A program made the translations under genes and the position numbers. Positions 1-64,000 of a stretch of 64,000 nucleotides of DNA are shown in pieces. The DNA is taken from positions 124,001 to 188,000 of the forward strand of contig NZ_JAETGO010000037.1 in NCBI RefSeq assembly GCF_016765695.1, read 5' to 3'. The notes under the pieces were generated by a model. That model was not told where the DNA came from. It was given only the letters and a program-made list of their open reading frames with translations, and made no database searches. The DNA is from Sporosalibacterium faouarense. GTDB taxonomy: Bacteria > Bacillota > Clostridia > Tissierellales > VENL01. Positions within the stretch are counted from its first letter, which is position 1. Every line of letters starts with the position of its first letter.

Positions 1-346
1 CGTTAAAATTCTCAGGCAATTCAACTTGTGGCGAAATAATAATACCACCTGTTTCAAATCCCATATAAGCATTTAATATGTTTTCGTTGTTCTCTTGAAC
101 AAATTTATCTAAATACTTTTGAATTTCATTTTGATCTGTGCTGTAGCCCATCTCTTTATCGAATAAATTCAATTTTTCTTTAACCAAATCCAGTTTAGAG
201 CTGATTTCTTCTTTACCCTTAACTGAATTAGCATTAATTGAATTATTATTTGTTGTTAATTTAAGAGATGCACCACAAGCTGATAATAATAAAACTATTA
301 AAATTAGTATTAGTCCTGTAGTTAATTTTTGTTTTGTTTTTATCAT
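1..346 (-). CDS. Lipoprotein with Cache-like sensor start (3' end outside window)
   Basis: Only the first 115 codons are inside the window; the stop lies to the left. A type II signal peptide is visible: hydrophobic segment at residues 11-22 and lipobox LSAC with Cys24. A linker rich in Lys, Glu and Asn follows, and near residues 92-110 the run AYMGFETGGIIISP resembles the start of an extracellular dCache ligand-binding fold. The start is chosen because AGGAGGAAGA lies just upstream. Likely a surface-anchored sensor or binding protein. The Cache assignment is an inference from one short stretch. Confidence 0.6.
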   Translation of the reverse strand, partial: MIKTKQKLTTGLILILIVLLLSACGASLKLTTNNNSINANSVKGKEEISSKLDLVKEKLNLFDKEMGYSTDQNEIQKYLDKFVQENNENILNAYMGFETGGIIISPQVELPENFN

Positions 347-379
347 CTTCTTCCTCCTAAGTTTTTCTTTTGATGTAAA

Positions 380-412
380 GCTTGTCCAATCTACATATCT
401 GCGAAAATTTTG
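380..412. repeat. Possible fragment of repeat family F2
   Basis: The plus-strand text CTACATATCTGCGAAAATTT resembles the end segment of the F2 copy near 49536-49556 (GTGCATATCTGTGAAAACAT). It lies between two minus-strand genes. Too short to be certain. Confidence 0.25.
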
Positions 413-460
413 TATTTACAAATTAAGTACAGTTTTATAAAACTTTACAGGAGTTTGGGC

Positions 461-895
461 TTATTCAGATTCTTTATATTCCTTAATCATTTCCATGATA
501 TCTTTATTAAATCTACTTTTGTATATTTTGTCATTCATCATTAATTTACCATCTTCATAATTTAGTTTTGTATTTATAATTTCATATGTATCCTGCTTTT
601 CATTAAATATTGGCATCTCAATATTAATTTCATTATCAATTATTTCCACAACTGACTCATGTAGAAAAGCAATAGGCACCCCACTGCCATATATCATATA
701 TACACCCATGGGTTTATTATCATTTTCATAAAAATATATTCCCTTTCCAGCCCATGTATCAAAATTACTCCATTCCTTGTTTTCAATATCCATCCACACA
801 TTAGAATTTAATACTTCTTTACTAGTAGATTTTGTGCAGCTAGTTAAGAAAATCAATAAAAAAATAATAAAAAAGCTAACTTTTTTATATCCCAT
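461..895 (-). CDS. Small lipoprotein of unknown function
   Basis: 144 residues. Signal peptide with hydrophobic core at residues 7-17 and lipobox LTSC, Cys20, so a membrane-anchored extracytoplasmic protein is expected. The mature part is beta-rich, with alternating polar and aromatic residues and no motif I recognise. The start ATG has AAGGAG upstream. An AT-rich segment resembling the F1 promoter core lies about 75 bp upstream at 970-1005. No enzyme residues stand out and no function is proposed. Confidence 0.75.
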   Translation of the reverse strand: MGYKKVSFFIIFLLIFLTSCTKSTSKEVLNSNVWMDIENKEWSNFDTWAGKGIYFYENDNKPMGVYMIYGSGVPIAFLHESVVEIIDNEINIEMPIFNEKQDTYEIINTKLNYEDGKLMMNDKIYKSRFNKDIMEMIKEYKESE

Positions 896-1237
896 ATTTT
901 TTACTCCTTCATTTTTATTAATCTATATTACTATCTTAATTTTAATTACATGTACTAATTAATTTGCTTTATTATATCAAAATTTTAGTATAAATAGTAC
1001 TTTTGTAAACCTACACCATTTATAGGAGTGGTGACACCTTAGGTCCATCCCAAGAATTAAAGTTTGCCCTGTTTAATATTTCCCATATAATCTAATTAGA
1101 ACTGTCTTAAGATACAATTATGATATAGACAGACTTATTATATTTAGATGCCAATTAATGTAAATTTGTTCCATATTTGCATAATTGTATTTATATGTGT
1201 AATCTAATTACAACTTATAGAGATTATGCTTTACGAA
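896..1237. other. Intergenic spacer with degenerate repeat pieces
   Basis: No open gene. Near 970-1005 the plus strand reads TTATTATATCAAA and then a diverged stretch, a degenerate F1 match that would place a TGATATAAT promoter in front of the lipoprotein at 461-895. Around 1028-1070 the text GTGACACCTTAGGTCC resembles a shortened F2 repeat. The rest is AT-rich with no supported element. Confidence 0.35.
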
Positions 1238-1963
1238 CTATAACAATTTATTTAAATCCTTTATCTGACATATCTCCATATCAGGTTTAATATCTGTATT
1301 ATTAATAACCTTGTTTTTATTGTACCAAATACTCTTAAGTCCAAGCTCTTTTGCAGGGGCAATATCACTTGAAAGATTATCTCCTATCATAACTGACTCA
1401 TTAGGTTTAACTTGAAATTCATTTAATGCGTGTTGAAAAATTTGTTTATTAGGCTTTCCTATCTTAAGATAATAACTAAAGGTAAATGAATCAATATACT
1501 TAGCTATTCCAGCTTCTTTAAAACAATTTATCATCACTTCATCATAAATACTTGCATTGGAAATTACCCCTATCTTATATCTTTTATCAACTATACTACT
1601 TAGCGTTTGAATAAGTTCTTCCTCAATCCAAATATATTTTCGATACTCTGTATAGAAAATATCTAATGCTTTGATACACATATTTAAGCTTAGATTAACA
1701 TCATAGCTTTTTAAAAAGTTATTTAAAAAGCTTTCAACAGGATACTCAATATGAGTGATTTTCCTCAATGGCATTATATTTTGCCATTTCGTAAAGAATT
1801 TTTTCTTTACATCTTCATATTTTATCCTAGAGTCATATTTTTGCAAAAAATTTGTAAGATATTCTATTCCCTTTTCATCCTTCTCTTCATCGCTTTTCCC
1901 ATGATGAAAATGCAATAATGTATTTCCCATGTCGAAAAAAATTACTTTGATATTATTCTTCAT
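1238..1963 (-). CDS. HAD-superfamily hydrolase
   Basis: About 241 residues, normal for a HAD subfamily I phosphatase. Motif I is FFDMGNTLL near residues 9-17; it keeps the nucleophile Asp, but the usual second Asp is Gly, as in some natural HAD members. Motif II is VISNAS near 133, motif III the Lys in KIGKPNK near 168, and motif IV MIGDNLSSD near 192. The ATG at 1963 is preferred over a TTG twelve bases upstream because GGGGGA then sits at proper spacing. It starts 17 bp after the stop of the 2H-type gene, so the two are probably co-transcribed. Substrate unknown; a small phosphorylated metabolite is likely. Confidence 0.85.
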   Translation of the reverse strand: MKNNIKVIFFDMGNTLLHFHHGKSDEEKDEKGIEYLTNFLQKYDSRIKYEDVKKKFFTKWQNIMPLRKITHIEYPVESFLNNFLKSYDVNLSLNMCIKALDIFYTEYRKYIWIEEELIQTLSSIVDKRYKIGVISNASIYDEVMINCFKEAGIAKYIDSFTFSYYLKIGKPNKQIFQHALNEFQVKPNESVMIGDNLSSDIAPAKELGLKSIWYNKNKVINNTDIKPDMEICQIKDLNKLL

Positions 1964-1979
1964 TAAATCCCCCAAAATT

Positions 1980-2501
1980 TTATTTTAATTTATATTTTAC
2001 TATCTGTTTATTAGGGCTAAACTCCAATATGCCAATACCTTCTATTGTTGCATCAATTGGTAATCCTAAGTCTTTACATGATTTTATAGCCCTATTTATA
2101 TTATTGTTCTCAATTCCCATTATCAAAGTGCAATGAGGAACCCAGTTATCTGGTATATAATACTCCCAAGCAGAACCACTGTGTTTCTTAAATTTAGTGT
2201 GAAACTCAGAATGAATATTTAATAGCTCTTTTGTTACAATAGGACTGATAAATAACACAGGACTTTCTGTAACAAACATTCCTATATTTGATAGGGTTAT
2301 ATCAAAGGTCTTTATTTCTTGAGAATATGCTTTCAATTCTTCCTTATATTTTTCCAGGTCCAAATCTTCATAAATTGCCAAAGTTATGTGTGGCTGACCT
2401 ACATTCTCAATAGAAATTCCTTGTTTATGAAACTCTCTCCTTATCTTAATAATCTTTTCCGTACTTCTCTTGTCGAAATATAACTCTATAGAATATGGCA
2501 T
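1980..2501 (-). CDS. 2H phosphoesterase / 2'-5' RNA ligase-like protein
   Basis: 173 residues with the two signature histidine motifs of the 2H superfamily: PHITL near residues 38-42 and PHCTL near residues 122-126. The family hydrolyses cyclic 2',3'- or 1',2'-phosphodiesters of RNA or nucleotides; the exact substrate here cannot be read. AGGAGG precedes the start, and an F1 repeat supplies a candidate promoter about 65-70 bp upstream (2566-2574). It is followed after 17 bp by the HAD hydrolase, suggesting a two-gene unit that releases and then dephosphorylates a nucleotide product (inference). Confidence 0.85.
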   Translation of the reverse strand: MPYSIELYFDKRSTEKIIKIRREFHKQGISIENVGQPHITLAIYEDLDLEKYKEELKAYSQEIKTFDITLSNIGMFVTESPVLFISPIVTKELLNIHSEFHTKFKKHSGSAWEYYIPDNWVPHCTLIMGIENNNINRAIKSCKDLGLPIDATIEGIGILEFSPNKQIVKYKLK

Positions 2502-2548
2502 AGCAACCTCCTATCTTTACAATCAATATAATTAATGTATTGCTATAA

Positions 2549-2614
2549 TTTTACATCATAAACCTATTATATCAAATGTTTCATTTTAATAACACTTGGT
2601 ACAATAAATTCCAT
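2549..2614 (-). repeat. F1 repeat copy a (promoter-bearing)
   Basis: Conserved core shared with copies at 19223, 30941, 43744, 50119 and 61154. On the minus strand it runs from GGAATTTATTGTA to TGATATAAT and ATGATGTAAA. The extended -10 TGATATAAT is at 2566-2574; the box 17 bp upstream (2589-2594, TGTTAT) is a weak -35. It faces the gene pair 1980-2501/1238-1963 and directly follows the terminator of the gene at 2678-3196. Confidence 0.75.
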
Positions 2615-2679
2615 AAAAAAGACTCCTATTGTTGTAACAGTTTTCTTATTTTAACTGTTTACTTCAATAGGAGTGAGTC
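2615..2679 (-). terminator. Rho-independent terminator with nested hairpin
   Basis: On the minus strand ACTCCTATTG pairs with CAATAGGAGT around an inner AACAGTT/AACTGTT stem, followed by CTTTTTT. It terminates the gene whose stop is at 2678. Confidence 0.8.
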
Positions 2680-3196
2680 ATTCCAAAGCATTCATTCCTT
2701 GATAAACCTTTTCTATATAACTCAAGTTAACTTCATCATCCTGTATTCTATAATATTTTATGTATCTTTTATGTTTCCAAACTGTAAGATTCTTTGACTT
2801 ATTCTCATCTTTTCTCATTAATTGATAAATGATTCTAATCGTCTTCTTATCATTTATCCCTATATTTAAATACTCATGGGTTTTTGTATTATGAAGTTTT
2901 ATTTCATATTTGTATCCATCAATCTTTGAAATTTCATTTTCCCTAAGCTCTTCCAATTTCAAATCGTTAAAATGCTTGATTATCTTATCTATATCACTAT
3001 TTTCTTCACTTTTTCTTATATCATAATTACCATTTTCTATTTCTTTATCTATCAATATCTCATTAAAATCTTTTTCTTTATATTTTTCTAATACTAATTC
3101 AGAAAAAGAAGCATTTTCAGTAAAACTAATATTTATGTATTTCACCATAAAAGCTGTAATTAATAAAATAACAACGATTAAGAACTTCCTCTTCAT
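2678..3196 (-). CDS. Membrane-anchored protein of unknown function
   Basis: 172 residues from the ATG at 3196, which has GGGAG at good spacing; an upstream in-frame start has no such site. One N-terminal transmembrane helix (residues 4-20) is followed by a lysine- and glutamate-rich extracytoplasmic part with an alpha/beta pattern, including an NIGINDKKTIRIIY strand segment. It ends exactly at a strong terminator, which is fused to an F1 repeat. No known family recognised. Confidence 0.7.
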   Translation of the reverse strand: MKRKFLIVVILLITAFMVKYINISFTENASFSELVLEKYKEKDFNEILIDKEIENGNYDIRKSEENSDIDKIIKHFNDLKLEELRENEISKIDGYKYEIKLHNTKTHEYLNIGINDKKTIRIIYQLMRKDENKSKNLTVWKHKRYIKYYRIQDDEVNLSYIEKVYQGMNALE

Positions 3197-3281
3197 AGAA
3201 TCTCCCTTTAAATTGGTAATTCTCTTTAAAAAATAATTATAAGCCAATAAGTGATATATGTTTCCTATTCATATACTTATT

Positions 3282-4259
3282 TTAACTATCAAACACCTTT
3301 TCATAAAATTTTTCTCTTCCTAGATTATCAAGAAATTCTATTTTTCTTCTCTCATAAAAGTTCTCACTACTTCCTCTTTCAAAAAACCAAATACAATCAA
3401 TTAATATACTTAATTTGTATAAATCAAATAGATGTCTTTTTTCTACACCTTTTAAAGGCCTGTACTTTATATATTCAGCTATTGTTTCTTTCATCTTTTG
3501 AAAGTTAAATATGTTATCCTCTATCTTAAATTTCTTCCATGTTTCCCAATTAAATTCAGAGATGAAAGGGTCGACTAAACAGACAATATCATATAAAAGA
3601 TATGTATAGTTGGCATCATCAAAATCCAATAGTGCATTGAACTTTCCATCTTTAAAAAGTATATTAGAATAATGAAAATCACAATGACAAATTCCTTTAG
3701 GCAATAATCGTGGCAACTGCAAATTGGATAGCTGTGTTTTAAACCATTTTAATTTTTCTTTAGAGTTTGCCGTGTTAATTTTTTTAGCCTCAAGGTTAGC
3801 TAGCTTTTCACAAAATTCCACACTATAATTCCATCTATGTTCTTTATATAGAGGTTTATATTTCTTTGTAATATTGTGTAATCTAGCTATATTTTTAATC
3901 AACTCTTTTTCTTGATTTGAATTTAGTTTCTCAATATGCACTCCCTCAACAAACTCAAAAACAACATAGGGTTTTCTATTATATGTCCCCATACATTCTT
4001 TAAATCTATCTTTAACTATTTCTGGGCAAGGATAATTATTATCTTTAAGAAATTTCAAAAGATGTACTTCAAATAATACTGAGTTTTTTGAACGGTTTTC
4101 ATAGTATCTAATTACAAATCTTCCCTTAGTTGTTTGTACATAATAGTTTGTTTGAACAGATCCACTTTTAATTGGTTGATACTCTTTAAGTTCTCCTATA
4201 TAATAACTTGAAAGAATGTTTATTATATCTTTTCTTGAAAATTCCGTTTTTATAGTCAT
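3282..4259 (-). CDS. APH/choline-kinase-fold phosphotransferase, homoserine-kinase-II-like
   Basis: 325 residues, usual length for the aminoglycoside phosphotransferase/choline kinase fold. The phosphate-binding loop region is at IKSGSVQTNYYV (30-41), the Brenner motif HCDFHYSN at 192-199 carries the catalytic Asp194 and Asn199, and LLDFDDAN (210-217) carries the metal-binding Asp. The GICHCDFHYSNILF and DFDDA patterns look more like type II homoserine kinases and related small-molecule kinases than classic aminoglycoside kinases. Substrate uncertain. AAGGTGG lies upstream of the start. One of five such kinases in the window. Confidence 0.85.
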   Translation of the reverse strand: MTIKTEFSRKDIINILSSYYIGELKEYQPIKSGSVQTNYYVQTTKGRFVIRYYENRSKNSVLFEVHLLKFLKDNNYPCPEIVKDRFKECMGTYNRKPYVVFEFVEGVHIEKLNSNQEKELIKNIARLHNITKKYKPLYKEHRWNYSVEFCEKLANLEAKKINTANSKEKLKWFKTQLSNLQLPRLLPKGICHCDFHYSNILFKDGKFNALLDFDDANYTYLLYDIVCLVDPFISEFNWETWKKFKIEDNIFNFQKMKETIAEYIKYRPLKGVEKRHLFDLYKLSILIDCIWFFERGSSENFYERRKIEFLDNLGREKFYEKVFDS

Positions 4260-4313
4260 ATATTAAACCACCTTTTTAAAAATAAAACCTTATTTTTATG
4301 GTATTATTCCATC

Positions 4314-4883
4314 CTAGCCTGTACAAAATATCTCTTTGATTTTTTCAATAGCTAATTCTGGATTCGGAGTCTGTAGCAATATAGTTTTATCATTATAAGA
4401 AATTCTAATTACTTTATTTAACTCTTTATAAAATAAATTATTAAATATGTTTTTAGTTTTAGCAACTGAAATATGAACCTCTTTTATTTCCTCTTCTCCA
4501 AAAGTAAATCCTTCATTCTGAAGATTTTCTCTAAAGGGCTCGAATATAATTTTGTTATTAGTAATATGTAATGCCCCAAAAGTTGGACCGTCTATCTTCT
4601 TAAGATTACAAATTAAAACTAACCCATTGGAATTACTTAAGTCTGAATTAAAAAAATTATTAATCGCCTCTTTTGTTTCCTTATACAAAAGATTTGGTGT
4701 AAGTAAAAAGACAATAGGTGTTATAATTAATACAACAGTGAGCATAATTAAAACTTTTTCTTTGTCTATAAAACATTCAAATGCTATCCATAGTAAACCA
4801 AATAAAAGAAATCTTTTAATTCGTGAGCTCATAAAAAATCTTTTTATAAAAATATTAATACTTTCTTTATATTCACTATTCAT
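4314..4883 (-). CDS. Two-helix membrane protein with PH/GRAM-like domain
   Basis: 189 residues. Two transmembrane helices at about 24-42 and 45-63 are followed by a soluble part of roughly 110 residues. The segment GALHITNNKIIFEPF, with later short strands and a terminal helix, is typical of bacterial PH-like or GRAM-like domains. These usually face the cytoplasm and bind lipids or partners; that role is inferred. GGAGG precedes the ATG. The gene is a stand-alone unit. Confidence 0.6.
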   Translation of the reverse strand: MNSEYKESINIFIKRFFMSSRIKRFLLFGLLWIAFECFIDKEKVLIMLTVVLIITPIVFLLTPNLLYKETKEAINNFFNSDLSNSNGLVLICNLKKIDGPTFGALHITNNKIIFEPFRENLQNEGFTFGEEEIKEVHISVAKTKNIFNNLFYKELNKVIRISYNDKTILLQTPNPELAIEKIKEIFCTG

Positions 4884-4993
4884 AATTTATCGCCTCCATG
4901 TCTTTAGACTCAATGACTATAATTTCTAATCATATTTTCAAACATAAGTTTACACTTCATTAACTGTCTATTAATAAGTTTAATAGTTTGAAA

Positions 4994-5479
4994 TTATTCA
5001 AGGTCATTAATCCCATAATCAGATAGAAATTTTTCCATTACTTCATGGGTTTCTGTTAAAGCATCTTTTCTAGCATTAGCTGGCCCAGATATTATAATGC
5101 CATCTTTGCTACTCCAATTTCCGACTAAAATAACAATGGGATTTAAATTAGTATTAGAATAAATGGTGCCATATGTTCTTGTATAGCCCTCATCAGTATA
5201 TGTCAATGGTGAAGAGTTCGAATTATTAATTATACAGCTAAACTCTTTATTGTTTAAATATATCTGACCTTCAAATTTGAATCTTCTAAACAATTTTCTC
5301 GAATATCGTCCTTCAACTCTTATTTCAACATTTTCTTGATATGATTTATTGTTAGTTTGATATTTTATTCCAGATATATTTCTCTTAAAATTTTGTGGTC
5401 TAGTGTAATATTTATATCCAACCATAAAAATTAAAATAAAGAATATGCTGATTAGTATTATCTTTTTCTTATTAGTCAT
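4994..5479 (-). CDS. Membrane-anchored secreted protein of unknown function
   Basis: 161 residues with an N-terminal transmembrane helix (residues 5-22) and a long extracytoplasmic region rich in Asn, Ser, Tyr and beta strands (GRYSRKLFRRFKFEGQIYLN). No lipobox. AGGGGG precedes the ATG. No recognised family, but size and layout match the other orphan single-helix surface proteins of this window. Confidence 0.7.
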   Translation of the reverse strand: MTNKKKIILISIFFILIFMVGYKYYTRPQNFKRNISGIKYQTNNKSYQENVEIRVEGRYSRKLFRRFKFEGQIYLNNKEFSCIINNSNSSPLTYTDEGYTRTYGTIYSNTNLNPIVILVGNWSSKDGIIISGPANARKDALTETHEVMEKFLSDYGINDLE

Positions 5480-5596
5480 AGTTTCCCCCTATTTAAATAC
5501 AGCATCTCAGATAATTCTATTAATAACGGCTTTTATTCAATACGCTTTAATAATTTTATTTGTTCACGAACCTATCTAAAAAATCCTAATTTGCCA

Positions 5597-5860
5597 TTAA
5601 TATTTATGACCACAATCAGGACATTTAGAATAATCAAAATCATGTACTACTCCACAGTCTGGGCAAGTTATTTGCGGCAAATTTTCATCATGCTCTATCC
5701 CTAATTTCTACTCTATATAGTCTACCCTATCTAGCAACTCAGATATTATAATGAAAGATAGACCAAGTAAAATCAAAATAGTTATATAAATTAATGAAAA
5801 TATTATGTTATCTCTAATAAAAAGTAAAATATACATATGAATTTGTATTTCAATATTCAT
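5597..5860 (-). pseudogene. Membrane zinc-ribbon protein with in-frame TAG
   Basis: 88 codons read in one frame from ATG 5860 to TAA 5597 except for one internal TAG after DRVDYIE (about codon 51). The first half has a transmembrane helix (IIFSLIYITILILLGLSFII). After the TAG comes a zinc ribbon with two CPDCG knuckles (CPDCGVVHDFDYSKCPDCG) close to the C-terminus. It starts 16 bp downstream of the CAT-like gene stop. Either a recently broken gene or one read through at TAG; the otherwise intact frame argues that decay is recent. Confidence 0.6.
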
Positions 5861-5876
5861 AAAATCCAAATAATAA

Positions 5877-6515
5877 TTATAGTACTATACTAGGTTTGTT
5901 TAAAATCTCCTGTATCTTTATAAAATATTTACCTACATGAACTCCGTCCATTAAGGCATGATTTACTTGAACTGAAAAAGGAAGCTTTAACACTTCATTT
6001 TCTTTGAAGAATTTTCCCCATGCAATTCTTGGTATCGAATCAGATGAGGATATATCTATTGGATGGGTTACACTAGTAAAAGAAACCCAAGGCATAGTAG
6101 TTATATATATTAAATCATCACGATTTGGCTCATCTTCCAGGTCAATTTTACCCTTCAATAGTTTAGCCTTTTCTTCTGCTTTTTTATTAAATTGTTGAAA
6201 ATTTTCCATATAGTCTACAGTACAAAAACTAAAAACTTCTGGTTGCGTCATAATTGTGAAAGATGGATGAGTTAGGTCATACTCAATAATCTTATCATCT
6301 TTCATTCTATATCTAAATTCTGTTATGCTATTCGCTGTATTTGTTGCAATAAATATCATAGCTTTATAGAAAGATATATTGTTCTCTTTTATATAGGAAT
6401 AAAACTTAGTGATATCAAGATTAGCACATACATTAAAATGTGGATAATCCATCTCCTTAAAAAGCTTATATTGTTGTTTTCTTGGCCAAGATTCCATATC
6501 TAAATATTTTTTCAT
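5877..6515 (-). CDS. CatA-family chloramphenicol acetyltransferase-like O-acetyltransferase
   Basis: 212 residues, the usual CAT length. The C-terminal signature reads QVNHALMDGVHVG; His186 corresponds to the catalytic histidine, and the Asp in DG is kept. The preceding residue is Asn where CAT enzymes usually have His, so drug activity is not assured. The family transfers acetyl from acetyl-CoA to the 3-hydroxyl of chloramphenicol and works as a trimer. TAGGAGG precedes the ATG. It may be a true resistance enzyme or a relative with another hydroxyl acceptor. Confidence 0.85.
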   Translation of the reverse strand: MKKYLDMESWPRKQQYKLFKEMDYPHFNVCANLDITKFYSYIKENNISFYKAMIFIATNTANSITEFRYRMKDDKIIEYDLTHPSFTIMTQPEVFSFCTVDYMENFQQFNKKAEEKAKLLKGKIDLEDEPNRDDLIYITTMPWVSFTSVTHPIDISSSDSIPRIAWGKFFKENEVLKLPFSVQVNHALMDGVHVGKYFIKIQEILNKPSIVL

Positions 6516-6633
6516 TTTTACCTCCTATAATTTATCATTAGTTTTATTAATAGCTATGCATTATAATTCTAGCTATAATATTTCAATAAATTGTATTAAT
6601 TACCTTACTTCATTCTATCAATTCAACTTTACT

Positions 6634-6936
6634 TTATTTAAAAAACATTTGAATAATCATTGAAATGGCTATAATGCAAACCATAATATTTGCTACTGTT
6701 CCACCTAATTTTGCTCCCCAATGAACTTCAAATCTCCTTCCTAAAAAGAATCCTAGAATCAACAAAATTATAGAAAAAATCCCAGTATAGTTCACGCCAA
6801 AATTTTCATTTGACCATACTTTATTGCCAATTAATCTAAAAAATTTATCACCAGTAGTAGTTCCAAATATTAGTGAAAGTAAAACTAGTGGCAAAGATAG
6901 ACTTCCTATTCCAAAGTTTTTCTTTTCAACTGCCAT
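6634..6936 (-). CDS. Small membrane protein, three helices
   Basis: 100 residues from the ATG at 6936, chosen because AGGAGTGAG lies seven bases upstream; an ATG three codons earlier lacks a site. Hydrophobic segments lie at about 10-28, 46-62 and 76-97, with a conserved-looking LGFFLGRRFEVHWGAKLGG turn between the last two. Function not recognised. Confidence 0.65.
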   Translation of the reverse strand: MAVEKKNFGIGSLSLPLVLLSLIFGTTTGDKFFRLIGNKVWSNENFGVNYTGIFSIILLILGFFLGRRFEVHWGAKLGGTVANIMVCIIAISMIIQMFFK

Positions 6937-6962
6937 AAATCTCACTCCTAAAAATATATTTC

Positions 6963-7436
6963 TTAATCTATAGATTGTCTTAACTCTAGCTCCATAACAT
7001 CACTTTGAATTCTAAATCCCTTTCTTTCATAGAAGTTTATTGCTCTATCACTTGGCCATACAATTAATGTTTCCAAATCCTCTTCCTTAGCCCATTCTAT
7101 TACATAACTCATAAGCTTAGACCCTATACCCTTACCCCTATAGTTCTCTTTAGTAAAAACATTAGTAAGATATCCATATTCATCGAAAAATTTATTAGGT
7201 TTAGGTATTTTCCTAATACGTCTAACTGATATATGGGAGATTATTTCACTATTATCTACTACGATCCAATGTATCCAACTTTTATCCTCAATGCCTTCTT
7301 CTAAAAAATCTACACAGGACTTAATAAAATCTGATTTATTGTTATTAGGATTTATTTCTTTTCCTTCAGTTTTAAACTCCCATCGCATATCTGCTAAGGA
7401 ATATAAATCATTACTAGTGGCAATTCTATATTCCAT
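6963..7436 (-). CDS. GNAT N-acetyltransferase
   Basis: 157 residues with the full GNAT layout: an N-terminal strand-helix (YRIATSNDLYSLADMRW), the central YGYLTNVFTKENYRGKGIG segment and the acetyl-CoA pyrophosphate loop RGKGIGSKL near residues 105-113, then WPSDRAINFYERKGF, the usual tail motif. The substrate amine cannot be deduced. AAAGGGG lies upstream. Part of a set of about ten divergent GNAT genes in the window. Confidence 0.9.
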   Translation of the reverse strand: MEYRIATSNDLYSLADMRWEFKTEGKEINPNNNKSDFIKSCVDFLEEGIEDKSWIHWIVVDNSEIISHISVRRIRKIPKPNKFFDEYGYLTNVFTKENYRGKGIGSKLMSYVIEWAKEEDLETLIVWPSDRAINFYERKGFRIQSDVMELELRQSID

Positions 7437-7465
7437 AAGAAATCCCCTTTACTTATGTTAATTTA

Positions 7466-7800
7466 TTAGTCACCTATCAAATACTCTTCTATAGAATTCA
7501 TATCATAACTATTTTTCGAACTAGTATCTATGATTAAATAATTAGAGTCTTCTGGTTTAATTGACTTATCTACTGCTTGATTAAACCTTTCCAAAGATGT
7601 ACTGTCGATTTGACTAATTAGTCTATCTCTAGAGTAAATCCTATTTTTTATAATGGAATATTCCTCTACTCTACATTCAATATATTTGTAGTTAATATTA
7701 AACTTCTTTGCGATACGAATCCCATGGTCTATAATTTCTTGATAATAGCAGGGAGTATCAATAATAACACTTATTTTATATTCACTAAAACTATTGAAAT
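7466..7800 (-). pseudogene. Headless P-loop nucleotide kinase fragment
   Basis: The reading frame gives a peptide with the C-terminal half of an AAA_33-type small-molecule kinase: VIIDTPCYYQEIIDHG (DTP Walker B-like), YIECRVEEYSIIKNRIYSRDR (lid arginines) and a terminal helix. The N-terminal Walker A loop is missing; upstream the frame runs into the end of the DUF1232 gene at 7771 in a different frame. This looks like a deletion that joined the 3' part of a kinase gene to the end of its neighbour. Probably not functional as a kinase. Confidence 0.6.
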
Positions 7801-8139
7801 CATGAAAATCCATATTAAAACAATTACTACAGCAGCTACCCAACTTTGCTTTTTCTGAACACTATTACTTAATTCTCTGTTCAATTCACATTTAACATCA
7901 TTAGGTATAGTTTTTAAAGCCAATAAAATACCAATAGGAAGTAAAATCATATCATCCAAATATCCTAATATTGGTATAAAGTCAGGTATAATATCTATAG
8001 GACTAAAAGCGTAACCTACAACAACTCCAATTAGCAACTTAGAATACCATGGAACTTTTTTACTCTTTAAAGCAAGATATAATAAATGAATATTCTTTTT
8101 TATTTCTTTAACTTTTGTTTTCCATGTTATTCTACCCAC
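7771..8139 (-). CDS. DUF1232 (YkvA-like) membrane protein
   Basis: About 122 residues from GTG 8139, which has AAAGGAG upstream; ATG at 8166 is an alternative. The DUF1232 signature YAFSPIDIIPDFIPILGYLDD is complete, followed by a second hydrophobic stretch LLPIGILLAL and a C-terminal transmembrane helix (SWVAAVVIVLIWIFMISIVLV). The family is widespread and small, and its biochemical role is unknown. The last 70 bp overlap the kinase fragment in another frame. Confidence 0.8.
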   Translation of the reverse strand: MGRITWKTKVKEIKKNIHLLYLALKSKKVPWYSKLLIGVVVGYAFSPIDIIPDFIPILGYLDDMILLPIGILLALKTIPNDVKCELNRELSNSVQKKQSWVAAVVIVLIWIFMISIVLVNIK

Positions 8140-8321
8140 ATTGTATTTTCTCCTTTTAATTCTCATTATTATGAAAATAAAAAACAACTAGATTATAACT
8201 CATATTTATCCTCACCATTTAATCCCATGGATTGCAAGGAGTAGAATTTTATCTTCTTACAAACTTACTCATGTTATGCTTTCCTTAATGGTTATACTTG
8301 TAGTAACAAATAGAAATTTTA

Positions 8322-8792
8322 TTAAATATTTTTTCGCATCCTTATAAATTCATATTCTCCACCATTTGTTTTTTGAATGTATTTTTCTATAAATTGAAAT
8401 CCTATCTTTTCATATGCCTTTATTGCCCTCTTGTTAAATGTAGCAACTGCTAGCATAATATAATTTTCTTTATATCCGAACTCATTAATTCCAAAATCTA
8501 TACCTGCATTTACAAAGTCTGGTCCATACCCTTTGCCTGTGAGACCAGGCTTTAACCCAAAACCAATCCACATAATTCCATCATCAAAGTTAAATGAGTA
8601 ATAACCAACTAGTTCATCATTTTCATCAAGAACAGCAAAATAACGTCCTTCCCAGCTATCTTCATCTAGAAACTCCTCTAAATCTTCTTCATCAGCCGTC
8701 ATATCATAAAATGAATAGATATCATTATATTTCCAATTATAAGTGATTTCATTTGCAAATTCTTTTTTCATAGGAACAAAATTATAATTCAT
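8322..8792 (-). CDS. GNAT acetyltransferase, RimJ/RimL type
   Basis: 156 residues. The acidic N-terminal region (TADEEDLEEFLDED) precedes a YFAVLDENDELVGYYSF strand pair and the acetyl-CoA loop LTGKGYGPDF near residues 83-92. NKRAIKAYEKIGFQ is the typical C-terminal motif. The substrate could be a protein N-terminus or a small amine; not resolved. AAAGGAGGAG lies upstream. Confidence 0.88.
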   Translation of the reverse strand: MNYNFVPMKKEFANEITYNWKYNDIYSFYDMTADEEDLEEFLDEDSWEGRYFAVLDENDELVGYYSFNFDDGIMWIGFGLKPGLTGKGYGPDFVNAGIDFGINEFGYKENYIMLAVATFNKRAIKAYEKIGFQFIEKYIQKTNGGEYEFIRMRKNI

Positions 8793-8845
8793 TGTTTATC
8801 TCCTCCTTTATCACAATATAAACGGTTTCCCATCTTGATAATCTA

Positions 8846-9856
8846 TTAAATTCCATTTAGCCATTCTTCTATGACAGGGATCTCATTTGAATAATTTATA
8901 ATACTCTGCATTGTTTCTATTACTTCATCAGTACCTAGCTTCTGTTCTTCTTCATCTGTACATTCAATCAATAATGATCTTTTCAAACTATATTCTAACC
9001 AACCTAGCTTTCCTGAAAAGCCATTTGATAAAACAACTTTCCAATCCCCATTTAATTCTCCATATATTTTTTTATACTCAGATATAAATGCTAAGAATCT
9101 TTCTTTGTCTATGTGACCACTTTCATCTTCTGACCAATAGATTGCTGTCTCTATCATCTCTTTCATTGGGTTTATATACCCTGATGCTTCCCAATCAATA
9201 ATAATTGGATTGTCTTCATTCCACATTACATTCTTAGGGTCTAAATCTCTATGGCTAATAACCACATTTGATGAAAGAAAAATTTCTGATTTATTCACTC
9301 GGTCATTCAATTCATAAAGTCTATTGAGATTCTCTTGAATTAAATTGCTCCAAACAGCATTTTCTTCTTTTCCTTTTTTCATGTAGTACTTCCAGTCTAT
9401 TAACTTTTCATAATCTGATTTTTCGTATATTATGTCTAAATCCGAATAATCAATCTTATGTATTTTAGCAAGAATAGTCCCTATTTTTTTGCAATTCTCA
9501 AGTGTAATATCCTTAGCCCTTATACTTCTTCCTTTAATCCAATCAAATACAAGATAAAACTGACTATCCATTTCATGTATGAAAGTACCATCAATTATTT
9601 TTGCTGGTAATGCAGGAATATGATTTGCTGCAATATCTGCAATTCTTTCTGAATTTATATAGTTTTTCATTGCTGTGGGACGAAGCATTATTTGTGGATT
9701 TAACGCTTTAATTGCATACTTACCTTTAGTTGTTTTAATACAAAACATTTTATGCAAAAGTCCCCCTGATATTTCCTTAGGAGCTTCAGTTAAAGCTCCT
9801 AATTCCAATTTATAACAAAGTTTTTTCATCTGTATATTATATTTTTCATTCCCCAT
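8846..9856 (-). CDS. APH-family phosphotransferase
   Basis: 336 residues. The N-lobe lysine lies in KYAIKALNP (46-54), the hinge is YLVFDWIKGRS (101-111), the Brenner motif HRDLDPKN at 202-209 carries the catalytic Asp204 and Asn209, and IIIDWEASG (218-226) carries the metal-binding Asp221. This is a complete aminoglycoside phosphotransferase/choline-kinase-like enzyme. The substrate is not deducible; an antibiotic or a small alcohol is possible. AGAGGAG precedes the ATG. Confidence 0.87.
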   Translation of the reverse strand: MGNEKYNIQMKKLCYKLELGALTEAPKEISGGLLHKMFCIKTTKGKYAIKALNPQIMLRPTAMKNYINSERIADIAANHIPALPAKIIDGTFIHEMDSQFYLVFDWIKGRSIRAKDITLENCKKIGTILAKIHKIDYSDLDIIYEKSDYEKLIDWKYYMKKGKEENAVWSNLIQENLNRLYELNDRVNKSEIFLSSNVVISHRDLDPKNVMWNEDNPIIIDWEASGYINPMKEMIETAIYWSEDESGHIDKERFLAFISEYKKIYGELNGDWKVVLSNGFSGKLGWLEYSLKRSLLIECTDEEEQKLGTDEVIETMQSIINYSNEIPVIEEWLNGI

Positions 9857-9914
9857 TCTTATCTCCTCTTATGCGTAATATTCTCTATTTATACTCAATA
9901 ACACTTTATTACTA

Positions 9915-11306
9915 CTATTCTTCCTCCCATAAAACTCCAGCAGTTAACCTAAGTGTATCATTTAATTCCTCCCCATCAATAGTCGAAATTCCCTTCAATA
10001 GATAAACATCAAAAGATCTACCTGTTAAATCACCAACGTGGTTAGCTTCGTCTCTATGAAATCCACCCCAATCCGTCATTACCCCTAATTTATTGTCTAT
10101 AAGTTGTAGTTTTAAGGTGTTATTATTTTCATCAAATACATAGCTAAATTTATCAGATACATTATCTCGGTTTAATAAAACAGGTATATAATTACTATTT
10201 ATAAACTCACTTGAAATCTCCTTATTAAACTTTATAGAAATTTCATTTTCTTGATTGTAAACCACATCAACTAAATTACCATTTCTAGTATAGCCTTGTT
10301 CCATTTTGGGAGATGTGCTTTTAACCCAATCTGTATAATATCCTGAATATAAAGGCTTCCCAATTTGTTTGAATTTTGTAGCCCAACCATAATCCATAGC
10401 TTTAAAAGTTGCACTTATTCTTCTCATTTTCTGATTCCACTCTGTTTCAAATCCATAATTTTTTAGTTCTTCAACTGATATTAATGTTTTACCGTCAATA
10501 TTCCAAGTTTTAGTTTCCTTACTATTAACATATGCTTTCACATCTGAATAGTCATATTGTCCAGCTACTTCTCCAATTTGTGTTTTATACTCCTCTGGGT
10601 CCCATGAAATATCTGCAGTAATTCTAAGTGGTTTAGGCATCTTTTCACCAGTGATAGTTGATATACCTTTCATTAAATAGACATTATAATACTCTGAAAG
10701 CTTATTACCACTCTTTACAAAATCATGTACAATATTATGGTCAACTAATTTTAACTTAAGAATATTATCCTCTTCATCATATTCATAACTAAATTTATTA
10801 GATACATTCTTTTCATGCAAGAAAATAGCTATATATTTGCTATTTATATAATCTAGAGATATATCTTTCAAAAACTTTATTGTAATTGTCTCATCCTCAG
10901 CATCTCCTGGAACCTCAACAGGATTCCCACGGGGAGTAACTGTAAAGGAAAGTTCTGGGCTAACTGCTTCTATCCAATCATCAAACCAGTCTTCTTGATA
11001 ATTATTATAATATGGTTCTGAAGTCTGCCTTAAAAGTAAGGGCTTAGTATTTGGTTGATTATTAAAGGTTGCATGATATTCTCTTAGTTCTTGATTCCAT
11101 TCAACATTAAATCCATAGTTTGAAAGATCTTCAATGGATATAAAAGTTTCTCCACCTATATTCCATGATTCAATTAACTCTCCATTAATATAAGTCTCTA
11201 TATCAGTATAGTAGTATTCTCCTACCCCATCACCAACTTGAGTTGCATAGACTGTAGTTGTAAAGATAATAGTGAATATTAAGACAATCATCATTTTCTT
11301 CTTCAT
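9915..11306 (-). CDS. Secreted two-repeat protein: stalk plus Ig-like units
   Basis: 463 residues with a cleavable signal peptide (residues 1-21, ending TVYA). The mature protein is an internal duplication. Each half starts with a copper-amine-oxidase-N-like stalk (ETYINGELIESWNIGGETFI and KAYVNSKETKTWNIDGKTLI, about 34-78 and about 252-295). Each continues with a region resembling a bacterial Ig-like Big_5 domain, with VSNKFSYEYDEE versus VSDKFSYVFDEN and a final YLMKGIST or YLLKGIST strand. Probably a surface or exported binding protein. AGGGAGG lies upstream. Confidence 0.7.
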   Translation of the reverse strand: MKKKMMIVLIFTIIFTTTVYATQVGDGVGEYYYTDIETYINGELIESWNIGGETFISIEDLSNYGFNVEWNQELREYHATFNNQPNTKPLLLRQTSEPYYNNYQEDWFDDWIEAVSPELSFTVTPRGNPVEVPGDAEDETITIKFLKDISLDYINSKYIAIFLHEKNVSNKFSYEYDEEDNILKLKLVDHNIVHDFVKSGNKLSEYYNVYLMKGISTITGEKMPKPLRITADISWDPEEYKTQIGEVAGQYDYSDVKAYVNSKETKTWNIDGKTLISVEELKNYGFETEWNQKMRRISATFKAMDYGWATKFKQIGKPLYSGYYTDWVKSTSPKMEQGYTRNGNLVDVVYNQENEISIKFNKEISSEFINSNYIPVLLNRDNVSDKFSYVFDENNNTLKLQLIDNKLGVMTDWGGFHRDEANHVGDLTGRSFDVYLLKGISTIDGEELNDTLRLTAGVLWEEE

Positions 11307-11438
11307 TATAATCCTCCCTTAATAATTTCTTCCATAATATTAATTTCATTAAAGATTTTCTTTGCCCTATTTTCTAGAAAATCCTCTTTATACTCCAATC
11401 CATATTAAAATTATACAATTATATTACTTCATTTTCTT

Positions 11439-12302
11439 TTAAACATTAATAAATGTACTAAGTTTATCAAAATACTCAATTAAGTTTTTATCATATTTAT
11501 CAATCCCATATCCTTTATAAAAACTATTTCTATCAAGTTCATTCTTAAAATAATAATCAATTATTGCTAAATCATAATAAGGGTCTCCAATATCTACAAA
11601 CCCCCAATCAATCACTACAGGGTTACTTTCTTTGTCTATTAATATGTTTTTAGTACGAAAATCTCCATGAATTAAAGAAATCTGCTTTCTATTGGGCTTA
11701 TTTAGATTTAACCACTTGAGCCTTTCCTCAGGAGTTTCTTCTTGAAATTCTTCAGGATCTAATAGCCCACTTATCATGTTTATTCTTGCAATTCTAAGCT
11801 GTTCACTTAACCATTTTCCCTCTAAATTTTCTGTATGAACTGCCTTATGTACTCTTGCTAAGACCTGTCCAACTTTTTCCCATATTTCTACTCTTTCTTC
11901 AATGGAATTATTAAGGCTAAGCTTTTCTCTAACACTCTTTCCTTCAATATAATCTAATGTGAGATATGAACAATCATTTAAAATATTAAAATCATATAAT
12001 CTGGGAGCAAATTGTTTGTATTCACTGTTATTTAGATATCTTAAAGCTTTTGCTTCCCTTTTTAATTCGGTCCTCCTATATATACCTCTGGAAACCTTTA
12101 TGACCTTGTCTTCATTACTACAACTAAATCTATAAACACCACATATCCTTCCACCAGTCAATTTTCCTAGGTTTTCATATGACTTATTCAAACTTGCTAA
12201 GCATTGCTTTACATCTTCTAGAGATACTATTTCATCCTTACGTGACTTAATAAAACCTTCTGTCATAATTTCATATCTAGCCTTTGGTACATTCTTATTC
12301 AT
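11439..12302 (-). CDS. APH-family phosphotransferase
   Basis: 287 residues from ATG 12302, where GGAGG sits five bases upstream; an earlier ATG overlaps that site and is not favoured. The Brenner motif HGDFRTKN is at about 212-219 with the catalytic Asp, and VVIDWGFVD at 229-237 holds the metal-binding Asp. The N-lobe VIKVSRG and hinge LTLDYIEGKS are present. A complete kinase-fold phosphotransferase; substrate unknown. It lies 47 bp downstream of the DUF218 gene, separated by a perfect palindrome. Confidence 0.87.
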   Translation of the reverse strand: MNKNVPKARYEIMTEGFIKSRKDEIVSLEDVKQCLASLNKSYENLGKLTGGRICGVYRFSCSNEDKVIKVSRGIYRRTELKREAKALRYLNNSEYKQFAPRLYDFNILNDCSYLTLDYIEGKSVREKLSLNNSIEERVEIWEKVGQVLARVHKAVHTENLEGKWLSEQLRIARINMISGLLDPEEFQEETPEERLKWLNLNKPNRKQISLIHGDFRTKNILIDKESNPVVIDWGFVDIGDPYYDLAIIDYYFKNELDRNSFYKGYGIDKYDKNLIEYFDKLSTFINV

Positions 12303-12325
12303 ATTTTCCTCCAATATTAAATACC

Positions 12326-12353
12326 ATAGGCTTCTTTTTAAAAAGAAGCCTAT
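12326..12353. terminator. Perfect 28-bp palindrome, likely bidirectional terminator
   Basis: ATAGGCTTCTTTTT is followed directly by its exact reverse complement. The palindrome covers the TAG stop of the DUF218 gene. As RNA it forms a stem of about 12 bp with an A/U tip; there is no long T-run after it. Confidence 0.6.
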
Positions 12354-12952
12354 AATAATCTATATACTTTATATCCTATAAGCAAAATTACTTCTCTTCC
12401 TAAAAAAGATAGCTTATTTTTTATACTTTTTATCTTTGTTGTAGGAGTAGGTGATGAGTGGGCATTTAATCCATAATCTATTGCCATCAACATAGCTCTT
12501 TTCATATGTAAGGGATCACTTACAATTATGACTCTTGAAAAATCATTATTTTTTACAATTTTAGAAGCATAAAATAAATTTTCTTGAGTTATTGTAGATT
12601 TCTCTTCAATAAAAATATCTTCATTTGGTACGGATTCATCTATTGCATAGTTCTTAGCTACTTCAGCTTCGGAAAAATTCGAACCTTCACCCTTAGCCCC
12701 TGTGAAAATCAACTTATTAACATATCCATTTTCATATAACCAAATCCCATGCTTAATTCTCTCTTCAAATACTGGAGATGGTTTGGAGCCCCAAGTTGCA
12801 GCGCCCAAAACTATTGCAGCATCTGCTTTCATAGCTTCATCTATATTGCCATATTGATATATATCAAATGAAATATATGTGACATAGGATATAATAATAA
12901 CCATTGCTATTATTATTAATCTCTTCTTTTGTTTTCTAAACTTAGCTTTCAT
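12350..12952 (-). CDS. DUF218 (SanA/YdcF-like) membrane-anchored protein
   Basis: 200 residues. A single N-terminal transmembrane helix (residues 12-30) precedes a DUF218 domain with IVLGAATWG near 47-55, FEERIKHGIWLYENG, LIFTGAKGEG and the later FSRVIIVSDPLHMKRA segment. The family is linked to envelope integrity and vancomycin tolerance (SanA) in other bacteria, with an unsettled biochemical activity. GAGGAGG precedes the ATG. Confidence 0.85.
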   Translation of the reverse strand: MKAKFRKQKKRLIIIAMVIIISYVTYISFDIYQYGNIDEAMKADAAIVLGAATWGSKPSPVFEERIKHGIWLYENGYVNKLIFTGAKGEGSNFSEAEVAKNYAIDESVPNEDIFIEEKSTITQENLFYASKIVKNNDFSRVIIVSDPLHMKRAMLMAIDYGLNAHSSPTPTTKIKSIKNKLSFLGREVILLIGYKVYRLL

Positions 12953-13024
12953 GAATCCTCCTCGAAGTATTATCTTACTATTTATTGACCACTTATCTCA
13001 AAGTTGAGTAACAAAATTAATCTG

Positions 13025-13486
13025 CTAAAGAGTTTTGGTCATTCTTACCATTCCAGGGTTATATCCCATCTTTTGATTTAAAGAAATCATATTTTGATTA
13101 TCATAGTGAACAGTTGTCTGAATTATTTTAATGCATTCCCGTTTGCACCATTCTTCTAATAATATTTTTAGTTTAGTGGCTATACCTCTTTCTCTATAAT
13201 CTTCTGTTATATATAGAGATAAAATCATTACGCTGTCTTGAGGCTTTTCCTGTTTACATGCCCAAATAAATCCCTGTATTTTATTATTATCCTCAGCAAT
13301 CATTATAAAAAGATCTTCTTTTTTAGTATTCTTAATTCTTTCTATAGTTTCCTCCATATCCTTAGATGTCACTCTATATTCTGGTCTCCAAAGCTTCGGC
13401 GTCATGTTATGCCATTTTGCAATTTGGGGTAATATTGACTCCAAACTCTTATCTTCACTATTAATCTCTATTTTTCTATAATTCAT
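13025..13486 (-). CDS. GNAT N-acetyltransferase
   Basis: 153 residues from ATG 13486, chosen because GAGGGGAG lies upstream; a longer frame begins 23 codons earlier without a ribosome site. SVMILSLYITEDYRERGIATKL contains the acetyl-CoA loop RERGIATKL, and NQNMISLNQKMGYNPGMVRM is the C-terminal motif. Complete GNAT fold; substrate unknown. Confidence 0.88.
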   Translation of the reverse strand: MNYRKIEINSEDKSLESILPQIAKWHNMTPKLWRPEYRVTSKDMEETIERIKNTKKEDLFIMIAEDNNKIQGFIWACKQEKPQDSVMILSLYITEDYRERGIATKLKILLEEWCKRECIKIIQTTVHYDNQNMISLNQKMGYNPGMVRMTKTL

Positions 13487-13616
13487 TATTGTAACTCCCC
13501 TCTTATTGTCAAAATAATTATAAGCCCTAGAAATTTTCTTTTCATAGGTCTTCACCTATTGCTGCATTATTTATTTTTTGTATTTCTCTAATGATATAAA
13601 TATTACAACTAACCTT

Positions 13617-14525
13617 TTAATCTTTAATAAAATTTCTAATTACTTCTGCATATTTAGTTGTTTCTTCAATATCCGGAAAATGCGCACTTTTATCAAAAAT
13701 AACGAACTTAGAATTATTAATCTTACTAGCAATATCCCGATTTAAATCAAGACCAACATTCCTATCATATATTCCTGTTATGATTAATGATGGTACGTCA
13801 ATTTCTTCTAACTTGTCCATCATATAGAACTCATTTTTCTCTTTCAATAAAGCCTTCATCATTAATCCAGTATTTAATAGTTCACTTTGTTTCCAAAGAT
13901 CTCTATTAATTTTAGCATACTTAGAATTATGAAAAAGAAATCTATCGACTGTCTCAGTATCTGCATTATCCCAAATTTCAGAACATTTTTCTTCAATATC
14001 AATATCAGAACTCATTATATCTACAATTCTCTTCTTAAAATCACCTTTTGCTATTTGTAAAAATCCATAGGACTGTATAAAACTAATTCTCTTATAGTCA
14101 CTGAATAGTGATGGAGCTTGGGCAATTACTTTATCCACTAAATTTGGATACAAAATTGTAAATACTAGTGCCAGTTCACCACCAAAAGAAAATCCTAGTG
14201 GTATAATTTTGTTTAATCCTAATTCATTACAAAGCACTGCCAAATCAAATGCTAGTAATTTCATTGAATAGGCATCTTTATTCTTTGGAGCTCCTGAACG
14301 TCCACAACCTCTTTGTTCATAGTAAATTACAGTAGAAAACTTTTCTAAAAGGGGACCTATTGTTCTTTCAAAAACATAATTGTTTCCTCCAGGACCTCCA
14401 TGAATAATTACAATTGGTATTGTTTCATTTTCAGCACCAGCTATTTTATACCAATGCTTTATTCCGTTTAAAATTATATAATTTTCTCTATTTTCTAATT
14501 TCTTTACATGAAAGGTCTTAGTCAT
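13617..14525 (-). CDS. Alpha/beta hydrolase, proline iminopeptidase-like
   Basis: 302 residues from ATG 14525 (AAAGGA eight bases upstream). Family marks: HGGPGG oxyanion loop near residue 40, GCGRSGAP, nucleophile elbow GFSFGG near 117, acid in GIYDRNVG near 258 and histidine in KSAHFPD near 283. HGGPG with GFSFGG is typical of peptidase S33 proline iminopeptidases, which remove N-terminal proline from peptides; related esterases share the marks. Confidence 0.82.
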   Translation of the reverse strand: MTKTFHVKKLENRENYIILNGIKHWYKIAGAENETIPIVIIHGGPGGNNYVFERTIGPLLEKFSTVIYYEQRGCGRSGAPKNKDAYSMKLLAFDLAVLCNELGLNKIIPLGFSFGGELALVFTILYPNLVDKVIAQAPSLFSDYKRISFIQSYGFLQIAKGDFKKRIVDIMSSDIDIEEKCSEIWDNADTETVDRFLFHNSKYAKINRDLWKQSELLNTGLMMKALLKEKNEFYMMDKLEEIDVPSLIITGIYDRNVGLDLNRDIASKINNSKFVIFDKSAHFPDIEETTKYAEVIRNFIKD

Positions 14526-14555
14526 AGAAATCATCCTTTTTGTTTCTTATTTTTA

Positions 14556-15782
14556 TCACTTACTTTTAATAGGATTAAAATTATAATCAACAGTTACAAT
14601 GTTTGAGGGCAATGACTCTAACCCTTTTTCATAGGTTGCAGTTACATAATAATTATACGTTCCTTCACTAATTGGATTTATATCAAATTCTTTTTTATCC
14701 TTTGATAAATGCATAATTAATTCTGTGCTATTATAATCTTCATCTTTATAGCAGTAGACATTGTAACCTAATAATTTGAATTTATTAATATTATTTTGTA
14801 TATACTTATCTTCAGTCTCATCAAGTTTTCCTAAATAGTCCGACTTAAACTTAAATTTCAATTTATTATTTAAACGTTTATATTCAAGATTAATAATATT
14901 TCTTTCTATCTTAGATTCAATTTCTAAACTTTCAAATAAGGTCAGTGCTCTCTTACTATAGTTACCTTTAAAAATCACTTTATGTATTAAAGGGATGTCA
15001 ATGTTCTGCAAAGGTCCATCTTCAACTGAAATCATTTGACTAAAATCAGAGTGAAAAAAACCAGTGTTCTCATAACCAGGTGGAGGTGATTCATTGAAGG
15101 AATACTGTAATGAATAACGAGAGTTTGGCTTCACAGGAAGAAAGTAATCTATACTATTCTTTCCTTCTGGAAATAATATTTCTCTTGAGAAGTACAGTGG
15201 AATTTCCATATCATTTGAATCTGTAGAAAAAATATCTTTTGATATTGCAGTTATTTTTATAATTCTTCCACCTCTTGTACACTTAAAGTCATTTGGAAAA
15301 GATATTTTACCATAAATAATACTGTTACACGGTTCTAACTCAAAATTAATATTATCTGCTTCATTATTTTCATTAAGTTTTCGTACTAAATCTTTATTTT
15401 CTTCTCCGTCTTCTAAAATTGGAAAAGCTTTAATATAATAACCATAATCATCATTTAATAAAAGATATGGAAGCCTAACTTCCATTGCTTTTTCTGAAAG
15501 AGAATATTCAACAAAGTTTTCCCCCTCTTCAATATAAAAAGTTTCATAAGTTTCCCCAAGACCTAAAGGTAAATATATTCTTACCTTAACCCCGCCTTCA
15601 GGTGCAACCTCTCCTTCTGGTAAACTTATTCTTCCTGATATTTCAAAGAGTTCAGAATGCTCATCTAAATACTTTCCTAAATCTACTTTAGGGCCAGAAG
15701 GGTCAGAATAAGTTGTAGCAAAATTAAAACCTAGACTTATAACTATCAAAATATATAATGTAAAATTTCTAAGCTTTATCAT
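14556..15782 (-). CDS. Secreted multi-domain beta protein of unknown function
   Basis: 408 residues with an N-terminal signal segment (residues 5-25). Two carboxypeptidase-regulatory-like units can be seen, beginning ISGRISLPEGEVAPEGGVKV near 49 and IYGKISFPNDFKCTRGG near 157. The C-terminal part near 370-400 (EGTYNYYVTATYEKGLESLP) has a fibronectin-III-like end. No catalytic motif found. Likely an exported adhesion or scaffold protein (inference). The start has GAGTGAG upstream. Confidence 0.6.
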   Translation of the reverse strand: MIKLRNFTLYILIVISLGFNFATTYSDPSGPKVDLGKYLDEHSELFEISGRISLPEGEVAPEGGVKVRIYLPLGLGETYETFYIEEGENFVEYSLSEKAMEVRLPYLLLNDDYGYYIKAFPILEDGEENKDLVRKLNENNEADNINFELEPCNSIIYGKISFPNDFKCTRGGRIIKITAISKDIFSTDSNDMEIPLYFSREILFPEGKNSIDYFLPVKPNSRYSLQYSFNESPPPGYENTGFFHSDFSQMISVEDGPLQNIDIPLIHKVIFKGNYSKRALTLFESLEIESKIERNIINLEYKRLNNKLKFKFKSDYLGKLDETEDKYIQNNINKFKLLGYNVYCYKDEDYNSTELIMHLSKDKKEFDINPISEGTYNYYVTATYEKGLESLPSNIVTVDYNFNPIKSK

Positions 15783-15983
15783 TTTTTCTCACTCCAATTA
15801 ATAATTTTTATTAATATTAATCTTAGAGATTACAAGATGTATTATATATTAGTATGTAAGTAATTAGATTATTACAATTTTATTCATAATCTTCTGAATT
15901 CCCGTCTCAATACATTCCTATTATTTCATTAATTTTTATAGTTTTAAATAAATTATTAATCAAATTACTGCCTGAACAATTTA

Positions 15984-16430
15984 TTAATTACAGTATATAT
16001 CTTTATATACCTTATTCACTATCCATGCTTGATACTCAAGTGACATTATATCTTGAATATCAGTTATATCTCTCCACACTAGCTCATGATCTAACTCGGT
16101 TTTCTCATAAATTGATTCTTTCATATTAACTAAATAAAAATATCCTACCAGTTTAAAGTGCATTTCTCTAAAGTTAGAGTATGTATATTGGGCCAAGCAA
16201 TCCACATATTCTCCCATTTCTATTTCATACCCTGTTTCCTCTATAAATTCCCTTTCTAAACAGCTTATATGACTTTCATCATTTTCAATTCCTCCACCTG
16301 GAAGGAAATACCCATTTGGTAACTTTACCAAGGCTACTTGTTTATCAGAATTAAATGATATTCCATATACTCCTTTACGCTCTATATACTCAATCCCCTT
16401 ATTTTTTTCTCCAAATACTTGTGTCTTCAT
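15984..16430 (-). CDS. Nudix hydrolase
   Basis: 148 residues. The Nudix box is complete: GGIENDESHISCLEREFIEE followed by TGYE, near residues 47-70, with the metal-binding REFIEE glutamates. A strand VALVKLPNGYFLPGGG precedes it. Members cleave nucleoside diphosphates linked to another group; the substrate is unknown. The ATG has GAGGAATG upstream. A second Nudix gene follows upstream after a spacer of about 230 bp. Confidence 0.9.
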   Translation of the reverse strand: MKTQVFGEKNKGIEYIERKGVYGISFNSDKQVALVKLPNGYFLPGGGIENDESHISCLEREFIEETGYEIEMGEYVDCLAQYTYSNFREMHFKLVGYFYLVNMKESIYEKTELDHELVWRDITDIQDIMSLEYQAWIVNKVYKDIYCN

Positions 16431-16660
16431 TAAATCATTCCTCTCGTAGCTTTTATATAAATTATTTTTTTCAATCCTCCTTTAATAATCCATATTTCAA
16501 ATTATCTTTCCGTTTCAGTTTCCAAATTAATCATATTATAAACTCCTATTGTATTATCAAGTATTCTACCAATAAATTTAATAGCTTCATATTACTTACT
16601 ATTTAAGATATCTTTAATGTTTTCTATACTGCCCCAGGCATAAGAAACCTTTTTTAAAGC

Positions 16661-17101
16661 TTAATAATTGTAGAATATTTCTGCTCTATCTTTAGATTCA
16701 TCTTTATTTCTTATTTTCATTAATAATGGCTCAGTAAAACCGCCTAATTTATAGTTCTCAATATCATTTAGGTCTACCCATTCATACTCTTGAGCTTCAT
16801 CATTCAAAGTAACTTCATATGAATTTGTTTTACACCTATAATCAATAAAAATAAAATGCTTTTCCTCATGAAAAGTATCACTAAAAATACTTTCCTTTAA
16901 ACTTATCAGTTCAATGTCATATATTTCTAGACCAGTTTCCTCTAATATTTCTCTCTTCAAAGCATCTTCCATTTTTTCACCTAATTCAATATGTCCACCA
17001 GGAATCACATATTCGTTATTCCACTTATGTGATTTACAGAGAAGTATTTTATTGTCAGGATTAAAAATTATAGCCCCAACAGTAGGTTCAGGATATTTCA
17101 T
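16661..17101 (-). CDS. Nudix hydrolase
   Basis: 146 residues with box GGHIELGEKMEDALKREILE and ETGLEI near residues 34-59. The PGGHIELGE and LLCKSHKWNNEYVIPGG layout resembles MutT/ADP-ribose-type Nudix proteins, without enough to name a substrate. It is not a recent duplicate of the neighbouring Nudix gene, since identity is limited to the box. AAAGGAG precedes the start. Confidence 0.9.
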   Translation of the reverse strand: MKYPEPTVGAIIFNPDNKILLCKSHKWNNEYVIPGGHIELGEKMEDALKREILEETGLEIYDIELISLKESIFSDTFHEEKHFIFIDYRCKTNSYEVTLNDEAQEYEWVDLNDIENYKLGGFTEPLLMKIRNKDESKDRAEIFYNY

Positions 17102-17201
17102 ACTTAATTCACTCCTTTAAATGTTCATAATAATTCCTACTTCAGTTTTTATACTATAAAAATTTTTATTTACATCAATAATATAGTTCTTAGTTTTTCA
17201 C

Positions 17202-17582
17202 TTATTCTTTGTTAGATAACTTAAAGACTGTTCCCTTTTCAATCATCCTAACTGCATACTTTCCACTTTGAAATATTAAATTTCCCTCATCAATCGTAAA
17301 TATGTAAGTTTCATCTTCATTAGCATACAGGGTTAATATATTATCATTAATTGAATAAGTTCCTCTAGGGATATATGATGTGGCCAGACTTCTCATAAAC
17401 TCAAATTCATTATTCTCCTTTAGTACAACCCATGCCCAAGGCGCTGGTTTTTCTGAGTCCTGCATAATATACTTACCAAGTTCTATCTCATCGTCTTTAT
17501 TTTGACTTAAGTATGCTGTAATTAGTATAGATATTAGTACTATAATAATTAACACTACCAGAACAATTTTTCTTTTTTTCAC
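17202..17582 (-). CDS. Membrane-anchored lipocalin-like/BlaR1-tail-like protein
   Basis: 126 residues starting with GTG (GGGAGGAAT upstream). One N-terminal helix (residues 5-23) is followed by a compact beta domain: FMRSLATSYIPRGTYSINDN, ILTLYANEDETYIFTI and LIFQSGKYAVRMI. This pattern resembles the small beta domain found after BlaR1-type proteins and in stand-alone secreted proteins of Firmicutes. Function unknown; extracytoplasmic. Confidence 0.6.
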   Translation of the reverse strand: MKKRKIVLVVLIIIVLISILITAYLSQNKDDEIELGKYIMQDSEKPAPWAWVVLKENNEFEFMRSLATSYIPRGTYSINDNILTLYANEDETYIFTIDEGNLIFQSGKYAVRMIEKGTVFKLSNKE

Positions 17583-17684
17583 TTTTTATTCCTCCCATTA
17601 CAGTAGCTATACTAAACAACTTATTTTTAGACTAAATATATTCCTAGTAATATGTTTTGTTAAATAAAACAATCAGACAATAAT

Positions 17685-18857
17685 TTAATGTGTCTGAATT
17701 ACAACAATTACCATAGGAATAACTAATAAGATAAAAATAGTTGTAAATGCTCTCCATAGTCCAACCCTTCCATATTCAAGCTCCGAATCAACCTTATAAT
17801 CCCATACAGTTTCCCCTCTTCTTTGAAGTCTAAAATATGCAACTAATTTGGTAATAACCTGTATAAATTCAATTCCAAACCCAAGTCCTATGCTCCAAAC
17901 TAGAAAACTTCTATAAAAAGATTCTCCTAATGATAATAGCTTACCATCCTTCTTCTGTACCTTTATATTTAGAATCCATTTTCCTAATGTAGTTCCAATT
18001 TTACATATCAAAATCATCTCAATAAACATCCACATAATAGGAGTTATAGCTATTATTCTAGCTATTCGATATAATATCACATTAATATTAGCTGGTAGTA
18101 AGGTCCATATGAAATTTATAAAAAATTGAAATATCATATAATCAATTGATCTAGCAAAATATCTTCTCCAAGGATGGATTTCTTTTGATTCCCCATTCAG
18201 ATTTTCCTCATAGTTTGCTTCTGCTTCAATAATACCTTTGTTGTCTTTGATTTTATTAAAGGATTGGTCTACATCTCCTTGAGTAAGTCCATGTTTGGTT
18301 ATAATACTCAAGCAATATGCTACATATGCCTCTTTCCCAATCCTGAATACTTCCTCTGTGTTAACCATGCAAGCCAACCATTGTTTCCAAGTTAAATAAT
18401 CCATTTCAAATTTTTCTTCTTCTTTTATGTATTGACCAAATATGTTTAATTCTTTAACACTAGGGTTGAAAATATTATCTGATTCCTCAATTGAAATTCT
18501 AATATTATTCTCATTTGAAGCATTCATGGATATCAATTCATTGAATACTTTCTCGTAGTCTTCATATGTGGAAGCCTCAATATAAGATATTTTCTTTAGC
18601 TTTTTAAATACTTCATCAAATCTAACTTGTAAAATAAGTTCTTTAAAAAGAATGCTTTGATCAGATTTTATATTCTTAAGTCTATTTCTATCTGAAACTA
18701 AATAATCTTTAATATTTCTATTGTCAAGTTCCTCTATGGACAATTCTAATGCTTTATCATTGTAATCATCATAATCAATGTTCAACATTTCGATAATTAT
18801 TCTACTTTTAAAACTTTCTATTCTATGTTTCAAATCTACAAACGATTGCCTTCCCAT
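17685..18857 (-). CDS. RDD-domain membrane protein with long helical N-terminus
   Basis: 390 residues from ATG 18857, chosen because GGAGGGG precedes it. Residues 1-220 are charged and mostly helical, with no known fold. From IHPWRRYFARSIDYMIFQFF near 224 an RDD domain starts, with the usual Arg-Asp in ARSIDY, several transmembrane helices, GTTLGKWILNIKV and a final helix. RDD proteins are thought to act in transport; one RDD protein has been linked to sodium export. The N-terminal region could sense or gate (inference). Confidence 0.7.
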   Translation of the reverse strand: MGRQSFVDLKHRIESFKSRIIIEMLNIDYDDYNDKALELSIEELDNRNIKDYLVSDRNRLKNIKSDQSILFKELILQVRFDEVFKKLKKISYIEASTYEDYEKVFNELISMNASNENNIRISIEESDNIFNPSVKELNIFGQYIKEEEKFEMDYLTWKQWLACMVNTEEVFRIGKEAYVAYCLSIITKHGLTQGDVDQSFNKIKDNKGIIEAEANYEENLNGESKEIHPWRRYFARSIDYMIFQFFINFIWTLLPANINVILYRIARIIAITPIMWMFIEMILICKIGTTLGKWILNIKVQKKDGKLLSLGESFYRSFLVWSIGLGFGIEFIQVITKLVAYFRLQRRGETVWDYKVDSELEYGRVGLWRAFTTIFILLVIPMVIVVIQTH

Positions 18858-18899
18858 AAACCCCTCCATAGTTTTATTCAAATATATTCCTCATATTTT

Positions 18900-19118
18900 T
18901 TAAAAATCTCTATTTTCTAAATCTTTCTTTTCTATTAAAGCACTCAATATACCTTCATCAGTGAAGTTTTCACCCATTTGTAAAAGTAATGCTTTTATAC
19001 CTTCTATAATGTCAAGCATTTCTTTCTCATTAAGCTGATAATTATTATACAAATCAAAAAAAATTTGATTTATTAACATATACAAAATACACATCTTATG
19101 GATAATCCAATAGCTCAA
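18900..19118 (-). CDS. Short unknown ORF, possibly decayed
   Basis: 72 codons, but the first part lacks a good ribosome site; an internal start at MLDIIEGIKALLLQMGENF has a weak GAGAAAG upstream. The C-terminal portion is a predicted amphipathic helix pair (TDEGILSALIEKKDLENRD). It ends just before the RDD gene start. It may be the tail of a lost gene whose F1 promoter survives at 19240. Confidence 0.3.
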   Translation of the reverse strand: MSYWIIHKMCILYMLINQIFFDLYNNYQLNEKEMLDIIEGIKALLLQMGENFTDEGILSALIEKKDLENRDF

Positions 19119-19505
19119 TATCTTATTTAATATAGGTCAATGCAAATCTAAAGAATCTTCATATCATCTCTGCAATATGTTCTATTTAACATTACTTTCA
19201 ACGCTTTTTCTCTTGTAATCGATTTTACATTATAAAGTAATTATATCAAACAATTCATAATGATGACACTTTATACAATAATTTCCTTTATATAAAAAAT
19301 AAATCCATAGATTATATGGATTCTAAAACTATATAACTTATTGAGTTTCTCCTTGATATCTTATTAGTGGCCCTTCATCACTCATAGAAGATGGAAGGCT
19401 TAAGCATCTAACCTTTATCAGTGAAATAATAGTTATACAATGTTCTAATATAGTCAGAAATCATTTTCTAAAATGCAAATTAATCTATATTCCCTTATTT
19501 CTAAA
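19119..19505. other. Spacer with F1 repeat and small coding remnant
   Basis: Apart from F1 copy b (19223-19290), the minus strand between about 19140 and 19220 reads ITREKALKVMLNRTYCRDDM followed by a stop, a short peptide without start that looks like gene debris. The part from 19330 to 19505 shows nothing supported. Confidence 0.35.
19223..19290 (-). repeat. F1 repeat copy b (diverged)
   Basis: Same order of blocks as the other F1 copies with more substitutions; extended -10 TGATATAAT at 19240-19248. A hairpin ATCCATA/TATGGAT with a following T-rich run sits on its upstream side at 19302-19321, acting as terminator on the minus strand. Confidence 0.65.
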
Positions 19506-19871
19506 TCACCATTTGTCTTTTAAAACTTCTTTTCTTTTTTTACTATACTCACTATCCGATATTAATCCTTCCTTTTTTAATTTTTCTATTTTTCGCAATT
19601 TTTCCTCGAAATCAAGACTACCTTCTTCTTCATCATTAGAGTCAATTTCATAAATGCTTATTCCTTCTTCTGTAAACCCATTTTTATAAGACCTATACGT
19701 ATTAAATATAGCAATAGATGTCCATATGACTCCAAATGGTAATAAAATCATTGTCATCTGAGTAAATAATGAACTAATTATAAATATAACGCCAAATATA
19801 CTAAATCCAACTCCAATAAGAAAAGTAAACCTAGATACTCCCTTACTTGGCTTAATAATCTGTTTTGTCAT
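19506..19871 (-). CDS. Two-helix membrane protein with SHOCT tail
   Basis: 121 residues from ATG 19871 (AAAGGA upstream; an ATG eleven codons earlier lacks one). Two adjoining transmembrane helices (about 17-60) precede an acidic linker and a C-terminal SHOCT motif, FEEKLRKIEKLKKEGLISDS with EYSKKRKEVL. SHOCT is a short oligomerisation-type module found at the ends of membrane or nucleic-acid-binding proteins. No further function can be assigned. Confidence 0.75.
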   Translation of the reverse strand: MTKQIIKPSKGVSRFTFLIGVGFSIFGVIFIISSLFTQMTMILLPFGVIWTSIAIFNTYRSYKNGFTEEGISIYEIDSNDEEEGSLDFEEKLRKIEKLKKEGLISDSEYSKKRKEVLKDKW

Positions 19872-20129
19872 TATTCTATCAATCCTTTCGAATAAGCTTT
19901 TCATATACTTTTAGCCACATCTTATTATATCTCAAACCTATGTCAATGTAATTTTTGATGTAAGATTTATAAAGTCATTAGAAGTAATAGACACAAATCT
20001 ATCCAAGATACTATCTGATGCTTAAATTCTAATTACATAAAATCAATTTTTTCATATCCATTTTCAATTAATTAATAATAGCTTTGATATAAGATATCTT
20101 TAAAACTAACCTTATCTTCATTTAGCCAA

Positions 20130-20597
20130 CTAATTTACAAATTGTTCTGTGACTTTTAATACATAACCATCTTGAGTCTCAATCCAAAAAGGAACTTTAG
20201 CTCCTTTATCAGAATAAGTATCTAAGTACTTGATAAATTCTTCTCGTTTTGTTGTGCTGTAATTTCTATCTTCATTCTTGCCAACAAAATCATTGCCCCA
20301 ATCTATAAAGCTATAAGTTGTCTTTTCATTTATTTTAAATGATACTGTTTCTAAACTTGAATTATAAATATAATATCCATTTGGCATATCATTTTGTTGG
20401 GACAACCCTAATTCCTTTATTCTATCTTTATCCTCAGAAGTTATCCACTCCACTTCATCTAAAAAAAGTTTATCTTTCTCTATTCTTATATATCCTATAT
20501 ACAAATTCTTGTTGTCACTATCCCCCTCAACCTGATTGCAAGAAATGAGCATCATGACCAATAGACCAATAAATAATGTAATAAATATTTTTTTCAT
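20130..20597 (-). CDS. Small lipoprotein of unknown function
   Basis: 155 residues from ATG 20597 (GGGGGAAATC upstream). Lipobox LISC with Cys20 after a hydrophobic core. The mature protein contains a KDRIKELGLSQQNDMPNGYY segment and ends with QDGYVLKVTEQFVN, giving an alpha/beta appearance. No family recognised. Expected on the outer face of the membrane. Confidence 0.7.
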   Translation of the reverse strand: MKKIFITLFIGLLVMMLISCNQVEGDSDNKNLYIGYIRIEKDKLFLDEVEWITSEDKDRIKELGLSQQNDMPNGYYIYNSSLETVSFKINEKTTYSFIDWGNDFVGKNEDRNYSTTKREEFIKYLDTYSDKGAKVPFWIETQDGYVLKVTEQFVN

Positions 20598-20657
20598 TTT
20601 TGATTTCCCCCTTAACAAAATATAGACTATTTATTATGTTTTATAGCTTTATTATAA

Positions 20658-21224
20658 TCAATCTCTAGTATATAACGAATTTAAAAATCTTTCACTTACT
20701 TTTCCCTTTAACATTTTGTCAATTACTTTCCTATAATCTTTCTTTTCGATTTCTCCATATAAATTTTCATGTATTTCCTCCCACTTTTTACTCGTTCCCC
20801 ATAAATAAGTCCCCCAGTTTTTATTTAATCGCATTCCTTCTCTTAAAACAGTTATCATGAACTTTTTTTGAAGACTCTTTACCGTCTTCTTAATTTCTAT
20901 TTTGTCCATAAAAACACACATTTTTACTACATTCATTGAGACAGGCTGATTGGACTCAATAAATTCCATTAATCTCTCTTCATTGTTTTCTAGTTCTTCT
21001 CCTTTTCTTGATTCCTTCAATGCATAATATAGTGTTGGTGATAATAATGTAGTTTTATTATCAATTAAAATACTAGAAAAGCCTTTCTTTTCTTCTATTA
21101 ATTTAACATATTCCTCCCATCCACCACCATAGTCACAGATACTAGGATAGGTTGAATTATTATTTAACATAATAAAGCCATTTTCTTTTAATATTTCTTC
21201 AATTTTTGATTGTATTGTTTTCAT
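20658..21224 (-). CDS. Winged-helix-like protein, possibly AlkZ/YcaQ-related
   Basis: 188 residues. After an N-terminal region with DYGGGWEEYVKLIEEKKGF, the segment LLSPTLYYALKES and the later VVKMCVFMDKIEIKKTVKSL / MITVLREGM look like the winged-helix array of AlkZ-related DNA-glycosylase-like proteins. The C-terminal WGTYLWGTSKKWEEIHENLY fits the same layout. The link to DNA repair is by resemblance only, and no catalytic residues were identified. GAGGAAAT lies upstream of the ATG. Confidence 0.5.
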   Translation of the reverse strand: MKTIQSKIEEILKENGFIMLNNNSTYPSICDYGGGWEEYVKLIEEKKGFSSILIDNKTTLLSPTLYYALKESRKGEELENNEERLMEFIESNQPVSMNVVKMCVFMDKIEIKKTVKSLQKKFMITVLREGMRLNKNWGTYLWGTSKKWEEIHENLYGEIEKKDYRKVIDKMLKGKVSERFLNSLYTRD

Positions 21225-21355
21225 AACAATTTCCTCTTTTTCATCAGAATATAGATATGATTAAATACCCTTTTTTACAGTTAACTGAAGAAGATAGAAT
21301 TATCAATACCTGATTCCCCTGAAAACTGCTCTTTCTAATTTTCTTCTCATCTTCA

Positions 21356-21766
21356 CTAATCATTTTCAAATTCTCTTTTTTTAAATTCAATACTATAGTC
21401 TTTATTTTTTAAGATTAATCTGGTATCTTCTATGGATACTTTGAAAATATTTGAACCATTATATTTGATATCAATTGTATTTTCATCAATCCATTTGTAT
21501 TCAACATATCTCTCAACCCACAGATAATTATTCTGATAATTTTTTGTACTATAATCATATTGTCCTAAATCTAATTTATTATCTTTATGAAAATAATAAA
21601 CACTATATTTATCTAAAAGACCATTGTAATTTTCACTCATTGATGCTTGAGTACCTAACCACAATCCAGTTAAACTTCCATCAGGTTTATGCTTAGTACA
21701 ACCAATTATTAGAAAGAATATTGAAAAAAACAATAATAATGATAAGAGTCGAACCCTAACTTTCAT
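21356..21766 (-). CDS. Small lipoprotein of unknown function
   Basis: 136 residues. Signal with hydrophobic residues 7-21 and lipobox IIGC, Cys23. The mature part begins KPDGSLTGLWLGTQASM and has a lipocalin-like series of strands (YSVYYFHKDNKLDLGQYDYS, YKWIDENTIDIKYNG). Similar overall plan to several other exported beta proteins here. AGGAGG precedes the ATG. Confidence 0.7.
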   Translation of the reverse strand: MKVRVRLLSLLLFFSIFFLIIGCTKHKPDGSLTGLWLGTQASMSENYNGLLDKYSVYYFHKDNKLDLGQYDYSTKNYQNNYLWVERYVEYKWIDENTIDIKYNGSNIFKVSIEDTRLILKNKDYSIEFKKREFEND

Positions 21767-21858
21767 TCTTTTTCCTCCTAATGATTATAACTAAATCAAC
21801 TTAATATCACAAATCATCCAACATTAAGTGTTTACCTAATTGATGTAAACTACTAAAC

Positions 21859-22368
21859 TCAATCAATCATTTTTATTATTATAGCTGTTACTTCTTCAGC
21901 TGTTTTTTCATCTGTAATTATATGTTCCTTAAAATACTCATCATTAAGAGCCTCAATACATTTATCAACACGAGCTATAACCCAAGAGTTTTTCCCATCT
22001 CCTCGGCTTGTTAACCTATCAATTAAGGTGTCCTTACTTGCAAGCAGTGTAAAATGTTTAACTAATATCCCATCTGACACTAATCTACCTATTATCTCAT
22101 CAAAATATTGTTTCTTAATAATAGTCATAGGTACAATAATTATTCCTTTGTAATTTGATTCAATATATGACAACATTTTATAGTTAAACTCACGCCAAAG
22201 ATGAAAGTCTTGGAAATCATAATTTTTTAAAGTAGAAGGAATATTATCACGAATAAAAAATCCTACTTCTTCTGGATCATATATATAAGAGTTCTTTAAT
22301 CGTTTATTTAATTGATTTGATATACTAGTTTTTCCACTTCCAAATGATCCATTAATCCATATTATCAT
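21859..22368 (-). CDS. TmrB-like P-loop kinase/ATPase
   Basis: 169 residues. The N-terminus MIIWINGSFGSGKTS contains the Walker A loop (7-14). The conserved YDPEEVGFFIRDNIP, FQDFHLWREFNYKML, GIIIVPMTIIKKQYFDEIIG and GKNSWVIARVDKCIEAL segments follow the order known from Bacillus TmrB, which confers tunicamycin resistance. This protein is shorter at the C-terminus than TmrB, lacking the membrane-associating tail, so localisation and activity may differ. TTGGAGG lies upstream. Confidence 0.75.
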   Translation of the reverse strand: MIIWINGSFGSGKTSISNQLNKRLKNSYIYDPEEVGFFIRDNIPSTLKNYDFQDFHLWREFNYKMLSYIESNYKGIIIVPMTIIKKQYFDEIIGRLVSDGILVKHFTLLASKDTLIDRLTSRGDGKNSWVIARVDKCIEALNDEYFKEHIITDEKTAEEVTAIIIKMID

Positions 22369-22648
22369 TTATATCCTCCAATACTTTATTGCCTCAATAT
22401 TTTTTTATTTAAACATGACTATCTACAGCTTTATGCAACAAACTTAGCTGTTTTAGCCATTATGCCACTCCCTTTAATTTATGAACTAATAACTTTTCTC
22501 CACTACATATACATAGCAATTTTACTATTATAAAATATTTGAATAACAGTTAAATACACTAAAAATAATTTTGATAACTGAGAAAAATTATCTTCAAAAT
22601 ATAAGAACGGATTTCTTATGATATCTCTCTACAATATACTTATAATTA

Positions 22649-23191
22649 TTATATAATTTCAAAGTATTTCTTCTTATATTTTTCTGATTCTTCTGATTCA
22701 ATTAGTCTTAATAATTCTCTTTTTAAATTTTCATCCGAATTATTTTTATAAATACTATTTAAAGCATTGATAATGTCTTGACGAATAAGACTAAAATGTC
22801 TTTCATCTCTGCAATCTATATACTGCTTCTTTAAATGTTTTACTATTTGTTTTTCATACTTTCTATCTAAAATAGCAATTTTCCATATGTTTTGAATGCA
22901 CTGCCTTGAAGTAATAAATTTTTCATCAAATGTATGTGCTAGTATATCATTTAATATATCAGCTATTTTATTGTTGTTATCACTTTTAGCTAAATTACAT
23001 AGAAGAAGAATACCTATAGATCTTTGGTATGAATTATTATTATTTAACTTCTTTGCTAATTCTAGATATGTATCATCAAACCAATCCACAACATTATCTG
23101 TAATTTTAATTAATTGATTTAAGGCGTTTAGTCTTATATTATTATCCTTTGAATTAATTTCTCTAAGCAATTCTTCAACATTTTCATTCAT
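22649..23191 (-). CDS. HEAT-repeat-like helical protein
   Basis: 180 residues, almost all helix. Pairs of helices such as NIRLNALNQLIKIT, YQRSIGILLLCNLAKSD and LIRQDIINALNSIYKN fit HEAT-like repeats with hydrophobic spacing. Such proteins are protein-binding scaffolds, sometimes linked to PBS-lyase-type or immunity proteins; no partner is visible. TTGGGGAG lies before the ATG. The 280-bp spacer downstream (22369-22648) shows nothing supported. Confidence 0.55.
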   Translation of the reverse strand: MNENVEELLREINSKDNNIRLNALNQLIKITDNVVDWFDDTYLELAKKLNNNNSYQRSIGILLLCNLAKSDNNNKIADILNDILAHTFDEKFITSRQCIQNIWKIAILDRKYEKQIVKHLKKQYIDCRDERHFSLIRQDIINALNSIYKNNSDENLKRELLRLIESEESEKYKKKYFEII

Positions 23192-23457
23192 ATAAATCTC
23201 CCCAATTTTTTGTATAATATATATGACCTATCTACAAATATCATATATCATTCCGAATTTACACCATCTTTAATCCTTATAAAGTGTTATTTGTAAATGC
23301 CAACATATACTGATATTAACGTTGATTTTTACTTAAAATTATGATTCCTTTCTCTTACCATATGTAATATTATACCATAAAGCATAGCATGGGAACATAT
23401 GTTTTTAAGGGAATATTGTAAATGTATCTTTTTTAAATACTTCATGAGATATAGTTG

Positions 23458-23811
23458 CTAGCTTTCTTTTTTATAACCTTGTATTAAAAATAATATACCT
23501 GCAACAAGTGGAATCAGCATATGAGTAACCAACTCTTTCTCCACTATTAACCCAAATAACAAGCCTAATGATATTGGAATTGTTACAAGATACCCTCCTA
23601 TTTTCTCATATTTCCATCCAAGTCCAAGTCCTATAAACATCAATGGAAATATTGTTAACCAAAGATTATCCCATAGTGTATAATCTTCATTAATAAATGG
23701 CATTGGATTTCCATAGCCAAAATAGAAAGGCAGACCAATTAATATAACGACTAGAGAAATGATTCTTGTTACCCATTTCATTATTTTAAATTGATTTTTA
23801 CTTGATTTCAC
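23458..23811 (-). CDS. Small four-helix membrane protein
   Basis: 117 residues starting with GTG (GGGGAG upstream). Hydrophobic segments at about 12-29, 46-62, 70-86 and 93-110, with conserved-looking GYGNPMPF and FIGLGLGWKYEKIGG loops. Unknown function; an integral membrane protein. The stop lies after a run of lysines. Confidence 0.65.
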   Translation of the reverse strand: MKSSKNQFKIMKWVTRIISLVVILIGLPFYFGYGNPMPFINEDYTLWDNLWLTIFPLMFIGLGLGWKYEKIGGYLVTIPISLGLLFGLIVEKELVTHMLIPLVAGILFLIQGYKKES

Positions 23812-23876
23812 AAAGCTCCCCTCCCCCCAAAAGATTTTTCATACTTATTATGATAGTATTGATATCTTTAGTGAGT

Positions 23877-24308
23877 CTAATCATTTTCAGTATTTATGCT
23901 TTTATTCCTGTAAATCAAATCATCACGTTTATTAAAACCAACAGATTCCCAAAATTTATTTCCTATTTCATTTTTGCAAAATGCAGTCAATGCTACTTTA
24001 TTTATTCCTTCTTCTTTTAATGAATTCAATGCAGTATCTAACAAAAGTCTACCTATTCCATTTTTTCTATATTTCTTATCAACTACCATATGATATATAT
24101 GTCCCCTTCGTCCATCATGACCGCACAATATTACTCCAATAATATTATTACTCTTTTCCACAACAAAATTTGTTTTTGGATTTCTTAGTAAGAATTTTGA
24201 TATTCCTTCATAAGAGTCGTCTAACTTACGCATACCAATTCCATCAGTAGCGCACCACAACTTATGTACTTGATTATAGTCATTAATTTTCATTAATTGA
24301 ATTTTCAT
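23877..24308 (-). CDS. GNAT N-acetyltransferase
   Basis: 143 residues from ATG 24308, preceded by GGAGGGG; an in-frame ATG fifteen codons earlier is less likely. Contains LCGHDGRRGHIYHMVVDKKY, the acetyl-CoA loop RKNGIGRLLL near residue 85 and NEIGNKFWESVGF. The arrangement resembles YpeA/PhnO-type acetyltransferases with the GHDGRRG strand turn. Substrate unknown. Confidence 0.9.
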   Translation of the reverse strand: MKIQLMKINDYNQVHKLWCATDGIGMRKLDDSYEGISKFLLRNPKTNFVVEKSNNIIGVILCGHDGRRGHIYHMVVDKKYRKNGIGRLLLDTALNSLKEEGINKVALTAFCKNEIGNKFWESVGFNKRDDLIYRNKSINTEND

Positions 24309-24455
24309 TTTCCCCTCCAAAAAATTCACAAAATAAATAAACTTTTGAGACACTATACATTATTAGATATATGAAGCTATCCATCCTACTATTCTAGTCT
24401 AAACTCAATAATTTCTTTAATAAAGAATTTATTTTAATATCTCAAAATTTTTTCT

Positions 24456-24668
24456 TTATTTTGACATTGTGTTTTTCTTAGTATTAATAATGATTTGTTC
24501 ATCAGCACTCTTAGCTAGCCATACATCTAATTGTGTTTTTATTTCGTCTATTATAAAATCTCTATTTAATAAAAATTGTGATTTATCCTGTTGGTCCCTA
24601 GTTAAATTCCCTTTCACAGTTACATCAAATTTATTATTAGTGAAGTCTAAATAAAATTGTAATTCCAT
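24456..24668 (-). CDS. Small protein of unknown function
   Basis: 70 residues from ATG 24668 (GAAGG upstream); an in-frame start at 24761 would add 31 poorly supported residues. The sequence runs ELQFYLDFTNNKFDVTVKG, then LTRDQQDKSQFLLNRDFIID, strands followed by a helix. It looks like a compact intact alpha/beta protein. Not recognised. Confidence 0.5.
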   Translation of the reverse strand: MELQFYLDFTNNKFDVTVKGNLTRDQQDKSQFLLNRDFIIDEIKTQLDVWLAKSADEQIIINTKKNTMSK

Positions 24669-24834
24669 CAAATAAAACCTTCTTTCATTAATAGAGAAAT
24701 CTAAGTTAAAATTATTTCTAAACTTAATTAGTAGTTCATAATGATTATTATACTTACACATTTTTGTATATGCGTTTTACACTGTTAATATTATTTATTC
24801 AAGAATGATTTTATGTTTTAGTACTTGATTATCC

Positions 24835-25296
24835 TTAACTTCTATGTAAAATAAACCTTTGATGTGGATAATCAAATTCTTCAATTAACTCACCTTCTAT
24901 AAAACCAAATTTTTTATATAATGACCTTGGTGCAATTCCTTTTTCGTCATCCTCTCTAAAGGTTGTCATTGAAATATTGATATCATCAGGAAACAATGAC
25001 AACATCTTTTTTATCATTTCAGATGCAATTCCTTTCCTTCTATAATCTGGATGAACAGCCATACAAGAAATACAACTAGAATTATAAGAAAATAGTAAAA
25101 CACCAACAATTTTTACATCGTCTTTCACGCAAATTGCAGTTTGTCTATTTATATTTTTGATTACAGTTTGTCTATAACTCTCCAGCTGTTTTGAAGTTTC
25201 TAACCCTGGAAAATTATTCCTAACCTCAGTAGCCATATCCATCCATGGATCCAAATCATCTGTTTTAGCAAATTCAACTTTATATTCTTTAACCAC
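24835..25296 (-). CDS. GNAT N-acetyltransferase
   Basis: 153 residues starting with GTG (AGAAGGTGG upstream). ISCMAVHPDYRRKGIASEMI carries the acetyl-CoA loop RRKGIASEM near residues 88-96. The C-terminal region EKGIAPRSLYKKFGFIEGEL is standard for the family. A cysteine-containing strand SSCISCMAVHP lies at the core. Substrate unknown. Confidence 0.9.
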   Translation of the reverse strand: MVKEYKVEFAKTDDLDPWMDMATEVRNNFPGLETSKQLESYRQTVIKNINRQTAICVKDDVKIVGVLLFSYNSSCISCMAVHPDYRRKGIASEMIKKMLSLFPDDINISMTTFREDDEKGIAPRSLYKKFGFIEGELIEEFDYPHQRFILHRS

Positions 25297-25422
25297 TATA
25301 AACCACCTTCTCTATAAACATATATACTAGAAAACTAGAGTGATATTTTTATTTAGTCACATTGTAGTCTAATGCTTCTCATTTCCCAGCCTTTCCAATA
25401 CGCAAGTTTTCTTTAGAACAGA

Positions 25423-26349
25423 CTAATACCCGAAGTATTCTAAAGTATCAATCACAATTCCCTTTAAATCTCTAAATTTTTGAGGTAACTCCCTATTTGA
25501 CCCTATCATTTGTAAAGGATTTACTAAATCTCGAAGTTTGCTTAAATCATACCAATTTCTTGGCAGTTTAATTTTAGCTACACTATTGTATTCTTTCTCA
25601 AATAACCTTTTTTGCTCTTTATTAAAACAATGTTCATATCTAAAAAACTGTCCAATATCAGCAAGAGTATGTCCAAAACCAGCATACTCCCAATCTACGA
25701 AGAATACTTTGTCTTCCTTGTTAATCAACATATTAGCAGGTCTAAAATCACAGTGTATAAATGAATTATAAAGATCAATTTGCAGTATAAGCTGATTATG
25801 ATCTGTAACAAGTTTCTTAACTCTATTAACAGTATCAGCACCTAATCTTTTCGCAGCAAAATCATTATTTAGGAATAAATCATACCATGTATCAAATGGT
25901 GGAAGATCTAATTCATTGAGTCCAGAAATATCATCCTCATTTAGGTTATGAATAATTGCTGCACTTCTTGCCACCTGAGAAATAACATTATTTTCTAATA
26001 TTTGATTCTCCAATAATAAGCTCTGCATTGACATTGATTCTATATACTCATAAATCAAACAACTGTTTTCATTAACTTTTGTAATAGACAATAATTTAGG
26101 CATATTCACTAAATCATATAAAGCTTTAAATGCAGCTACCTCATTTTTAAATCCTTCGTCATTTAAGGGGCAGATTCTCAATAAATATTTCCCACTATTT
26201 GTTTGTACAATGTAATTAGTATTTCTACATCCAATATTAATAGGTTGAAATTTCAGAACTGTGCTACTATTAAAATTGTGAAAAATACTGTTTAGGTCAT
26301 ATTTTGATATCTTATATAATGGAATTGAACGTTCCCATAGATGGTCCAT
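25423..26349 (-). CDS. APH/choline-kinase-like phosphotransferase
   Basis: 308 residues. Nucleotide-loop region INIGCRNTNYIV (38-49), hinge LIYEYIES near 98-105, Brenner motif HCDFRPAN at 199-206 with catalytic Asp201, and VFFVDWEYAGFGHTLADIGQ with Asp219. The VDWEYAG pattern is common in choline/ethanolamine and thiamine kinase relatives. A sugar-alcohol or choline substrate is as likely as an aminoglycoside. AGAGG lies before the ATG. Confidence 0.87.
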   Translation of the reverse strand: MDHLWERSIPLYKISKYDLNSIFHNFNSSTVLKFQPINIGCRNTNYIVQTNSGKYLLRICPLNDEGFKNEVAAFKALYDLVNMPKLLSITKVNENSCLIYEYIESMSMQSLLLENQILENNVISQVARSAAIIHNLNEDDISGLNELDLPPFDTWYDLFLNNDFAAKRLGADTVNRVKKLVTDHNQLILQIDLYNSFIHCDFRPANMLINKEDKVFFVDWEYAGFGHTLADIGQFFRYEHCFNKEQKRLFEKEYNSVAKIKLPRNWYDLSKLRDLVNPLQMIGSNRELPQKFRDLKGIVIDTLEYFGY

Positions 26350-26482
26350 ATCCTCTACTTCCTTCCATATATAATCATTGCATTACCCAATACTTTTTTA
26401 TGTAATAAAATCCTTGGTAACTTTATTCTACTTTCTAGTTCTATAACTTTAAATTCATTAATCTCAAATCACCTTATGTTCC

Positions 26483-27001
26483 TTAGAAAAATAAAGATGT
26501 GGGAATATAGAACAAATATGGTGCAGTAAATATAGAAAGTGCCAATGCAAGCTTCTTCTTCTGGCTATCGTCAAGAGTTGATTTTCTTAGAGAAAACTTA
26601 TAATTAAGCAAATATATGAAACAAGCTGCTATTACAACACTTACTGTTACCCATATAAAAGCATAAATGCTTTCAAAGGGATAATAACTAACAGCATTAG
26701 AGATGTTTCTATACCACCACTTTCCAAATTGTGTTTCATAATTAAAATCTATTATATTTGAGAGAAACATTAATCCAGTACCAATAAAGTCAGCAACAAA
26801 TCCAAATATCCAAACTCTAAAAACTATAAGCTTTGTATTTTTTTTAATATCCTTTATTTTCAGATATTTCATAGTTAATAGAACAACAATCAGATCTATA
26901 AGAAAATTGGCTGGCAATACTATAATCCAAGTTGTCGGTATTAACCATAAAAGCCATATTGGAAAAATCAGATTGTATAGCTTAAAACTATTCTTTTTCA
27001 T
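26483..27001 (-). CDS. Multi-helix membrane protein of unknown function
   Basis: 172 residues with about four hydrophobic segments (12-40, 62-80, 105-130, 150-170). The N-terminal WLLWLIPTTWIIVLPANFLID and internal GKWWYRNISNAVSYYPFES loops are distinctive but match no family I know. TTGGAGGG precedes the ATG. A stand-alone gene. Confidence 0.65.
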   Translation of the reverse strand: MKKNSFKLYNLIFPIWLLWLIPTTWIIVLPANFLIDLIVVLLTMKYLKIKDIKKNTKLIVFRVWIFGFVADFIGTGLMFLSNIIDFNYETQFGKWWYRNISNAVSYYPFESIYAFIWVTVSVVIAACFIYLLNYKFSLRKSTLDDSQKKKLALALSIFTAPYLFYIPTSLFF

Positions 27002-27106
27002 ATAATCCCTCCAAAATACTAACTAGAATTTTTTATGCAAATGCAGTGATATTATCACTACTCTTACTGTTTCTCACCTCATATTTTAATAATTTGAAAC
27101 CTTTGT

Positions 27107-28213
27107 TTATATTATTTCTCCTCTACCCCTTAGTTCCTTAATAATACTTGATATCATATTCTGTGCATCTACAATTTGAGCAAGGTTAACCCTTTCCTTT
27201 AAGTCAATTAGTTCGAATAAGTTTGATTTTGACATTCTTGAGAGACCTTTAATAATCTTTATTTGTACTTCACCACTCGCTCCTCTCATACCAATAGAAA
27301 GCACCAAAATATCAATCTCTCTAAGGAGCCTTTGAATTGATCTATCAGGCATTTTCTTCAATTCCTTATCAAGAATTGTAGTTTTAGTAGAATACGGTTG
27401 CTTGTCCTTAACAGAATCAATATATTCCTCCATTTTCTTCTTCATATTCTCTGCTAACTTAAAATGACTGTTTATTTCTTCTAAAAAACCTTCTCCAAAA
27501 TATGAGCAAAGCTTTTCTCTTATAACCCAAGGATAATCTCCTTGCTGTATTGATAAGATTCCTTCCAACATTAATACTCGTTCTAATAATTCCTTTCCTG
27601 TATAATCACCAACAATAATATAGTTTTCTAACACCTCTCGAATCACTAAAGGCTCCATACCATACAATACTAATTCTAATCCTTTCTTAAAAAACTTGTT
27701 TGAAATAGCATTAGTATCCTCTTCAAGAGCTAATAAACCTTTTTTATGGGCTTTTTTTGAAGCTTCTAATATCATACCTAAAGTATTTAGACACTCTCTT
27801 TTTTCATTACTATTGCATTTAATTCTTTCATTAATATTAAGTTTATTCATATAGTCTTCCCCTTTCTGAGTATGGTTCCCCTTTGAACATTTCTTAATTT
27901 TTCTGTATTCATTAGGGGGTATTCCATATAATTTTTTAAATGCTCTGGAGAAAACATCTAGAGAGTTAAAACCAAAGTTTAAAGCTATATAAGTTATATC
28001 TTTATCAGAATACATTATTTCATGGGATGCTCTTATTACTCTTCTTCTCCTTATATAACTCATTATGGAATCACCCATTGATGCTAGAAAAATTCTATGA
28101 AAGTGATACTTTGAAATATAAAAATTACTAGCAAACAGTTCAAGAGATAATTTTTCTGCTACATTTTCTTCAATATAATCAATACAGTCATTTACCATAA
28201 CTTCTGATTCCAT
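27107..28213 (-). CDS. AraC-type regulator fused to MotA-like and FliG-C-like segments
   Basis: 368 residues from ATG 28213 (GAGGAAGAG upstream; an in-frame ATG ten codons earlier is possible). Residues 5-108 form a complete AraC double helix-turn-helix (ISKYHFHRIFLASMGDS; ITYIALNFGFNSLDVFSRAF). Residues 146-205 match the MotA cytoplasmic loop (ASKKAHKKGLLALEED; FKKGLELVLYGMEPLVIREV), and 217-240 match the MotA tail (EGILSIQQGDYPWVIREKL); the MotA membrane helices are absent. Residues 288-366 match the FliG C-terminal domain (PDRSIQRLLREIDILVLS; GASGEVQIKIIKGLSRMSK). In flagella these MotA and FliG parts touch each other. Function here unknown, probably transcriptional. Confidence 0.8.
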   Translation of the reverse strand: MESEVMVNDCIDYIEENVAEKLSLELFASNFYISKYHFHRIFLASMGDSIMSYIRRRRVIRASHEIMYSDKDITYIALNFGFNSLDVFSRAFKKLYGIPPNEYRKIKKCSKGNHTQKGEDYMNKLNINERIKCNSNEKRECLNTLGMILEASKKAHKKGLLALEEDTNAISNKFFKKGLELVLYGMEPLVIREVLENYIIVGDYTGKELLERVLMLEGILSIQQGDYPWVIREKLCSYFGEGFLEEINSHFKLAENMKKKMEEYIDSVKDKQPYSTKTTILDKELKKMPDRSIQRLLREIDILVLSIGMRGASGEVQIKIIKGLSRMSKSNLFELIDLKERVNLAQIVDAQNMISSIIKELRGRGEII

Positions 28214-28470
28214 ATTCTCTTCCTCTCCAAAGCTTATATTCAAATTGTAGGAAATATTTTAAGAAAAGACTCGATGTTTTTTGCTATAATGCATGAAATA
28301 ATTACTGCTCTTATAGACTCACCATTAACAACCACTTATAATTAAAACAAAATTTATATGTTTTTTCTCTAGTTTAAGCATTTCAATAATAAGAAATAGC
28401 AAGTTATAATCCTTAATTAAATAGTTATATTATATAGCATTCAGCTTTCAAAGTAGAAGTTATTAATTAT

Positions 28471-29349
28471 TTAAAATATTGATTCTGCATCTTTAGGTAA
28501 TCCTCTTACATGTTTTAGAAATTCCAATGCCCTTTCACATTCCTCTTCTGGAAACTTAAAATCATATGTTTCTCCAACATATCTAGCTGTCTTAACAAAT
28601 AATTCATAAAATACAAATAAAGATTCCCATATATTGTCATACTCATAATCAACATATGTATTTTTATATTCATTCCAAAGCTCTGGTTCTAAAAGGTTTT
28701 CTAAGTGTTTTCCACCCTTTCCGATTGAACATTTGTAATTAGTTTTTATCCCAATAGACCATTTGAACATCTGAATTAATGGTTGTCGTAATACTATATC
28801 TATTAAAGTTTTCAATAGAGGTAATTCTTTCCTCCAAATTGTTTTTGGAATATGGGACCCTAATCCCCATATGAATTCATTACAACAATCTTCATATAAT
28901 TTCTTTGTTGGTTTTGTTTCAAGATAGCTTCCTTCATTTGCAGGTGGTAATTCTGGAATAATATTATCTTTATCTAATAATACTTTTGTCAAACTATCTT
29001 CAATTTGTTCTTCAACTTTATTTATATTAGTAATAGTCATATCAATTCGATTACCATCTATAAACTGCATTAAGTAAATATATCTTCCATCTCCTTCAGA
29101 TGGTGGCCAGATTTTATCTTCAGGTTTTTGCATAATCATTACCTCACCAAAATGTGATAATATATATTTTTCATCTTTAAAAGACTCTACATCTGTAACC
29201 AAATATACGATATCATAATCTTGAAATATATCCTTTTTTATATTTGGATTTACCCGTGAGCCATTTAATAATACTCCTCTAATGCGCTCATCTTGTTCTG
29301 CAAAGCTAATTATTAGATCATACATTTCTCTTTCTGTTCTAGTTCGCAT
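28471..29349 (-). CDS. Aminoglycoside 6-adenylyltransferase-like nucleotidyltransferase
   Basis: 292 residues; the second of two consecutive ATGs is used because AGAGG then has better spacing. RGVLLNGSRVNPN near 25-37 and FQDYDIVYLV near 43-52 give the GS and D-x-D type catalytic motif of the ANT(6)/AadE family, and the helical C-terminal part (WGLGSHIPKTIWRKELPLLK) follows that family over its full length. The family adenylylates the 6-position of streptomycin; some chromosomal members are uncharacterised. Confidence 0.85.
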   Translation of the reverse strand: MRTRTEREMYDLIISFAEQDERIRGVLLNGSRVNPNIKKDIFQDYDIVYLVTDVESFKDEKYILSHFGEVMIMQKPEDKIWPPSEGDGRYIYLMQFIDGNRIDMTITNINKVEEQIEDSLTKVLLDKDNIIPELPPANEGSYLETKPTKKLYEDCCNEFIWGLGSHIPKTIWRKELPLLKTLIDIVLRQPLIQMFKWSIGIKTNYKCSIGKGGKHLENLLEPELWNEYKNTYVDYEYDNIWESLFVFYELFVKTARYVGETYDFKFPEEECERALEFLKHVRGLPKDAESIF

Positions 29350-29392
29350 CATATACCTCTTTTCTGTAATAAATTTTTATGAGCCTATTAAT

Positions 29393-29752
29393 CTATACAA
29401 GTTTTAAATACTTAACAATATCATCTACTACTTCATCTGGACTCATGTCAGTGGTGTCAATAGTATAGTGAGATAAATCATTATACAAATTGCGTATTTC
29501 CATGGCACGACCTATTCGCAATTTACTTCTTTCATCCATCTTCATTCTAGTAATATTTTCTTTTTCATCACAAGTTATGATGATTGGTATATATTTAAAT
29601 TCTATGTCCTCAAGATTTTTTAAAATATTATTAAATATTCTTTTTCTAGGACCGTGGATTCCCCAATCAAATATTACTATATCTGTAGTAGGAAGCTCTA
29701 AGTAATTCTTTAGTACTACAGTAATATTCTCTTCAGTAGCTTTTTCATTACT
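29393..29752 (-). pseudogene. 5'-truncated P-loop kinase
   Basis: A 119-codon frame ends at TAG 29393 and has two stop codons (TGA TAG) right at its upstream edge and no start. It encodes VIFDWGIHGPRKRIFNNIL and IPIIITCDEKENITRMKMDE, then a final helix, matching the second half of small AAA_33/shikimate-kinase-like enzymes. The Walker A half is missing. Second headless kinase in the window (compare 7466-7800). Confidence 0.65.
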
Positions 29753-29871
29753 CTATCACCTACTTATTCAATAATATACATATGTTACTCCCAAACCTCT
29801 TTTAATGTTTCTCTGAATAGTTCGTTTAAAGTTGATATGCTTGAACCTTATATATCTTTTCTATTTTTTAT

Positions 29872-30831
29872 TTAAAATTCAAACTTAGTTGACCTTAAAA
29901 ATAAGCTTTCTAACACATCTTTTGCATCTTTTTCCTCATATATAATCCTGTGAAGTGCATCTGTAATAGGTAAATCGACTTCATATTGCATAGATAACTT
30001 TCTTAAAGCCTTTATTGTATAGACCCCTTCAGCAAGCTTAGTAAATTCTTCTTTTTTTGCATATCTTTCACCGAAACCTCTATTATTACTGTGCTTAGAA
30101 AATAATGTTGCCTCATAGTCTCCAAGATGTGCTAACCCATAAGCTGAAGTTTCATTTCCCCCTAAAGCTTTAATTAATCTTGCTATTTCTCTCGTTCCTC
30201 TAGCCATTAATGCTCCTTTTAAGCTACTTAATTCTAATCCATCTAACATTCCTGCTGCAATTCCCATTACATTTTTAGTAGCAGCTCCAACTTCATTTCC
30301 TATTAGGTCTTGTCCATAATAGAACCTAATTAGTTCACTGCTAAATGTACTTACTACTTTTTTAGTGGTTTCAATGTTTTCTGAGCTTACTACCATACAA
30401 TTTGGAATTCCTTTCAAATAATCTTGAACATGTCCAGGTCCTAACCACACAGCAACATTCACATTTTCTCCAATTGCTTCCTTAAATACCTGTGTTAATC
30501 TTTTTCCTGTTTCACTTTCAATTCCCTTCATATTTAATATAAAAGTCTTATCTTTATTATCATAGTCCTTCAACTTTTTAGCAAACTCTCTTAAACTTTG
30601 AGCTCCAATAGCTACTATTATAAAGTCTGAGTTAGAAATTGAGTATTCTAATGAGTTACTTAACTCAATACTTGGAAGTAATTCTAAATACTCATTTTTT
30701 CTTTCATTTTTTAATTTTTTCATATTCTTAGAATTTTCTCTTCCCCATAATATAACATCATGTCCTATTTTGGCTGAATACCATGCTAAAAAACTTCCCC
30801 ATCTTCCACATCCAATTACAGTTACTTTCAT
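29872..30831 (-). CDS. NAD(P)-dependent glycerol-3-phosphate dehydrogenase (GpsA-like)
   Basis: 319 residues. Rossmann start VTVIGCGRWGSFLAW with GxGxxG at 7-12; LGPGHVQDYLKGIPN takes the place of the usual SGPSFA motif. The catalytic lysine lies in NEVGAATKNVMGIAAG near residue 187, and the phosphate-binding part is ALMARGTREIARLIKALGG. It converts dihydroxyacetone phosphate to glycerol-3-phosphate for lipids. The divergent SGPSFA region suggests a paralogue with altered specificity. An F1 repeat supplies a promoter about 115 bp upstream. Confidence 0.8.
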   Translation of the reverse strand: MKVTVIGCGRWGSFLAWYSAKIGHDVILWGRENSKNMKKLKNERKNEYLELLPSIELSNSLEYSISNSDFIIVAIGAQSLREFAKKLKDYDNKDKTFILNMKGIESETGKRLTQVFKEAIGENVNVAVWLGPGHVQDYLKGIPNCMVVSSENIETTKKVVSTFSSELIRFYYGQDLIGNEVGAATKNVMGIAAGMLDGLELSSLKGALMARGTREIARLIKALGGNETSAYGLAHLGDYEATLFSKHSNNRGFGERYAKKEEFTKLAEGVYTIKALRKLSMQYEVDLPITDALHRIIYEEKDAKDVLESLFLRSTKFEF

Positions 30832-30940
30832 AACTTTCCCCTTTCATTAAATAAATTTAGTTTAGAATATAGTGTCAAAATAAAAAAAGTGAGAATTAAA
30901 ATTTTCATTAACTAATTTCATCTAATTGTTCCTACAGAAT

Positions 30941-30995
30941 AAATTAATTATATCAAACATTTCATGTTAATTACACTTAATGCAAATAATTCCAT
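30941..30995 (-). repeat. F1 repeat copy c
   Basis: Matches other F1 copies over ATTATATCAAACATTTCATG and on to TTCCATAATG. Extended -10 TGATATAAT at 30947-30955, facing the GpsA-like gene. Confidence 0.75.
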
Positions 30996-31001
30996 AATGC
31001 A

Positions 31002-31032
31002 AAAAAATAAACTCCCAGTTATTTAGGAGTTT
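31002..31032 (-). terminator. Rho-independent terminator
   Basis: On the minus strand AACTCC and GGAGTT pair around a loop and are followed by TTATTTTTTT. It ends the M50-like gene (stop at 31088) and abuts F1 copy c. Confidence 0.8.
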
Positions 31033-31087
31033 CATTATTTAATGATACTTTGTATACACTGAATAAATTTATGCACTAGTATGCATG

Positions 31088-31588
31088 CTACTTAAATGAT
31101 TCATTTTTTTCTTTTCTTTTTCGAAACACAGATTCTCCATATTTAATAGTATGATAAATCTGCTTCCCATCACTATTACTTCCATCTAAATAAGTAATTG
31201 GTATTATGCAGGCTATAATTACGTATATAGACATGTTTATGAAAACAATTAATAGCCGATGTGATCTAAAAATCTCATTACTTATCAATACAATAACTAT
31301 TAGTATACTAAATAAATTAAATAATACACCTCCAATATGAACCATAACTCTACCAGTCCTTGTTTTAGCTCCATTATATGCTTCATACCGCCCAGCAAAA
31401 AAATATATTTTTCTTATTTCAAGAAAACCTAATCTTACTATAGTTTTTCCTTTTCCGATTACAATTTTTTTAATCTTACAACCAAATAATTTCGAAATAC
31501 AAGCATGTCCTATTTCATGAATGAGAGTAATAATTGGCATAAAGATAAATATTGCAATAATAATTTCCTTTATATTCATAAAAGTCAT
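31088..31588 (-). CDS. M50-type membrane metalloprotease-like protein
   Basis: 166 residues. The first helix holds the zinc motif HEIGHACISKLFG near residues 24-36. A loop with FAGRYEAYNGAKTRTGRVMV and a central GGVLFNLFSILIV segment follow, and the last motif IPITYLDGSNSDGK stands in for the NPxPxxxLDG third ligand of the family. Site-2-protease-like enzymes cut transmembrane helices; this one is small and a single unit, without a PDZ domain. Substrate unknown. AAAGGAG lies upstream. Confidence 0.75.
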   Translation of the reverse strand: MTFMNIKEIIIAIFIFMPIITLIHEIGHACISKLFGCKIKKIVIGKGKTIVRLGFLEIRKIYFFAGRYEAYNGAKTRTGRVMVHIGGVLFNLFSILIVIVLISNEIFRSHRLLIVFINMSIYVIIACIIPITYLDGSNSDGKQIYHTIKYGESVFRKRKEKNESFK

Positions 31589-31808
31589 ATCGTAGACACT
31601 CCTTTCTGTAATAAAGTAATTTTACATAGCGACTATCTTTAACTATTATACTTGTATACTAAGCTTCATTGGAATACTCTGTTAGATGATATATTGATAA
31701 TCATTTTTAAAAATCAAATTTAAAATGTTCTGTTGTCAATTCTTCTAACCATCTATGCCTCTTTTACTAAAGATATAGTCATCACCGATTATTATATGAA
31801 AACCAAAA

Positions 31809-32282
31809 TTACTTATTTAGCAAAAGTTTAATTTTTTCAATCTTAAGCAAATCTTTATTATTATTTTTTTCTCTTCTATAACCATCTTTTGAAGATTGGG
31901 TATAAACTTCTAAATACTCCTCTATATTTAAGAGTTTATATCTAGTACCATTTTCACAATGATTTTCAATATGTTCAATGTCTATACCTGCAAATGATTC
32001 TAAATCTTCAATGCTAGCAAAAGCAATTTTAAATCTTTTTTTAACAAATTTATGCTCATGTAAGTCCACCAGTGTATACTCAAGCATCTCAATAGTTTTC
32101 TTAAAATCATTCCATTTATTTTCCAAATATAATTCTGGTATTAATATGTCAATGTCATCAGGACAGAAATCAACATTAGTTACTTTTTTAAGTCCTAAGG
32201 ACCCATATAATAACGGAATGATATTAAACTCAGAATTTAGCCTTTTCGCAACATTAAGAAATTCTCCATACATTTCATCCAA
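31809..32282 (-). CDS. Nucleotidyltransferase-fold protein
   Basis: 157 residues if translation starts at TTG 32282, which places GAGG eight bases upstream; a GTG at 32291 overlaps the site. IIPLLYGSLGLKKVTNVDF with CPDDIDILIP near 45-54 provides the GS and D-x-D of a minimal nucleotidyltransferase. Later residues (EDLESFAGIDIEHIENH) are typical of small uncharacterised members. It could modify a small molecule or tRNA, or be inactive. Low certainty on substrate. Confidence 0.65.
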   Translation of the reverse strand: MDEMYGEFLNVAKRLNSEFNIIPLLYGSLGLKKVTNVDFCPDDIDILIPELYLENKWNDFKKTIEMLEYTLVDLHEHKFVKKRFKIAFASIEDLESFAGIDIEHIENHCENGTRYKLLNIEEYLEVYTQSSKDGYRREKNNNKDLLKIEKIKLLLNK

Positions 32283-32503
32283 TTTGAACACCTCATCATT
32301 ATGTATATTTTAAAGCTATTATTTTCTACATAAGTTTTTAATTGATTAACAGTTTTTCAGTTATTTTTGTTGTAACATCTTTAGTATAATTAAAATTCAA
32401 AGTTCATACTTGAAATTTTATGAAAGAAAGCTAAGAATAGAATTTAACTCATATTTCCCGCTTTTTTGTTTCTTCAATAAAAACTACATCTTCAATTTAC
32501 CTA

Positions 32504-33160
32504 TCATTTTTTCTCATATACCAGCATATATCTCCAAAATAATAACCTCTTAAGTTTTATTTCTTTTGATAAATATTCTTTGTATACATTTGAAAGTTCC
32601 TTAAATGTCATATACTCATCTAAATGACTATGCTCTTCCCAAGCAGCTTTTTCTTCATCATCGACAGATTTACCATTCTTTAATACTCTCAAGAAATAAT
32701 TTGCAGGTATAGCAATACAATCCAAAATTCTATCTACAATTCCTTCTCTTTCATATAAATCTAAAACTATCAATTTTCCGTTTTCTTTTAAGAGTCTTAC
32801 AATTTTAGGCAATGCTCTTTCTAAGTTCAAGTGATGAAACGTTGCAATGCTCACAATATAATCGTATTTAACATCTTCACTAATCTCATCAAAATCTTGT
32901 ATATTATACTGTATATTGTCTTCATTATGCCGTTTTATTGCCTCTTCAATCATCACGGGAGATAAGTCAATACCATATACTCCTTGAACTTTTTTTGATA
33001 ACTTTTGTGCAAATTCACCCGTTCCACATCCAATATCCAGTGCTGTTCTATCTTGATTACTTATTTCTCTTATAAGTAATTTTTCATACTGTTGATTATG
33101 ATCCCACTTATCCTCTAATAAAGCTATTCTATTAAAACTATTTATTATATCATCCTTCAT
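32504..33160 (-). CDS. Class I SAM-dependent methyltransferase
   Basis: 218 residues. Motif I ALDIGCGTGEFA at about 38-49, then VYGIDLSPVMIEEA, motif II YDYIVSIATFHHL and motif III LLKENGKLIVLDL. This is a complete Rossmann methyltransferase of the Methyltransf_25/11 type. The acceptor is unknown. AGAGGAG lies upstream. The spacer on its downstream side (32292-32503) shows no supported element. Confidence 0.9.
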   Translation of the reverse strand: MKDDIINSFNRIALLEDKWDHNQQYEKLLIREISNQDRTALDIGCGTGEFAQKLSKKVQGVYGIDLSPVMIEEAIKRHNEDNIQYNIQDFDEISEDVKYDYIVSIATFHHLNLERALPKIVRLLKENGKLIVLDLYEREGIVDRILDCIAIPANYFLRVLKNGKSVDDEEKAAWEEHSHLDEYMTFKELSNVYKEYLSKEIKLKRLLFWRYMLVYEKK

Positions 33161-33260
33161 ATTATTCTCTCCTCTTCATATTCAAAGACTTCTCTTTATA
33201 AGCCATCCTCAATAATCACTATTTAGCTCATATAATTTAAGTAATAAATTAAAATCCTTA

Positions 33261-33548
33261 TTATTTTGACGTCTTCTTAATTAAAGATATGCAAAACAGT
33301 CCAACTATTGAAAGTAATGCAAAGATTACAGTTGAAATATACGAAAATGATTGACTTGTCAAATAAATAGCTGTTGGTCCATCTGCACCTCCGATAATTC
33401 CAACAGAACTAACTTTGTCTACTTCATTAACCAATTTATGCGATAAATACATAGGTGCTAAAAAATTGATGCCTACACTTATGACAGTTATTACTATAGC
33501 TATAATAGTAAGTATGGTAACTGCTTTTCTCATTTTGTCCTTTTTCAA
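33261..33548 (-). CDS. Small membrane protein with GGADGPT decarboxylase motif
   Basis: 95 residues, TTG start with GGGGGTAAG upstream. Transmembrane helices at about 8-30 and 68-90 flank a loop carrying VGIIGGADGPTAIYLTS (49-65). That string is the signature of the beta subunit of sodium-translocating decarboxylases (OadB/GcdB/MmdB), where the GGADGPT aspartate binds sodium. The rest of the 350-400-residue subunit and the other subunits are absent, so this is not a pump. It may be a retained fragment or an independent microprotein. Confidence 0.75.
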   Translation of the reverse strand: MKKDKMRKAVTILTIIAIVITVISVGINFLAPMYLSHKLVNEVDKVSSVGIIGGADGPTAIYLTSQSFSYISTVIFALLSIVGLFCISLIKKTSK

Positions 33549-33633
33549 TTTTCTTACCCCCTAATTTTAATACTATTGTATTCCACGTAGAGTAAAACCT
33601 TGTTCCTTTATTTAAAGGATATTAATTATCAGA

Positions 33634-34158
33634 TTATAATAAATAATAATTCATAATTACAGCTTTACTCTCTTTTGTTCCAAACTTTCTGGGCTCAGTA
33701 ATTTTAGTCTGTTTATAGCCTATTTTATTCCAAAATTTTAGTGCATTAGTATTCTGTTCTAAAACACCTATTCTTAACTTTTCAGCACCTTTACTTATTA
33801 TGAAGTTTTTGATCAGATTATGTATTTCTCTACCTAATCCTATGCCTCTTATCTTTGTATGTATTAAAAATAGTCCAATAATCCACTCTCCTTTTTCAGG
33901 ATAATTTGACACCATATCTATAACTGCAACAAGAGAATTTTTATCAAAAACTCCATATAGGTATTTTTCTTCGAGATTCTTCCCAGGAGGTAAATCATAA
34001 AAAAAGCTATCAGAGTCATAAGGTATAACTCCTTCAGTTAAAACAAAAAAATCTTTGCATTCTCTAAATAAATTCATAACTTTGTCTTTATCTTCAATCG
34101 TTATTCTTCTAAAAAATAATTCCATATTATTTATTTTTATTACTTCCTGATCATTCAC
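33634..34158 (-). CDS. GNAT N-acetyltransferase
   Basis: 174 residues with a GTG start (GGAGAG upstream). WIIGLFLIHTKIRGIGLGRE holds the acetyl-CoA loop RGIGLGRE near residue 110, and NTNALKFWNKIGYKQTKI is the C-terminal motif. FFYDLPPGKNLEEKYLYGVF forms the second strand pair. Complete fold; substrate unknown. Confidence 0.9.
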   Translation of the reverse strand: MNDQEVIKINNMELFFRRITIEDKDKVMNLFRECKDFFVLTEGVIPYDSDSFFYDLPPGKNLEEKYLYGVFDKNSLVAVIDMVSNYPEKGEWIIGLFLIHTKIRGIGLGREIHNLIKNFIISKGAEKLRIGVLEQNTNALKFWNKIGYKQTKITEPRKFGTKESKAVIMNYYLL

Positions 34159-34296
34159 TCTGTTTTCTCTCCTTCATACTATAATGGTTATAATCCAAGG
34201 ATTAAACTTTGTAGATAAACTGCTCGGATATATTGAATATTTTTCAATATTAATTAACTTCTCATTTCATATGTTTTACATCCAATTTATTTTTAC

Positions 34297-34851
34297 TTAT
34301 AATTTCTTAATCTGAATTATTATATTATTTTTTCCCAAAATTTCTTTTGTTTCATTTAAAATTATTAAATCCCTAAATTGAATAAATTGCCCAAAATAAT
34401 CACTTGGTATATCCCTTTTCATCTTTTCTATTGCAGTATCTAAGTCAACCCATATTAATTCGAATCCATCTTTTAATTCTGAATCGGAATATGATGTCTT
34501 TCCAATTTCTCCTGCGATAGAGCCATAATAACAATAGGAAAATTGGAGAACATTAATCTCATCTCTATACTCTACTATAAGTCCTACTTCACTTTCTCCT
34601 TCAATGCCAACACCAACTTCTTCAATCAATTCTCTGTCTAAGGCTTGCAATATACTTTCTTGGCCTTCTAAGCCTCCACCTGGTAATTTATGATAATTCT
34701 TTTTAGTTACATTTAGTAATGCAATTTGACCTGTTTTATTAAATAAAACAGCCCTAGCTGATTTTCGAACTTTATATTTTTTCTCTTGTACTAAGCTATC
34801 TTCTTTTATTTTTCCAACTGTTGATTCGTATATTTCTTTTAATAATTTCAT
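34297..34851 (-). CDS. Nudix hydrolase
   Basis: 184 residues. After a helical N-terminal extension, ARAVLFNKTGQIALLNVTKK leads to the Nudix box GGGLEGQESILQALDRELIE with EVGVG near 63-86. The C-terminal FGQFIQFRDLIILNETKEIL helix is typical for longer Nudix proteins. Substrate unknown. AAGGAG precedes the ATG. A short fragment of a second Nudix N-terminus lies just upstream (34871-35002). Confidence 0.88.
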   Translation of the reverse strand: MKLLKEIYESTVGKIKEDSLVQEKKYKVRKSARAVLFNKTGQIALLNVTKKNYHKLPGGGLEGQESILQALDRELIEEVGVGIEGESEVGLIVEYRDEINVLQFSYCYYGSIAGEIGKTSYSDSELKDGFELIWVDLDTAIEKMKRDIPSDYFGQFIQFRDLIILNETKEILGKNNIIIQIKKL

Positions 34852-34870
34852 TTTTTCTCCTTGTCATAAA

Positions 34871-35002
34871 TTAAATAGTTTTATTTAATATCATTAGATA
34901 TTTCTGATTTTGACTTACAATAGCTCTTACAGATGTTTTTCTATTAACCTTCGTTTTATCATCTAATTTAGAGCCAAAAAGACCTTTAAATATCATAAGC
35001 AT
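34871..35002 (-). pseudogene. N-terminal Nudix fragment
   Basis: 43 residues starting MLMIFKGLFGSKLDDKTK and then VNRKTSVRAIVSQNQKYLMI before a stop. The second part resembles the first strands of the adjoining Nudix protein (KVRKSARAVLFNKTGQIAL). It has no Nudix box and stops where the box should follow. Probably the remains of a duplicated or replaced Nudix gene. The rest of the spacer to 35181 shows nothing supported. Confidence 0.45.
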
Positions 35003-35181
35003 AACCTCGTTTATATATTTATTATTAATCATAAATATTTATTTGTTGTTTTAAATAAAATATTTATTCAATGGATAGCAATTTACATTAGCTGTTCTTT
35101 CGCCATTTTTAGCCCTATATCCTCCTGTTACCTTACTCTAATAAATATATTTAACATATTTGAAATGAGTTTTGCCAAATA

Positions 35182-35652
35182 CTAATCTATTCCAATATGT
35201 TTATTTTGCTTCTTAAAACCTATTTTAGGTTCAGAATTTTTATTGTTCCAATAGGTTATATACACCCAAGTCTTATCATTAATAATCTGAACGTTTTTAA
35301 TTAACTCAGCACCATCTTCTGATTGTATAATCAAATTATGCGCTCCTTCTGACAAATTTTCGTAATAGTATGTTACCACATGTTGATCTCCAACACTAAA
35401 ATCATCACTGAATATAGGCTCTCTATCTATAAAACCATTAATTTTAATAGTGTCTTTATTTAGGCTTTGATTACTTACCATTATTATTAAGTTTGATTCT
35501 CCTATTTTTTTCTCTGAATAATTACTATTATGTAGGACTCTCTTTTCTATAATTATTTCACCCTGTAAATAATTAACTTTATATACTCTCAACATAAGTA
35601 TAAAAGCTATAAAAACTATTATTAGAAGTGTTATTACTACTTTTTTATTCAT
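35182..35652 (-). CDS. Membrane-anchored secreted protein of unknown function
   Basis: 156 residues, one N-terminal helix (residues 5-22). The extracytoplasmic part alternates strands (NLIIMVSNQSLNKDTIKING; VVTYYYENLSEGAHNLIIQS), giving an Ig-like impression. GGGGG lies upstream. Not recognised. Confidence 0.65.
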   Translation of the reverse strand: MNKKVVITLLIIVFIAFILMLRVYKVNYLQGEIIIEKRVLHNSNYSEKKIGESNLIIMVSNQSLNKDTIKINGFIDREPIFSDDFSVGDQHVVTYYYENLSEGAHNLIIQSEDGAELIKNVQIINDKTWVYITYWNNKNSEPKIGFKKQNKHIGID

Positions 35653-35772
35653 AATATACTACCCCCTAACAGAAATTACATACTTATCGTCGGTGAAATA
35701 ATAATAAATAATATTTTCCTATGATTTTACCTTAAATAACTTTTATAATAAGTTGATATTAATACTACCTTA

Positions 35773-36291
35773 TTATTCAGTTGCTAAAGGTATACTATAT
35801 TTAAAAAGGTATTCATTTTCCTCTTCATCAAAAATAGTTCCTAATAACTTGCCGTTGTTCTTCTCTATAATTTTCTTTGAAGCTAAATTCTCTATATTAC
35901 ATGTTATAATTGCATCTTCTAGTCCTATCTTTCTTGCTTTTTCTAGTGCTAGTTTTAAAATCTGAAAACCATAGTCTCTATTTCTAAAGTCAGGTGAGAT
36001 ATCGTATCCTATATGACCAGCGCAGTCTATTTCCTCATGTCTAATCCTCACTACTCCAACAATATCTATCTTATTAATTAACCAGTAAGTTGAAGTTGTA
36101 ACATCACCTTGAGATAAGTTCTTTCCCTTAGAATAATTATTTAAATCATTTAAATAATCTTGAAAATCTTTTAATGCTTTTTTGTATTTATTGAAGTAAT
36201 GTTCATCATTTATTTTTCTATATGCTAAAGCATACTTTTTAAAACTTTTTTCATATTTTCTAGTTGGTTCTATTAACAATAATCGTTCCAT
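35773..36291 (-). CDS. GNAT N-acetyltransferase
   Basis: 172 residues. An extended N-terminal helix pair (YEKSFKKYALAYRKINDEHY) precedes STYWLINKIDIVGVVRIRHE, the acetyl-CoA region ISPDFRNRDYGFQILKLALE near 98-117 and NLASKKIIEKNNGKLLG. The usual RxxGxG loop reads RNRDYG, a recognised variant (RxxDYG). Substrate unknown. AAGGAGG lies before the ATG. Confidence 0.85.
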   Translation of the reverse strand: MERLLLIEPTRKYEKSFKKYALAYRKINDEHYFNKYKKALKDFQDYLNDLNNYSKGKNLSQGDVTTSTYWLINKIDIVGVVRIRHEEIDCAGHIGYDISPDFRNRDYGFQILKLALEKARKIGLEDAIITCNIENLASKKIIEKNNGKLLGTIFDEEENEYLFKYSIPLATE

Positions 36292-36454
36292 ATATCTCCT
36301 CCTTAAAACGATTCAATTTCAATTTAAAACTTTAGTTAACTGCCCTTACCATAATTAGCCATGGATTTTCTTCGTTCCACTCATATTAAATTCACTTCAA
36401 TTAATAGTTTCGTTATATATCTAATACTTACTAGATTAAAAGTCTAGCTATGCT

Positions 36455-37162
36455 TTAATCATTAGATTCTTTAAATAGGTTTGATTCCTTATCACTCATA
36501 TTTCTCTCATCAAAAACATATTCTATATGCATATCTAATTTATCCAGATAACTTCTTAATGCTAGAGCTCTCTCTTTATATAATTCTGCTAAAGCCCAAC
36601 TTCTTTGAGACAAAGAAATAGTACCATATATAATTCTTTCATTATTTACTACATCTTCATTCTCAAATGCATTAGAAGCTTTAATAGCTGCTACTACATC
36701 TCCTTCATTTTCAGCAAAGTCGAGATAATATTCATATGATTTCTTTATACTATCTTTTATATCTTTATGCCCTGATTCTAATAATTTGTTATAAGCATGT
36801 CCCATTTCAGCTTTCCAGCACTCTTTATAAAAATTTGCATATACTCTTAAGCTTAATGTACTATTATTTGTAAATTCATGGGTTCTAAAAAATTCGTCAA
36901 TAGGATTATGTTTTTCACTTGAAGAATCATTATTAACTAGTTCATTTTTTGCTAGATAATTTTTTGACCCTTTTATATTATCTTCAGAAGGATTTATCAA
37001 CTCTTCTGCCATATTAGTTTTCTCATCATTCTTTTCCTTTACTTGACCACCTACTTGTATATTCCATAGAGAATAGACATTAAAACCAATACTAATTACT
37101 AATAAAATCACCAAAATAGGATATGTTTTTTCTTTCATACTATATAATGCAGTCCTTTCCAT
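36455..37162 (-). CDS. Membrane-anchored protein, possibly LprI-like
   Basis: 235 residues if the first ATG is used (no clear ribosome site); ATG 37138 nine residues in is an alternative. One helix at about 15-31, a long polar linker rich in Asn, Ser and Lys (35-95), then a helical C-terminal domain with YKECWKAEMGHAYNKLLESG and QRSWALAELYKERALALRSY. The tryptophan helix resembles lysozyme-inhibitor LprI-type modules, but the cysteines expected there are not clear. Function unknown. Confidence 0.5.
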   Translation of the reverse strand: MERTALYSMKEKTYPILVILLVISIGFNVYSLWNIQVGGQVKEKNDEKTNMAEELINPSEDNIKGSKNYLAKNELVNNDSSSEKHNPIDEFFRTHEFTNNSTLSLRVYANFYKECWKAEMGHAYNKLLESGHKDIKDSIKKSYEYYLDFAENEGDVVAAIKASNAFENEDVVNNERIIYGTISLSQRSWALAELYKERALALRSYLDKLDMHIEYVFDERNMSDKESNLFKESND

Positions 37163-37188
37163 AAATCAAATAATTAAATCGTTTCTAT

Positions 37189-37692
37189 CTATCTGCAAAC
37201 ATCTTCATATATCATTTCTACTATCTCATTTAAGCTTTGTTCTTTGTAAATATTAACCTCTGGAATAATTTTAATGAAGTTTTTTTCATTCCACCATTTC
37301 CTCATTTCCTTTTCTCCAAATTCATGGGCATTAGACTTGTTTTTGTGACGCTTTAAAGTTTCTTTAAAAGGTAAATCAAAGTAATATGCAAAAATTTGAT
37401 TGTCAAATTCTATCTGAAGGTTTAGAAAAAGTCCCTTATACCACTCTGCATTTAAAATCCCTTCTAAAATGACTATATTACTATTCTTTTTCCCATAAAT
37501 CGCCAGCTCATATAATAGTCTACTTGCCCTTGGATTAGGCCCATCTTTTACAAATAACATTTCTCTTCTAACAACATCTTGTGAAATGAGCATAGTGTCA
37601 TGTCCAAATTTCTTTTGTAATGCCTTGCCAGTTGATGTTTTTCCACTTCCCGAATTTCCTCTTAAGATTATTAGTTTAACTGTTTCTCTCAT
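37189..37692 (-). CDS. P-loop small-molecule kinase (AAA_33-like)
   Basis: 167 residues. Walker A LRGNSGSGKTSTGKAL near residues 10-25; a DVVRREML lid-type segment; Walker B region IVILEGILN near 72-80; FDLPFKETLKRHKNKSN near 105. The layout is that of small nucleotide or antibiotic kinases of the AAA_33 family. A complete counterpart of the two headless kinase fragments elsewhere. AGAAGGAAG lies upstream. Confidence 0.82.
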   Translation of the reverse strand: MRETVKLIILRGNSGSGKTSTGKALQKKFGHDTMLISQDVVRREMLFVKDGPNPRASRLLYELAIYGKKNSNIVILEGILNAEWYKGLFLNLQIEFDNQIFAYYFDLPFKETLKRHKNKSNAHEFGEKEMRKWWNEKNFIKIIPEVNIYKEQSLNEIVEMIYEDVCR

Positions 37693-37786
37693 AATTATCT
37701 TCCTTCTTTTACTTATAATAAATCATAATCATTTAAACTATTAATATGAATGATTTCTATGATTTTTTATGTTTTATTTTTCCACT

Positions 37787-38182
37787 TTACTTATTTCTAT
37801 ATTTTTTATCAATAAATTGATTTATCAATTCGATATCTTTTAAATCTTTTTCTCTGCCAAGGTCAACTTTATGTTTCTTAATACTTTCTAAACTACCCAC
37901 AGGTAATCCCTCAATCATTTCAATTTCTTCTACATCCCAATTTTCAAAAAACTCAAATTCGGCCCCAACTTGTAGACTTCGACTATTATCATCTTCAAAT
38001 TTTACTTTATAACCTCTTGATGCTAATTTCTCAATAATATTGCTAGTACAACCTAAGTCTATATCTCTTGTTTCTTCTTTTACACCATGTAATACTAGTG
38101 CTGCACCTGCCAATACCCAATATTCATTTATCGGTAAATTAAGCTCTTTTAATTTTTCAACAATATTTCCTTTTTTAAGCAT
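37787..38182 (-). CDS. Minimal nucleotidyltransferase-like protein
   Basis: 131 residues. EYWVLAGAALVLHGVKEETR then DIDLGCTSNIIEKL give the G-x-A/S and D-x-D of DUF6036/AbiEii-type nucleotidyltransferases. The rest (SLESIKKHKVDLGREKDLKD) matches the C-terminal pattern of such proteins. AbiEii proteins act as toxins with an antitoxin partner, but no antitoxin neighbours it; the divergent MazE-like gene starts about 145 bp away. AGGGAGG lies upstream. Confidence 0.7.
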   Translation of the reverse strand: MLKKGNIVEKLKELNLPINEYWVLAGAALVLHGVKEETRDIDLGCTSNIIEKLASRGYKVKFEDDNSRSLQVGAEFEFFENWDVEEIEMIEGLPVGSLESIKKHKVDLGREKDLKDIELINQFIDKKYRNK

Positions 38183-38263
38183 AGAAAAACCTCCCTATTC
38201 TTAATGTTCTTTTACATACTAATTTTAGTATAAGTTGCTACTAACTCTGTACGTCCAATCTCC

Positions 38264-38292
38264 TTGCAATAGTTTTGTATTTATATTGTAAT
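38264..38292 (+). promoter_or_regulatory. Promoter of the plus-strand MazE-FliG gene
   Basis: TTGCAA at 38264-38269 and TGTAAT at 38287-38292 with a 17-bp spacer; the start codon lies about 35 bp downstream. Confidence 0.55.
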
Positions 38293-38326
38293 TACATATG
38301 CAATTAATTTAAAGGAGGTGAAATTT

Positions 38327-38740
38327 TTGCGTATTCCTATTATATCTATCGGTAACTCAAAAGGCATAAGAATTCCACAAGCAATATTAAAGCAATGTAA
38401 TGCTGATAAAGAATTTGAACTAGAAGTAGAAGATAATCAAATAGTTTTAAAAACTATTAACCAGAAAAGCTATGACCTTTCATTTAATAACATTTCTAAT
38501 ATGACAGATAAAGAGATTCAAAATCTATTATATAAAGTCAATCCTACAACATTAAGCATTGCTTTAATAGATTGTGATGAATCTACTCAAAATAGAATAT
38601 TCACCAATCTGTCTCAGAAAGCATGTAAAATGATAAAAAATGAAATTGAAAGATTGTCTCAAATGGATGCAAAGCAATTAATTATTGAAATGCATCGAGC
38701 AAAAATAGATAGTGAACTATCAAATATGATTCATAAGTAG
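38327..38740 (+). CDS. MazE/AbrB-type DNA-binding domain fused to FliG-C-like domain
   Basis: 137 residues from TTG 38327, which has AAAGGAGG eight bases upstream (a GTG at 38318 overlaps that site). Residues 1-48 form a swapped-hairpin MazE/AbrB/SpoVT domain (IPIISIGNSKGIRIPQAILK; EFELEVEDNQIVLKTI). Residues 55-125 (MTDKEIQNLLYKVNPTTLSI; DESTQNRIFTNLSQKACKMI) match the FliG C-terminal domain in length and pattern. It is the only intact plus-strand gene. Similar in concept to the AraC fusion at 27.1 kb. It could be a regulator that senses or borrows a rotor-type protein contact. Confidence 0.78.
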   Translation: MRIPIISIGNSKGIRIPQAILKQCNADKEFELEVEDNQIVLKTINQKSYDLSFNNISNMTDKEIQNLLYKVNPTTLSIALIDCDESTQNRIFTNLSQKACKMIKNEIERLSQMDAKQLIIEMHRAKIDSELSNMIHK

Positions 38741-38752
38741 AACTATTGCGTG

Positions 38753-38785
38753 TAGTCCAGTGATCCTAAATATTCTGGACTATAC
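38753..38785 (+). terminator. Terminator of the MazE-FliG gene
   Basis: TAGTCCAG at 38753-38760 pairs with CTGGACTA at 38775-38782, followed by TACTTTCT, 13 bp after the stop codon. Confidence 0.65.
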
Positions 38786-38837
38786 TTTCTGCATACTATT
38801 CGTTACTAATCAATCTTTAATAAAAATATACTCTCTT

Positions 38838-39109
38838 TTATTTTCTTCTATAATAATATATATCGCTCTTAACCTTTAATTTTTTGCCATTTATCTTAAT
38901 CGTCTCATCATTTATCCATTTCATTTGAGCTTTTGTACAATTATATTGCCAATAAATATTTCTCGTTTTACCATTACTATTATTTTTCACACTAGCTAAA
39001 ACCGCATAACTAGTTGTAGCACCACCATTATTTAAATAAGCTGTCACACCCACTAAACCTGCTATTACAATGCCTATTACTATAAGACTCAGCTTAGTTT
39101 TTTCTTCAT
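38838..39109 (-). pseudogene. DUF5412 protein broken by one base in a poly-A run
   Basis: The coding frame for YLNNGGATTSYAVLASVKNN and KNIYWQYN-like DUF5412 text (38838-39053) has no start of its own. Upstream, AGGAGG and ATG 39109 begin MKKK in another frame that stops after seven codons. Adding one A to the six-A run (39098-39103) joins both into MKKKTKLSLIVIGIVIAGLV plus the domain, restoring the expected N-terminal membrane helix. So a single-base deletion, slippage (phase variation) or a sequencing error. Confidence 0.7.
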
Positions 39110-39204
39110 ATTCCTAATCCTCCTAAAATAAAAATCTTAACTTAGCAAAGAATATAGAGTTCACCACAAATCTCTAAACTAATACTCTTAAACTAATAAG
39201 TATC

Positions 39205-39885
39205 TCATGCAATAAAGTCAAGAGCTCCATGAATAAAAGAAGGTAATACAATATTACTATTACGTGTATATATATAGATAAATAATAAACTTCCTACAAT
39301 CCCTCCACCAATCTCATTAAATATAGAATTTAAAAAAGATCCCTCTTTTAATACAATATTGACTGGTGCATGCATTATTCCAAAGAAAATCCCACTTAAG
39401 ATAGTTCCATATTTTTTCCCAAAGCATACTACAAGTCTTGGCCATAGAAAACCTCTAAAAACTATTTCTTCACTAAAACCTAAAATACAAATGAAAAATA
39501 TCAGATTATATATTATCGAACTTAACTCTTTTCCATTCAATATATGACCAATTGATATAATAGCAACTAAAATAATTCCTAATATAATTGAGCATCTCAA
39601 GCCATGTTGCCTAAATCCAATTGTTGATATTTTCTGATTTCTCAACTTCAAAATAATAAAAATAGCGATTATAGGTAATATGTAGAACCCTATACCAGAT
39701 AATAATCTTCTTAACTCTTTAGAATAAATCTTGGTATTAATACCTAGCATAAAGTCTTTAAATAGATAAAAATCGATAAAACTAAATAGAAAATAGGTTA
39801 TAATAAAAATGATAGCTATATAACCATCCTTTTTCTTAATATCCTTAAATATTTCTTCTGGAAATATCCCTTTATTTAATTTCAT
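39205..39885 (-). CDS. CPBP-family intramembrane metalloprotease
   Basis: 226 residues, about seven transmembrane segments. The CPBP (Abi) motifs are present: FSEEIVFRGFLWPRL with EExxxR near residues 138-143, IFFGIMHAPVNIVL with the first His near 170, and LPSFIHGALDFIA with the second His at the C-terminus. Family members process prenylated or peptide substrates and give self-immunity to bacteriocins in some gene clusters; no bacteriocin gene is next to it here. Confidence 0.88.
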   Translation of the reverse strand: MKLNKGIFPEEIFKDIKKKDGYIAIIFIITYFLFSFIDFYLFKDFMLGINTKIYSKELRRLLSGIGFYILPIIAIFIILKLRNQKISTIGFRQHGLRCSIILGIILVAIISIGHILNGKELSSIIYNLIFFICILGFSEEIVFRGFLWPRLVVCFGKKYGTILSGIFFGIMHAPVNIVLKEGSFLNSIFNEIGGGIVGSLLFIYIYTRNSNIVLPSFIHGALDFIA

Positions 39886-40008
39886 ATTATCACTCCCTAA
39901 TCAAAATCACATTTTTAAAAAACCCCTATAAATTTATTTTGTAATTTTGTGACAATTATGTCTAGACTTTTGATGTTCGTTCAAGTTATTTTATAGATAA
40001 AATAGCGT

Positions 40009-40242
40009 TTATATCTCCTTTACTAGCTTCCTGTTCTCCAATTCTTTTTCTAATACTTCAAAAATATTACTGTTTACTTTTACACTTTCCAAATATTTGA
40101 TAAAGCTACTCTCTATATCTTTAAATGATTGTTTAAAAGAATGAATAAAATAATACTCAAAATCATCACTTATATTTGAATATAATTCTCTATAAGCTTT
40201 CATGCCAAAAAAAGTTAGATATTCCCCACCGAGTTTTGTCAA
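40009..40242 (-). CDS. Short ORF, probable 3' fragment of a lost gene
   Basis: About 77 codons; the nominal start is a TTG without ribosome site, and an internal ATG at MKAYRELYSNISDDFEYYFI also lacks one. The product is helical and acidic (FKDIESSFIKYLESVKVNSN; FEVLEKELENRKLVKEI). It lies 66 bp after the metallopeptidase gene. Likely gene debris or a small partner; not recognised. Confidence 0.35.
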   Translation of the reverse strand: MTKLGGEYLTFFGMKAYRELYSNISDDFEYYFIHSFKQSFKDIESSFIKYLESVKVNSNIFEVLEKELENRKLVKEI

Positions 40243-40308
40243 AGTACATTATATGTTGCATTTCCATTGAAAGACTTTACTCAAATCATTTAAAATATTT
40301 ACATACAA

Positions 40309-40968
40309 TCATCTCTCAACTGATACATACTGAATATAAGGTGTGGATTTCTTTTGAACACTAATATCAGGAAGATGCATTCCAAACTCTTTTAGATAGT
40401 CTCTTAGGTCATTTATTATTTCTTTAGGAAGTTTTTCATTAATATTTTCATACTCTATACAATAATTAGGTTCAAAGTATTCTATATCATCCCAGATCCT
40501 ATTTTTTATAACATCATATAGCTTATCGCTCTTCTCTAAGGAATTAACTACAAGATAAAATTGAAAATATCCATATTCTAGTGGATTCTCAGCTAATTTA
40601 TGATAATTTTCATTGAAAAATTTTGAGGCTGGAATACCATCTGGTATGGGACTAGGAATTATAGTTAGTACTTCTTCTAAAAATTTTTTTAACATTTCCA
40701 ATCTTTCTTCTTGTTGATTTCCCCTCCAAAATGCAACTGCGAATTCATTTACATATTGCTCTTCTTTCCATGGATTCTCCTGCTCCGTTGAACCGTATTG
40801 GAATTTCAAAATATGTCCCATTTCATGAACTATATTATACCAATAAAAATACAACTCATAACATTGCTTGGCTTTCTTACCATTACCTTGAAACATCTCC
40901 GAGAATAAAGATTTAATTTCATCATCTAATTCTTCCCAACTTGAATAATATAACTTAATATGTCCCAT
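40309..40968 (-). CDS. HEMGH zinc-metalloprotein
   Basis: 219 residues. YWYNIVHEMGHILKFQYGST near 43-62 contains the zinc motif HEMGH; about 24 residues on, EEQYVNEFAVAFWRG offers a glutamate as third ligand, the gluzincin arrangement. The rest (ILTIIPSPIPDGIPASKFFN) is not recognised. No signal peptide, so cytoplasmic. It begins 38 bp after the PP2C-like gene, so the two are probably co-transcribed; the phosphatase may regulate it (inference). GGGGGATTTT precedes the ATG. Confidence 0.7.
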   Translation of the reverse strand: MGHIKLYYSSWEELDDEIKSLFSEMFQGNGKKAKQCYELYFYWYNIVHEMGHILKFQYGSTEQENPWKEEQYVNEFAVAFWRGNQQEERLEMLKKFLEEVLTIIPSPIPDGIPASKFFNENYHKLAENPLEYGYFQFYLVVNSLEKSDKLYDVIKNRIWDDIEYFEPNYCIEYENINEKLPKEIINDLRDYLKEFGMHLPDISVQKKSTPYIQYVSVER

Positions 40969-41006
40969 TATAAAATCCCCCTAAATTTTTTAAATAATAG
41001 CTATTT

Positions 41007-41822
41007 CTATCTGGAAGGACGACAAGCTTTATTTTTATTGTAGTACGCCCATCCTATCGTAGTAGCACTATCCCTTCCCTTTTCTTCATTTACTCTATTC
41101 AATAAATTAAATATGTTGCTCTTAATATTTACCTTCCCATTATCCTCACTTTTTGTCAGTACATCATATATTAATTTTGAGTTTTCAAACGGTCTTTCTC
41201 CACATTCTAGTACTCCATCTGTAATTAGATAAATATAGTTCCAACCTTCTCTTAACTCTCTTATCCCTGTTGAATAACAAGGTACAGTTAAGTTTAATGA
41301 GTTGACTTGTCCAACCCATTGATAAAATTGTCTTTGATTCAGTTTATATTGTCCTAACTCTGCAAATTCAGGATGCAACAAATAAACCAAATTATCTCCA
41401 ATTGAGAGCCACCACACGTATTGTTCTCTCTGAATACAAATTAAACAAGCTGTTTCTCCCTTTACTTTTTTACTCTTTTGCACAAATTCTTTACTTAGAA
41501 AAATATCTAAAATTAAATTTTCAACTTTAGCAAACATAGTCTCAATTGGTAAGTTTAGTACTGACAACAATTCTTCTTTGTACTTTATCATATAATTAAG
41601 AACCAATTTAGCACTCTCTGATGAAGTGTGAGCATCCAAAATCATTGCAAACTTCCAATCACTATCAGATAAAACAAATGCTCCATCTTCATTTTTGTCT
41701 GCACCAGCTTCTGTATTTCCACCATAACTCCCAATGTATATGCTGCCACATTTTTTTATATCTATCTCATCAAGATGCATTTCATCATTTCCAAGCCATT
41801 TTAACTCACTATATGTACTCAT
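41007..41822 (-). CDS. PP2C-like protein phosphatase
   Basis: 271 residues. PP2C/PPM motifs in order: GSYGGNTEAGADKNEDGAF near 30-48 (metal-binding NEDG), FAMILDAHTSSESA near 58-71 (DAH in place of DGH), YVWWLSIGDNLVYLL near 138-152, YLITDGVLECGERP near 200, and GRDSATTIGWAYY with the last metal ligand in DSAT. It should dephosphorylate serine/threonine, but the DGH to DAH change may lower activity. No kinase of the Hanks type is next to it. AAGGAGG lies upstream. Confidence 0.75.
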   Translation of the reverse strand: MSTYSELKWLGNDEMHLDEIDIKKCGSIYIGSYGGNTEAGADKNEDGAFVLSDSDWKFAMILDAHTSSESAKLVLNYMIKYKEELLSVLNLPIETMFAKVENLILDIFLSKEFVQKSKKVKGETACLICIQREQYVWWLSIGDNLVYLLHPEFAELGQYKLNQRQFYQWVGQVNSLNLTVPCYSTGIRELREGWNYIYLITDGVLECGERPFENSKLIYDVLTKSEDNGKVNIKSNIFNLLNRVNEEKGRDSATTIGWAYYNKNKACRPSR

Positions 41823-42260
41823 GAGACTTCCTCCTTTGTTTCCATTTTAATTTACCTTAAAAACATACTATCAAATTATCCGTTCCTACTAATATAAAAC
41901 CTCTTCATATTATAAACAGTGTTAACTAACCTTTAAAGGAACAATCCTTAATCATGAATGTGATACCTAATATTCAAAGACTGTCCTACTAGATGCTTTT
42001 ATGCAAATTTATTAATATCTACAATATTTAGATTCGTCGTTTTCCAAATCTTAACCTTCATTTTTCCATCCAATACAATATTATAAATATCATATGATTT
42101 ATTAGTATTCATAACACTTTGTAAATAAAAATCTTACCTAGATTTTGATTTAACTTTAAATCCACATATTTATATCTATAAAAATAATATTCACTTATGA
42201 ATGATTCCTACTCTTCTCTTGAAATATTAAGTGCCATACGGACATAAATTGTAATTGCTA
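41823..42260. other. Spacer with decayed coding pieces
   Basis: On the minus strand 41999-42112 reads a 37-residue peptide (KSYDIYNIVLDGKMKVKIWK then NLNIVDINKFA and stop), and a second piece (YRYKYVDLKLNQNLGKIFIY) lies just upstream in another frame, together looking like a frameshifted small gene. The stop is followed by GCATAAAAGCATCTAGTAGG, similar to the R'' side of F2 copy b. Nothing else supported. Confidence 0.35.
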
Positions 42261-43109
42261 TTATTTTACTTCAATATCCAGCATATTAGAAATTAGTTCA
42301 AAAGATATTGAGAATACTTGTGGTCCAGCTGCTCCACATGCCAAATCATATTTAGGATAGAAAATTACTAGTGCATTTTCTGTAAGGTAAAAATTATTGG
42401 GATCAACCCCTCTAATACTCTCAAATCCAACACCAGAGTAAGCATCGTCAAAATTATATCCACTACCGTAACCCAGTTCTTTATTGCTATTAATTTTGGT
42501 CATAATTTCTTTAGACACAAATTCATATATGAAGTTCATATATTCATATTCATCTACTTTGAATACATCTCCTAGCTCCAATTTCTCTCCTGTATTTAGA
42601 TTAAAAGTATCTCCTTCTATACCAGCCCATCCTACACCACCAGCTCCACCATTTAAGTACGCTGACATTGAAATGATATTTCCCAATACAGACTCAAGTT
42701 TGTAGTCAGCACTTCTATACCAATTGTCAGCTTCACCTTGTACCTTTATATTAGCTTCTTTTAAAACATCGAGTGGTAACTCATCATAGAAAAACTTTTC
42801 TTTATCAATAAAATATTTATTGATTTTAGGTATTCCATCGTAGTTACCTTTTAGTCGTGGTAACTTTAGTCTTAATTCTACAAAACCTTTTATATCATTG
42901 AAATACTTTTTATTAATATCAAATGTAGAAAAGCTCACTGTTTTATTGTCTGAATTTGATAGTTTTTCAGAATCACTCTCTGAAAATGATTTCTGAGATG
43001 GTTGTTGTAAATCACCTTTATTATTCTCGATTACATTACAACCAGAAAATACTAATACTAGATTTATTATAAAAATTATTATTGCAAATTTTTGTTTTCG
43101 ATAATTCAT
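42261..43109 (-). CDS. Lipoprotein with DUF3298/DUF4163-like (RsiV-like) domain
   Basis: 282 residues. Signal with lipobox FSGC, Cys24; a polar linker to about 65. From VELRLKLPRLKGNYDGIPKI a DUF4163-like part leads into a DUF3298 part: NTGEKLELGDVFKVDEYEYM and YLTENALVIFYPKYDLACGA near 240-260. RsiV-type proteins with this fold bind lysozyme or act as anti-sigma factors; here no transmembrane regulator part exists, so a surface binding role is more likely. AAGGAG lies upstream. Confidence 0.75.
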   Translation of the reverse strand: MNYRKQKFAIIIFIINLVLVFSGCNVIENNKGDLQQPSQKSFSESDSEKLSNSDNKTVSFSTFDINKKYFNDIKGFVELRLKLPRLKGNYDGIPKINKYFIDKEKFFYDELPLDVLKEANIKVQGEADNWYRSADYKLESVLGNIISMSAYLNGGAGGVGWAGIEGDTFNLNTGEKLELGDVFKVDEYEYMNFIYEFVSKEIMTKINSNKELGYGSGYNFDDAYSGVGFESIRGVDPNNFYLTENALVIFYPKYDLACGAAGPQVFSISFELISNMLDIEVK

Positions 43110-43245
43110 TACTTTCGAGCTCCTTTTTTGTAATAGTTATGTATATGCAGACGGTTTCTATAATTCTATCTTGTACAATATAATTTTCCTATTTCTTCAT
43201 TTGTAAAGTGTAATTTAGGCCCCTCTTTAGATTGCGTTTTTTTTC

Positions 43246-43621
43246 TCAATTCCTACTATAACTATTAATTCTTACTGCTAATATTATATATTCATATTTT
43301 ATGTCAGATACTAGCTTAATAACTCCAGGTGATTTACTTCCTTTTGAAAAGCAAAATACGATTTGTCCCTCATTGATAACTCTTAATCCCTCTATCTAAA
43401 TACCTAATATTAAATCATATTTCTAAATCTTCTCCCTCTAAATCTATTTCAATTTCTTTAACTATACTTCCTATATCTGCAGTTTGAAAATATTTTCAGG
43501 CTATCATCGCAAATCTAAAAACTACACCACTATTGCTATTTCCCACAAAAACTGAAGTAATTTTAGGTGCATCTAAAATTCTTTTCTTTACAACTTCATC
43601 TGTAATAATAGTGGTTAACAT
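43246..43621 (-). pseudogene. Decayed gene with stop and frameshift
   Basis: From ATG 43621 the frame reads LTTIITDEVVKKRILDAPKI and TSVFVGNSNSGVVFRFAMIA, meets TGA at 43496-43498, then continues KYFQTADIGSIVKEIEIDLE to a stop at 43415. A shifted frame continues as EGQIVFCFSKGSKSPGVIKL to 43246. One original protein of about 120 residues is apparent; its family is not recognised. The spacer up to 43740 shows no other gene. Confidence 0.5.
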
Positions 43622-43743
43622 TCTAGCATTTTAAATACTTTTGAAATAAATCTTTAAAAAGTGCTACTCGTTAAATCTTTCTGCTAAAAAAGCAATACAC
43701 CCTAGTACCCTAATTAATCTTAAAGCTAAACTACGTAATCGGC

Positions 43744-43808
43744 TTTACATCATAAATTTATTATATCAAATATTTCATATTAATAACACTTAATACAATA
43801 AATCCCAT
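43744..43808 (-). repeat. F1 repeat copy d
   Basis: Near-identical to copies e and f: TTTATTATATCAAATATTTC with ATATTAATAACACTTAATAC on the plus strand. Extended -10 TGATATAAT at 43760-43768, which now faces the decayed gene at 43246-43621. The upstream gene's hairpin and T-run lie at 43815-43845. Confidence 0.8.
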
Positions 43809-43940
43809 AATTGAACGAAAAAAATAGCTCTATATGAAATAGACCCTGACTATGTTTGTATCTAACTAAGGAATGTATTACGGTTACTTGTTCACAAAAA
43901 CTTTCTTCTTTACCTATACTAAAGCATATTTCAGTCTATA

Positions 43941-44390
43941 TTATGATTTTTTACACATACTTTTCCATTGAAGTCCTAACCACATTACTGTTGTTGGTAT
44001 AAATGAAACCCAAAAAGCCCTTAAAGGATGTAGCCCACTAAATTTCTCATTTATAGGCACATAACATAATTCTAAAATTGGACTAACACTTGAATAATAA
44101 AAACTGTATATTACACCTTTTAATAGCTCAACATTTCTATATTCATGAAAATTATAAATTTTAAAATCAAAAACCCATATAATTATACCAACTAACCAAA
44201 TTGATGAAAACGACATCAAATTCTTAAATAAATTCCCAGTATCAAGAAAACATCTTCCTAACACGAAATATATAATTACCGAAAAAGCAAATAATATATT
44301 TTGAGCAACTATATTTATAGAAGTTACCAACAATCCAATAGAAACAATTACTAAGTGTAATCCAAAAGCAATAAGATTTCTTTTTATCAT
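43941..44390 (-). CDS. Four-helix membrane protein of unknown function
   Basis: 149 residues, hydrophobic segments at about 8-30, 33-48, 62-80 and 118-140. Loops contain YNFHEYRNVELLKGVIYSFY and NEKFSGLHPLRAFWVSFIPT. GGAGGG lies upstream. It ends near the F1 copy d terminator. No family recognised. Confidence 0.65.
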   Translation of the reverse strand: MIKRNLIAFGLHLVIVSIGLLVTSINIVAQNILFAFSVIIYFVLGRCFLDTGNLFKNLMSFSSIWLVGIIIWVFDFKIYNFHEYRNVELLKGVIYSFYYSSVSPILELCYVPINEKFSGLHPLRAFWVSFIPTTVMWLGLQWKSMCKKS

Positions 44391-44501
44391 TAAATCCCTC
44401 CTACATCTAAATCAAATTAAACCTCTAATCCTAATTTTGATATTTCATATAGGGCTTTAGGGGCAGCAATATTTTAGCACAATTATACTTAGTACAGTTT
44501 T

Positions 44502-44759
44502 CTATATTATATGGGGCGGATAAATACTTATAAATGCATTTTCGCCAATAGATAAAATTGCTTTCTTTATTTTTACAATCTGATTTTTCTTAACAATACA
44601 AAATAAAACATTCTTCTCGCCTTTAGTGTACATTCCTGTTCCTTTTAGCAGAGTAACACCATGCTTTATATCGTTTATAATGAAATTTGATATTCTTTCT
44701 GATTGTTCAGATATAATAAAAAGAGCTTTTCCTCTTATTGCTCCTTCTCTAATAAAATT
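44502..44759 (-). pseudogene. C-terminal DUF2179 piece of a YitT-type membrane protein
   Basis: An open frame without start, ending TAG 44502, encodes GAIRGKALFIISEQSERISN, then KHGVTLLKGTGMYTKGEKNV and KKAILSIGENAFISIYPP. This is the DUF2179 domain that follows five helices in YitT proteins. The membrane part is missing. It sits in a 383-bp spacer without repeats, as an orphan 3' gene fragment. Confidence 0.65.
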
Positions 44760-44773
44760 ATTACATTAACCCA

Positions 44774-45244
44774 CTAACTAAAATATCTTATATTATCATT
44801 AATATACTCAATTAATAATTCGTCAATATTCTCTTCATACTTATAGCATTCATTATCTAAGGAGTCCCAAACAACTTCAGCTTTACTTATAATACTTTCT
44901 TTTATTTTTCTTCTTTCAAACATATCTTTTGGAACATAACTCCCAGGAAATTCCAATACAGCTTTTTCAAACAAGTTTTTAAATATAACTGATTTTACTT
45001 CTTTTAGTGCTTTCAATGTCTCTTCAGTATAATCTCCATATGAATGTTCAAAAAAAGATTCAAAGCCTCCACTATGTACTTCCATAATAAAATTCAAGAT
45101 AAGATATACATTCAGTTCTTGAATCGTCATACCGTCCCTATCCTTTTCAAATGCATCATTTAATATTTGCCATACACTATTAGTTGCATCTTGTCCATCA
45201 CTCTTTTTAAGTACATTTTTTACTCTCTCTTTTTTCTCTAACAT
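44774..45244 (-). CDS. DMP19/DUF4375-like protein
   Basis: 156 residues from ATG 45244, where GAGGAGAAG lies upstream; an earlier in-frame start has none. LNVYLILNFIMEVHSGGFES with FFEHSYGDYTEETLKALKEV is the DUF4375/DMP19 hallmark (xGGFxxFF ... Gdy..e). Such proteins are often found among immunity or DNA-mimic-like proteins; function here unknown. Confidence 0.7.
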   Translation of the reverse strand: MLEKKERVKNVLKKSDGQDATNSVWQILNDAFEKDRDGMTIQELNVYLILNFIMEVHSGGFESFFEHSYGDYTEETLKALKEVKSVIFKNLFEKAVLEFPGSYVPKDMFERRKIKESIISKAEVVWDSLDNECYKYEENIDELLIEYINDNIRYFS

Positions 45245-45528
45245 AATACACTTCTCCTCGTAATCTAATATAGTATAAGCTCTCAAAAACCATCTCAACA
45301 ATTAAGTATATTCCCCTTTGTACACAATCAGGTTTAATATCACATTATCCTATTAAAAATGATTACCAATTAGCAAACTTCTAATGATGTTGCTAGAGCA
45401 AATTGATAATCTTATACAAAAAATTCATTCATAACTCCTAAACTTCTCTCATAGACTTTCATTTCTATCTCCTCCATTTTCGTAAATTGGTATTGTACTA
45501 ACCTTAAACACCCTATAATATCATCTAA

Positions 45529-46332
45529 CTAAATCTTTGACTTATTATCTGCAGCTGCATCAAAATTTCGCAAATTCAAAAGTTGTCTTTTCCCTCTGTT
45601 TCCCTTTGATATTGTCAATTTACCATTTTCGTCATACTTACGTATAATATAATCACCTGTAAGTAAGTTGTAATCTTCCTCATCTACATAGACATTTCCA
45701 TCTATACCTGTAAAACTCCCACCCAAGGTAGCTCCTATTAAAAACCAACCTTCATCTTGATAACGAAACCTATAATCCATAAACCATTTAGAACTTGAAC
45801 CACCATAAAACTTTAATAAAATTGAACCTCTATCGATAATCATGTCTTGAAAAGGGTCTCCAAAAGCCCCTCCTTCATTCCTAAGAAGAATAGCTTTTTC
45901 TACCTTTATTGACAGTGTATAAGTATTATCCTTATTGCCAAAAGCTATTAATAAGTTTCTTGGATGTTCATACTCCAGTTGGTCACTTTTCTCAATTACA
46001 AATACTTTATCAGTTATATCATCTTTATTTAAATCACCTTCTGCCATAGCCAATTTACCATCACTTTTTTGTAAGACATGCCAGCCTGTAGGTATAAACG
46101 ACGATATACTTTGAATATCATTATCATTATCATTTTTATTTTTGCTTTCACTTTGTGACCCACTATTAATATCTACATTTGAATTTTCCTTTGGTTTATC
46201 TTCTGTTGTAACCTGAGTTCTAATGTAAGTTCGATTCTCAATTTCTGATTCACTAATTTCATTTTTGTTCATACATCCAACTGCCCCAAGTAAACTAAAT
46301 AATACTACTATTAACAATATAAATCTTTTCAT
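45529..46332 (-). CDS. Lipoprotein with FG-GAP/VCBS-like domain
   Basis: 267 residues. Lipobox AVGC, Cys20; a polar linker to about 75. From GWHVLQKSDGKLAMAEGDLN the segment GDLNKDDITDKVFVIEKSD has a calcium-binding-like DxNxDxxxD loop near residues 98-106. LLIAFGNKDNTYTLSIKVEK, LKFYGGSSSKWFMDYRFRYQ and DEGWFLIGATLGG follow a pattern seen in Firmicute exported proteins. Role unknown. GGAAGG lies upstream. Confidence 0.7.
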   Translation of the reverse strand: MKRFILLIVVLFSLLGAVGCMNKNEISESEIENRTYIRTQVTTEDKPKENSNVDINSGSQSESKNKNDNDNDIQSISSFIPTGWHVLQKSDGKLAMAEGDLNKDDITDKVFVIEKSDQLEYEHPRNLLIAFGNKDNTYTLSIKVEKAILLRNEGGAFGDPFQDMIIDRGSILLKFYGGSSSKWFMDYRFRYQDEGWFLIGATLGGSFTGIDGNVYVDEEDYNLLTGDYIIRKYDENGKLTISKGNRGKRQLLNLRNFDAAADNKSKI

Positions 46333-46363
46333 CTTATCAATCCTTCCAAATACATCTTAAAAC

Positions 46364-46804
46364 TTAACAGTACAAATTCCAACATACCCCATATTTGTCT
46401 ATTAAACTTCCGAATAACTTATATGAGTTCTTAGTTTGTAAAGATATATTTATTTTACCCTCTGCTGATAATTTTTCATATATTTCTTTAATTTGTTCTC
46501 TGGTTATACAAGATACTTCAAAAGTAATATTATCAACATTATTTTTATTGCCAATATATCCCTTATTAAATGCCAAAACAGGTGAATCTGCCATAATGAT
46601 AGAAAAGTAACTTTCTTTGTCTTTTATCTTTAATTCTGATCTAAATACTAACCTTTTTTCATCTTCAGAAAGTTGCATATTACTCATTTCTTTACTGTCT
46701 TCAAAAGTTTCAACGTTTACGTTTTCTATTTCAAATACTTCCTTGTAAAACTCAATTGCTTCCCTACAATTCCCGAAAAAAGTTATTCTTGATGAAATTT
46801 TCAT
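46364..46804 (-). CDS. VOC-family protein, PhnB-like
   Basis: 146 residues with paired beta-alpha-beta-beta-beta units: SRITFFGNCREAIEFYKEVF near 4-23 and the later VDNITFEVSCITREQIKEIY and FGSLIDKYGVCWNLYC. The PhnB-like start and the DKYGVxW end fit the DinB/PhnB branch of the vicinal-oxygen-chelate fold. Metal residues are not clearly kept, so an enzymatic role is uncertain. GTAAGGAG precedes the ATG. Confidence 0.75.
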   Translation of the reverse strand: MKISSRITFFGNCREAIEFYKEVFEIENVNVETFEDSKEMSNMQLSEDEKRLVFRSELKIKDKESYFSIIMADSPVLAFNKGYIGNKNNVDNITFEVSCITREQIKEIYEKLSAEGKINISLQTKNSYKLFGSLIDKYGVCWNLYC

Positions 46805-46883
46805 TTTATATTTTCACTCCTTACTACTTATTTTAATTTATTGGCAAAACACTTCAAAACTTGCTTTGGTACATCCTTATATA

Positions 46884-46917
46884 AAAACTAAGTTAAGTAA
46901 ATACTTAACTTAGTTTT
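46884..46917. terminator. Perfect inverted repeat, bidirectional terminator
   Basis: Two exact 16-bp arms (AAAACTAAGTTAAGTA and its complement) separated by two bases, lying between a gene fragment and the PhnB-like gene. Confidence 0.75.
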
Positions 46918-46924
46918 ATGCTTA

Positions 46925-47185
46925 TTAGGAAAATAATAACGAATCTATTACTTGTTTGTTGTTAATAGGAAACCCTTTAACTGAAAGCTCTGGTAGTTGT
47001 GAAAAAGCTTTGTACATTGAGCCACAGGCACTACCAAGACTGTTCATTTGAATTGTTGTGATTGTATGAGGATTCTCTACCTTTCCCAAGGGAAAATCCA
47101 TAACCATATAAGCCGTCTCATTATCCAACAGACGAATAGCACGAACTCCATACTGCCAGATTGACGGACAGGGAATACCCTTTTT
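46925..47185 (-). pseudogene. 3' gene fragment of unknown family
   Basis: An open frame begins right after a TAA and a poly-A run (no start) and ends at 46925. It encodes KGIPCPSIWQYGVRAIRLLD, ENPHTITTIQMNSLGSACGS and MYKAFSQLPELSVKGFPINN. The text has a well-folded, less AT-biased look than its neighbours (more Gly, Pro, Cys). It may be the tail of a larger enzyme lost by deletion. Family not recognised. Confidence 0.45.
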
Positions 47186-47223
47186 TTAAGAATAAAATGT
47201 AAATAAGCTGCTTCAAATGTAGC

Positions 47224-47868
47224 TTATTCAACCTTCTCCACTTCACAATCAACAAGAGATGCATATTTTTTAAGCCACTCTAACATTTCAGAATCTGAAG
47301 AAACTTGATTCAAAGAATCACTTAGCACAAAATTGGCAGATGCTCCAACAATATTTTCATTTCCTGGATAGAAAGACACTATTGCGGAATACTTGCCTTC
47401 ATAAAGATAAATATACAGAGTATTATTATCTAAACCTTCGCTTATGAAGCTATCCGATGATGTAATAGCAGAAGAAGCTGCTAAAACAAGTGATCCATTC
47501 AAAGCATTAACTCGAGAGGAAATCGTAGCAATAAATCGTTTTTCTACTTCTGTCTTTATCTCTTCAGGTATTCCAGTCATATCGCTGCCTACAAAATCAT
47601 ATATTTCTAGCCCTTTGGGAATCGTAATTTTGTATACTTCATTGGGCTTTGAATAATTTCCTTTTCCAATTTCTCTGATATTCTCTCCAACTTGAGTTAA
47701 AGCAAACATGAGATCTATATACTTATCGTTTTCAGCCATTATGTCCATTCTGTGAACCAAATCAAGTCCTTTTGTATAAAGCAAAGCATCTACATTTTCA
47801 TTATTTGCAGTACAACCACCTAATAAGACAGTTAGCATTAAAGTTACAATAATAAAATATTTTTTCAT
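47224..47868 (-). CDS. Lipoprotein of unknown function
   Basis: 214 residues from ATG 47868 (GGAGGTAAAT upstream). Lipobox LGGC, Cys19. The mature protein is helical at first (LVHRMDIMAENDKYIDLMFA), followed by TISSRVNALNGSLVLAASSA and a beta part LYIYLYEGKYSAIVSFYPGN. No family recognised with certainty. Expected at the outer membrane face. Confidence 0.7.
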   Translation of the reverse strand: MKKYFIIVTLMLTVLLGGCTANNENVDALLYTKGLDLVHRMDIMAENDKYIDLMFALTQVGENIREIGKGNYSKPNEVYKITIPKGLEIYDFVGSDMTGIPEEIKTEVEKRFIATISSRVNALNGSLVLAASSAITSSDSFISEGLDNNTLYIYLYEGKYSAIVSFYPGNENIVGASANFVLSDSLNQVSSDSEMLEWLKKYASLVDCEVEKVE

Positions 47869-47883
47869 GAAATTTACCTCCAA

Positions 47884-48378
47884 TTAAAATAATAATTGTC
47901 ATTACATTTTTTTATCATGGACTTTCAATATCTCTCTCCTTAATTCAGTAACAGATTTTCACTTATACATTTTACATTCCAATCCTTTCTAAATAACTCT
48001 CAAATTCAAATTTAAACCAACCTTTAATTTTAGCTTTTTCACTTATTGCTACTGTTAAGATATCATTTTGTAATTTTAATATGTTTACAATAGCCGCTCC
48101 AATTAGCTTGTCCAAACTTTCAGTTCTTCTTTTAAATGCTTTGTGGTCTATCTACAGTCTTGTCATCTATTGTGCAACCTCTTCTTGTTTGCGACAGCTT
48201 AAATCTCTACATAAAGTTGTTTATAATTACGAGATTATGAACTCCTAATACAGTGACTAACCCAGTTGGCGAGAAAATGTATTGCGCATGTCCCTAAATC
48301 CTGACCACAGTTCACCTGTAGATACAGCATTTATCATACGCTACCCAAGTTAATGCCTTTTATAGTGTATTAAGATAT
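47884..48378. other. Spacer with gene remnant and F2 repeat
   Basis: On the minus strand 47972-48142 reads FKRRTESLDKLIGAAIVNIL then AISEKAKIKGWFKFEFESYL and a stop, without start; upstream text continues in another frame, so this is a decayed gene tail. The stretch 48178-48342 is F2 copy g. No other element supported. Confidence 0.4.
48178..48342 (-). repeat. F2 repeat copy g (diverged)
   Basis: On the minus strand it starts GCGTATGATAAATG, contains TTTAGGGACATGCGCAATAC and CAACTGGGTTAGTCACTG, and ends GCTGTCGCAAACAAG. These blocks match copies a and b in order and orientation, with diverged outer ends. Confidence 0.55.
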
Positions 48379-49389
48379 CTAAATAGAATCACTATAAATA
48401 TTGTCTAGATATTCAATAGTTTTTCCATCAAGAATTTTTTCACCATTCTTTATTTCTATAGAATGGTGATATTTTAATAAAAATTTAAAAGGATTTCCCA
48501 CACAACTTTTCAACTCATCTAAACCAAATACATCTTCAATATTTCTCCCCATAGAGTATCCTAGCGGATGAATAATTTGGTTTCTCATTAGAAAATCATA
48601 TAAATTAATAGATTCTTTTTGGAATTCTAATTTGTTTTTTAACATTTCCCCAAACTTTTTCATATAACTAACTGGGTTATTCAAAACATCTTCCATTAGT
48701 ACTTTTTCCATAAATCCCAAGAATTCATATATAAAACTTAATCCTTTAAAGCTACACATATCGGCTATTCCTTCATTTTCTAAAGCAAATAGAGATTTGA
48801 CTACATCTTCATGTCCTTCTTTCGTCTGCTTATAGATACCTCTAATATGACTCTTCATATAATGATGTAGCTCATGAGCTAATAAATCATTAACCTGCTC
48901 TTCATTCAATTGACTTAAAAAAGAGACATCTAGTAATACTTGTCCTTTTTCAACGCAAGCATTATTCATAAATATGTATAACTCCATATCAATTTCAATA
49001 TCCGAATCCAAAACAGGTAAATATTTTAATGCTTTTGAAATAAAATCTTTTTCATTAATTATTTCTTTTATTCTTTCTACATTGGCGTACAAGCTTTCAA
49101 AGTTATTTAACGCCCATAAAACAGAATCAATAATATTCTCTTTTATTGGATCTTTTTCTATATTACTTTCAATTAATTTCAAGTGTCTACAATATGCTTC
49201 ATAAAACAAATTTACCCAGTGTTCTCTCTTTGTAAGACCAACATTTTTACCAAATAACTTTATCATTTTCTCATATGAAAATGTATTAAATAATATTTCT
49301 ATGTCTTGTTTTTTTAGTACTTTTTTAGTATTAAATACATCGTAAAAGCAATCAAATCCTTCAGTAGATAAAGTGATTTTTACTCCCAT
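48379..49389 (-). CDS. HELHH zinc-protease-like protein (DUF5700/DUF2268-like)
   Basis: 336 residues. EEQVNDLLAHELHHYMKSHI near 178-197 contains the HELHH zinc motif; about 30 residues on, FALENEGIADMCSFKGL offers the E-x-x-A-D third-ligand region. The N-terminal half is helical. The layout follows cytoplasmic DUF5700/DUF2268-type putative Zn proteases, with unknown substrates. AGGAGGAG precedes the ATG. Third distinct HExxH protein of the window. Confidence 0.78.
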   Translation of the reverse strand: MGVKITLSTEGFDCFYDVFNTKKVLKKQDIEILFNTFSYEKMIKLFGKNVGLTKREHWVNLFYEAYCRHLKLIESNIEKDPIKENIIDSVLWALNNFESLYANVERIKEIINEKDFISKALKYLPVLDSDIEIDMELYIFMNNACVEKGQVLLDVSFLSQLNEEQVNDLLAHELHHYMKSHIRGIYKQTKEGHEDVVKSLFALENEGIADMCSFKGLSFIYEFLGFMEKVLMEDVLNNPVSYMKKFGEMLKNKLEFQKESINLYDFLMRNQIIHPLGYSMGRNIEDVFGLDELKSCVGNPFKFLLKYHHSIEIKNGEKILDGKTIEYLDNIYSDSI

Positions 49390-49419
49390 AGAATCTCCTC
49401 CTTATATGAATACTCGTGA

Positions 49420-49560
49420 CATATAATATCTTAGTATTTACGCTACCTTCAAGCTGAAAGTCTAAGAAATGCCTCTTAGTAAAGATTTTCTTTCAGTAAG
49501 AATATTTAGTACACAATCTCCAAAAGTTTGTCGCTAGTGCATATCTGTGAAAACATTGAA
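49420..49560 (-). repeat. F2 repeat copy f
   Basis: Plus-strand text ATATAATATCTTAGTATTTA and CGCTACCTTCAAGCTGAAAG, then TTAGTAAAGATTTTCTTTCA and TTAGTACACAATCTCC, aligns block by block with copy a. It lies between the HELHH gene and a Nudix gene, in the standard orientation. Confidence 0.6.
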
Positions 49561-49660
49561 GACCACTATCTGTTTTATGTGTGATGGCAACTGTAGCATT
49601 GTATTTAATTAATAAACCTGAAATATTTTATATAAGTAGTACTAGTTAATTATTGCATTT

Positions 49661-50119
49661 CTATCTTTTTAATAAATATTCTTCATGTACTTCGATTTCA
49701 TTAGATGAATTTATTTGATACCCTACACATGAAAAACTTGATTGATACTCTAATGCTTTCCTCAATCTTAACTGTTGTTTTGCTCTTACTATGTCTAGAG
49801 CTTCCTCCTTAGTAACCCACTTTACTTCACTACTTTCATCACTGGTTCGCAACTCACCTGATATGTATTTGCATATAAAGTCAATTGTAACAATTGTTGG
49901 AACTTCTTTAACTCCATTGTATCCATTCTTCTTTTTTGTATTTGAATATATTCCTACAATATTTTTTATGTCAACATTAACGCCTGTTTCTTCTTTTATT
50001 TCTCTAATCAATCCTTGTATAACGGTTTCACCTGGTTCTACGATTCCACCTGGATACTCCCTCCCTTTACGAGGATTATTTATAAGTAAAATTTCCACTA
50101 TATAATTGGTTTTCAACAT
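49661..50119 (-). CDS. Nudix hydrolase with F1-fused, shortened N-terminus
   Basis: 152 residues. Nudix box GGIVEPGETVIQGLIREIKE and ETGVN near 24-48 is complete. Only about 20 residues precede the box, fewer than the usual 30-40, and the ATG (50117-50119) lies directly beside F1 copy e, about seven bases below TATAAT, leaving essentially no leader or ribosome site. So the gene seems to have lost its 5' end to the repeat and may be translated leaderless. Substrate unknown. Confidence 0.8.
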   Translation of the reverse strand: MLKTNYIVEILLINNPRKGREYPGGIVEPGETVIQGLIREIKEETGVNVDIKNIVGIYSNTKKKNGYNGVKEVPTIVTIDFICKYISGELRTSDESSEVKWVTKEEALDIVRAKQQLRLRKALEYQSSFSCVGYQINSSNEIEVHEEYLLKR

Positions 50120-50175
50120 GAATTCATTATATCAAATATTTCATATTAATAACACTTCATACAATAAATACCATA
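50119..50175 (-). repeat. F1 repeat copy e
   Basis: Strong match to copies d and f; extended -10 TGATATAAT at 50126-50134. It touches the Nudix start codon. The terminator hairpin ATCCATA/TATGGAT with T-run lies at 50180-50212. Confidence 0.8.
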
Positions 50176-50974
50176 ATTAAAGCAAAAAAATAAATCCATA
50201 ATTTCTATGGATCTTGCACTTAGTACATGAAAAAATATTTGATATTGAAAGCATAAGTCAAAATATTCAAAACTATCTCAAAATATATAGATTGATTTAT
50301 ATCCTTTCTTCTGAATCAATTGTTTATACCATAAGAAAAACTGGGTCAATAAAGAAATATCCAATATTTGATAGGGAATAAAAATGTTGAAGAAAGCACT
50401 GCTGTCTATTAAGTATTATAAATATTGTTTGACAACACGATATAACTGAAATGATAAACTGTATTTTAACCAACCTTTTATTTTATCTATATCAGGAAGA
50501 TTAACTATAGAATTTGGTTTGAGAGGATACTTAAATAAACAACTTACATCTTGCCGTCATTCAGGACTAGATATCTCTACACTAACAGGAACTTGAGATA
50601 ATTGCCACAAATACTGGAAAAGTAAACTCTCAATGTCTTTATCCCTAACTGGTAACTCTATTTATAACCCAGATTTAGATTCTGAATATTTGCTATACAA
50701 TGAGCTTGTTACTTATGATAATTATAAAATCTTGTTTAATTTATAGTGATAGCCTTATATCGTTATTTGTATTATTCAAGAAAAATATATAGTTAGGAAG
50801 GACTTGAAATATTTAAACTTACTAGAGTAAAGTTTATATATTTTTCTTGAATGTTTTTAATATTTTAGTTAGGTCCTCATATACTTTATCAGACAAGATT
50901 TAACTATATGTTCAGAATCTTAGAGAATTTATAATCTTTAAATACACATATTTTTTTGCTTTCTGATTTATATA
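50176..50974. other. Long spacer with gene debris and an 18-bp inverted repeat
   Basis: 50180-50212 is a minus-strand terminator (ATCCATA/TATGGAT, then T-run). On the minus strand 50416-50538 reads LFKYPLKPNSIVNLPDIDKI then KGWLKYSLSFQLYRVVKQYL and a stop. On the plus strand 50480-50750 gives readable pieces (LTGNSIYNPDLDSEYLLYNE) without start. Both look like remains of lost genes. The short KIKGW string also occurs in the remnant at 47972-48142. Confidence 0.35.
50774..50852. repeat. Inverted repeat, MITE-like
   Basis: ATTCAAGAAAAATATATA at 50774-50791 has its exact reverse complement at 50835-50852; the 43-bp interior carries another small palindrome (AAACTT/AGTTT). Followed by GTTTTTAATATTTT, it could also stop plus-strand transcripts. 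Confidence 0.6.
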
Positions 50975-51697
50975 TTATAAAATCTTATTTAAAAACTCCT
51001 TAGTCCTTTTCTCTTTAGGGTTCTTGAAGAACTCTTCAGGTGACCCTTGCTCTATCACATATCCATTGTCCATAAAAAGAACCCTGTTGCCAACTTCCTT
51101 TGCAAATCCCATTTCATGAGTAACTACTACCATAGTCATCCCTTCATTGGCTAATTCCTTCATAACCTGTAGCACTTCCCCTACCATTTCTGGATCTAAA
51201 GCTGAAGTAGGTTCATCGAATAGCATAACCTTAGGACTCATCGCAAGTGCTCTAGCAATAGCTATTCTTTGTTTTTGTCCTCCAGATAATTGAGATGGAT
51301 AGTTTTCTGCCTTATCTTCAAGTCCTACTCTCTTTAGAAGATTTAATGCTAAAGCCTCCCCCTCTCTTTCGACTAAACCTTTCAGCTTCTTAGGAGCAAA
51401 GCATATATTTTCAAGAACTGTCATATGAGGAAATAAGTTAAATTGTTGAAACACCATTCCCATCTGTTGTCTAATAACATTTATATTATTATTCTTTGTT
51501 AATATAGATTGATTTTCAAGTAAAATGTCTCCAGAAGTTGGTTGTTCAATCAAATTTAAGCATCTTAGGAACGTACTCTTTCCCGAGCCACTTGGTCCTA
51601 TCACAACGACAACTTCGCCTTTGTGAATTACTTCATTGATTCCATTTAAAACGTCTACTTTCCCAAATTTTTTATATAAATTTCTTATTTTAATCAC
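50975..51697 (-). CDS. Polar amino-acid ABC transporter, ATP-binding protein
   Basis: 240 residues, GTG start overlapping the permease gene by 8 bp. Walker [11 protein letters not shown] (33-42), Q-loop [14 protein letters not shown], signature [15 protein letters not shown] (136-150), Walker [13 protein letters not shown] (157-168) and H-loop [10 protein letters not shown]. The GlnQ/HisP-type sequence marks it as the ATPase of a polar amino-acid importer, working at the inner membrane with the next two genes. Confidence 0.95.
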
Positions 51698-52370
51698 CTT
51701 GACTCATTCTCCTTTCGGCAACTCCTAATAGCTTAGACAATGTAAATGTCATAATAAAGTAGATAATGGCAGCTATAATAAGAGGTTCAAAGGGCTGAAA
51801 TAAATTTCCTCTAACAGTATCTGCATTATACATGAGCTCTTGAATACCTATAATTGATACAATCGATGATTCCTTAATAACAACAATAAATTCATTTCCT
51901 AATGCAGGTAGTATGTTTTTCAAAGCCTGAGGAATGATTATGTTCTTCATAGCCATAGCATGAGGCATCCCTAAAGATCTAGCTGCCTCCATTTGACCTT
52001 TATCAACTGCTTGTATACCTGCTCTAATTATTTCAGCTACATAAGCCGCACTATTAATGGATAGAGTGATAATTCCAGCTATAAAATCTCCATAGGTATC
52101 TCCTATAACAGGTATTGCAGTAAAGTCAACACCCATTCTAGGTAATCCATAATAAATTATATATAATTGCACCAACAATGGAGTCCCCCTTATAAACTCT
52201 ACATATGATGCACTAATCCACTTAATTATTTTTTTCTTAGAAAGTCTCATAAGAGCCAAAAGAGTTCCAAGAATTACACCAATAATTACTGTAAAAAATG
52301 AAAGTAGTATTGTATTTTTACTTCCTTCTAAAAAAAACAAATAATACTTACTTAAAAAACTAAAATCCAT
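51690..52370 (-). CDS. Polar amino-acid ABC transporter, permease
   Basis: 226 residues with five hydrophobic segments typical of HEQRo-type permeases. The EAA loop reads [20 protein letters not shown] near 139-158. The usual [19 protein letters not shown] lies near 56-74. It forms the channel of the importer and is translationally coupled to the ATPase gene. AGGAGG-like text lies upstream. Confidence 0.95.
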
Positions 52371-52482
52371 TCTTATTTACCTCCTATTCTACTTATCTTT
52401 TGTTTGGTAAAAGTGTTTAGAAACTAGGGAAAAGGTCCACCCTAGTTTCTAATGAATATAAGAGTTTTGTATATTTATACAT

Positions 52483-53310
52483 TTATTCAATCAATTCTGT
52501 AGCTTTAGTTACGAAATTTTCAATTAGTTTTTCTTTCATCAAACGGTCTAAAGTATTGTTTATTGCATTAACAAGTTCAGTACTTCCCTCCTTAAGGGCT
52601 ACTGCAGACCCTCCTTCTTCCTCATCAAATTTGATTTCAGAAACCAAAAGATCACTATTCTTTGATACATATGCCTTTGCTACACCAATCTCTACAACAA
52701 CTGCATCAATCTTACCATATTTTAGCTCAAGCATGAGATCTGATACTTTTCCTAATGCCTTTATTTGACCTCCTGGAATTTGCTCAGTTGCTATTTCTTG
52801 CTGAATAGATCCTTTTTGAGCTCCTATTTTTTTACCTTCTAAATCTTGTAAAGATGTTATATTTTCTACATTATCTTTTTTTACCACTAAGGCTTGTACA
52901 GTTCTATGATATATCTTTGAAAAGTCAACATTCTCTTCTCTATCTGGAGTAGGCGTCATTCCTGCAACAACAAAATCAACATTTCCTGAATCTAATGCAG
53001 CTAATAATCCCTCAAACTTCATATCCTTTATTACTAGCTCAACTTCAAGATCCTTAGCAATTTCCTTTGCAATTTCAATATCAAATCCAACTATCTCATC
53101 CTTACCATCTATTTCTTTATGGAACTCGTAAGGTGGATAATCAGCGCTTGTCCCTAGTACAATCTTACCTGAAGCTTTTATTGCTTCTAATTGACTTTCT
53201 TGCTTATTTACATCTACTTTTTCAGTTGTAGACCCACATGCTATTAATCCTAGAACCAATACTCCTATTAGTGATACTAAAAAAAACTTCTTAAATTTAT
53301 TTTTTGACAT
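52483..53310 (-). CDS. Polar amino-acid ABC transporter, substrate-binding lipoprotein
   Basis: 275 residues from ATG 53310 (AAGGGGGAT upstream). Lipobox GLIACG, Cys25. SBP family 3 features: VLGTSADYPPYEFH near 50, GFDIEIAKEIAKDLEVELVI near 76-95, GLLAALDSGNVDFVVAGMTP near 103-122 and VSDLMLELKYGKIDAVVVE. The ligand is an amino acid; the T-box upstream may tell which. It is followed by the permease and ATPase genes. Confidence 0.93.
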   Translation of the reverse strand: MSKNKFKKFFLVSLIGVLVLGLIACGSTTEKVDVNKQESQLEAIKASGKIVLGTSADYPPYEFHKEIDGKDEIVGFDIEIAKEIAKDLEVELVIKDMKFEGLLAALDSGNVDFVVAGMTPTPDREENVDFSKIYHRTVQALVVKKDNVENITSLQDLEGKKIGAQKGSIQQEIATEQIPGGQIKALGKVSDLMLELKYGKIDAVVVEIGVAKAYVSKNSDLLVSEIKFDEEEGGSAVALKEGSTELVNAINNTLDRLMKEKLIENFVTKATELIE

Positions 53311-53465
53311 TATTAAATCCCCCTTTGATAGTTTCTTTATCCGAGAAAATTGCATATTAAGATTCTGGTAAGAATGTATTTTACTTGTATATATGCAATC
53401 CCCTACTCAACTTACATTGTATCTACATATGAACTTATCAACCGGTTGAAAACAGTTTTTTATGC

Positions 53466-53735
53466 AATAAAAAAACTCATCTCTTATAATTAAGAGACGA
53501 GTAAAATCCCGCGGTACCACTCTTTTTGATATGACTATGGCATATCCTCCTCTTCCCCGTAACGGTGGGATCCGTATTTTCCTACTACTATTTCAAAAAA
53601 TCTCCTCATGGGCTCTTTTCACTATAACTAGATTACTAGACTCACACCAACTCTAGCTCGCTTAAATCATCATTACACTTACTCTCCCAATCACTGGATT
53701 AATATTTAATATTTAAACAAAATTTTGTATAAGTA
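53466..53735 (-). promoter_or_regulatory. T-box riboswitch of the amino-acid transporter
   Basis: On the minus strand a stem I region starts near 53695 (GATTGGGAGAGTAAG), with AGCGAGCTAGAG and GGTGTGAG in its distal half. The T-box sequence AGTGGTACCGCGGG lies at 53508-53521 and a terminator CTCGTCTCTTAATTATAAGA with GATGAGTTTTTTT at 53471-53503. The specifier is probably AAG (Lys) at 53615-53617, after GAA at 53618-53620 in the loop opposite AGAGTAA. Uncharged tRNA binding would allow read-through to the transporter. The lysine call is an inference. Confidence 0.85.
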
Positions 53736-53737
53736 TG

Positions 53738-53766
53738 ATTATACTTGGATATATTACATTTGTCAA
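53738..53766 (-). promoter_or_regulatory. Strong sigma-A promoter of the T-box operon
   Basis: Perfect TTGACA (53761-53766 on the complement) and TATAAT (53738-53743) with a 17-bp spacer, about 40 bp upstream of the T-box stem I. Confidence 0.9.
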
Positions 53767-53994
53767 CACTAAATTAATAAAAACAAAAAAACTAGCTATG
53801 ATAACATAATCATTTATCATCAGCTAATTAAGTTATAAAAATAATATATTAATCCTTATAAACCTTATATTTTAAAGAGTAAGATGACCCAGAATCAATA
53901 CCAGCAAAACCAAGTATAAAATGCTATGATTTGCAAATCACTACTCTATATCTAGATTTCATAATAACTGTATCTTTTAACAAATACTTTCTCG
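53767..53994. other. Spacer without recognised gene
   Basis: AT-rich text between the T-box promoter and F2 copy d. No open gene, repeat or hairpin that can be supported. Confidence 0.4.
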
Positions 53995-54190
53995 CATATG
54001 TCAGATAACACCTTTTTGCTTACAAGACTTTGGAACTGTACCCTATCAGAATGCTGACTTGGTAAATTTTTGCTCCCAGTGAAATGCCTTTGAATTTGAC
54101 TCCAATGGAATACATTACCAATAAAAAACAGTGTCTACAACACTTAAAACTTAATCTTTGGTGCATCCTTGCATAAATATTTTTTATACG
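53995..54190 (-). repeat. F2 repeat copy d
   Basis: On the minus strand from GCGTATAAAAAATATTTATG to GGTGTTATCTGACATATGCG. Blocks GGATGCACC, AAGTGTTGTAGACACTG, TTTCACTGGGAGCAAAAA and GGTACAGTTCCAAAG match copy a. The TAA stop of the radical SAM gene lies inside the first arm (GCGTATAA). Confidence 0.65.
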
Positions 54191-55221
54191 CTATTTTCAT
54201 TCGTAACACTCTTTAGAAATTCATATGGCCATTTATACAGAATATCATTATGTGTATACAGAATATCATTCTTTTTTTCTAATTCTTTTTCTAGTTTCTT
54301 TCCTAGTTCTTTTATAGTTATATTTTCTAGCAATCTGATAAGTGGTGGTCGCTCTCTTTCAGCTTTCTGTATTATTTTATTTAATCTCTCTAGTTTAAGA
54401 TTTCCTAGCTTAAATCCTTCCTTACTCTTTTTTATTCCTTTAAAATAATAAGGATTCATGTTTTGAAAATACACATCAAAGTTAGAATCAATATGTAGTT
54501 CCAATTTATCTCTTTGGAGTTGAAATGCTGGTTTGTTCCATTTATCATCTCTCTTAACTTTATTCATCCATTCAGATTCACTATATCTTTCTCTTGGTAT
54601 GATAGGATAAATCAGTTCAACTTCTTTCATTTGTTTTCTTGTGAAATATAACTCTTCTAGTTTCATTGCTCTACCTTGATACATATATGTCGTTACAATA
54701 TAATCTTTTTCACTAATCCCTAAGCTTTTAAGTATCCTAATGACTTCACTAATCTCTGAAATATTCTTATTATTAATAAATAAAATATTCCAAAATTTAA
54801 ATCCCTGACTCGAAGCTTTTTTTATTAGTGAAATAAGTTTTTTAAAAGCACCTTTATAATGAACAAAGCTGTCATGGGTTTCATTTAACCCGTGAAAAGC
54901 TAATTGTATATCTTTTATTCCAAATTCTTTCATAAATTTAAGTTCATTATCCGAAATTTCATAGACCCCGTTCGTTGATAATGTATCTCTTTTATATCCA
55001 TAGTCATTAGATAACTTCAATATTTTGATAAACTCAGGGTGATTTGTTACATCAAAAAGTGGAAAAAAATGACCAATTTCAGAATATTCCTTCATATTAT
55101 TCAAAATTAGTTCTATTTCATCTAAGCTCATATACTCTTTAGTATGTTTCCCGTACGTTAAACAGTGATCACATGCACATTGACAGCCTGTAATTTGTGC
55201 TTCAACTCTTAATCTTTTCAT
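54184..55221 (-). CDS. Radical SAM enzyme of unknown substrate
   Basis: 345 residues. The N-terminal cluster motif is CACDHCLTYG preceded by TGCQ, giving CxxxCxxC in GCQCACDHC (about 13-20). TLSTNGVYEI near 80 and DIQLAFHGLNETHD near 103-116 are strand motifs of the radical SAM barrel. The C-terminal part carries a repeated NDILY (KNDILYTHNDILYK), a small tandem duplication. No auxiliary cluster and no RiPP precursor seen nearby. GGGAGG lies upstream of the ATG. Confidence 0.85.
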   Translation of the reverse strand: MKRLRVEAQITGCQCACDHCLTYGKHTKEYMSLDEIELILNNMKEYSEIGHFFPLFDVTNHPEFIKILKLSNDYGYKRDTLSTNGVYEISDNELKFMKEFGIKDIQLAFHGLNETHDSFVHYKGAFKKLISLIKKASSQGFKFWNILFINNKNISEISEVIRILKSLGISEKDYIVTTYMYQGRAMKLEELYFTRKQMKEVELIYPIIPRERYSESEWMNKVKRDDKWNKPAFQLQRDKLELHIDSNFDVYFQNMNPYYFKGIKKSKEGFKLGNLKLERLNKIIQKAERERPPLIRLLENITIKELGKKLEKELEKKNDILYTHNDILYKWPYEFLKSVTNENSV

Positions 55222-55254
55222 AAATCCTCCCTAATTCTACTCAATATTGAAAAA

Positions 55255-55408
55255 TTGCGTATAACGTTTTTGTGTTTGCGACACCTTCGAACTAGACCTT
55301 AGTGGAATCCTCCTCGGTGGAGCTTTGATCCCAGTTAAAAGATGTAGCACTCATATCCCTAAGCTTTTTCTTCCCTAGACGCCTTTATGTAAACATATTA
55401 TTATGCAA
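55255..55408 (-). repeat. F2 repeat copy b
   Basis: Second best copy. Ends TTGCGTATAACG (55255) and TTATTATGCAA (to 55408) are partial inverted repeats. Inside: GTGTTTGCGACACCTTCGAA, TAGACCTTAGTGGAATCCTC, GGTGGAGCTTTGATCCCAGT and GATGTAGCACTCATATCCCT on the plus strand. It lies downstream of a GNAT gene, upstream of the radical SAM gene. Confidence 0.75.
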
Positions 55409-55516
55409 TTGTTCCTGCCATTTTTTATAACCACTTCTTTATTTCTAACAGATATAAAATCTTATCTCCCTTTAAAACTCATACTTGTCTTGCAGAACCC
55501 TCCCTTAAGTTGCGGA

Positions 55517-56089
55517 TTATAACTTTTCATAATCCTGCTTTAGTATAGAATATAATTCTAAATCAATAAGTCCTTTTTCTTTCCATATTTCACCTTGGCG
55601 TATAGTTCCTTCATATACAAATTCATTTCTTTTTAAAACTTCTTTAGATCTAACGTTTTCCGCCATTACAAATGCTTGTATTCTATTGACTCTTATTTTT
55701 TCAAACATATAACCCGTTATCATCTTTACCACTTTTGTTGCAATGCCTTTACCCCAATAATTCTCATTTAACCTATATCCAATGGTTATCATATTAATCT
55801 TTTTATTAATATCAAAAATCTCAGCAATTCCAATGAGTTTTTTCTCAGGTATAGTAATATAAATTCCTAAAAATATCATCTTCTTTTTATTAAAATCTCT
55901 CTTATAATGTCCTATCATATTTTCAACAGATTTGATATTTTTCCTTGCCTTCCCTGGAATATATTTATAGATTAATTCACTGTTATGTATTTCATAAAAA
56001 TCATTTAAATCTTCTACCTCTATTTCCTTTAGCACTATCTCATTTGATGTTATTACTGGATAACTGCTAAATAGTAATTCGTATTCCAT
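55517..56089 (-). CDS. GNAT acetyltransferase, RimJ/RimL type
   Basis: 190 residues. EVEDLNDFYEIHNSELIYKY, then TIGYRLNENYWGKGIATKVV with the acetyl-CoA loop WGKGIATKV near 112-120, and AENVRSKEVLKRNEFVYEGT, RQGEIWKEKGLIDLELYSIL are characteristic of ribosomal-protein-type or small-molecule GNATs. AGGAGG precedes the ATG. Flanked by F2 copy b downstream. Confidence 0.9.
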   Translation of the reverse strand: MEYELLFSSYPVITSNEIVLKEIEVEDLNDFYEIHNSELIYKYIPGKARKNIKSVENMIGHYKRDFNKKKMIFLGIYITIPEKKLIGIAEIFDINKKINMITIGYRLNENYWGKGIATKVVKMITGYMFEKIRVNRIQAFVMAENVRSKEVLKRNEFVYEGTIRQGEIWKEKGLIDLELYSILKQDYEKL

Positions 56090-56277
56090 TACTCTATCCT
56101 CCTATATATATATTAATATCATTTTTACACTCTAATCTTTAAAACTAGTCTTTTTCTGTCATCTAGCATACCAGGTGTTCAGGGAGTTTGTAAATCTTAG
56201 GGTGGCTACCTTTGATTAACGAATTTTGATGGAACGTATCTGAATCTTAAATTTCATGTTAGATGAAGTTCTTTCAG

Positions 56278-56574
56278 TTACCTGCCCTCATTAATCTTTA
56301 TTTTTTTTATCATACTATATGATTTATAACCCCTCGGATCATTCTCTTTTATAAAAACAATCTTGTATCCTAATTTTTCGTAGAATTTTTTTGTCTGAAA
56401 TTCAGTTGTACCTAAATTAATACTATAGACATTTAACTTCTTTGCTTCTTCTTCTATTTTTAACATAAGACCTTTACCAATTCCTTTTTTTCTATATTCT
56501 TCATTAACTAAAAGCCAACCTATATACATTGAATCTTCAGTAATACTCTTGTGAACTCCTCCAATAATAAAATA
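56278..56574 (-). pseudogene. GNAT acetyltransferase fragment cut by IS110 remnant
   Basis: The 3' part of a GNAT gene is intact: SMYIGWLLVNEEYRKKGIGK with the acetyl-CoA loop, and TKKFYEKLGYKIVF. In frame upstream it still reads IIGGVHKSITED up to about 56574, where a TGA and the inserted IS110 transposase tail begin. The N-terminal half (about 60 residues) is gone. An internal ATG at 56529 could give an 83-residue product, probably without activity. Confidence 0.75.
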
Positions 56575-56802
56575 TCAAAACGTGGGTCTACATACCTTAG
56601 AAAAGCTTTGTATCAAGACACCTGTGAAGGTATTTACAAAAGATCTTCTGGATATGCTAATTCTTTATTAAAAGCTTATTATGATAAAAAAATTAGTGAG
56701 GGAAAACCTTCTAAAGCAACTATTATTGCTACTTTTAACAAACTACTTAGAATTGTTCATGGTATTTCAAAAAGTTGTAAACTTTTTACAATGAATAAGT
56801 AG
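56566..56802 (+). mobile_element. IS110-family transposase C-terminal remnant
   Basis: Plus-strand frame KISKRGSTYLRKALYQDTCE then GYANSLLKAYYDKKISEGKP and ATFNKLLRIVHGISKS is the C-terminal transposase_20 (IS116/IS110/IS902) part, ending at a normal stop. The N-terminal DEDD part is missing. It interrupts the GNAT gene on its left. The 170 bp to its right could include the element's noncoding end; no transposition-competent copy is present. Confidence 0.8.
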
Positions 56803-56978
56803 TTATATTTGATTAGTAACTAGCAGTAGCTTTTTGAAACCGATTTAATTGATAGGTTTATTTACTATGCCTATTTTTACTATATTCTACTTTTTTTAGA
56901 AATATCCTTGACAACTATTAGCTGGTTTATAGGAAGTTGTGACAATTTCCCTCCCTATAGCCTTTACACAATAAAACA

Positions 56979-57797
56979 TTATGATTCTTCTACTCGTGTA
57001 AGCCATTCATTGGTTAATGAGTTGAATAGTTTCTCCTGTTCTATCTGTAAGTTATGACCTGCTCTATCCAATACAGCAAAAGTAGCTCTAGGGTAATTTT
57101 CTAAAATACTCCATGCATCTCTATAACCCACAAAAGTATCTTGTCTTCCTACTATTATAAGAGCAGGCTTGTCTATTTTTTTATTTATTTTATCTACATC
57201 AAATGAGAAATTATATCCATTTTCTTTTAATTGTTCTAAGAATTTATTATCTGCTATTTTAAGACCTGACATTATTTCTTTTTTATACCTTTCATAGTTT
57301 TTTTTACTTTGAACAACTGCTATAGAACTAAACTCTTCAGCATCCTCTAGTGTCAATCTAGATAATAACTTATTATCTTTTACTAAAACAATATGTTCAG
57401 GAACATCTCTCTTTTTGCTATCCGCGATTATGCAAGGACAAATTAATAAAACACCATCTACTCTTTCACTCATATTATAAATTACTCCTCTTGATAAATA
57501 ACTTCCGTATGATTCACCAACAATTAAGAAATTTTCATTTGGAATAATTTCTTCAATAAAATCAATAACAATATCTAACATAATGTCTGAATTAGTAATC
57601 CATTCTGCACTCTCTGATTTTCCCATACCCGGTAAATCAATGTATATTCTTTTGTATCCATCCTTATTATCAAATACAGGCTCCATACAACCAGTCATTA
57701 ATCTATGGTCTGGTGAATAGCCATGTAACATAATAACTGGCTTTCCTTTTCCTTTTATTTCATAATTTATAAATATATCTTTAATTTTGCACTTCAT
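56979..57797 (-). CDS. Alpha/beta hydrolase
   Basis: 272 residues. Oxyanion loop VIMLHGYSPDHRLM near 22-35, IYIDLPGMGKSESAEW near 52-67, nucleophile elbow VGESYGSYLSRG near 96-107, acid in IIVGRQDTFVGY near 217 and His in DRAGHNLQIEQ near 247. A complete triad Ser-Asp-His. Substrate unknown; ester or amide hydrolysis. AAGGAGGG precedes the ATG. Confidence 0.85.
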   Translation of the reverse strand: MKCKIKDIFINYEIKGKGKPVIMLHGYSPDHRLMTGCMEPVFDNKDGYKRIYIDLPGMGKSESAEWITNSDIMLDIVIDFIEEIIPNENFLIVGESYGSYLSRGVIYNMSERVDGVLLICPCIIADSKKRDVPEHIVLVKDNKLLSRLTLEDAEEFSSIAVVQSKKNYERYKKEIMSGLKIADNKFLEQLKENGYNFSFDVDKINKKIDKPALIIVGRQDTFVGYRDAWSILENYPRATFAVLDRAGHNLQIEQEKLFNSLTNEWLTRVEES

Positions 57798-58129
57798 TTT
57801 TACCCTCCTTCATTCTTATACCATTTTCATTCTACTTCAGATTATCTAATGTTATACATAATAAACTACAAAGAATAACTCCGTTATCACTATTTCATAT
57901 ACCATCTTCGTGTTTGTGACACCTTTGAGCTTTACAAGGAATCGCTTATGCCAGGGTAGCCTCTGGGTGACTGACTCGATTAGCGATAAGATGTAGTCGT
58001 ATAATCTCCAAAAGCACTCCCTAGTAGTCCCAAAGTAGTGACTTATTCTTAACTGTAACTTTTAGAATAGCATAAGTGTTTAGTATTAGTTTCTGATGTA
58101 TAAGTAAAACCTAATGTTTCTAATATACT
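57798..58129. other. Spacer with F2 copy c
   Basis: Apart from the repeat at 57895-58055, nothing supported: no frame with start and no further hairpin. Confidence 0.4.
57895..58055 (-). repeat. F2 repeat copy c (diverged)
   Basis: Plus strand CTTCGTGTTTGTGACACCTT, TTACAAGGAATCGCTTATGC and GATGTAGTCGTATAATCTCC match copies a and f. The outer end is CATATACC rather than TATAAC. A region flanking it (TATCACTATTTCATATACC) resembles the flank of copy a (TATCACTGTTTCCTATAAC). Confidence 0.55.
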
Positions 58130-58591
58130 TTACTTAGCTTTATATTTACATGTTCTAAATTTACCTTCAATCCAGAATGTTGCTTCAATAGTTTGAAATC
58201 TTAATAAATAACATTTAGGATCTTCTATCCCTTTTTTGAAGAAATTCCTGTCACAATATTTATCAAATTTTCTTTTTTCATCCATGTTTGTTACTATTTC
58301 AACATTACCAATTAGTGTGACACTGTCACTACCACTATTGTAACAAACACTTGCCCTGGTATTGTTTTCAAAATGAGTTGCTTTTCCATTCAAATGAGAC
58401 CTTTTTGATGTCATAAAATAGATTTGCGCAAAACCATTATTTTTAATTTTTGTAATAGTACATACGCGCGGATACCCCTTCTCATTAATTGAAGCAAGCG
58501 TTACAACTTCACACCTATCTAGTAATTGAGAAGCTTTCTCCTCAATCTCTTTAATCCTTTCTTTTTGAATTTCATAAGCTGTTTTCCCCAT
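58130..58591 (-). CDS. Pyridoxamine-5'-phosphate-oxidase-fold protein
   Basis: 153 residues from ATG 58591 (GGGGGAAAG upstream). VVTLASINEKGYPRVCTITK, FMTSKRSHLNGKATHFENNT and YNSGSDSVTLIGNVEIVTNM give the split-barrel FMN-binding fold, as in general stress protein 26 and PNPOx-like proteins. A role in flavin-dependent reduction or cofactor binding is likely; the substrate is unknown. It is not the vitamin B6 enzyme itself. Confidence 0.85.
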   Translation of the reverse strand: MGKTAYEIQKERIKEIEEKASQLLDRCEVVTLASINEKGYPRVCTITKIKNNGFAQIYFMTSKRSHLNGKATHFENNTRASVCYNSGSDSVTLIGNVEIVTNMDEKRKFDKYCDRNFFKKGIEDPKCYLLRFQTIEATFWIEGKFRTCKYKAK

Positions 58592-58934
58592 AATCTTTCC
58601 CCCTTGTTTTAATAGGTTAATAAATTTCTTAATGTACATAATATGTTTACTAAACTAATAATCAAACATTTCCAAAGAACAACCACGATATCACTGTTTC
58701 CTATAACGTTTTCGTATTTGCGATACCTTCGAACTGGACCTTAAGGAATACTTCTTGGTGAAGCTTCGCTCTCAGTGAAAAAGTGTAGTACACAACGCCC
58801 TAGAGTTTAACCATGGTGTACCCTTGATGTAATATATTGTTATAGGACGTAGTAATACCTTCATCACTGTAGCCCTTAATATAGTATAAAAATCAATTTA
58901 ATTTTACTATAAAACTAACTAGAGATACTGCTCC
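58592..58934. other. Spacer holding F2 copy a
   Basis: 58700-58846 is the best F2 copy. The remainder shows no gene. The sequence outside the repeat ends is AT-rich. Confidence 0.4.
58700..58846 (-). repeat. F2 repeat copy a (best-defined)
   Basis: Exact inverted ends CCTATAAC (58700-58707) and GTTATAGG (58839-58846) enclose a 147-bp unit with inner GATACC/GGTGTA arms. Minus strand order: GTTATAGG complement, CAAGGGTACACC, TAGGGCGTTGTGTACTACAC, TTTCACTGAGAGCGAAGC, TCCAGTTCGAAGGTATCGCA and AACGTTATAGG. The TATAAC...GTTATA arrangement and the arm pair resemble an integron attC layout; a MITE is the alternative. Confidence 0.75.
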
Positions 58935-59459
58935 TCATTTTAAGCCGTTTGGATTTTTAAGCATATAGTTCAATTTATCTTCCCTTCTATCATGCATATC
59001 ATAACAATTCTTTTCTCTATTTAAGAATTCAAATCCAAGCCTATTAAATATTCTTTGCATTTTTGTATTAGACCCCATTGTATCAGCATATATGTATTTA
59101 AGTTTCAAGGTATTGAATACATAATCTATTGCGATTTTAATAGCTTCTGTTCCATATCCCATTCCTTTATATTCATCATTGGCAAGAACAATCCCTAGTT
59201 CACATTGACTTTTCTCAAAACTAACTCTTTTGAAAGACAACTCACCTATTGGCGTTGCATCTGATAAAAATATTCCAACTCTCGGATACCATGACTCCTT
59301 CTCAGTGATAATATCATAGTTTTTATCTACTTTTTCTTTATCATAACTATAAGAATCTGGATCCATTATGGGGTCTGCGATGTACGATTTATAAAATTCA
59401 TGATATTCTTCTCTTGTAAATGTTCTCAAACATATCCTGTCGCCTTGAATACTAATCAT
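58935..59459 (-). CDS. GNAT acetyltransferase, RimJ/RimL type
   Basis: 174 residues. GDRICLRTFTREEYHEFYKS at the start, then CELGIVLANDEYKGMGYGTE with acetyl-CoA loop KGMGYGTEA near 95-103, and NTKMQRIFNRLGFEFLNREK. Typical of diamine or small-amine acetyltransferases, but the substrate is unknown. AAAGGAGGAC precedes the ATG. F2 copy a follows its stop. Confidence 0.9.
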   Translation of the reverse strand: MISIQGDRICLRTFTREEYHEFYKSYIADPIMDPDSYSYDKEKVDKNYDIITEKESWYPRVGIFLSDATPIGELSFKRVSFEKSQCELGIVLANDEYKGMGYGTEAIKIAIDYVFNTLKLKYIYADTMGSNTKMQRIFNRLGFEFLNREKNCYDMHDRREDKLNYMLKNPNGLK

Positions 59460-59580
59460 ATAGTCCTCCTTTAGAATTATTCCTCTAAAAAATATTTCTT
59501 CAATAATAGGTGCGATTACAACAACTTATATAAAAAACAATTTCATTATTTTCATAATTTATAAATTTCTCAATTACTAA

Positions 59581-59769
59581 TTAAATATTATTAAAATCCT
59601 TGACTAGAAAATAAATAGAATTGTCATATAGCAATCTAAATGATAGGATAAGAAATACAATGCTTATAATTCCATTTAAAGTTGGTATACTTCCCCACGA
59701 TATCTTATTGCCTTTATCCAAATATAATTACTTAAGTACAATACCAAAAATGACCAATTCTATAATTGG
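59581..59769 (-). pseudogene. Membrane protein fragment with in-frame stop
   Basis: Reading from about 59769: PIIELVIFGIVLK, one TAA, then LYLDKGNKISWGSIPTLNGI and ISIVFLILSFRLLYDN to a stop at 59581. Two hydrophobic helices are recognisable. Its upstream edge meets F2-like text (copy e), as with other broken genes here. Family unknown. Confidence 0.4.
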
Positions 59770-59886
59770 ACTAAAATGAAATGTATTAACGTTTAATATT
59801 TTTAGCGCTTGTCCAAGTGTGGCACACATATCCCTGAAGATTATCCCTAATGCACTTTTGAGCAAACTTTTTACTAGATCGTAAAT
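59762..59886 (-). repeat. Possible F2 repeat copy e (weak)
   Basis: Plus-strand GTGTGGCACACATATCCCTG resembles GATGTAGCACTCATATCCCT in copy b, and TTACTAGATCGTAAATT resembles CCCTAGACGCCTTTATG. The other blocks are not clear. GTAAATTAGGCCC also recurs in the spacer near 43208 (GTAATTTAGGCCC). Confidence 0.35.
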
Positions 59887-59915
59887 TAGGCCCTTGTCTT
59901 CGCCACAAAATAATA

Positions 59916-60770
59916 TTAAGTCAATCCAACATCTTTTAAAACCTGCATAGTTTTATATTGACTAAAGTCTTTAGACAACTTTAACTCTTCTAGATTATAT
60001 TTTAAATCTACTTTTCTATTAAGCTTAATCAATTTTAAATTCAGGAATACTTCCTCTTTGTAATCTAATAATTTTTTCTTAATTCTATCATTTTCAATAT
60101 CATTAATATTATCGTATATACTGCTTAGATTCCCGTGCTTATTAAATAGTTTTTGGGCAGTTTTTATCCCGATACCTGGAACCCCTAGAATATTATCTGA
60201 TTTATCTCCTACAATTGCCTTCATATCAGCTATGAGTGCAGGTTTTAAATTATATTTCTTATCCACTTCTTTTTCATCATATAGTACTGAACTTTTTCCT
60301 TTGGGATAATATACATATACATTTTCATTTACTAATTGTAATAAATCAGAGTCAGTTGAGACTATCACTATTTTATTTTCATTATTATAACGTCTTGCAT
60401 ACTCTGATAATACATCATCAGCTTCTACATTCTCAATTTCACAATGCTTTATTGAAAGATAGTCTAATACTTTCTTTAAATCAGGTAGCTGTATAAATGG
60501 ATTCATATCTTCTGATAAGCTTGACCAATCTTTGATTCTATTGGCCTTGTAATTTGAATCAAGTTGTTGACGAAATGAACCTAACTCACTATCAAATACT
60601 ACAAGAACCTTTTCTGGTTCAAAATAAGATATTGTTTTTAAAAGTGTTCCTGTAAAGCCAACAATTCCATGAATTAACTGATTATTTTTACCACGTATTT
60701 TAGCAGGGAGTCCAAAAAACATTCTAAACAATAGGCTAAATCCATCTATCAATAAAAAATTACATTTCAC
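59916..60770 (-). CDS. 5'-3' exonuclease (flap-endonuclease-like)
   Basis: 284 residues from GTG 60770, which has GGAGG eight bases upstream. The PIN-like active site acids are visible: LLIDGFSLLFRM near 7-18, ENVEADDVLSEYARR near 113-127, VSTDSDLLQLV near 138-148 and GDKSDNILGVPGIGIKTAQK near 188-207, the last also being the H3TH motif that binds DNA. Length and order match stand-alone YpcP/ExoIX-type 5' nucleases and the Pol I N-terminal domain. It would trim 5' flaps and RNA primers. Confidence 0.92.
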   Translation of the reverse strand: MKCNFLLIDGFSLLFRMFFGLPAKIRGKNNQLIHGIVGFTGTLLKTISYFEPEKVLVVFDSELGSFRQQLDSNYKANRIKDWSSLSEDMNPFIQLPDLKKVLDYLSIKHCEIENVEADDVLSEYARRYNNENKIVIVSTDSDLLQLVNENVYVYYPKGKSSVLYDEKEVDKKYNLKPALIADMKAIVGDKSDNILGVPGIGIKTAQKLFNKHGNLSSIYDNINDIENDRIKKKLLDYKEEVFLNLKLIKLNRKVDLKYNLEELKLSKDFSQYKTMQVLKDVGLT

Positions 60771-60807
60771 TCTATCTACCTCCATTTAAATGACGTATTC
60801 ACTTATA

Positions 60808-61010
60808 ACTTTTTAAGCAATGACCTTAAGCAATTAATTACTACATCTGGTCTATCCTTATGTATTAGATAGTCGCTGTCTGACGCTACTATGAATTCAG
60901 CTTTACCTCTCTATAACAAGCGTAGAATTCCCATCACCAATAATTTTATATTCAAAGTTTATGTTATCCATTATTTTCTCTCCAATCAGTGAATAATAAT
61001 CTCCTTGTTC
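60808..61010 (-). pseudogene. Alpha/beta hydrolase with internal deletion
   Basis: The minus strand reads a start-like MDNINFEYKIIGDGNSTLVI then a stop; in another frame comes EFIVASDSDYLIHKDRPDVV and INCLRSLLKKL to a stop near 60808. These are the first strand and the last segment (GHYIHKDRPE-type) of an alpha/beta hydrolase; the middle of about 200 residues is deleted. The spacer from 61010 to 61150 shows nothing further. Confidence 0.6.
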
Positions 61011-61153
61011 TCTAAGTGAATAGTCCTTGCAATGGCATGTCCACTTCAATTCAAATACTGAATTCTACTTAATTAATAAATACACCAAGTATATGAGTAT
61101 CTATTTCTAATAATCCTTCCCTAGTTAAGTTAGAAACTACACTATGTAGTTGG

Positions 61154-61219
61154 ATTACATCATAAATTTATTATATCAAATATTACATATTAATAACACT
61201 TAATACAATAAATTCCATT
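61154..61219 (-). repeat. F1 repeat copy f
   Basis: Nearly identical to copy d. Extended -10 TGATATAAT at 61170-61178. The reading frame of the membrane gene at 61200-61514 runs through the associated terminator hairpin (CGGAA/TTCCG, 61241-61267) into the repeat. Confidence 0.8.
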
Positions 61220-61514
61220 GCCACGCAAAAAAATAAATCCCGGAAGAAATACGAGAATAAAATTCCGCTTTTTTTTGTGCACTGTTCGCTATACTATTAA
61301 ACTTGTAAACTGCAATGCAAGCTATATTCATAGGAACAGTGCCTAAGGCAATCCATATAAAAGCTCGTTCTTTCCAAGTGAATGGAATCATAGCTGTAGA
61401 ATCAACAACTTCATTTGATCCGAAAAGACAGATAACTCCTAGGTATAATACAGTAATTATTCCAGCAGTATAAATAACATTTGAAATTATTTTAATAGTT
61501 TTTGACCAATTCAT
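61200..61514 (-). CDS. Small membrane protein whose 3' end is F1 sequence
   Basis: 104 residues, three hydrophobic segments (about 10-32, 45-65, 90-104). The last 20 codons (ISSGIYFFAWQWNLLY) are encoded by the terminator hairpin and the start of F1 copy f, so the native C-terminus is probably lost. GGGAAAGGAG precedes the ATG. Family not recognised; probably a truncated gene. Confidence 0.55.
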   Translation of the reverse strand: MNWSKTIKIISNVIYTAGIITVLYLGVICLFGSNEVVDSTAMIPFTWKERAFIWIALGTVPMNIACIAVYKFNSIANSAQKKAEFYSRISSGIYFFAWQWNLLY

Positions 61515-61574
61515 ATTTTACTCCTTTCCCATAAATACAGAGTGCAATAGTGGTGTCTCTTTATAAACTCAATA

Positions 61575-62411
61575 CTATTTTGTAGTAACCACTGCTAATG
61601 TTTTCGATTCTTCAGAATACTCTTTTCCCGTTATATCTGAATAATAAGCATGGTTCTTAAAACCAAATTGATTTAATGTGTTAGTTATAGTTGATTTAGT
61701 ATAATAATGATTAAAAAGTCTATATATATTAATGTCTTCATCTTCAGTCATAACTATTGTTTGATCTAAAAACGTATCATCTTCTGAATAAATAAATGTT
61801 TCCGTCAAAGATAAATAGGGTTTTTTATTCCAAAATCCGTCCTTTGAAATTCCCCAACTTTTTCCCAAATCCCTTTCATCTCTATTTCTATCTGTAAATA
61901 TATCGAAAATAAATATACCTCCTGGTTTTAAAGCTCTATACACCTTATTAAGCAAGATATCTCTTTCATCATTTGTAAGTGCTCCAAAGTCACAAAAAAT
62001 CAACATAATTACATCAAATTCAGATTCAAAATCAATTGTCAAATAATCTTGATAAATATATTTAATATCTAAATTGCTTTCTGTAGCACTCTTTTTAGCA
62101 TAATTTATGGAACGCTTAGAGAAATCTATTCCAGTAATAGAATATCCTCGTTTTGCCAATTTGAAATCATATAGTCCTGGACCACAGCCAAGGTCAAGAA
62201 TTTTAATATCTTTGTCAGAAAATATGTCATTCTCTAACCATTCAACTGATAAGTTTATAGTTGAAATTTTTCTACTGGCTGCATCCCAATCTGGATTAAG
62301 ATGGGCTTCAAGCATCTTTTTAGAAATATGTTCATCATCCCAAAAATCTGTTTCACTTTTTTCAAATAAATTTGGTTTTTGAGATAACTTTAGTAGTTTA
62401 TTAATATCCAT
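61575..62411 (-). CDS. Class I SAM-dependent methyltransferase
   Basis: 278 residues. Motif I IKILDLGCGPGLYDFKLAKR near 68-87, post I SITGIDFSKRSINYAKKSA near 90-108, motif II FDVIMLIFCDFGALTNDE and motif III LKPGGIFIFDIFTD. It has a long N-terminal helix region (LLKLSQKPNLFEKSETDFWD) with an AHLNPDWDAASR segment. Acceptor unknown. AAGGGG lies upstream. Confidence 0.9.
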   Translation of the reverse strand: MDINKLLKLSQKPNLFEKSETDFWDDEHISKKMLEAHLNPDWDAASRKISTINLSVEWLENDIFSDKDIKILDLGCGPGLYDFKLAKRGYSITGIDFSKRSINYAKKSATESNLDIKYIYQDYLTIDFESEFDVIMLIFCDFGALTNDERDILLNKVYRALKPGGIFIFDIFTDRNRDERDLGKSWGISKDGFWNKKPYLSLTETFIYSEDDTFLDQTIVMTEDEDINIYRLFNHYYTKSTITNTLNQFGFKNHAYYSDITGKEYSEESKTLAVVTTK

Positions 62412-62519
62412 AAGACAACACCCCTTACTCTTATTTATATTTTTTTAGCACAATATTACAAAATAACAATTCATTTTTATTAACAATTCGATTTACACTG
62501 TCTCTAATGAATTCTTCTG

Positions 62520-62777
62520 TTATAATTTTTCTTGATTGTAGTTATTATTCCTAATAAAAATAATAATAGTAAATATTATAGCAATAATTACAGCTGCTAT
62601 AAAACCCTTAATCATACCACCAATGATACATAGTATGAAAGCAGTAATGGCTAATCCCTTTTGTTTACGCCTAACTCCTAATATTAATGGAATTAATCCA
62701 CATAGCACTCCTACTACTAATGCCCCCACCACTAATCCGATACCGTAACTTATCCTATAATATGTATTATTTATCAT
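62520..62777 (-). CDS. DUF4190-like small membrane protein
   Basis: 85 residues from ATG 62777 (GGAGG five bases upstream). Two to three helices: YGIGLVVGALVVGVLCGLIP near 10-29, and ITAFILCIIGGMIKGFIAAV with a longer C-terminal hydrophobic run. LILGVRRKQKGLAITAF is a DUF4190-type turn. Function unknown. Confidence 0.65.
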   Translation of the reverse strand: MINNTYYRISYGIGLVVGALVVGVLCGLIPLILGVRRKQKGLAITAFILCIIGGMIKGFIAAVIIAIIFTIIIFIRNNNYNQEKL

Positions 62778-62789
62778 ACTGACCTCCAA

Positions 62790-63182
62790 TTATATAAGCA
62801 ATTTCAAACTATATCATACTTAAAAAGTTATTATAAATAACTTTTTTCTAACTAACAAATCATATTTCCACTTATATCTACATAAAGCTATGTATATATG
62901 CTATCCTAATATACATAGTATTTTTAGGCTTAAGGACAAAAGTCCAATGCTCCTTCAAAGCTGCAAAGAACTAGTCTTAAAACAAGAAAAATATGATTTC
63001 ACCAATTCACCACAAATATGGTACCAACCTCCAAGTATTTATACAATAATCCTTATAATCTGAATGGAAATGAGCTATCAATGCCTTTTCTTCAATGTGA
63101 ATACGACAAATGAATGCTATTGAAAGTATAAAGAGAATAATTCATGTTTTACATTTCAAACTCATAATAATTCTCATGAGTT
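62790..63182. other. Spacer without clear gene
   Basis: One plus-strand frame near 62930-63060 is open for about 35 codons (SPMLLQSCKELVLKQEKYDF) but has no start or ribosome site; it may be debris of a lost gene. No F1 or F2 match found. Confidence 0.35.
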
Positions 63183-63689
63183 TTATTGTATTATTTCTTT
63201 TAATTTCTGCCTATAAAGTTCTGCTGTTTCATGATACTCCATAATAATTCCTTCTTCTTTCACAAAATTCCCATAACCCCTCGACTCTCCTTTTAATCGA
63301 GGTAAAAGCTGAAAATGGAGATGGTTCCTTTTGCCGTCACAAATTGTACACATATACACTTTTTCTGCACCTAAAATTTCTTTATGGAGTTTAATTATTA
63401 CTTCTGATATTTTTAATATATGTACTCCTAGTTCAAGAGGCATTTCAGAAATATCTTCATAATGCTCCTTTGATACAATAATGGTCTGTCCAGTTGCTCT
63501 TGGGTATTTTTCAAACTGACACCTTACCTTTTCATCCTCATAGAAGATTAACCCTTCATCAGGAAATATATCTCCTGTCCTAAAGTTATAACATCCAAAA
63601 CATATACCCTTTTCCTGCAATTCATTTATTCTTTCAGATCTTTTCTTCAATGCTTTTTCTTCACTGTCTGACAATTTTTTAACATACAT
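63183..63689 (-). CDS. HIT-fold protein with HxHxQ motif
   Basis: 168 residues. The HIT motif reads NHLHFQLLPR near 129-138: His-x-His-x-Gln, the form seen in GalT/Ap4A-phosphorylase-type transferases, rather than the His triad of HINT hydrolases. CFGCYNFRTGDIFPDEGLIF near 34-53 supplies a CxxC-like pair, possibly zinc-binding (only two cysteines seen). Probable nucleotide phosphorylase or hydrolase. AAGGGGATG lies upstream. Confidence 0.85.
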   Translation of the reverse strand: MYVKKLSDSEEKALKKRSERINELQEKGICFGCYNFRTGDIFPDEGLIFYEDEKVRCQFEKYPRATGQTIIVSKEHYEDISEMPLELGVHILKISEVIIKLHKEILGAEKVYMCTICDGKRNHLHFQLLPRLKGESRGYGNFVKEEGIIMEYHETAELYRQKLKEIIQ

Positions 63690-63766
63690 TTTAACTCATC
63701 CCCTTACAAAGTTAATATAAATTGCTACTAAAAATATAGTGAAGTACTAAACTTATACTATGTCCA

Positions 63767-64000
63767 TTATGAGCATAGTATAGAGTCTATTTCAAACCAG
63801 TTTTCCGTTAACCAAAGGATCTCATCTTTAAAACGTCCTGCTTTTCCTCGGTACTTTCTAAAAAATTCAGGCTGTATCCACCACGGTACTTCAATACACC
63901 ATGAAAGTCGTAAAGCGTCTGCTATATTAGGTAAAGTCAGCATTAAATGCTGAGAATAGCCTTCAAGAAAAGCATATGTTTTCTCAATGTTTATTACATT
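63767..64000 (-). CDS. Phosphotransferase C-terminal part (5' end outside window)
   Basis: 77 codons are inside the window, ending TAA 63767. The text TYAFLEGYSQHLMLTLPNIA, then EVPWWIQPEFFRKYRGKAGR and ILWLTENWFEIDSIL is the tail of an APH-like small-molecule phosphotransferase, where the final helices pack under the active site. The catalytic part lies to the right of the window. Would be the fifth such kinase here. The family call rests on these tail segments only. Confidence 0.5.
   Translation of the reverse strand, partial: NVINIEKTYAFLEGYSQHLMLTLPNIADALRLSWCIEVPWWIQPEFFRKYRGKAGRFKDEILWLTENWFEIDSILCS

Follow-up and report, generated by a model that had tools for sequence, protein, structure and literature searches.

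Integrons gather single genes in long arrays, and chromosomal integrons are the closest described counterparts of the locus analyzed here. In the excerpted literature, an integron integrase is defined by an extra domain around patch III (PMC9668308), and this domain is held to be necessary for an integron integrase (PMC9668308, PMC8138268). With respect to the phylogenetic distribution, excerpts of the IntegronFinder 2.0 report describe integrons as very rare in Firmicutes, naming a single complete example besides a small number of attC clusters that lack an integrase (PMC9024848), and a review, likewise in excerpt, counts Firmicutes among the integron-bearing phyla (PMC8618304). Insertion-less members are also found among the integron-like simple tyrosine recombinases of Smyshlyaev et al. 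2021 (PMC8138268), with no link to cassette arrays stated in the excerpted text, and the recombinase family considered below could belong to these members. Among open-licence PMC papers (bioRxiv apart), as far as their excerpts go, we found none that describes cassette arrays driven by a recombinase lacking the insertion.

The window, a 64-kb stretch of contig C46, contains seven copies of a repeat unit of ~155 bp. All seven lie on the minus strand and 3′ of a same-strand stop codon, at distances of -10 to 106 bases, in agreement with the single orientation and the location between a stop and the next gene noted in the first-pass annotation. Judging from the sequence, these repeats are very probably attC-like sites, each forming the 3′ boundary of a cassette with, in most cases, a single gene. 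The window would be a section of a chromosomal integron-like array whose cassettes would be joined at G^TTA by the tyrosine recombinase family described below. The sites, with their scores against the covariance model R1 (CM R1), and the genes that precede them are as follows:

48165..48344, (-), attC-like site a, 35 bp past the DUF5700 peptidase stop codon (CM R1 56.8 bits, E 6.7e-10)
48379..49389, (-), putative zinc peptidase (DUF5700), before site a (PF18958, E 6e-40)
49414..49576, (-), attC-like site b, 85 bp past the stop of the NUDIX gene (CM R1 63.9 bits, E 2.3e-11)
49661..50119, (-), NUDIX hydrolase, before site b (PF00293, E 7.8e-15)
53996..54194, (-), attC-like site c, with the radical SAM stop codon in its R'' arm (CM R1 42.3 bits, E 7e-7)
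54184..55221, (-), radical SAM protein, before site c (PF04055, E 5.7e-11)
55252..55411, (-), attC-like site d, 3′ of the GNAT acetyltransferase gene (CM R1 122.4 bits, E 1.5e-23)
55517..56089, (-), GNAT acetyltransferase, before site d (PF13302, E 2.6e-21)
57890..58051, (-), attC-like site e, 3′ of the pyridoxamine-oxidase-like gene (CM R1 36.8 bits, E 1e-5)
58130..58639, (-), pyridoxamine 5'-phosphate oxidase-like protein, before site e (PF01243, E 3.4e-11)
58694..58850, (-), attC-like site f, the best copy in the window, 3′ of the GNAT gene (CM R1 139.7 bits, E 3.7e-27)
58935..59459, (-), GNAT acetyltransferase, before site f (PF13302, E 1.2e-20)
59779..59884, (-), attC-like site g, short and weak, 3′ of the 5'-3' exonuclease gene (CM R1 34.9 bits, E 2.5e-5)
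59916..60785, (-), 5'-3' exonuclease, before site g (PF02739, E 3.2e-40)

The covariance model thus recovered all six copies and the weak seventh that had been proposed from the letters alone, at E-values of 3.7e-27 to 2.5e-5, with the next-best match at E 0.19. These E-values are partly circular because the first profile was built from six of the seven copies and the R1 model alignment includes three of them; a fairer test is provided by the matches outside the window, where the profile of six window copies identified 23 more whole or partial copies on other contigs and nine on the remainder of C46 (E 5e-32 to 8.2e-5). Genome-wide, there are 49 repeat matches. The earlier observation that the stop of a preceding gene lies inside an arm also holds, the stop at 54184-54186 being located within the left arm of 53996-54194. 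No fossil sites above noise were detected with the R1 model in the first 48 kb of the window (1-48 kb), and the gradient of decay along C46 is not significant (Spearman 0.49, p 0.062).

The repeats share a fold of 37 pairs in 6 helices that combines R''/L''/L'/R'-type pairing with a branched inner structure. The covariation score is 0.239 vs 0.153 (sd 0.008) for shuffled alignments, above all 500 shuffles, such that the covariation in the arms which the first-pass annotation had suggested looking for is indeed present; both sides have changed in 23 of the 37 pairs (16.9 in shuffled alignments), and 84.3% of the cells are paired compared to at most 42.2% in slid versions. RNAalifold alone returned only 9 inner pairs. 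Because the arms covary, we interpret the repeats as attC-like sites and not as a miniature inverted-repeat transposable element (MITE).

Several features set these sites apart from those of chromosomal integrons. The R' core is mostly GTTAT, whereas the integron R' consensus is GTTRRRY, which only 9 of the 38 sites fit, and the sites are ~155 bp long, with a branched inner structure. Furthermore, a bottom-strand bias like that of chromosomal integrons was not seen here, either in folding, where the top strand performs slightly better (the bottom strand folds better in 13 of the 38 sites, p 0.036), or in wobble pairs, which show no clear strand bias; no extrahelical base was identified by eye in the folded sites. 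The slightly better folding of the gene strand, together with the conserved structure and the placement directly past stops, would fit an alternative origin of the covariation, namely RNA function of transcribed 3′ UTR elements, such as terminators or RNA stabilizers, spread by duplication. Such a role, however, does not predict the cassette borders at G^TT or the match of R'' to the preceding tail that are described next, and the repeats match no Rfam family at gathering thresholds, the sole match in the window being a T-box at 53490-53703. Accordingly, we rate an RNA role as highly improbable.

The borders of the presumed attC-bounded cassettes can be traced in the fresher arrays, on C25, C3, and C99. 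Here, R'' matches the bases that follow GTT in the preceding copy (mean 5.35/6, perfect in 9/17), as opposed to 4.18/6, with 2/17 perfect, for the copy's own tail; shuffles gave a mean of 3.90 and a maximum of 4.82 among 20,000. Therefore, a cassette spans one G^TT to the next. The same pattern was found in seven arrays located 3′ of a family recombinase in named genomes, including Halanaerobacter, Brucepastera, Alkaliphilus, Clostridium, and Algoriphagus: with the attI-like tail counted as the first tail, R'' equals the preceding tail perfectly in 24/34 cases and its own tail in 0/32, and the mean match to the preceding tail is 5.26/6, with a shuffle maximum of 4.12. This count is the one to use, as it adds the copies and arrays omitted from an earlier subset of five chosen arrays, in which 17 of 21 pairs were perfect. 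The Algoriphagus array L112 does not fit the cassette pattern (2, 1, and 3 of 6), and one copy in the L083 array fails (1 of 6). The window's own array offers two testable pairs only, and these gave no cassette signal (1.50 of 6), so that we infer the cassette reading for the window from the sister contigs. Moreover, near-identical cassettes elsewhere share common borders at G^TT; single-gene units, another point to check according to the first-pass annotation, occur in other places too and are bordered there at G^TTA. One exception is a 95.7% identical cassette pair that stops matching at R'' rather than at R'.

These borders bear directly on the other interpretation offered at first pass, that the repeats are MITEs or other terminal-inverted-repeat elements, moved in trans by a transposase and located between genes by chance. 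Around 155 bp is a common size for MITE-type elements, which the repeats fit, and the outer ends of site f, CCTATAAC and GTTATAGG, are exact 8-bp inverted ends as originally noted; in one respect the fresher arrays depart from this, as their outer ends match the neighboring copy and not the copy's own opposite end. The orientation of the copies is also constant within each array, genes occur elsewhere as units bordered at G^TT, and attI-like sites stand at array starts, all of which leaves a transposon-like origin with very little probability. The attC-like interpretation put forward at first pass gains from the covarying arms, the single orientation per array, the cassette ends at GTT, and the single-gene units found elsewhere.

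The content of the predicted cassettes is reminiscent of chromosomal integrons, with which the system shares mostly single-gene cassettes in sense to the 3′ site, R''/L''/L'/R'-type pairing, G^TT junctions, an attI-like site adjoining the recombinase gene, a cargo that includes toxin-antitoxin and defense genes, and the interruption of a site by a group II intron. Of the 145 cassettes, 135 contain an ORF of at least 80 aa, and in 130 of these it is oriented in sense to the site.

As for the enzyme, the end of contig C43 carries a gene for a 372-aa tyrosine recombinase, with attI-like DNA 3′ of the gene. This recombinase is likely the enzyme for these sites; the window array on C46 and the candidate platform on C43 lie on separate contigs and are presumably joined in the chromosome. 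We propose that the recombinase joins cassettes at the G^TTA core, that cassettes would be captured at the attI-like site, which adjoins the 3′ end of the recombinase gene, and that they would be exchanged between attC-like sites able to fold into a branched hairpin, with single-stranded DNA as the presumed substrate and the C43 protein as the presumed catalyst of joining. The catalytic residues R225, K253, H315, R318, H341, and Y350 are intact in 29/29 family proteins. In 18/68 loci, an attI-type motif is present in the first 300 bp past the 3′ end of the recombinase gene, compared with 24 occurrences in 507,079 bases upstream; this location on the 3′ side is a difference from chromosomal integrons. 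The attI-like tail matches the R'' of the first cassette at 6, 6, 5, 6, 6, 4, and 2 of 6 positions in the seven arrays (4 of 6 for the first copy of L093). Contigs end within 500 bp of the recombinase on the 3′ side in 26/80 loci and on the 5′ side in 1/80. A direct-repeat family with at least three copies was found downstream of the recombinase in only 11 of the 25 loci with more than 5 kb of downstream sequence, and upstream in 6/80 loci; among nine repeat sets inspected by eye, seven display the anatomy described above, L125 does so in part, and L133 does not. Among 60 relatives, sites occur in 9/11 genomes with a close recombinase vs 8/49 without one (p 6.7e-5), the discordant genomes being these eight and the two that have a close match and no sites.

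Conceivably, the array could belong to a canonical integron, with an IntI that the assembly lacks or that works in trans, and have no relation to the C43 recombinase. The assembly comprises 99 contigs at 97% completeness, and IntI above the cut-off is known in 2/398 sampled genomes of the same phylum, which leaves some room for this possibility; yet no canonical IntI above the cut-off was detected in the organism's own genome or in any of the 8/8 named genomes that carry a family recombinase, and the first R'' is matched by attI-like tails that follow the family recombinase gene. We therefore consider a missing canonical integrase unlikely, and the system, as far as can be read from DNA, is integron-like in its working without being a canonical integron.

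In the phylogenetic tree, the C43 family and IntI form a joint clade (support 100/97.8), in which the family is the sister group of the integron integrases. Unlike the recombinases of chromosomal integrons, it is not a member of the IntI clade and has no IntI-type extra domain: the spacing from the K-motif to LRHSFA is 61 vs 102 in three IntI, and the C43 protein scores 219 bits against the IntI profile (cut-off 265), its match being split in two and lacking profile region 178-233. Among four family proteins compared with the XerA-type model NF040815, three exceed the 220-bit cut-off (234.2, 232.5, and 220.1, the fourth scoring 204.6), whereas XerA itself (4a8e), the function of which is given in the excerpted text as chromosome dimer resolution (PMC8138268), lies outside the clade of the family and IntI. 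Further tyrosine recombinases of the genome are encoded on C68, C83, C53, and C25. As candidates for the array enzyme, we set aside the C68 recombinase at 91.6 kb, which groups with XerD; the C53 recombinase, located on a contig that in our reading resembles a mobile element; and the recombinase in a C25 cassette (329 aa), which is only weakly related and, on visual inspection, is without the first catalytic Arg. No repeat copies were found on the C68 and C53 stretches examined.

We tentatively suggest, as a possibility just short of probable, that these arrays represent a second integron lineage, present at least in Bacillota, Spirochaetota, and Ignavibacteriota, and perhaps in Bacteroidota and archaea, that is run by a sister family of IntI which never gained the extra domain and reads folded sites via a HARP-like N-terminal domain. 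A role of this domain in reading the sites may be considered in light of a Foldseek search in which the HARP structure 4o66 ranked first, with a weak match (E 0.19), and a weak HARP sequence profile match (E 0.067, second of 6). The best PF07443 (HARP) match at the recombinase N-terminus scores 15.7 bits, below the Pfam cut-off of 25 bits; PF07443 is listed for 4/8 N-terminal segments, the C43 protein not among them, and the VIA comparison with HARP, at Z 4.3 across 44 residues, scores lower than unrelated entries. Without the extra domain and with a HARP-like domain instead, such a lineage may therefore resemble the state from which the integron integrases arose. If the family drives cassette exchange, one class of platforms escapes tools that demand the extra domain, the family may prove to supply the missing recombinase of some orphan attC clusters, and a comparison of the two sister lineages would allow ideas on how integron integrases arose to be tested.

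The sites of genome G018 have an attI-like right half, reminiscent of the Delta-attI-type cassettes of mobile integrons described in excerpts of PMC12901181, and, unlike those cassettes, also bear part of the 3′ end of the recombinase gene. One family member is plasmid-borne, and downstream of it lie genes on its own strand and a group II intron, a hint that such platforms may travel too.

The first-pass annotation had noticed six copies of an attC-like repeat, plus a weak seventh, all in one orientation, and a covariance model indeed returns seven minus-strand matches in the window (E 3.7e-27 to 2.5e-5; next-best match, E 0.19):

48165-48344, minus strand, attC-like copy
49414-49576, minus strand, attC-like copy
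53996-54194, minus strand, attC-like copy
55252-55411, minus strand, attC-like copy
57890-58051, minus strand, attC-like copy
58694-58850, minus strand, attC-like copy
59779-59884, minus strand, attC-like copy

Because six of the window copies were used to build the first profile, and three window copies belong to the model alignment, copies outside the window provide the fairer test. The six-copy profile detects 23 more copies or parts of copies on other contigs (nine on C25, six each on C3 and C99, two on C90) and nine on the rest of C46, the contig whose positions 124001-188000 make up the window. Among the candidates scored with the covariance model (150 of 538 from a first look), 49 matches in this genome have E up to 0.01, the weakest close to that threshold, with C8, C19, C26, C38, C80 and C96 included. 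The assembly consists of 99 contigs, and several small ones terminate within attC-like copies, which suggests that it breaks at the copies. At window positions 1-48000, the model detects no sites. Across these positions and C46:104001-205714, about 100 kb, nearly all ORFs lie on the minus strand (e.g., 14/14, 10/10 and 15/15 per 10 kb) and encode short proteins; this stretch is possibly an older array.

For structural analysis, 38 sites were aligned (small contigs of this genome contributed 18, the right end of C46 6, the window 3, and the relatives G011, G001 and G018 11), omitting sites that scored below 70 bits, were incomplete, exceeded 185 bases or came from loci L073, L075 and L076. A structure written by hand from one aligned sequence comprises 37 pairs in six helices, with outer R''/R' and L''/L' arms, an inner hairpin and a branched inner stem. 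In this structure 84.3% of the cells pair, compared to at most 42.2% in slid versions, a percentage that favors the hand-written structure because it was taken from these very sequences. Covariation, which the first-pass annotation had proposed to seek in the arms, exceeds that in shuffles (0.239 vs. 0.153, sd 0.008), as do two-sided changes (104 cells vs. 44.5); RNAalifold alone predicts nine pairs, each of which is changed on both sides in one or more sequences. No bottom-strand preference was seen in these sites, and R' mostly departs from GTTRRRY (9 of 38 sites fit).

Excision and closure of cassettes at G^TT would place the R'' arm of a site and the bases after the GTT of the preceding site (its tail) in one cassette, so that the two should match. 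Pairs in this genome, G011 and G001 were required to have a recognizable AAC and GTT and a gap below 2,200 bases. On C25, C3 and C99, 17 pairs agree at a mean of 5.35 of 6 positions (9 perfect), compared to 4.18 (2 of 17 perfect) for R'' against its own tail and 3.90 in shuffles (maximum 4.82 in 20,000). Addition of G011 and G001 yields 26 pairs, 13 of them perfect; the nine pairs from these relatives alone have a weak mean (p 0.078; for perfect matches, p 0.004). Both qualifying pairs on C46 misfit (mean 1.50), for which decay may account. Seven named-genome arrays, where the tail of the attI-like site (the DNA 3' of the recombinase gene) is counted first, give 34 pairs with a mean of 5.26 (24 perfect), compared to 3.47 (0 of 32 perfect) for own tails and 3.43 in shuffles (maximum 4.12); the ends were read by eye from alignments, and copies without a recognizable AAC or preceding tail were left unscored.

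Agreement of R'' with the preceding tail in named-genome arrays (perfect pairs; first cassette against the attI-like tail)
Halanaerobacter L095: 5/5; 6 of 6
Brucepastera L129: 6/6; 6 of 6
Clostridium CS001 L093: 5/6; 4 of 6
Ignavibacteriae L100: 4/6; 6 of 6
Alkaliphilus L097: 2/5; 5 of 6
Peptococcaceae L083: 2/3; 6 of 6
Algoriphagus L112: 0/3 (2, 1 and 3 of 6); 2 of 6

In a sample of 189 sites and 145 cassettes from 11 genomes, near-identical cassettes occupy different places. In the single-contig genome G208, two cassette copies (98.2% identical) are common from CCG^TTATCTG to ACG^TTA and then diverge. A second pair (98.0%) ends its match at GCG^TTA, with a left end that is not clean. The match of the G039 pair L168/L169 (95.7%) starts right after the base preceding TTATGTG, which is A in one copy and G in the second. 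It stops at R'', and the interiors of the two sites are different, as though an exchange of the site had taken place. The remaining pairs, of seven inspected, have no clean right border.

The candidate enzyme is encoded at the end of contig C43:

L029:18511-19629, 372-aa tyrosine recombinase

Its gene is followed by repeated CGACA/TCGC blocks, then GGTGTCGGTAATATTTACG^TTATCGGAAAT, a sequence similar to the right end of attC-like sites, and an apparent gene start at the contig end; the six-copy profile detects no copy in the terminal 20 kb of C43. Judging by orientation and contig ends, we infer a single array made up of C43, the small contigs and C46. Named genomes yielded at least 557 recombinase relatives, of which the best 80 were analyzed: a contig end lies within 500 bp 3' of the gene in 26 of these 80 and 5' in one. 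Of 68 loci with sufficient DNA, 18 (9 of them from Bacillota) have the GTTANNNGNMAT motif within 300 bp 3' of the gene, compared to none on the reverse strand, 2 of 67 in an upstream control stretch and 24 occurrences in 507,079 upstream bases.

The recombinase scores 234.2 bits against NCBIfam NF040815 (cut-off 220) and 219.2 bits, in two stretches, against integrase_gron TIGR02249, under its cut-off of 265. By sequence profile and predicted fold (mean pLDDT 80.3, pTM 0.57) alike, the closest solved structure is Vibrio IntI4 (2a3v), followed by XerA. Catalytic residues are invariant in 29/29 aligned family members. In a tree hand-thinned from 57 to 40 rows (partial, long and redundant ones dropped; four IntI rows), support is 100/97.8 for the family plus IntI, 100/99.7 for IntI and 97/79 for the family alone; accordingly, on sequence grounds the family is likely sister to IntI, its own unity being less sure. 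The closest named relatives in the tree are from Bacillota, and on this basis we regard the genome as that of a clostridial member of the phylum. The archaeal integron paper (PMC9668308) counts an extra domain as a defining feature of IntI. The K motif to LRHSFA spacing is 102 residues in three IntI, whereas it is 60-68 in 75 of the best 80 of at least 557 relatives (five gave no value). Of 398 genomes sampled from the phylum, 2 have an IntI above cut-off; none was found in this genome or in any of the eight named genomes searched. A cassette at L031:7182-8171 (C25) encodes a divergent 329-aa tyrosine recombinase, by eye without key catalytic residues.

Many family members carry about 65 extra N-terminal residues with a motif like F-Y-S-x-E...G-R-x-W...K-x-W-x-V-P; L074, L126, L133 and L155 lack them, and the Belliella member L120 apparently has two copies of the motif (by eye). 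Pfam HARP matches below cut-off in 4 of 8 such segments (E 0.011-0.037), the C43 protein not being among those listed; the HARP structure 4o66 is second of six in a profile search of PDB (E 0.067) and first in Foldseek (E 0.19), and VIA returns XPB N-terminal domains (Z 5.2) and 4o66 (Z 4.3), scores that unrelated folds reach as well. We regard the likeness to HARP as a lead rather than a result.

Order-wide, sites are present in 25 of 249 genomes, this one included (E 1e-6, stricter filters). Among 60 listed relatives, to judge by their numbering all part of the 249, 11 genomes have a close recombinase or a fragment of one (at least 47% identity, sorted by eye); 9 of these 11 contain sites, compared to 8 of the other 49 (p 6.7e-5). 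Families of at least three direct repeats lie downstream of the recombinase in 11 of 25 loci with more than 5 kb there, and upstream in 6 of 80 (best 80 of at least 557); of nine repeat sets aligned from named loci, seven display the site anatomy by eye, L125 partly and L133 not. G018 contigs L075, L076 and L077 hold arrays with repeats up to about 420 bp, composite sites in which an attC-like left half precedes a recombinase C-terminal coding fragment and an attI-like right half. A plasmid of Chryseobacterium sp. SNU WT5 (L161) encodes a recombinase 41% identical to the C43 protein; the genes after it lie mostly on the same strand, and an IS110 transposase and a group II intron also follow.

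We file this array system as integron-like rather than as a canonical integron, because no bottom-strand preference is seen in its sites, R' mostly departs from GTTRRRY, and it is a candidate system known from sequence. A review describes how attC folds, the use of its bottom strand, and attI (PMC8946536). For Firmicutes, the IntegronFinder 2.0 paper lists one complete integron and a few attC clusters (PMC9024848).

Genes preceding the window sites encode a DUF5700 peptidase, a NUDIX protein, a radical SAM protein, two GNAT proteins, a pyridoxamine-oxidase-like protein and a 5'-3' exonuclease. The cargo of C99 includes a dCTP-deaminase-like defense protein, two TIR-type proteins and AbiGi, with PADLOC matches for 4 of 10 proteins scanned. 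It also includes Fic and, in reverse orientation, a YefM/ParE pair. Of 145 cassettes, 135 contain an ORF at least 80 aa long, and in 130 of these the ORF has the same sense as the site. Some group II introns insert into attC sites, and on C90 such an intron (RF02005, RF00029, maturase; L028:632-2379) splits an attC-like site; the start of a second lies at the contig end (L028:1-119). Between the window sites at 49414-49576 and 53996-54194, a T-box leader (53490-53703; RF00230, 138 bits) lies upstream of an ABC transporter operon (50975-53355).
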